Shown here: piece by piece, positions 1 to 21,345 of the stretch
How the letters are laid out: every line of letters starts with the position of its first letter
How positions within the stretch are numbered: position 1 is the first letter of the stretch
DNA from: a virus
Virus record (IMG/VR): IMGVR_UViG_3300025617_000136
Coordinates: 1-21,345 of that record
Reading direction: 5' to 3' (one strand)
DNA length: 21,345 nt
Made by a program: the position numbers and the translations under genes
Notes under the pieces: generated by a model
Databases searched by the model: none
What the model was told of the DNA's origin: nothing
The model's input: only the letters and a program-made list of their open reading frames with translations

Positions 1-2
1 GC

Positions 3-113
3 ACGATCGATGCCGATTTGGCCGACCCGGCGACCCCCACCCCCCGCAGATCCGCCCGCCGACTGTTGGCCTATAATACACCTGACCACATAACCCACAC
101 ACAGGCTCTCTGA
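3..113 (+). CDS. Possible 3' end of an upstream gene (partial)
   Basis: An open frame enters from the left edge and ends at a TGA (111-113) that shares its last base with the ATG of the next gene, the same tight coupling seen between most genes here. The 36 visible residues are rich in Pro, Arg and Ala and show no motif I recognise. The DNA at 20-60 is much more C-rich than the rest of the window, so this could instead be a non-coding stretch or lie near a genome end. By position it could be the end of a small-terminase or other packaging gene, but nothing in the residues shows that. Confidence 0.25.
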   Translation, partial: TIDADLADPATPTPRRSARRLLAYNTPDHITHTQAL

Positions 114-298
114 TGTCCTACACCGACACAGCCTTAACCAGCCACATCAATGCGCTTAAAGCTGCTGTACGGTCCTCTGACAGCCTTGAGGAGCGCTTTG
201 CGGCGGCGGTATTGCTGGCTGACTTGTATGAGCGTATGCTTATGCAGGAGGGCGTTATTGTTGCTGACGAAGATGACGAAGATGAGGTGTTGCATTGA
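113..298 (+). CDS. Small acidic hypothetical protein upstream of terminase
   Basis: This encodes 61 residues, mostly predicted helix, with an acidic tail (residues 50-58 almost all Asp/Glu) and no membrane segment. A weak AGG (103-105) lies 7 nt before the ATG. Its TGA overlaps the TTG start of the large terminase, so the two are probably translationally coupled. It sits where many phages encode a small terminase subunit. It is shorter than usual for that family and I see no helix-turn-helix, so I leave the function open. The codon pattern resembles the following gene, which supports it being real. Confidence 0.6.
   Translation: MSYTDTALTSHINALKAAVRSSDSLEERFAAAVLLADLYERMLMQEGVIVADEDDEDEVLH
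284..288 (+). promoter_or_regulatory. Ribosome binding site fixing the TTG start of the terminase
   Basis: GAGGT lies 6 nt upstream of TTG 295-297. The next in-frame ATG is at residue 21, close to the ATPase core and with no better site, so the TTG start overlapping the previous stop codon is preferred. Confidence 0.5.
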
Positions 299-1572
299 CT
301 GAGGTTGTTATTCCGTATGCTCCGCGTCCGTTGCAGTTGGAGTTGCATAACGAGATGCAGGCGAAGCGTTGGGGCGTTGTTGTTTGCCACCGTCGTTTTG
401 GTAAGACGGTTTGGGCGATCAATCATATTCTGCGTGACGCTTTGATGAGCCAGAAGTCTAACCCCCGGTATGCCTATATGGCGCCCACCTATCGTCAGGC
501 GAAGAACGTAGCGTGGGATTATATAAAACAGTTTGCTGGTAAGATACCGGATGTGAAGTTCCATGAGACTGAACTTCGTTGTGATTTGCCGAATGGTGCG
601 CGGATTAGTTTGTTGGGTGCTGAGAACCCGGATTCTCTTCGTGGTATTTATCTCGATGGTTGTGTGATGGATGAGGTTGCGGATATGCCGGAGAATGTTT
701 TTCCGGAGGTTATTCGTCCTGCGCTGTCTGACCGTAAGGGTTGGTGTGTGTTTGTTGGTACGCCGAAGGGGCATAATGCTTTTTACGAGGTTTATGAGAC
801 TGCTTCTGAGGATTCTTCTTGGCTTTGTGCGATTTACCGTGCGAGCGAGACGGGTATCTTGGACCAGGAGGAATTGACTGCGGCGCGTCAGATGATGAGT
901 GCGGATCAGTATTCTCAGGAATTTGAGTGTTCGTGGACTGCGAATGTGCCTGGTGCGATTTATGGCAAGGAGTTGGAGGAGGCGCAGAGTGGCAAGCAGA
1001 TCACGACAGTGCCTTATGATCCGAGTGTGCGCGTGGATACCTGGTGGGATCTGGGTGTTGGCGATAGTACGGCGATTTGGTTTACGCAGTTAATTGGTCG
1101 CCAGGTTTGTGTGATTGATTATTATGAGGCGCGTGGTGAGGGATTGCCTCACTATTGTCAGATTTTGAGTGCGCGTAATTATCTTTACGGGACACACAAC
1201 GCTCCGCATGATATAGAGGTAAGGGAATTGGGTTCTGGGAAAAGCCGTAGAGAGGTTGCCTGGGACTTGGGTTTGAACTTTCGTGTGGTTCCTAAGCTGC
1301 CTTTGGAGGACGGGATTCATGCGGCACAGATGTTGATACCGAGGCTGATGTTTGACGCTGAGAAATGTAAGGTAGGCTTGGAGGCGTTGCGGCAGTATCA
1401 CCGTGCGTACAATGAGCGCACCCGTAGTTTTAGGGCGACACCGGTGCATGATTGGTCTAGTCACGCGGCGGATGCGTTTCGGTATTTGGCTGTGGGTATT
1501 CGGGAGTCTGGGGTTAGGGTTCAGGCACCGCAGAAACAGGCGATGATGGATTATGATCCGTTTGCCGCGTAA
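295..1572 (+). CDS. Terminase large subunit (DNA-packaging ATPase/nuclease)
   Basis: This is the motor that pumps phage DNA into the procapsid through the portal and cuts the concatemer. The 425-aa length is normal for the family. The N-terminal ATPase has a Walker A-like loop at residues 31-38 (CHRRFGKT), a Walker B at 122-127 ending in Asp126-Glu127, and the coupling motif GTPKG at 155-159. The C-terminal RNase H-like nuclease shows WWDLG (Asp252), PHD (Asp306) and HDWSSHAAD (Asp386, Asp393) as likely metal-binding acids. The RRFGKT form of Walker A and the PHD motif fit the Terminase_6 type. It starts at TTG, overlapping the preceding stop, with GAGGT 6 nt upstream. It is the first large gene of the late cluster. 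I see no intein or frameshift. Confidence 0.95.
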   Translation: MTEVVIPYAPRPLQLELHNEMQAKRWGVVVCHRRFGKTVWAINHILRDALMSQKSNPRYAYMAPTYRQAKNVAWDYIKQFAGKIPDVKFHETELRCDLPNGARISLLGAENPDSLRGIYLDGCVMDEVADMPENVFPEVIRPALSDRKGWCVFVGTPKGHNAFYEVYETASEDSSWLCAIYRASETGILDQEELTAARQMMSADQYSQEFECSWTANVPGAIYGKELEEAQSGKQITTVPYDPSVRVDTWWDLGVGDSTAIWFTQLIGRQVCVIDYYEARGEGLPHYCQILSARNYLYGTHNAPHDIEVRELGSGKSRREVAWDLGLNFRVVPKLPLEDGIHAAQMLIPRLMFDAEKCKVGLEALRQYHRAYNERTRSFRATPVHDWSSHAADAFRYLAVGIRESGVRVQAPQKQAMMDYDPFAA

Positions 1573-1583
1573 GGAGAATTGAT

Positions 1584-2252
1584 ATGGCCCCTGTTGTTCC
1601 TATTCTTGCTGGCATTGGCGCTGGTACGGCTGCGACTGCTCTTGGTGCGACTGCGGCAGTGTCCACTGGCGTTGGCATTGCAACCGGTGTTGCGACTGCT
1701 TCGGCGCTTAACCGCAGTAGCCGGGCCAGCGTTCAAGCGCCGCCTGCTGCCCAGGTTCCCACCGCTGAGACTGATACAAGCCCTGTGGATACTTCCGGAG
1801 CAACGGGAGGCGCTGATACAACGATCAACGATGTGACGGCGGTGCAGGAGGATGTTGCCGAACAGGCTGACACGACTGTCCAGCAACCGGTTACGGAGGA
1901 AGATGTTGGCACTACGGTCCAGACCGGGGCTGGTTCAGGAACGATCACTTCTGTGAATGAAGCGACACAGGAAGCGCAGGTTGACGTTGCGCCAGGGACT
2001 ACAACGTCTGGCGGGGTTCAAACTGGCGGCACGTTCTCTACGAGTTCCGGCACATCGGGCGGTGGTACTGCCGAGGCTGTTGTTGCTAGAACGCAGTCTG
2101 TCGGACCAGCCGAGGATAAGGCGATTGATTTCTATGAGAAGGGCCGTAGGTCTACGATCCTTACTGGCTCGCAAGGTTTGCTCGCTAAGACGGCAGATAG
2201 CGGCACGTTTCGCAGGCGTCGTACTCTTGTCGGCGGGGGGTTGATTGCATGA
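1584..2252 (+). CDS. Hypothetical virion-module protein with hydrophobic N-terminus and STILT motif
   Basis: This encodes 222 aa and starts with ATG 8 nt after AGGAG (1572-1576). Residues 3-42 are a long Gly/Ala/Val hydrophobic stretch with GxxxG spacing, possibly membrane-active. Residues 43-175 are a low-complexity Thr/Ser/Gly/Gln linker. The C-terminus carries a basic tail with GRRSTILTGSQGLL (187-200) and RRRTLVGGG (211-219). I recall a similar GRxSTILT...TLLG ending in uncharacterised proteins beside podovirus portal genes, which supports a conserved structural or portal-associated role, but the function is unknown. It lies between terminase and portal and overlaps the next gene by ATGA. 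Confidence 0.75.
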   Translation: MAPVVPILAGIGAGTAATALGATAAVSTGVGIATGVATASALNRSSRASVQAPPAAQVPTAETDTSPVDTSGATGGADTTINDVTAVQEDVAEQADTTVQQPVTEEDVGTTVQTGAGSGTITSVNEATQEAQVDVAPGTTTSGGVQTGGTFSTSSGTSGGGTAEAVVARTQSVGPAEDKAIDFYEKGRRSTILTGSQGLLAKTADSGTFRRRRTLVGGGLIA

Positions 2253-2437
2253 TGTATCGTCGGCCTAAAAATCAGGCTGGTGTAATGGGTGCGCGCTCTG
2301 CACAGCCTGCAAAAGTTAGCAGTGCTACGACTGTGGACCCGATCGAGCGGTTGAACCAGAAAATGGCTGGGCGTAACGAGGGCGGTAATAAGCCTAAGAA
2401 AAAGCGCAGCATGATGAATAGCTACGGAGTTATGTAA
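2249..2437 (+). CDS. Small basic hypothetical protein
   Basis: This encodes 62 residues, strongly basic, with a Lys/Arg cluster near the C-terminus (residues 48-53, KPKKKR). There is no membrane segment and no recognisable domain. Its ATG overlaps the previous stop as ATGA and its own TAA overlaps the portal ATG as TAATG, so it is translationally coupled on both sides. That tight packing between conserved genes is the main evidence that it is expressed. It could be a minor head protein or a DNA-binding accessory of packaging; nothing decides this. Confidence 0.6.
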   Translation: MMYRRPKNQAGVMGARSAQPAKVSSATTVDPIERLNQKMAGRNEGGNKPKKKRSMMNSYGVM

Positions 2438-4050
2438 TGCCACAAGTTAAGCCAATGGTGGCGCAGTTAGATCGGCGTTACCGCACACTGCAATCGCAGC
2501 GGTCTACCTGGGAAAGCCACTGGCAGGAGCTGGCGGATTACATGCTGCCGCGCAAAGCTGACATTACGAAGAAGCGGACCCAGGGCGATAAGCGCACGGA
2601 TCTGTTGTTCGATGGCACGGCGGTTCATGCTGTTGAGTTGCTGTCCTCTTCTCTGCATGGGATGTTGACCAGCCCTAGCACGCCTTGGTTCTCGATGCGT
2701 TATCGGAATCCGGCGTTGCAGCGTGACGACCAGGCGAATGAATGGTTGGAAGTGTGCCTGGATCAGATGTACCAGCATTTCAACCGATCGAACTTCCAGC
2801 AAGAGATCCACGAACTTTATTATGATCTAGTGGTGTTTGGGACTGCGGCGTTTTATGTCGAGGGCGACAAGGAAGGTTTGCGGTTTTCTTCTAGGCACAT
2901 TGCCGAGGTCTGCATTTCTGAGGACAACGAAGGCCGGGTCGATACGGTCTACCGCAAGTTCAAGCTGACTGCGCGCTCTATTGCGATGCAGTTTGGTGAG
3001 AAGGGCTTACCGCCAGAGATTAAAAAAGACCTGGATAAAGAGCCTTATGCAGAGCATACGGTGATCCATGCGGCGTTCCCACGCAAAAATGCGAAGGGTA
3101 GCACGCAGCGCAGCAAGCCGATTGCGTCTGTTTATTACACCGGCGAGACGCGACAGTTGCTTTCTGAGAGTGGTTTCGATGAGTTCCCGTTCATGGTGCC
3201 GCGTTTTACCAAAGATAGCGTGTCTACTTATGGCCGTTCCCCGGCGATGACCGCTCTGCCTGATACGAAAATGCTCAACAAGATGAGCGAAACAACGATC
3301 CGGGCTGCGCAAAAGCAGATCGATCCACCGCTTATGGTGCCTGACGATGGGTTTATGCTGCCGGTGCGGACAACGCCTGGTGCGCTAAACTTCTACCGTA
3401 CCGGGACGCGCGATCGGTTGGAGCCTTTGCAGATTGGTGCGAACAACCCTCTTGGTTTGAATATGGAAGAACAGCGCCGCAATGCGATCCGGCAAGCGTT
3501 CTTCGTGGATCAGTTGCTTATGTCGAATGGCCCGGCCATGACTGCGACTGAGGTATTGCAGAGAAACGAAGAGAAGATGCGGTTGCTTGGTCCGGTCCTT
3601 GGGCGTTTGCAGTCTGAGTTGCTACAGCCTCTTATCTCACGTTCCTTTGCATTGCTGCTCCGGAACGGTCTCCTCCCTCCTGCTCCGGAGCAGCTACAAG
3701 GTCAGGACGTAGACATTGAATATGTCTCGCCGCTTGCGAAGGCGCAGAAGATGACGGATTTGCAATCAATGTTGCGCGGGTTCGAGGTGCTGTTGCAGAT
3801 GAGCCAGGTCGCGCCGGTCATGGATTACCTGGATGATGATAAACTTGTGCAGTACCTTGTGGAAACCACGGGTATTCCAGCGCGTGTGATCCGCAGTTCT
3901 GCGGAAGTCGAGGATGTTCGTCGTCAACGTGCCGAGGCAGAAGCCGCCCAGGCGCAGATGCAACAAGATATGATGCTTGCAGAACAAGCTAATAAGGCTG
4001 CACCTCTGGCTAAGGTCGCGTCTGACGCTGCCGAGAGAGGTCAGATATGA
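2437..4050 (+). CDS. Portal (T7-type head-tail connector protein)
   Basis: The portal forms the dodecameric ring at one capsid vertex through which DNA enters and leaves and to which the tail binds. The 537 aa match the T7 gp8-like connector length. Recognisable family features are the N-terminal segment ending in DYMLPRK (34-40), the block FDGTAVHAVELLSSSLHGML (58-77) followed by TPWF (82-85), and the C-terminal NGPAMTATEV with the long helix after it (about 365-402). The last 50 residues (about 489-523) form a Gln/Glu/Ala-rich helix likely to be coiled coil. The ATG overlaps the preceding TAA, with CGGAG (2425-2429) 7 nt upstream. It is followed by the Bbp19-like gene and the scaffold. Confidence 0.95.
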   Translation: MPQVKPMVAQLDRRYRTLQSQRSTWESHWQELADYMLPRKADITKKRTQGDKRTDLLFDGTAVHAVELLSSSLHGMLTSPSTPWFSMRYRNPALQRDDQANEWLEVCLDQMYQHFNRSNFQQEIHELYYDLVVFGTAAFYVEGDKEGLRFSSRHIAEVCISEDNEGRVDTVYRKFKLTARSIAMQFGEKGLPPEIKKDLDKEPYAEHTVIHAAFPRKNAKGSTQRSKPIASVYYTGETRQLLSESGFDEFPFMVPRFTKDSVSTYGRSPAMTALPDTKMLNKMSETTIRAAQKQIDPPLMVPDDGFMLPVRTTPGALNFYRTGTRDRLEPLQIGANNPLGLNMEEQRRNAIRQAFFVDQLLMSNGPAMTATEVLQRNEEKMRLLGPVLGRLQSELLQPLISRSFALLLRNGLLPPAPEQLQGQDVDIEYVSPLAKAQKMTDLQSMLRGFEVLLQMSQVAPVMDYLDDDKLVQYLVETTGIPARVIRSSAEVEDVRRQRAEAEAAQAQMQQDMMLAEQANKAAPLAKVASDAAERGQI

Positions 4051-4262
4051 CGAATAAGGTCCAAGATCTAAAGCTGGCCTACCGCCGGACGTTCAAGACG
4101 GACGATGGTGCGGTTGTTTTAGATGATTTGAAGAAGCGTTTTAGCTTTGAAGCCACGACATTTGTTTCTGGCGATCCACATCAATCAGCGTTCCAAGAAG
4201 GGCAGCGAGCCGCAGTGCTATTGATCGTCAGAATGTTGTCCGAGGAACAAGAACCTAGATAG
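4047..4262 (+). CDS. Bbp19-like small phage protein
   Basis: This encodes 71 residues resembling the Bbp19 family of Bordetella phage BPP-1. It has the pattern of a VLxDL segment (residues 24-28), then SGDPHQSAFQEGQRAAVLLI (41-60), which matches the family's GDPxxTAFxEGxRxVVL signature as I remember it. The family is small and sits next to the portal gene; its molecular role is unclear. The ATG overlaps the portal stop as ATGA, with AGAGAGG (4033-4039) upstream. The stop TAG is merged with the AGGA ribosome site of the scaffold gene. Confidence 0.8.
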   Translation: MTNKVQDLKLAYRRTFKTDDGAVVLDDLKKRFSFEATTFVSGDPHQSAFQEGQRAAVLLIVRMLSEEQEPR

Positions 4263-4270
4263 GAATTAAG

Positions 4271-5161
4271 ATGAGCGAAGAGACAATCCTGGACACAGGA
4301 TCTCAAGAAGTCGCTGACGCAGCGCCAGTTGAGGCTGCGCAAACGAGTGTCATGTCACCGGGGCCTGCCCAAGCGCCTGCCCCGGCTGAACCTGTTGCTG
4401 CGCAACCTGCTGCGCCTAGTAGCTGGCTAGATGATTTACCAGAGGATCTACGCAACGAACCTTCTTTGCGTCACGTCCCGGACCCGGCGACACTGGCTAA
4501 GAATTACGTCAACGCCCAGCGCATGATTGGTGCGGACAAGATTGCTTTGCCTGGCAAGTCTGCCACGGATGATGAGTGGCGTGAGGTGTATCGCAAACTT
4601 GGTGCGCCAGAAGATCCGCAACAGTATGAAGTCGAGCGCACAGATGTGTTTGACGATGCTTCGTTCGAGGCGTTTCGCAATCGTGCGTTTGAGGTTGGCC
4701 TAAACAATCGCCAGGCGGGTGCGATCGCGGATCTGTACCAGGATCAAATTAGCAGGGCCCAGGCTGCGATGGAACAACAAGCCGAGGAAATGCGCTTTAA
4801 CGGTGAACAGGAATTGCGCCAAGAGTTCGGTCAACACTTCGATAATCGTATGGGTATGGCCCAGGACGCGGCCCGGACGATCTTTGGTGACGCTTCTCTT
4901 TTCGACGAAATCAAGCTGGCAGACGGACGCCTACTTGGGGATGATCCCCGTATTATCAAGGGCTTAGTCAAGATGCGTGAAATGCTTGGAGAGGATTCTA
5001 TTGTTGGTGAATCAACAGAGTTGGTTATGAGTGCTTCCGATGCACGCCAAGAATATGATAAGGTAGTTGCGAATGGGACGCCCTTTTGGGATAAGTTCCA
5101 TCCTCAACATGAGCAATATGTGCAGGACGCCCTGCATTATCGCTCATTCTTTAGTGGATAA
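4271..5161 (+). CDS. Capsid assembly scaffolding protein
   Basis: A scaffold guides the major capsid protein into a procapsid and is then removed. The protein is 296 aa. The N-terminal 55 residues are acidic then Pro/Ala-rich and probably disordered. A conserved-looking core around 52-125 contains WLDDLPEDLRNEPSL, then a TLAKNYVNAQRMIG segment and a LGAPEDPQQYEV segment, which I recognise from scaffold proteins of T7- and BPP-1-like podophages. The rest is long charged helix (about 135-215), typical of scaffolds, ending in a short C-terminal region that usually binds the coat protein. It directly precedes the coat gene. AGGA (4261-4264) lies 6 nt before the ATG. Confidence 0.85.
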   Translation: MSEETILDTGSQEVADAAPVEAAQTSVMSPGPAQAPAPAEPVAAQPAAPSSWLDDLPEDLRNEPSLRHVPDPATLAKNYVNAQRMIGADKIALPGKSATDDEWREVYRKLGAPEDPQQYEVERTDVFDDASFEAFRNRAFEVGLNNRQAGAIADLYQDQISRAQAAMEQQAEEMRFNGEQELRQEFGQHFDNRMGMAQDAARTIFGDASLFDEIKLADGRLLGDDPRIIKGLVKMREMLGEDSIVGESTELVMSASDARQEYDKVVANGTPFWDKFHPQHEQYVQDALHYRSFFSG

Positions 5162-5282
5162 CCTTCGTGGCCCACGACATAAACCTGTGCGTCAGGTGGA
5201 CTAGGTGGCCTAACCACCAGCACGGCCCCGCTAGGGACAACCGGGTGCAGCAACCTAAACTTAAACTGTAGGAGAGACTAAG
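5162..5282 (+). promoter_or_regulatory. Structured leader upstream of the major capsid gene
   Basis: This 121-nt gap is the longest gene-free stretch in the window. By eye, several RNA stems can form: TCGTG/CACGA (5165-5169 with 5173-5177); a two-part hairpin GGTGG/CCACC (5195-5199 with 5214-5218) enclosing TAGG/CCTA (5202-5205 with 5209-5212); and GCAC/GTGC (5220-5223 with 5245-5248) enclosing CCC/GGG (5227-5229 with 5234-5236). CCTG (5184-5187) could compete by pairing with CAGG (5193-5196). An A-rich unpaired stretch with AGGAGAG (5270-5276) follows. It could hold a promoter, an RNA-processing site or a stabilising 5' leader; I see no consensus -35/-10 pair. Confidence 0.45.
5270..5276 (+). 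promoter_or_regulatory. Strong ribosome binding site of the capsid gene
   Basis: AGGAGAG lies 6 nt before the ATG at 5283. GGAGA followed by ACTAAG also occurs before the next gene (6150-6160), so the two most abundant head proteins share almost the same initiation context. Confidence 0.7.
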
Positions 5283-6149
5283 ATGTCTACTCAAATTACT
5301 ACGGCTTTCGTTCAACAGTTCTCGTCGAACATCCAGATGCTCTCGCAGCAAATGGGTTCGCTGCTGCGCAACGCAGTTGATAGCGAGTCTGTGAACGGTG
5401 AAAAAGCCTTCTTCGACCAGGTAGGTAGCGCCGCTGCCGTCCTCCGCACAACGCGTCACTCAGACACGCCTTTGATTGACACGCCACACAGCCGCCGCAT
5501 GGTTACGCTGTCGGACTATGAGTATGCCGACTTGATCGACGATCAAGACAAAGTGCGCTTGCTGATTGATCCAACATCGACATATAGCCGCGCTGCTGCT
5601 GCTGCGATGGGTCGCGCAATCGATGACGTTGTTATCTCTGCGGCACTTGGCACTGCAAAAACTGGCAAGGATGGTTCTACTTCGACTTCCTTCGACACAT
5701 CCAACAACCAGATCGCCGCTGGCGGTGGTGGTTTGACGTTGGCTAAGTTGATCGAAGCCAAAGAGATCCTGGACGCCGGTGACGTGGATCCATCGATCCC
5801 ACGTTATATTGCTTGTTCGCCAAAGCAGATCACCGATCTGTTGAACAACACGACTGTCACTTCGTCTGACTACAACACTGTTAAGGCTCTTGCGATGGGC
5901 GAAATCAACAGCTTCGTTGGTTTTAACTTTATCGTAAGCAACCGTTTGGGTGTTGACGGTTCCGGCGATCGCCGTGTCTTTGCCTGGGCAATGGACGGTA
6001 TCAAGTTGGCAGTTGGCAAAGAGCCAGCCGCACGCATTGATGAGCGCGCTGACAAATCCTACGCTACACAGATTTACTACTGCCAGACCATCGGGGCGAC
6101 CCGCATGGAAGAGAAAAAGGTAGTAGAAGTTCTGTGTGCGGAATCATAA
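5283..6149 (+). CDS. Major capsid protein
   Basis: This is the coat subunit of the icosahedral head. It has 288 aa and no signal peptide or long hydrophobic segment. An early helical segment (about 9-30) precedes the RRMVTLSDYEYADLIDDQDK region (71-90) and a region ending in DPTSTYSRAAAAAMGRAID, typical of the capsid family that includes BPP-1 Bbp17 (HK97 fold). Further coat-like features are a Gly-rich loop (about 146-150), a central helix AKLIEAKEILDAG, and a C-terminal domain with IGATRMEEKKVVEV. It is somewhat shorter than I recall for Bbp17. It lies between the scaffold and the probable cement protein. The structured leader and strong ribosome site fit high expression. Confidence 0.9.
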   Translation: MSTQITTAFVQQFSSNIQMLSQQMGSLLRNAVDSESVNGEKAFFDQVGSAAAVLRTTRHSDTPLIDTPHSRRMVTLSDYEYADLIDDQDKVRLLIDPTSTYSRAAAAAMGRAIDDVVISAALGTAKTGKDGSTSTSFDTSNNQIAAGGGGLTLAKLIEAKEILDAGDVDPSIPRYIACSPKQITDLLNNTTVTSSDYNTVKALAMGEINSFVGFNFIVSNRLGVDGSGDRRVFAWAMDGIKLAVGKEPAARIDERADKSYATQIYYCQTIGATRMEEKKVVEVLCAES

Positions 6150-6162
6150 GGAGAACTAAGTA

Positions 6163-6624
6163 ATGGCTACTGTTTACTCCGCACAGCGCACTAACAGCAC
6201 GGCAACGCCTGCTGCTATGAACAAAGCAAATGAGATGGGCGGTCGTATCCGCGTTGCTCACGGCACATATGAAGCATCTACGCTGGCGTCTGGTGACGTT
6301 ATCGAAATGTTTGTGCTGCCAGACGGTGCGCGTTTGCTGGAAGGTTCCTTGGCGTATGACGCTCTGGGTTCGTCCACAACGCTTTCTGTTGGTTATGCTG
6401 CGCACACAAACGCTGATGGTACGGCTGCTTCGGCTTCTGCCGCTGCCTACAAGGCCGCTGCGTCTACAGCTTCTGCTGGTAAAGTCGACGTTCTTGCAAC
6501 ACTGGCTCTGGGTTCCGGCTCCGAGGTAGATGCAAACGAAGATGGCATGGCTGTAACGGCAACAATGGGCGGTGCTGCTGGCACCGGCACGATCGAACTT
6601 ACCATCAAATATGTGGTAGACTAA
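6163..6624 (+). CDS. Probable head decoration/cement protein
   Basis: This encodes 153 aa, predicted mostly beta strand, rich in Ala, Gly, Ser and Thr. The segment GGRIRVAHGTYEASTLASGD (26-45), then a strand with LPDGARLLEG and a DALGSSTTLSVGY run, resembles structural proteins annotated after the coat gene in BPP-1-like phages, where the Bbp16 cement protein has a jelly-roll fold and clamps coat subunits. The C-terminus ends in a strand ELTIKYVVD. The assignment rests on position, size and the predicted beta pattern. AAGGAGA (6148-6154) lies 8 nt upstream and overlaps the coat stop codon. A terminator hairpin follows, so this closes the head transcription block. Confidence 0.75.
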   Translation: MATVYSAQRTNSTATPAAMNKANEMGGRIRVAHGTYEASTLASGDVIEMFVLPDGARLLEGSLAYDALGSSTTLSVGYAAHTNADGTAASASAAAYKAAASTASAGKVDVLATLALGSGSEVDANEDGMAVTATMGGAAGTGTIELTIKYVVD

Positions 6625-6632
6625 GATCACAT

Positions 6633-6659
6633 GAGGGGGCGTTCGCGCCCTCTCTTTCC
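6633..6659 (+). terminator. Hairpin terminator after the head genes
   Basis: A 9-bp stem (6633-6641 with 6646-6654, one G-U pair) closes on a UUCG tetraloop and is followed by TTTCC. The U tract is short, so termination may be partial, allowing reduced read-through into the tail genes. T7 has its late terminator at the equivalent place, just after the capsid gene. Confidence 0.75.
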
Positions 6660-6675
6660 GACGAAAGGGTGACGG

Positions 6676-7281
6676 ATGACAAGCACGGTCGATATTGCCA
6701 ACTACGCGCTGAATACTTTGGGCGCGTCTAACATTTCATCCTTTGATGAGAACAGTAAGGTTGGCCGTTTGGTGAACCAGCGTTTCGACGCGGTGCGTGA
6801 CTCTGTGTTCCGCGCTCACCCCTGGAATTGTTTGATCCGCAGGACGGAACTGGCCCAGGATAGCGATGCACCGACATATGGCTATGCTCACCAATATACC
6901 CTGCCGACAAACCCGTATTGCCTGCGGGTTTTGGAGTTTAGTAACGGATCCAGCACCTATCCGTATGACAATATGCGCAGCAACGGCAACCGTGAGCCTT
7001 ACATTATCGAGGGTCGCAAGATCCTGACGGATGAAGGCACTGCGAAGATTAAGTATGTTGCCCGGATCACTGACCCGCAAGAATACGATGCAACCCTGGT
7101 GGAGACCTTGGCGGCGCGTTTGGCTAGTGAGATCTGCTATGCCGTGACCGGATCCGCTTCGATGATCCAGGTGACGACTGCTTTCTATGAGGCTAAGCTA
7201 AAAGAGGCGCGCTTCATCGATGCAACTGAGGGTGCGCCGCAGCGCATTGAGGCAAGTGACTTTATCGACGCGAGGTTCTAA
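6676..7281 (+). CDS. Tail tubular protein A-like (adaptor below portal)
   Basis: This encodes 201 aa of the T7 gp11-like adaptor family, which forms the ring joining portal and nozzle. The N-terminus is characteristic: DIANYALNTLGASNISSFDE (6-25), then RLVNQRFDAVRDSVFRAHPW (31-50), followed by a strand-rich middle (about 60-140) and C-terminal helices around LVETLAARLASEICYAVTG. The length matches the family. AAAGGG (6664-6669) lies 6 nt upstream, just past the terminator. Its TAA overlaps the ATG of tail tubular B (TAATG), so the two tail proteins are coupled. Confidence 0.9.
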   Translation: MTSTVDIANYALNTLGASNISSFDENSKVGRLVNQRFDAVRDSVFRAHPWNCLIRRTELAQDSDAPTYGYAHQYTLPTNPYCLRVLEFSNGSSTYPYDNMRSNGNREPYIIEGRKILTDEGTAKIKYVARITDPQEYDATLVETLAARLASEICYAVTGSASMIQVTTAFYEAKLKEARFIDATEGAPQRIEASDFIDARF

Positions 7282-9284
7282 TGGCTCGATCTGCACCTTC
7301 GCTTACTACGTTCACTGCTGGTGAACTATCGCCCCGCCTTGAGGGGCGTATTGATATTGAGAAGTATCGCGGTGGTGCTTCTGACCTAACCAACATGATT
7401 GTCCAACCTCACGGTGGCGTTACGCGCCGCCCTGGCACGGAGTTCCTGGGCGCTGTTAAAGACAGCGCGACCAAAACCAGGATTATTCCGTTTCAGTTTA
7501 AGACAGCGGACACTTATATTATTGAACTTGGCGACCAGTATGCGCGCTTTTTCCGCGATGGTTTGCAGGTTTTGACAGGATCTTCGCAATCGATCACGGC
7601 TGTGACCAAGGCGGATCCAGGTATTATCACGATCAACGGCCACGGTTACTCCGATGGCGACGAGATTTACCTAGATAACGTGGGCGGCATGACCGAGTTG
7701 AACGGTCGCAATTACCTTATAGCCAATGCGACAACCAACACGTTCACACTACAAGATCTCTTCGGCAACGATATAGATACTACAAACTTCACCACCTACA
7801 CGTCTGGCGGTGACGTAGATACGATCTATGAGATCTCTACGCCTTATACTGCGGCGCAGATCTTTGAAGTTCGGTTCGCGCAGTCTGCGGACATTATGTA
7901 TATAGTGCATCCAAGCCACGCTATTCGCACGCTATCGCGCACGGATCATAACGCTTGGACGCTGGCAACGGCTTCTATAGCCGGTACTCCAAGCCCGGCC
8001 CTTTCCGGTTCAGACAATTATCCAAGCGTGGTTACGTTCTTTGAGCAGCGCCTTGTGTTTGGGGCTACGAATAACAACCCGCAGACGATTTGGTTTTCTA
8101 AAAACGCAGACTATTTGAATTTTGCTACGGGTTCAGCGGACGACGATGCTCTTATTTACACGATTGCGTCTAACCAGGTGAACAACATTCGGTTTCTTTC
8201 TGCCACGCGGGTGATGGTGATTGGTACGTCTGGCGGTGAATACGTCCTGACGACAACGAACAATGGCCCTATCACGCCGACAACAACGCAGATCCGCAAG
8301 TATTCTAACTATGGAACTGCTAATACAGAGCCAGTTCAGGTAGCGGACGTGACGCTTTTCTTGCAGCGCGGCGGGCGCAAGGTGCGTGAGTTCCGTTATG
8401 TGGGCGAGGTGGACACTGGTGGCTATCAAGCGCCTGATATGACCGTCCTTTCAGAGCATATAACGAAAGGCGGTCTTACACAGTTTGCTTATCAGCAAGA
8501 GCCGGAAAACATTGTTTGGGCTGTGCGCGAAGATGGCACGCTGATTGGCTTGACGTACCGGCGCGAAGAAGAAGTTGTTGCCTGGCACAAGCATGTCATT
8601 GGTGGTGAGTTCGATGGCGGTCAAGCTGTTGTGGAAAGCATTTCCACGCTACCGACTGATACGGGAAACGATGATCTATATATGATTGTTAAGCGGACGA
8701 TCGATAGTCAGACCCGGAGATACGTCGAAGTCCTAAAGGTTTTCGATTTTGGCAGCACGCCTACCAGGGCATTTTTTGTGGATAGCGGTCTGTTGTATTC
8801 TGGCGGTGCTACTTCATCCTTGTCTGGCTTGTATCACCTAGAGGGCGACACACTTTCGATCCTGGCTAATGGTGCGAGCCACCCGGACAAAACTGTTTCT
8901 GGTGGCGGTGTTGCTTTAGACTTCTCAGTTACAAGCGCCGCTGTTGGGTACGGCTTCACAAGCAACGTGCAAACAATGCGTCTTGAGTCTGGCTCTCAGG
9001 ATGGAACAAGCCAGGGTAAGCCAAAACGTATCCATGCGATCACCGTAAGGCTAGAAGAGACTGTTGGCTTTGAGGTCGGCAACGATAGCGCCGAAAACGA
9101 TCGAGTGTTCTTCCGCGATAGTTCGATGAACATGAACGAGGCGGTGCCGTTGTTTACTGGTGATAAAGATATTGAGTTCGATGGTGGCTTTGACGACGAT
9201 GATCGGATATATATACGTCAAACGCAACCATTGCCTCTAACGGTCTTGGCTCTTTATCCGCGAATGAATACGTTTGACATATGA
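7281..9284 (+). CDS. Tail tubular protein B-like (tail nozzle) with FCCH-like insertion
   Basis: This encodes 667 aa corresponding to the T7 gp12-like nozzle of the short tail. The N-terminus has the family block FTAGELSPRLEGRIDIEKYR (11-30) and PHGGVTRRPGTEFLG (43-57), followed by strands to residue 98. Residues about 105-178 form an inserted module with GHGYSDGDEIYLDNV and GMTELNGRNY, which I recognise as the small beta domain databases call the ubiquitin-activating E1 FCCH domain, common as an insertion in phage tail proteins. The main fold resumes at about 185 and includes FFEQRLVFGATNNNPQTIWF (about 252-271). The last four bases overlap the next start. Confidence 0.88.
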   Translation: MARSAPSLTTFTAGELSPRLEGRIDIEKYRGGASDLTNMIVQPHGGVTRRPGTEFLGAVKDSATKTRIIPFQFKTADTYIIELGDQYARFFRDGLQVLTGSSQSITAVTKADPGIITINGHGYSDGDEIYLDNVGGMTELNGRNYLIANATTNTFTLQDLFGNDIDTTNFTTYTSGGDVDTIYEISTPYTAAQIFEVRFAQSADIMYIVHPSHAIRTLSRTDHNAWTLATASIAGTPSPALSGSDNYPSVVTFFEQRLVFGATNNNPQTIWFSKNADYLNFATGSADDDALIYTIASNQVNNIRFLSATRVMVIGTSGGEYVLTTTNNGPITPTTTQIRKYSNYGTANTEPVQVADVTLFLQRGGRKVREFRYVGEVDTGGYQAPDMTVLSEHITKGGLTQFAYQQEPENIVWAVREDGTLIGLTYRREEEVVAWHKHVIGGEFDGGQAVVESISTLPTDTGNDDLYMIVKRTIDSQTRRYVEVLKVFDFGSTPTRAFFVDSGLLYSGGATSSLSGLYHLEGDTLSILANGASHPDKTVSGGGVALDFSVTSAAVGYGFTSNVQTMRLESGSQDGTSQGKPKRIHAITVRLEETVGFEVGNDSAENDRVFFRDSSMNMNEAVPLFTGDKDIEFDGGFDDDDRIYIRQTQPLPLTVLALYPRMNTFDI

Positions 9285-9724
9285 TAGTTGCCCCGCTTAC
9301 CAGATCCCACATGCTGCATTTAGCCAACAACGCTAAAGAGCGGAACCGTGTCGCGCTTGGCGTGGTTCTCGATGGCTTGCCTGCTTACACAATGCCAGGT
9401 CGCGGTCTTGCGATTATGGATAAGGGTGAGGTTTATGCGGTCACAGGGCTGGCTCCGGTGTGGGATGGGGTTGCAGAAGCGTGGTTCATCCCAAGCAAGT
9501 TCATGGACCGCCGCAAAATTTCTGTAATTAGGGTAGTTAGAAAAGAGCTTGAAAGTGCTATAGTGCGCCTAAAGCTGCGCCGTGTGCAGGCTGTAGTACG
9601 CAGTGATTTCCGCGATGCTCACAAGTTAGCTAAGTGGCTTAACTTTGAAAGCGAAGGTCTGATGCGTAAGTTCGGCCCAGACGGCTTAGATTACGAGAGG
9701 TACGCTAGATGGCCGACCCAATGA
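9281..9724 (+). CDS. gp13-like internal virion protein, GNAT-like fold
   Basis: This encodes 147 aa resembling the T7 gp13 family, whose members look like GNAT acetyltransferases. Residues 48-72 (GEVYAVTGLAPVWDGVAEAW region) form the central strands. The C-terminal part about 102-145 (RVQAVVRSDF, WLNFESEGLMRKFGPDG, then YERYARW) matches the usual GNAT end. I cannot see a clear Q/RxxGxG/A acetyl-CoA loop, so catalytic activity is doubtful. In T7 gp13 is needed for proper assembly of the internal core. ATGA overlap with the nozzle gene; the 3' end overlaps the next gene by 16 nt. Confidence 0.8.
   Translation: MIVAPLTRSHMLHLANNAKERNRVALGVVLDGLPAYTMPGRGLAIMDKGEVYAVTGLAPVWDGVAEAWFIPSKFMDRRKISVIRVVRKELESAIVRLKLRRVQAVVRSDFRDAHKLAKWLNFESEGLMRKFGPDGLDYERYARWPTQ
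9695..9700 (+). promoter_or_regulatory. Ribosome binding site deciding the gp14-like start
   Basis: GAGAGG lies 8 nt before ATG 9709. The alternative ATG at 9721, which would give an ATGA overlap with the previous stop, is 20 nt away, so 9709 is preferred. Confidence 0.55.
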
Positions 9725-10242
9725 CAATGATGGCTGTTGTCTCTACTGGCTCAAGTATTGCTGGCGGGGTCGCGCAGAAAAGCGCAGCTAATAAAGCTGC
9801 CGCTAACGCGCAAGCTGTGGGTGAGTTTAACGCTAAGATTATCGAGCGGGACGTAAACCTTCTCGAAAACCAGCGCACAATTATTAACAACAACCTGCTT
9901 ATCTCTAACGATCGCAAGCGGATGCAGTTCCGCAAGCTGCAAGGATCTGCGGTTGCTGGGTTTGCATATGCTGGTGTGGACATAGCGCAGGGTACGCCGA
10001 TGCAGGTGTTGCGTGAAAATGCGCGCGAGTTGGAGTATGAGTTGACGGTAGATAAATTCAATAACTACGTCACCAACATGCAGATAAATGATGCGCAAGA
10101 AGATACACGCTTGAGTGCGCAGCTTTCGCGCATGGAGTCGGGGGCTGGTGCGGCTGCGCTAAGAGCGCAAGGCACGGCGAGTTTGATCTCTGGGTTTGGT
10201 TCTGCGGCGCAGATCGGCTATCAGAGCGGGCTATTTGATTAA
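9709..10242 (+). CDS. gp14-like internal virion protein
   Basis: This encodes 177 aa, close to T7 gp14 (about 196). The N-terminus (residues 5-21) is hydrophobic, followed by an Ala-rich helix (22-40), FNAKIIERDVNLLENQR (40-56), and FAYAGVDIAQGTPMQVLREN (84-103), which I recognise from gp14-like proteins of many podophages. In T7, gp14 is ejected first and forms the outer-membrane part of the DNA translocation channel. The C-terminus is again Gly/Ala-rich (about 145-177). It lies directly after the gp13-like gene, as in T7. Confidence 0.85.
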   Translation: MADPMTMMAVVSTGSSIAGGVAQKSAANKAAANAQAVGEFNAKIIERDVNLLENQRTIINNNLLISNDRKRMQFRKLQGSAVAGFAYAGVDIAQGTPMQVLRENARELEYELTVDKFNNYVTNMQINDAQEDTRLSAQLSRMESGAGAAALRAQGTASLISGFGSAAQIGYQSGLFD

Positions 10243-10252
10243 GGGCTGATAG

Positions 10253-12589
10253 ATGAAGATACCTACATATACCTCTGGTGTCGCCCCTACGAGCGAAGCC
10301 CCTGGCCGCAGCTTTTCTTCGCGGATGAGTGCGCAACCGTTTGTTGCCGAAGCCCAGGCTAGAGGCGATGTGTTCGGTGAGGCGGCGCAACAGATCGGCG
10401 CTTACTCACAGATGCGTTACAAGGCTGCGCGTGAAACGCAGATCAGCGAAAAGGTGCTGGCCGCAGAAGAGGCGCTGCGCGAAAAAGCGCGTGAGTTCTC
10501 TAACACGCCGACCGGCAAACTGGGGTCTGTCTTTAACGATGGCGGTGACCCTAACGAGGGCATGTGGTCTAAGTCTACGTCTGAGACGCTGACGACACTT
10601 CTTAGCGATGTTAAGGACCGCGAGTCTCGCAGGATCCTTACTGACCGCTACAACCAGATGGAACTTACGCAACGGTTCCGTTTGCGCGGCGTTGTCGATA
10701 GCAAGCTAGAGGCTGCAACGGCTGCGGCGCGTGCGGCACAAATGCGCAATGCAGAGTCGGTTCTTTCGCAAGCACAGAATGTTGACGAGATTACGGCGGC
10801 TCTTGGCAACGTAGGCGTTGATTCCGCACGTCTTGGCGCGCTGGGCCTGGGCGATCCTAACGCTCTTAAAAAGCAAGAGTATGCGTTGCTGCTAAACGGC
10901 GCTAACTCGAATGTGATGGCGTACCTCAACCAGCAAGAGGTTCCGTCCGAGGCTGCGGAAAGATTGCGCTTGGCATTGCGCGAAGATGACGCGACCTTGG
11001 CCGGTGACGCGCAGGTGCAGTTCGCCATGCTCAAGATGTTGCCACTTGCTGACCAGGCTAAGATCCTGGCGGCTGCGTCACGCACCGCAAACTTCATCGA
11101 CGCCCCCACAGAGGCAGAGAAGCGCGCAGAGCGCCTTGCTGACGGTTATGCGGTAGAGGCAGGCAAGCAGATCACATCGTACACTGACGACCTTCAAAAC
11201 GGCTATGCGCTGCCGGATGGCACGATCGAGGGTATCGAGGCCACGATCAACCAGGTGGCGGATCGCTTGGACCCGAATGTGCAGGCTGAGTTGCGGCGCG
11301 GCGTGGACGATCTGCAATACATCAACGGCATTGTTAAGGATGTGCGCAGCTTTGCATCGCCAAGCATGGTCCAGGACAAGATCATGGAACTTGAGGCGCA
11401 AAAATCGCAAGGTCTTGTTGATGTAGATGAGCGCGATCGCGTTGAACTGGCGCTTGATTTTATGCGCGGCTTCAAGAAGAAGATGGTCGATGGCCTGGCG
11501 TCTGACCCCATTGCCTACGCTTCGCGCGCAGGATCTTACGTTGTCGAGCCGATCGATCTAAGCCAACAAGCGGTGCAGAGCGGAGAAGCGGCGGCGTCTA
11601 TCCAAAACCGCGTGCAGACTGCCCTAGCAATCCGGGGCCACTATGAGTTGACCGGTCCATTGCGGGTATTCACCACAGAGGAAACGTCCCAGATTTCGGC
11701 GCAGTTTGCCCAAGGTAACGCGATGCAGAAGATGGGGTCGATTGCTGGGATCAATCAGACATTTGGGAAATATGCGCCCGATGTTATTGCGCAGATCGCA
11801 GACAAAGAGCCGATGTTCGCTCATGTCGCCGGTCTTGTTAGCGATGGGCGTTTCCCTGCCTCTGAGATTATCTTGAAGGGCATGGAGCGGATCGAGGCTG
11901 GCTTCAAGCCGTTCGAGGGTGCGGATGTTGCTGTAGCCAAAGAGGAGTTCAGTGCTTTGACCGGTGCCGCGCTTGCAATGCTACCGGCTGAAACCGGGGC
12001 TAACTTGCGCAAAGGGATCTATGACGGTGCGCAAGCGTACTACGCAGAGATCATTGCGCGCAGGCCAGACAAAACATTCGATGAGAGCCTGTGGGCAGAA
12101 AGCGTCCAGGCTGCGAGTGGCTTCGACAAGCAAACTGGCAGGGGCGGGATCCAGGAAGTGCGCGGCGTGCCTACGCTGTTGTCGCCTAACTACACTGCGG
12201 AAAACCTGGAAGATGCTATGGGGGCGCTATCCCTGGAAGCCTTAGAGGAAGCAACCGGTTTAGAAGGTACGATCGACGCTGACCTGGCACTGGATATTCG
12301 AGATGATGACGACCATCGATTGCAGGTTCTTGGCAAGCGCAACGGGCGCGTTGTTTATGGCGTAGTGTATGGTGAGTTCGGTGACTCGCTTTACGGTATG
12401 ATGGCAGACAGCGATGGTGTGCCAATCCGGTTTAGCGGTGAGCGGCTGATTCAATCTGTCACTGAGATCTCTAACAGGCCAGCAACGCCTGCTCCGTTCA
12501 TTCCGACAATAGATCAGACTTTTGGTGGTTCATTAAGCGCACAAGAGATCCAAGAGTATCTAGACAAAGTGGAGGATGAGCAGCGATGA
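10253..12589 (+). CDS. Large internal virion protein, gp15 position
   Basis: This encodes 778 aa, near the length of T7 gp15 (747), and follows the gp14-like gene as gp15 does. Most of it is predicted charged and Ala-rich helix: about 36-90, 120-180, 255-345 and 360-410. There is no signal peptide, membrane segment or enzyme motif that I can see, and no lytic transglycosylase signature. The C-terminal 130 residues are less helical and include a strand-like part (about 690-725). Role inferred from position and build: part of the ejected tube that spans the periplasm during DNA entry. AAGGG (10241-10245) lies 7 nt before the ATG; the end overlaps the next gene by ATGA. Confidence 0.75.
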   Translation: MKIPTYTSGVAPTSEAPGRSFSSRMSAQPFVAEAQARGDVFGEAAQQIGAYSQMRYKAARETQISEKVLAAEEALREKAREFSNTPTGKLGSVFNDGGDPNEGMWSKSTSETLTTLLSDVKDRESRRILTDRYNQMELTQRFRLRGVVDSKLEAATAAARAAQMRNAESVLSQAQNVDEITAALGNVGVDSARLGALGLGDPNALKKQEYALLLNGANSNVMAYLNQQEVPSEAAERLRLALREDDATLAGDAQVQFAMLKMLPLADQAKILAAASRTANFIDAPTEAEKRAERLADGYAVEAGKQITSYTDDLQNGYALPDGTIEGIEATINQVADRLDPNVQAELRRGVDDLQYINGIVKDVRSFASPSMVQDKIMELEAQKSQGLVDVDERDRVELALDFMRGFKKKMVDGLASDPIAYASRAGSYVVEPIDLSQQAVQSGEAAASIQNRVQTALAIRGHYELTGPLRVFTTEETSQISAQFAQGNAMQKMGSIAGINQTFGKYAPDVIAQIADKEPMFAHVAGLVSDGRFPASEIILKGMERIEAGFKPFEGADVAVAKEEFSALTGAALAMLPAETGANLRKGIYDGAQAYYAEIIARRPDKTFDESLWAESVQAASGFDKQTGRGGIQEVRGVPTLLSPNYTAENLEDAMGALSLEALEEATGLEGTIDADLALDIRDDDDHRLQVLGKRNGRVVYGVVYGEFGDSLYGMMADSDGVPIRFSGERLIQSVTEISNRPATPAPFIPTIDQTFGGSLSAQEIQEYLDKVEDEQR

Positions 12590-15500
12590 GCGGTATCCTT
12601 CGTGATGAACTAGACGATCTGGCAACAGCTTCGATTCCCAAGCGGAGCAAGAAGGTAGGCACTACGCTCGAAAACTTGAGCGCAGCGTTTGATGCTGGCC
12701 TCATGCAGAGCGGCAGTTCCGAAGAGCGTTACATCCAGGATACATGGGGACCTATCGTTGAGGAGATCCAAAACCTCACGGGTGAGAAGTTCAAAAACCC
12801 TGGCGACTATCTACGCCCTAATGTGTTTGCGATTTTGTCTGGTGAAGCGATGCGCGGCTATGGCCCGCGCCGGTACAGTTACGAGGCGCGCCAGATTGAA
12901 AAGTATGTGCGTGCAAACCGCGAGTCCTTGTCACCAGAGTTGGTTGCATCAGTGCTTGATACAGAGCGCGATGATTCCTGGCGTCAGGCTTCGCGTGATA
13001 AGTTCTTCTCTGAGCAAAACGAACTAGCAGAACTAACAGATCGATCGCCGGGGTTTGCGCGTGGCGCTGCCCGGTTTGTCGGGACCGTAGCTTCCGGGGC
13101 AGAAGATCCGCTGAACCAAGCGTTTATGATTACGCCTGTCGGGGCCAGTAGAACATTTTCCGGGCTAGTGCTAAAAGAAGCAATCGTGGGTGCGGGTGTT
13201 GAAGCGATCCAGCAACCGGATGTTAAGGATTGGTACGACAGCCTTGGCCTTGATTACGGCTGGGAAGAGTTTGCGCAGAATGTCGGTGGCGCTGCGCTTG
13301 TCGGCGGTGCGTTTCCAATCGCGTTGCGGGTCGGCGGGCAGACGGTTCGATTGACTGCGGAGCAAGCGCGCAAGGGCGGGCAGGTTATTTCTGACTTTGT
13401 TGTAAAGCGCGATGGCAAGAAACCGCCTGCGCTCGAAAGCGCGGAAATGCTAGAGGAAACCACAACGGCTGCGGCGGACTCTAACCCGATGGTCAAAACG
13501 CCAAAGTCTGACGTTGAGCACGCGGCACGGCTGCAAGAAGCAGAGATCGCAATCCACAACGGCCAGGTTCCTAAGATCTCAGATGCGCCCAGGAACGAGA
13601 TTGTTGTGTCCAGTGACATTAACGATGTTGGTGTTCGCGGTGCTGGCGCAGAGAAGTTCAACCCGGCAGATATTGAGATCGATGCTAAGACATTCCAGTT
13701 CAAAGAAGGCGGGGATGAGTTCGGTGTGACCGATCGCCTGGCAGGCGTTACGGAATGGGATCCGATCAAGGCTGGCACGGTTATTATCTTCGAGGGCCGG
13801 GATGGTCGCCTGTTTATTGCTGACGGACACCAGCGTGTAGGTTTGGCAAAGCGGATCCAGGAGGCGTCTCCGGATCAACAGGTAGAGTTGCTGGGCTACC
13901 GCTTGCGCGAGGTCGATGGCGTCACGCCCGAAGATGCGATGGTAATCGCGGCGCTGAAAAACATTTCGGAAGGTAGCGGTACAGTTGTCGATGCGGCCAA
14001 GATCGCACGCATTTCGCCAGAACTATTAGCTGGGCCTAACTTTCCCCAGGCTTCCGCGTTTGTTCGCCAGGCTCGACAGCTAGGCAACCTAGATGCAAAC
14101 GCATGGGGCATGATTAAGAACGAGGTGGTCCCGGCAAACTACGGTGCTGTTGTTGGCCGGTTGATCCCAGAAGATGCTGATATGCAGCTTGCCGCTATGG
14201 ATGTGCTATCCAAGGTAGAACCTGCTAACGAGTTCCAGGCAGAGTCAGTCATTCGTCAGGTTATGGAAAGCGGCGTCACCCGCGAAACCCAGGACAGTCT
14301 TTTCGGTGAAGAGACGCTGACCACCAGCTTGTTCCTGGAGCGAGCAAAGGTTCTCGATCGAGCGGTAAAGCAGTTGCGCAAAGATCGCGGTGCTTTCAAA
14401 AACCTCATTACAAATGCAGAGCGTCTAGAAGGCGAGGGCAACCAGCTTGCGCGCGATGCTAACCAAAGAAGGGCAAACGACGATGGCAAAGCAATCGCGC
14501 TCCTCCAAAGCCAAGCGAACCGCAAAGGCAACCTCTCAGACGCGCTCTCAGCCGCAGCAAGGCGCGGCAAAGAAACGGGAAACTTTAACGCCGCTGCAAG
14601 AGGCTTTGTCGAAGATGTCCGACGAGCAGTTGACGCAGGCGAATTTGACCGCGCAGAAGTTAGCGATGCTGGACGCTCTTTCGATTTTGCAGAAGAAAAA
14701 CCTACAATACGATCAGATGCGGACCAGCAAAGCCTAGACGAGTTTGACGATATGTTCGGCTCTGGCATGGAGCGCCAGGCCAACACGTTGCAAGAAGGTT
14801 TGATCCAGGATCTATCCGAGCCTCAGATCCAGATGCGTGATCTTGAACGCCTGGTTAAGTCTGGTGCGGACGAAGATGAAATCGTAAACCACCCTGCCGT
14901 GATTAACGCTGTTGAGGAAATGCAACAGCGCCCGCTCACTAGCGCCCAAGAGGGTTTCCCAAAAAGCCCGGACGACACTGCGGCTATTGAGTGGTTCGAC
15001 AATCGTAGATATATTACTAGCGCAAGCAACGAAGCTACCTATGACGACACGATCCAATACCTTATCAAAGGTGCGCGTGAACTAGGCTGGGTAGACGATA
15101 AACTTGATTTTCCTGTAGATGGTGTAGCAAAACAGCGTAAGGCTGCGATTATTCTTGGTCCTCCTGCGGCTGGTAAAAGCACTATTGCTAATCCCTTGGC
15201 GCGCAAGATGAACGCTGCGATTGTCGATGCGGACGAAGCCAAGAAGGTTATGCCGGAATACGAAGGTGGCATTGGCGCGAACGCGGTGCATGAAGAAAGT
15301 TCTTTGCTATCTGACATTGTTTTTAAGACACTGATGGAGCAAGGCGACAACCTTATCATTCCCAAGGTGGGCGGCAAAGCGGCCAGCATCGAGCGCACGA
15401 TTGCAATGCTCAAGGCTAAAGGCTATGAAGTAGACGTTGTAGATATGAAGGTCGGGCCTGCTGAAGCCATGAAGCGCATGATTGCGCGGTTCATTTCTAC

Positions 15501-15951
15501 GGGTAGACTTATCCCGCCGGACTATGTGCGGGCTACAGGTAGCAACCCAAGCAAAACATATGATGCAATAAAAGCGAAAGGATTGGCGGATGGCTATGCG
15601 CGAATCGACAACGAAGGGCCAAAGGATGCCTTTAAGGAAGTCCTCGAAGATGCCCGAAACCTCTTTGAAGGAGTCGAACTTCGACTTCGACGCAATGGAG
15701 TCGAGAGCGGAGCAGATGTCGGACGGACGGATCGGCCAGGCACTCTTGGAGAGGGCGCTCAAGAATTTGAACGAGTAGATCTGCCGACGATCGATGACGA
15801 TTTCTTAGACCGTGAGTTTACCATCGAGGTGCTTGACGAGTTCGACGCTAACGGTGAGCCTGTTGTTAGATCTGTTACATCTAAGCAACTTTTGGATGAG
15901 ATCGAGAAAGACGATGATATGATTGATGCGCTATCGAGGTGCCCGATATGA
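12586..15951 (+). CDS. Polyvalent internal virion protein: ParB-like domain plus zeta-toxin-type kinase
   Basis: This encodes 1121 aa. Residues 1-250 look like other large podovirus ejection proteins, with the conserved-looking GAGVEAIQQPDVKDWYDSLG (202-221), then LDYGWEEFAQNVGGA and a Gly/Ala hydrophobic segment (233-250). Residues about 355-450 look ParB-like, with IADGHQRVGLAKRI (411-424), a motif seen in ParB/Srx-fold domains of phage polyvalent proteins. Residues 850-1000 look like a zeta-toxin P-loop kinase: GPPAAGKST (858-866), VDADEAK (880-886), a His-Glu (902-903), NLIIPKVGG (922-930), then MKRMIARFISTGRLIPP (962-978) with likely catalytic Arg964/968 and Arg974. Zeta toxins phosphorylate UDP-N-acetylglucosamine or related substrates; the substrate here is unknown. 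GGAGG (12571-12575) lies 10 nt upstream. Two ORFs are nested in the +1 frame. Confidence 0.85.
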   Translation: MSGILRDELDDLATASIPKRSKKVGTTLENLSAAFDAGLMQSGSSEERYIQDTWGPIVEEIQNLTGEKFKNPGDYLRPNVFAILSGEAMRGYGPRRYSYEARQIEKYVRANRESLSPELVASVLDTERDDSWRQASRDKFFSEQNELAELTDRSPGFARGAARFVGTVASGAEDPLNQAFMITPVGASRTFSGLVLKEAIVGAGVEAIQQPDVKDWYDSLGLDYGWEEFAQNVGGAALVGGAFPIALRVGGQTVRLTAEQARKGGQVISDFVVKRDGKKPPALESAEMLEETTTAAADSNPMVKTPKSDVEHAARLQEAEIAIHNGQVPKISDAPRNEIVVSSDINDVGVRGAGAEKFNPADIEIDAKTFQFKEGGDEFGVTDRLAGVTEWDPIKAGTVIIFEGRDGRLFIADGHQRVGLAKRIQEASPDQQVELLGYRLREVDGVTPEDAMVIAALKNISEGSGTVVDAAKIARISPELLAGPNFPQASAFVRQARQLGNLDANAWGMIKNEVVPANYGAVVGRLIPEDADMQLAAMDVLSKVEPANEFQAESVIRQVMESGVTRETQDSLFGEETLTTSLFLERAKVLDRAVKQLRKDRGAFKNLITNAERLEGEGNQLARDANQRRANDDGKAIALLQSQANRKGNLSDALSAAARRGKETGNFNAAARGFVEDVRRAVDAGEFDRAEVSDAGRSFDFAEEKPTIRSDADQQSLDEFDDMFGSGMERQANTLQEGLIQDLSEPQIQMRDLERLVKSGADEDEIVNHPAVINAVEEMQQRPLTSAQEGFPKSPDDTAAIEWFDNRRYITSASNEATYDDTIQYLIKGARELGWVDDKLDFPVDGVAKQRKAAIILGPPAAGKSTIANPLARKMNAAIVDADEAKKVMPEYEGGIGANAVHEESSLLSDIVFKTLMEQGDNLIIPKVGGKAASIERTIAMLKAKGYEVDVVDMKVGPAEAMKRMIARFISTGRLIPPDYVRATGSNPSKTYDAIKAKGLADGYARIDNEGPKDAFKEVLEDARNLFEGVELRLRRNGVESGADVGRTDRPGTLGEGAQEFERVDLPTIDDDFLDREFTIEVLDEFDANGEPVVRSVTSKQLLDEIEKDDDMIDALSRCPI
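14467..14473 (+). promoter_or_regulatory. Internal Shine-Dalgarno for nested ORF 1
   Basis: AGAAGGG inside the polyvalent gene lies 9 nt before ATG 14483 in the +1 frame. It favours this ATG over the upstream in-frame ATGs at 14447 and 14456. Confidence 0.45.
14483..14737 (+). CDS. Nested overlapping gene (+1 frame) encoding an 84-aa basic/helical protein
   Basis: The ORF lies wholly within the polyvalent gene. The product has a basic, Lys/Arg/Ser/Gln-rich head (residues 1-35) and a long helix with regular leucines (LTPLQEALSKMSDEQLTQAN, 37-56, continuing to about 78). In this frame the codons are those favoured by neighbouring genes (TTG leucine, GCG, CAG, AAG). The host frame over the same bases uses CTC for 4 of 5 leucines and CGA, AGA or AGG for 5 of 9 arginines, unlike the rest of that gene. 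The overlap covers host residues 633-717, a linker before the kinase domain. No membrane segment or lipobox, so it is not a spanin. Function unknown. Confidence 0.55.
   Translation: MAKQSRSSKAKRTAKATSQTRSQPQQGAAKKRETLTPLQEALSKMSDEQLTQANLTAQKLAMLDALSILQKKNLQYDQMRTSKA
15577..15582 (+). promoter_or_regulatory. Internal Shine-Dalgarno for nested ORF 2
   Basis: AAAGGA lies 7 nt before the +1-frame ATG 15590, an optimal spacing in the middle of the host gene. Confidence 0.4.
15590..15778 (+). CDS. Second nested overlapping gene (+1 frame), 62 aa
   Basis: This small ORF lies just downstream of the kinase domain, over host residues 1002-1064. The first 25 residues are basic. The rest (NFDFDAMESRAEQM at 30-43, then GRIGQALLERALKNLNE) looks like an amphipathic helix pair. 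The host frame here uses CGA for 5 of 8 arginines and GGA for 5 of 9 glycines, both unusual elsewhere in the window, while the +1 frame reads with ordinary codons (TCG, AAG, TTG). It has a well-placed Shine-Dalgarno. No membrane segment. An alternative start is ATG 15596 (spacing 13 nt). It could be a chance ORF, but the codon shift argues against that. Confidence 0.45.
   Translation: MAMRESTTKGQRMPLRKSSKMPETSLKESNFDFDAMESRAEQMSDGRIGQALLERALKNLNE
15936..15939 (+). promoter_or_regulatory. Ribosome binding site deciding the start of the 828-aa protein
   Basis: GAGG lies 8 nt before ATG 15948. A GTG at 15939 is in frame but overlaps this site, so the ATG, which forms ATGA with the preceding stop, is the likely start. 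Confidence 0.55.
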
Positions 15952-18434
15952 GTTTCCGCAAGTGTGTAGATGACCTGGAGAACACCCAACAGCTTACCAG
16001 GGAGCAAGCCAAAGAGGCGCGGGATCTTTTCGAGGAGCTTGCGGAAGAGTATCGCGGCAAGATGGGCAATCCGTTTGCGGACGAAAAGGCTGCGCAGGAT
16101 GCTTTCAATTCTTTGCGTAATCAAAAGCTGCGATCGAAGCGGGTGAAGGTAGCGCAGATGCGCGCGCTGCAAGAAGTCAAATTCAATATGAGTGCCTACC
16201 GCGATCGCCTGGGCAGGCAGAATGAGTTTGCCGGCGCGTTGTCCCTGCTAGAGCAAGATGGCATGTCCCGGTATTCGAGCGTGGCGCAGCGCCAGGAAGC
16301 GATCAAAGGCCGCGCGTTTGGTGAAATGTCTCAGTTCTTGGCGACGTTCCGGCGCAACCTGGTTGGCGAAGTGCGCGAAAAAGCAACGCTGAAAAACATG
16401 GCGCGCGAGATCTTTGGCGAAAACACCGGCAATGCCAGCGCAAAAGAAATGGCGCAAGCCTGGTCCAAAACGTCTGAGTCTCTGCGCAAGCGGTTCAACC
16501 GCGCCGGTGGCAACATTCCCAAGCGTGAAGATTGGGGTCTGCCGCAGCGCCATGATACGCTCAAGGTGCGCAAGGCTAGTTACACGCAATGGCGCGATAC
16601 GATCCTGCCAAAGCTAGACACCAACAAGATGATCGATGAGGTGACGGGTCTGCCGTTTTCCCCGGAGCGTTTGGAGATTGCGCTGCGCGAGGTGTACGAG
16701 TCGATCCGCACAGAAGGTTTTAACAAGGTTAAGCCTGGTGGCGGCGGTGGCGGCAAGTCATTAGCAAACAGACGCCAGGATCACAGGTTCTTGGCATTTA
16801 AGAACGCGGACGCCTGGCTAGAATATCAGAAAGAGTTTGGCGACGATAACGTGTTCGACGTGATGATCGGACACATTGAGAATATGTCGCGCGATATTGC
16901 GCTGATGGAGATCCTGGGGCCAAACCCAAACGCGACAATCAGCTTTATTAAGACGGATCTGAAAAAGCAGGCGGCGGTTGCCGGTGATTCTGCGATGGAG
17001 ACTAAGGCCGCGCGCACGGGCAAGCGGATCGATGAGTTATATGGCGCACTAACAGGGTCTAGTAACGCCCCGATCAGTTCAAACTTTGCCGCAACGATGG
17101 CGGGAACGCGCCAGATCTTGCAGTCTGCGCAACTAGGTGCCGCTGCTATCTCTGCAATCACTGACCTAAACTTTCAACGTATGGCACGTCAGTTTTCTGG
17201 GCTGCCGCAAACGACAGTTCTCAAGCAATACCTAGACCTGATTAACCCATTGACCGCAAAGGAAAAAGGCGAGATTGCTGTTCGCCTGGGATTGATTGCG
17301 GAAGGGTGGACTAGCCTTGCTGCCGGGCAAGCGCGCTTTGTCGGGGATGTGTCCGGGCCAGAGGTTACACGCCGGATTGCTGATTTTGTGATGCGCGCGT
17401 CACTCTTGTCACCGATGACCAATGCGGGTCGCTGGTCGTTTGGCATGGAGTTTCTTGGCACTATGGCCGACAGCGCGGGCAAAGGCTTTAAGGATCTTGA
17501 CCCTAACTTTCGTGGCACCCTTGAGCGTTACGGGATCGATCAAAGCAAATGGGACATTATTCGCGCAACAGAACTATATGACGAGAAGGGCGCTAAGTTC
17601 CTGCGCCCGTCAGACATTGCCGATCGCACAGACGTACCGGAATCTGTACGCGAAGATCTGGCAACGCGTGTGCTGGAAATGGTCAACACGGAAACAAACT
17701 TTGCGGTTCCGTCTAACTCTATTCGAGGTCGCACGTTCCTGACCGGCGAAACACAACCTGGCACAATTACCGGTGAAATGGCGCGATCGTTTGCCATGTA
17801 TAAGAACTTCGGCGTTACCCTGGTCAACACCCACTTGATGCGCGGCGTGCAGCTAAAGACCGCAGGCAGCAAGGGCAGCTACTTTGCAAACCTGATTATC
17901 TCAAGCACGTTGATGGGTGCGCTTGCGTTGCAGATGAAAGAAATATCGAAGGGTCGAGATCCGCGCGAAATGTTTGGCGACGACGAGCAAACGTCTAAGT
18001 TCTGGTTTGCCGCGTTTATGCAGGGCGGTGGCATCGGGATCTTCGGTGATTTTCTTTATTCTGGAACAAGCCGATTTGGCGGCGGGCTTGCTGAAACCGT
18101 TGCGGGTCCTGTTGTCGGCTTGATCGATGACAGCCTAAAGCTGACCGTAGGCAATGTTTACCAGGCCGCTACAGGCGACGACACAAACTTTGCAAGCGAA
18201 GCGATTAAGTTCACACAGCGTTACGCGCCTGGATCTTCTTTGTGGTATTCGCGCCTGGCGATGGAGCGGATGGTGTTCGATCAGCTAACACTGATGGCGG
18301 ATCCAAAAGCGAAAGCTAAGATGCGCAGAGCGGAGACGCGGTATAAAAATGAGTTCGGACAGAAGTATTGGTGGGCACCAGGCGACACAGAGCCTTCACG
18401 TTCACCCGATATTGGTGCTGCCTTCGGGCGTTAA
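15948..18434 (+). CDS. Large internal virion protein (ejection block), function unknown
   Basis: This encodes 828 aa from the ATG that overlaps the previous stop; a GTG three codons upstream is less likely. The N-terminal 130 residues are charged helix. A Gly6 run (about 263-268) separates this from a segment HRFLAFKNADAWLEYQKEFG (about 279-298) followed by VFDVMIGHIENMSRDIALME, a pattern I recall from uncharacterised phage proteins of the same neighbourhood. Hydrophobic stretches near 642-661 and 684-703 may insert in membranes. The C-terminus has PGSSLWYSRLAMERMVFDQL and YWWAPG. It occupies, with the polyvalent protein, the place of T7 gp16, but shows no lytic transglycosylase motif. Probably a DNA-ejection protein. 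Confidence 0.75.
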   Translation: MSFRKCVDDLENTQQLTREQAKEARDLFEELAEEYRGKMGNPFADEKAAQDAFNSLRNQKLRSKRVKVAQMRALQEVKFNMSAYRDRLGRQNEFAGALSLLEQDGMSRYSSVAQRQEAIKGRAFGEMSQFLATFRRNLVGEVREKATLKNMAREIFGENTGNASAKEMAQAWSKTSESLRKRFNRAGGNIPKREDWGLPQRHDTLKVRKASYTQWRDTILPKLDTNKMIDEVTGLPFSPERLEIALREVYESIRTEGFNKVKPGGGGGGKSLANRRQDHRFLAFKNADAWLEYQKEFGDDNVFDVMIGHIENMSRDIALMEILGPNPNATISFIKTDLKKQAAVAGDSAMETKAARTGKRIDELYGALTGSSNAPISSNFAATMAGTRQILQSAQLGAAAISAITDLNFQRMARQFSGLPQTTVLKQYLDLINPLTAKEKGEIAVRLGLIAEGWTSLAAGQARFVGDVSGPEVTRRIADFVMRASLLSPMTNAGRWSFGMEFLGTMADSAGKGFKDLDPNFRGTLERYGIDQSKWDIIRATELYDEKGAKFLRPSDIADRTDVPESVREDLATRVLEMVNTETNFAVPSNSIRGRTFLTGETQPGTITGEMARSFAMYKNFGVTLVNTHLMRGVQLKTAGSKGSYFANLIISSTLMGALALQMKEISKGRDPREMFGDDEQTSKFWFAAFMQGGGIGIFGDFLYSGTSRFGGGLAETVAGPVVGLIDDSLKLTVGNVYQAATGDDTNFASEAIKFTQRYAPGSSLWYSRLAMERMVFDQLTLMADPKAKAKMRRAETRYKNEFGQKYWWAPGDTEPSRSPDIGAAFGR

Positions 18435-18466
18435 ATGTGGTAAAAGCGCTTTATTAGGAGACAGAC

Positions 18467-20446
18467 ATGACAGTTAGCAGTAGCACAAGCCGAGTTAGCT
18501 ATTCCGGCAACGGATCTAACACTACGTTTGCGTACACGTTCAAGGTGTTTGACCAGGATGATCTAACGGTTATTCTTCGCGCTTCTGACGGTACGGAGAC
18601 AGTACAGACCATTACCACAAACTACACTGTCACAGGCGTTGGCGATGTAGGCGGCGGGAATGTTGAGTTTGTCACCGCGCCAGGTGCGACCGATACTGTT
18701 GTTATTCTGCGTGAGCAATCGCTGACGCAAGGCTTGGACCTTGTTCCTAACGACCCGTTCCCTGCTGAAAGCCTAGAAAGCGCGCTCGATAAGATCGTGT
18801 TTATGACGCAGAAGCACGAAGAAGAATTGAGCCGTGCGATTAAGGCGTCCCGCACAAACGTGATTGCTGGATCTGAGTTTACTATCTCTGCGGCGGATCG
18901 AGCGAACAAAGTGTTTGCCTTTGACAGTTCCGGTGACGTTAGCATTACGTCTGAACTTGGCGTGTATCGCGGCAACTGGTCCGCTTCTGTTGCTTATAAC
19001 GAGCGCGATCTAGTTAAGGACACCAGCACTAACAATGTTTTCCTTGCTAACACCGCTCACACGTCCAGCGGCTCGCAACCGATTACAACCAACACAGACA
19101 GCGCCAAATGGGATTTGATCGTAGATGCGGCGTCTGCAACGTCCAGCGCAAGTGCTGCGGCGTCGAGCGCCACGGATGCTGAGACGGCACAGACTGCTGC
19201 GGAGACTGCGCAAACTGCTGCGGAAACAGCACAATCTGCGGCGGAGACAGCGGAAACAAATGCCGAAACTGCGCAGACTGCTGCGGAAACAGCGTTGGAC
19301 AGCTTCGATGATCGTTACCTTGGCGCAAAGTCTAGCGACCCTACGCTGGACAATGACGGTGACGCGCTTCTAACGGGTGCGCTTTATTTCAACACAACGT
19401 CTGGCATGAAAGTCTATGACGGTTCTGCTTGGGATGATGTGAAGCCGACAAGTGCTGAGCAGACCAACATTGACGCTGTTGCTGCTGACGAAGCCGACAT
19501 TGGCACCGTTGCCGGTATCTCTGCTAACGTCACAACGGTTGCGGGGATTTCGTCGGACGTAACCACAGTTGCCGGTATTAGCGGAGACGTTTCTGCGGTG
19601 GAAAACATTGCAGCTAACGTAACAACGGTTGCTGGCATATCTGCTAACGTCACTACGGTTGCCGGTATCTCTGCAAATGTCACAACGGTTGCGGGAAACA
19701 ACGCAAATGTGACTGCCGTAGGTGGCTCGATTGCCAACGTAAACACGGTGGCAAGCAACATTTCTGGCGTAAACAGCTTTGCTGAACGCTACCGAGTAGA
19801 GAGTGCAGACCCATCGACTAGCCTCGATGCTGGCGATCTTGCGTTTAACACGACAAGTTCGTTGCTAAAATACTACAACGGCACAAGCTGGCAGAGCATT
19901 GCGCCTGGCATTGGCGCTGTTGCGGATGATAGCACCCCGCAGCTTGGCGGCGACTTGGATGGCAATGGGTTTACGATTGACCTTTCTACAAGCGATGAGG
20001 CTATTAGCTTACCGTCTGGCACAACCGCCCAGCGCCCAACGCCTACAAATGGGATGCTTCGTTACAACAGCGATGACGCTGCCTTCGAGGGTTATGCAGA
20101 CGGTGAGTGGGGTGCTATTGGCGGTGGTGGCGGCGGTGACGTTCAGACCGCTACGACAACCAGCACAACTGAGACTGCTGTTGCAAGCTACACTGCATCA
20201 TCTTCACTGGGCATTGAGATTACTGTCATTGCTACTGACACTGTTGCGACTGAACGCACGATCACCAAGTTGCTGGTGACGCATGATGGGACAACTGCCG
20301 TGGCTACGCAATACGGTGAAGTTAACACTGCGACAGCGATGGCGTCTTATGACGTTGATATTAGTGGCGGCAATGTGCGTCTGCTGGCGACTGCTGCATC
20401 GACTAACTCCACTAACTTTACGGTGAACGCAGTAATCTTGGCGTAA
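18467..20446 (+). CDS. Tail fibre with T7-type N-terminal anchor
   Basis: This encodes 659 aa. Residues 1-125 match the T7 gp17 N-terminal domain that attaches the fibre to the tail (VSYSGNGSNTTFAYTFKVFD at 10-29; NDPFPAESLESALDKIVFM at 95-113). Residues 168-217 resemble a small carbohydrate-binding-like module (GNWSASVAYNERDLV). Then follow an Ala-Glu-Thr heptad region (238-277), a YLGAKSSDPTLDNDGDALLT module ending in a Trp (284-322), nine ten-residue repeats (347-436), two further neck modules (438-481 and 518-549), a Gly6 hinge (552-557) and a beta-rich C-terminal head. AGGAGA (18456-18461) lies 5 nt upstream. It is likely trimeric and contacts the host surface. Confidence 0.9.
   Translation: MTVSSSTSRVSYSGNGSNTTFAYTFKVFDQDDLTVILRASDGTETVQTITTNYTVTGVGDVGGGNVEFVTAPGATDTVVILREQSLTQGLDLVPNDPFPAESLESALDKIVFMTQKHEEELSRAIKASRTNVIAGSEFTISAADRANKVFAFDSSGDVSITSELGVYRGNWSASVAYNERDLVKDTSTNNVFLANTAHTSSGSQPITTNTDSAKWDLIVDAASATSSASAAASSATDAETAQTAAETAQTAAETAQSAAETAETNAETAQTAAETALDSFDDRYLGAKSSDPTLDNDGDALLTGALYFNTTSGMKVYDGSAWDDVKPTSAEQTNIDAVAADEADIGTVAGISANVTTVAGISSDVTTVAGISGDVSAVENIAANVTTVAGISANVTTVAGISANVTTVAGNNANVTAVGGSIANVNTVASNISGVNSFAERYRVESADPSTSLDAGDLAFNTTSSLLKYYNGTSWQSIAPGIGAVADDSTPQLGGDLDGNGFTIDLSTSDEAISLPSGTTAQRPTPTNGMLRYNSDDAAFEGYADGEWGAIGGGGGGDVQTATTTSTTETAVASYTASSSLGIEITVIATDTVATERTITKLLVTHDGTTAVATQYGEVNTATAMASYDVDISGGNVRLLATAASTNSTNFTVNAVILA
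19178..19297 (+). repeat. Heptad-coding tandem repeat in the tail fibre
   Basis: Degenerate 21-bp units encode a seven-residue pattern (AETAQTA with variants) about 5.7 times. The regular Ala spacing suggests a trimeric coiled-coil shaft. Confidence 0.8.
19505..19774 (+). repeat. Ten-residue tandem repeat in the tail fibre
   Basis: Nine 30-bp units encode the pattern TVAGISANVT with changes at positions 5-8. The hydrophobic Val positions recur exactly every ten residues, as expected for a beta-helical or coiled fibre shaft. Several units are nearly identical in DNA, so copy number may vary between relatives. Confidence 0.85.
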
Positions 20447-20475
20447 GCATTCTGACATTCGGGGAAAGGTGAACC

Positions 20476-21345
20476 ATGTCAAACAATAAAGACTTTAAAG
20501 TTAAAAACGGTATTCAACCCACGTCTTACTTTGAGGGCGTGGGTACAGTTGTGTCTGGAAGTGTGGGGTATAGTCTAGCTAGTGCTAGTTATGATAGTGT
20601 CAGCTTTAGTGTAGCTAGTCAGGATACTTTGCCAGTTGCTTTTGCAATGAAGCATGACGGAACTGTTCTCTATATGCACGGTGCAACGGGTGATAGGCTA
20701 TATCAATACACTCTAAGCACGGCATGGGATTTAAGTACTGCAAGCTATGCCTCTAAGAACTTTCTTACATCTACACAAAACGGCAACGCTGGCCCTGTCG
20801 CATTTAAGGCAGATGGCACTTCATTCTACGTTAGCGGGTCTACTAATGATACCGTCTATCAGTATGATATGTCTACTGCATGGGATATTAGTACAGCTAG
20901 CTATGCTTCTAAGAGTTTTAGCTTGTCGAGCCAAGAGACTGTGCCATCAGGTTTATTCTTTAAATCTGATGGCACTAAGATGTACATGACAGGATCAGGC
21001 ACAGATTCAATATACCAATATAGCCTATCTACTGCGTGGGATGTGTCTACTGCCAGCTACGACAGTGTTACTTTTGATCTGTCGTCACAGGGTACGGCCA
21101 CGGTCAGCTTGTTCTTTAAGAGTGATGGCACAGAGTTTTACACAACAGACCAAAATGGAGTGTTTAAGTATATTCTTTCCACGGCTTGGGACATCTCTAC
21201 TACGTCTTATGTAGAAACTTTCAACACCACAACAGAAAGCACTAGCCCCTACCAGAGTTGGTTTAAGTCTGACGGTACTAAGATGTTTGTTCTAGGTTTA
21301 ACCAACGACACCATCTACCAATACTCCACAGCCCTCAACACAGCC
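20476..21345 (+). CDS. Beta-propeller-like tail adhesin (partial, runs off the window)
   Basis: Open from ATG 20476 to the right edge, with 290 residues visible. GGGGAAAGGTG (20461-20471) lies just upstream. The N-terminus NKDFKVKNGIQ (4-14) resembles a short adaptor seen on structural proteins of marine phages. Residues 31-290 contain five repeats with DGT at 61, 113, 165, 217 and 266 (period about 52, last 49) and YQYSLSTAWDVSTASYDS-type motifs, as in bladed propellers. The first half-repeat (31-46) could complete the last blade. The role is probably receptor binding or tail-tip decoration. Codons are AT-richer (AGT, ACT, TAT, CTA) than upstream genes, which suggests separate origin or exchange. 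Confidence 0.8.
   Translation, partial: MSNNKDFKVKNGIQPTSYFEGVGTVVSGSVGYSLASASYDSVSFSVASQDTLPVAFAMKHDGTVLYMHGATGDRLYQYTLSTAWDLSTASYASKNFLTSTQNGNAGPVAFKADGTSFYVSGSTNDTVYQYDMSTAWDISTASYASKSFSLSSQETVPSGLFFKSDGTKMYMTGSGTDSIYQYSLSTAWDVSTASYDSVTFDLSSQGTATVSLFFKSDGTEFYTTDQNGVFKYILSTAWDISTTSYVETFNTTTESTSPYQSWFKSDGTKMFVLGLTNDTIYQYSTALNTA
20566..21345 (+). repeat. About 156-bp coding repeats of the propeller protein
   Basis: Five successive units of about 52 codons share an SDGTKMY-like strand and a STAWDVSTASYDS-like strand. DNA identity between units is only moderate, so they are old repeats rather than recent duplications. Confidence 0.8.

Follow-up and report, generated by a model that had tools for sequence, protein, structure and literature searches.

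A putative small gene nested in the +1 frame of a phage gene for a polyvalent-type protein, and a second candidate in the kinase module of the same gene

The window analysed here is a 21,345-base virus fragment from IMG/VR. It is a marine podovirus fragment with podovirus-type structural genes, including those for a terminase, a head-tail adaptor, a major head protein (73% identity to that of Pelagibacter phage HTVC034P), tail tube proteins and a T7 gp14-like protein. At 1584-2252 on the + strand lies a 222-aa ORF without a family match. Its C-terminus, KGRRSTILTG, resembles the GRRSTILTG end of HTVC010P gp03, which suggests that it is a longer version of that small structural-region protein. 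The gene of interest, referred to below as the host gene, follows the T7 gp14-like protein and is flanked by a 778-aa protein on one side and an 831-aa phrog_684 virion structural protein on the other. Its product is probably delivered into the cell with the DNA; this rests on gene position only, and a location in the virion is inferred. The features discussed are listed below.

12586..15951, + strand: host gene, encoding a 1121-aa polyvalent-type protein (P0002), in the ejection-protein region
13585..14784, + strand: conserved central region of the host protein (aa 334-733), matching phrog_10691; ORF A overprints its C-terminal edge
14467..14473, + strand: Shine-Dalgarno-like AGAAGGG, 9 nt before the start of ORF A; an AAGG/AAAGGG-type site is found in all A loci
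14483..14737, + strand: ORF A, putative nested +1-frame gene of 84 aa (MAKQSRSSKAKRTAKATSQTRSQPQQGAAKKRETLTPLQEALSKMSDEQLTQANLTAQKLAMLDALSILQKKNLQYDQMRTSKA), supported by conservation, synonymous depression and a stop-free frame
14483..14590, + strand: residues 1-36 of A, a basic (net +9) tail predicted to be disordered, from an AF2 model and a charge count
14621..14731, + strand: residues 47-83 of A, a long predicted helix that holds the conserved core LSDEQL..A...A..LAMLDALS.LQRK
15130..15600, + strand: zeta-toxin-like kinase domain of the host protein (Pfam PF06414, Zeta_toxin), with Walker A GPPAAGKS at 15157
15590..15778, + strand: ORF B, second putative nested gene (62 aa, +1 frame), located at the C-terminal edge of the kinase module

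The host protein meets the description of a polyvalent protein, that is, a large multidomain protein with exchangeable effector modules, as the kinase follows the same central domain in some hosts and is missing in others. Shortly downstream of A (14740-15951 of the window, and homologues) the C-terminal modules are swapped, being either a zeta-like kinase or unrelated sequence, and in one locus (L091) the kinase module has moved and lies upstream of A. The kinase assignment rests on a Pfam Zeta_toxin match at host aa 849-1005 (69.3 bits against a gathering cut-off of 22.3), which places A before the kinase domain, as had been proposed. The central domain has no Pfam match. A stretch of it (..IADGHQR..) has a ParB-like appearance, which neither Pfam nor PDB searches supported.

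ORF A was first put forward in an initial annotation made from the sequence of the window alone, and the ATG, the 84 codons, the AGAAGGG 9 nt upstream and the +1 phase inside the host ORF were all found as described there. That annotation also held that A uses codons like those of normal genes while the host frame over the same bases turns atypical. The second half of this statement stands, since among 84-codon windows of the window's genes the host codons under A rank at the 0.8th percentile. The first half stands only in part: the +1 codons of A beat 92% of other +1 frames, yet they lie at the 6th percentile of genuine genes. The length of A was dropped as evidence because the window holds five longer +1 ORFs (95-117 aa), and it is not significant. 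Two other frames were considered as coding candidates and rejected. An antisense ORF at 14256-14786 has stops in the antisense frames of most relatives, and the +2 frame has stops in all relatives and a dNN/dNS of 1.69. No nested gene is annotated in either of the two public relatives checked.

A search with A itself gave 37 contigs, in all of which A is intact inside the host frame. As A itself had served to select this set, a second round of homologues was obtained with the host sequence alone as query, and the tests were repeated. Homologues retrieved in this way keep the +1 frame open at that position until host identity falls to about 37-45%, and they include seven loci (L041-L045, L047 and L048) whose hosts are about 37-43% identical to that of the window; the sequence of another, L046, ends within A. 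A +1 product can be recognised in most of the 66 loci obtained with a host profile. Frequent +1 stops in homologues would have counted against the proposal, and they were not the rule: no internal +1 stop occurs over A in 26 lineages less than 75% identical. Under host-only coding with synonymous resampling, the joint log10 P of such stop-free frames is about -38, a figure that is optimistic because the lineages were treated as independent. Many +1 stops are found at the A site in three divergent hosts (L104, L121 and L122), and the host protein therefore does not force the +1 frame open. In other divergent hosts (L094, L095 and L049) the match is absent or weak.

A tree of 106 rows was built from host columns upstream of A. 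Full-length A is present in 71 rows. Another 18 form one clade (support 100) whose full-length members use a later start codon (MARK...) and have the same core helix; two of these (L108 and L111) are cut off before A and are placed there by kinship only. Eight rows with giant hosts carry a weak version of A, and nine have another product or none. On this evidence the putative gene is conserved over much of the host domain's tree. Its conservation extends to podovirus hosts, and probably to polyvalent proteins of 2,400-2,700 aa, where the +1 coding signature is only weak, at high divergence. Giant proteins of that size, in Ruegeria phage 45A6 (L050) and in L084, L088 and L089, have short +1 ORFs at the A site. 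In L100, L102 and L103 the A site, near codon 276 of the host segment as aligned, is occupied by a different-looking +1 protein (MTKKHLL...). Apart from a weak match it shows no recognisable relationship to A, and its coding signature is equally strong (second-half position-1/position-3 ratio 2.67, synonymous 2/82). With A as query, no relative was found among INPHARED phages and public phage records or in GTDB contigs. The host sequence as query found the domain in contigs of a few Rhodobacteraceae and other genomes, two of which (L126 and L128) have a clear A-like frame. No free-standing A was seen in the searches made; it always lay within its host domain.

Selection on the two frames was assessed from substitutions. 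Over 15 independent pairs, synonymous differences affect 8.8% of host codons over A (102/1164), as against 29.8% upstream (2274/7633; Fisher p = 2e-61) and 23.9% downstream, so that the reduction in synonymous variation by which the initial annotation had proposed to judge A is present as a drop of about 3.4-fold exactly over its frame. The dip begins at about codons 627-632, where the Shine-Dalgarno-like site and start lie, and recovers at 717-718, at the stop. It recurs in pairs fetched with the host only (9/68 vs 236/478, 10/69 vs 274/473, 5/78 vs 98/582 and 3/76 vs 68/512), and the other +1 ORFs of the host gene have none. Over the second half of A the ratio of changes at host position 1 to those at position 3 is 1.72, and it does not exceed 0.82 in any other 43-codon window. 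Such an excess is what +1 coding should produce, since the third position of each +1 codon falls on host position 1. The signature is strongest in the helix part of A (14621..14731). Three further clades taken separately gave second-half ratios of 2.44, 1.71 and 2.67 and synonymous counts of 6/98, 11/95 and 2/82; one of them uses the later start codon.

In an OLGenie-like count of our own implementation, dNN/dNS is 0.42 for A and 0.32 for its second half, compared with 0.52-1.0 in other 83-codon windows. A thus passes a test of purifying selection (dNN/dNS below background) overall and in its second half. Its first half (0.64) lies within the background and is supported by the synonymous depression only. 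By these comparisons the host frame is the more widely conserved of the two up to the middle of A and is a relaxed linker under the second half. A has the properties by which an overprinted gene is recognised: it lies wholly inside another gene, its start, frame and stop are conserved in homologues chosen without using it, and the synonymous reduction is confined to the overlap. The substitution patterns demonstrate purifying selection on its start, frame, stop and inferred amino-acid sequence.

The basic head and helix that the initial annotation had read in the product were borne out by an AF2 model, in which residues 1-36 are disordered and the helix of residues 47-83 is predicted with high confidence (pLDDT about 90-97 over residues 41-80). 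The helix does not qualify as an amphipathic coiled coil, as the hydrophobic moment of residues 47-82 is not above that of shuffled sequences. A lysis gene was also considered and rejected, there being no apparent hydrophobic stretch fit for a membrane segment. A fold search with the model gave nothing better than E = 3, and searches of Pfam, PHROGs, NCBIfam, PADLOC and PDB with the sequences of A and B gave no convincing match.

ORF B, like the depth of conservation of A, was not part of the initial annotation. The modules compared for it were those with a Walker A of the GPPA[AS]GKS type and enough downstream sequence. A +1 ORF of at least 55 aa is present in all 23 distinct complete kinase modules, 144 codons after Walker A in 21 and shifted by two codons in the other 2. 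B is also found in L091, where the kinase is upstream of A, and in L090 and L120 of another clade. Its second half combines 17% synonymous change with a position-1/position-3 ratio of 1.16, a combination unmatched among 178 30-codon windows outside A and B, and has a dNN/dNS of 0.43; the first half is only weakly supported. Judged from sequence comparison, B is under protein-level selection in the +1 frame, less completely than A. Its model has two short helices of low confidence. Four clusters of C-terminal modules that lack the kinase contain no nested ORF with a +1 signature. More distant phages (L130-L132) have zeta-like kinases with different Walker motifs, in which the position of B is not comparable.

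We consider it highly probable that A is a real translated gene nested, in the +1 frame, within the gene of a polyvalent-type phage protein. There are no expression data, and translation is inferred; the open +1 frame in homologues and the synonymous drop support the overprinted-gene interpretation first proposed. Ribosomes would start internally on the host mRNA at the ATG of A behind AGAAGGG, so that a single transcript would yield both the large protein and a small protein made of a disordered basic tail and a long helix. Our best guess, a tentative one, is that the small protein acts as a partner dedicated to the host module in which it is encoded, such as an assembly or holding factor, an inhibitor or a co-ejected accessory. 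That A and B are each a small partner of their encoding module is no more than a tentative proposal with no direct support; the function is inferred because A was never found outside its host domain and B is in every complete kinase module of this type, even a relocated one. An attractive special case, for which there are no inhibition data, is that B is an inhibitor that protects the producing cell from the zeta-like kinase.

A and B might instead be independent small effectors (DNA-binding, anti-host or anti-defence proteins) that are stored in linkers and do not act with the host protein. Taken together with other unlinked roles, this is a serious possibility, though one we would not call probable. 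A basic tail and a helix suit nucleic-acid binding, and both overlaps lie where the host frame is relaxed and overprinting is easiest, so that the positions of A and B are also explained without a functional link. Independent effectors sit less well with the lack of any free-standing A in the searches, with the presence of B in every complete kinase module of its type and with the absence of matches of either protein to defence or other families.

The remaining alternatives deny that a separate small protein is made. An RNA structure, packaging signal or regulatory element in the host gene could conserve nucleotides and leave the open +1 frame as a by-product, and it would also give strong synonymous conservation over A. 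Changes silent in both frames, however, are not reduced in A (0.81 changes per site, on few sites, about 16, vs 0.58 upstream), and it is the host-silent changes that alter A that are (0.12 per site vs 0.45 upstream). Since doubly silent sites vary freely, an RNA element does not explain the signal. Changes moreover cluster at third positions of the +1 frame, the limits match the Shine-Dalgarno-like site, ATG and stop, and the amino-acid core of A persists at a host identity of about 45%. We regard this explanation as very improbable.

Programmed frameshifting into the +1 frame, which would yield a truncated host protein with an alternative C-terminal tail and no free small protein, is compatible with the shared strand, the +1 phase and the long stop-free stretch, and some loci are open for many codons upstream of the ATG. 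The start site, however, is conserved beyond the need of the host frame. The ATG straddles a host Asp/Asn codon and the first base of the next codon, a G. Its T is thereby a free third base in the host frame and is nevertheless retained in 28 of the 29 lineages; the remaining lineage has its ATG one codon upstream, behind a stronger Shine-Dalgarno site. The Shine-Dalgarno-like site itself is weak or ordinary in strength, with a mean duplex energy over A loci of -4.6 against a background of -1.9, and 13% of random sites are equally good. In the clade with the later start an in-frame stop stands two codons before the ATG (..YRRR*TMARK..), so that upstream entry by frameshift is excluded there. 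No shared slippery site was noticed, although no systematic search for one was made. Frameshifting, too, has very little left to recommend it. The idea of a chance ORF, kept open only because the host protein is strongly conserved, could appeal to the five longer +1 ORFs of the window and to the conserved host sequence over the first half of A. It is refuted by the synonymous depression, the frame-specific substitutions, the stop-free frames, their repetition in separate clades and the lack of a dip in other host +1 ORFs.

With A read as a translated nested gene and B as a second, less complete case, polyvalent proteins may be two-layer genes, in which mosaic modules carry a nested +1 partner gene at their C-terminal edge that travels along with them. 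We offer this as a conjecture that may well prove wrong. If it is true, one stretch of DNA encodes both the kinase and nested B as a portable cassette of effector and partner. If nested genes prove to be part of the modules of injected proteins, a rescan of other polyvalent proteins is called for, and injected effectors may have small partners or inhibitors that have been overlooked. Nested genes of tailed phages are easily omitted from annotation, and A is a strongly supported case with a second one in the same gene. A and B represent two protein families that Pfam, PHROGs, NCBIfam and PADLOC lack, and they offer a clean system for testing the expression and retention of nested genes. Among the open-licence papers searched, none was found to describe nested genes within genes for polyvalent or ejection proteins.

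In epsilon/zeta toxin-antitoxin systems (PF06414), a small, mostly helical protein is encoded next to a zeta-type kinase. B resembles it in being a small protein, predicted to be mostly helical, encoded beside such a kinase, but B is nested in the kinase gene and not upstream of it, and neither A nor B has a sequence match to a known antitoxin family.

The host protein resembles the polyvalent proteins (PMC5512222) in being large and multidomain with exchangeable C-terminal modules, here a zeta-toxin-like kinase; its central domain is without a Pfam match, and the word 'overlapping' is absent from that paper. Like the genes of podovirus ejection proteins of the T7 gp14-16 type (PMC8954989), the host gene follows a T7 gp14-like protein and lies beside a virion structural protein, but no sequence match of its product to T7 gp15 or gp16 was found. 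That genes can arise by overprinting is established (PMC8227390), and overlapping genes are frequent in dsDNA viruses (PMC7017920). A resembles viral overprinted same-strand genes (PMC8227390, PMC7017920) in being a small alternative-frame protein that lies fully inside an older gene, with both frames constrained. It differs from them in that the overlap is in a mosaic polyvalent gene of a tailed phage and is conserved over much of the domain tree, and in that two separate modules of one gene here each appear to carry a nested gene.
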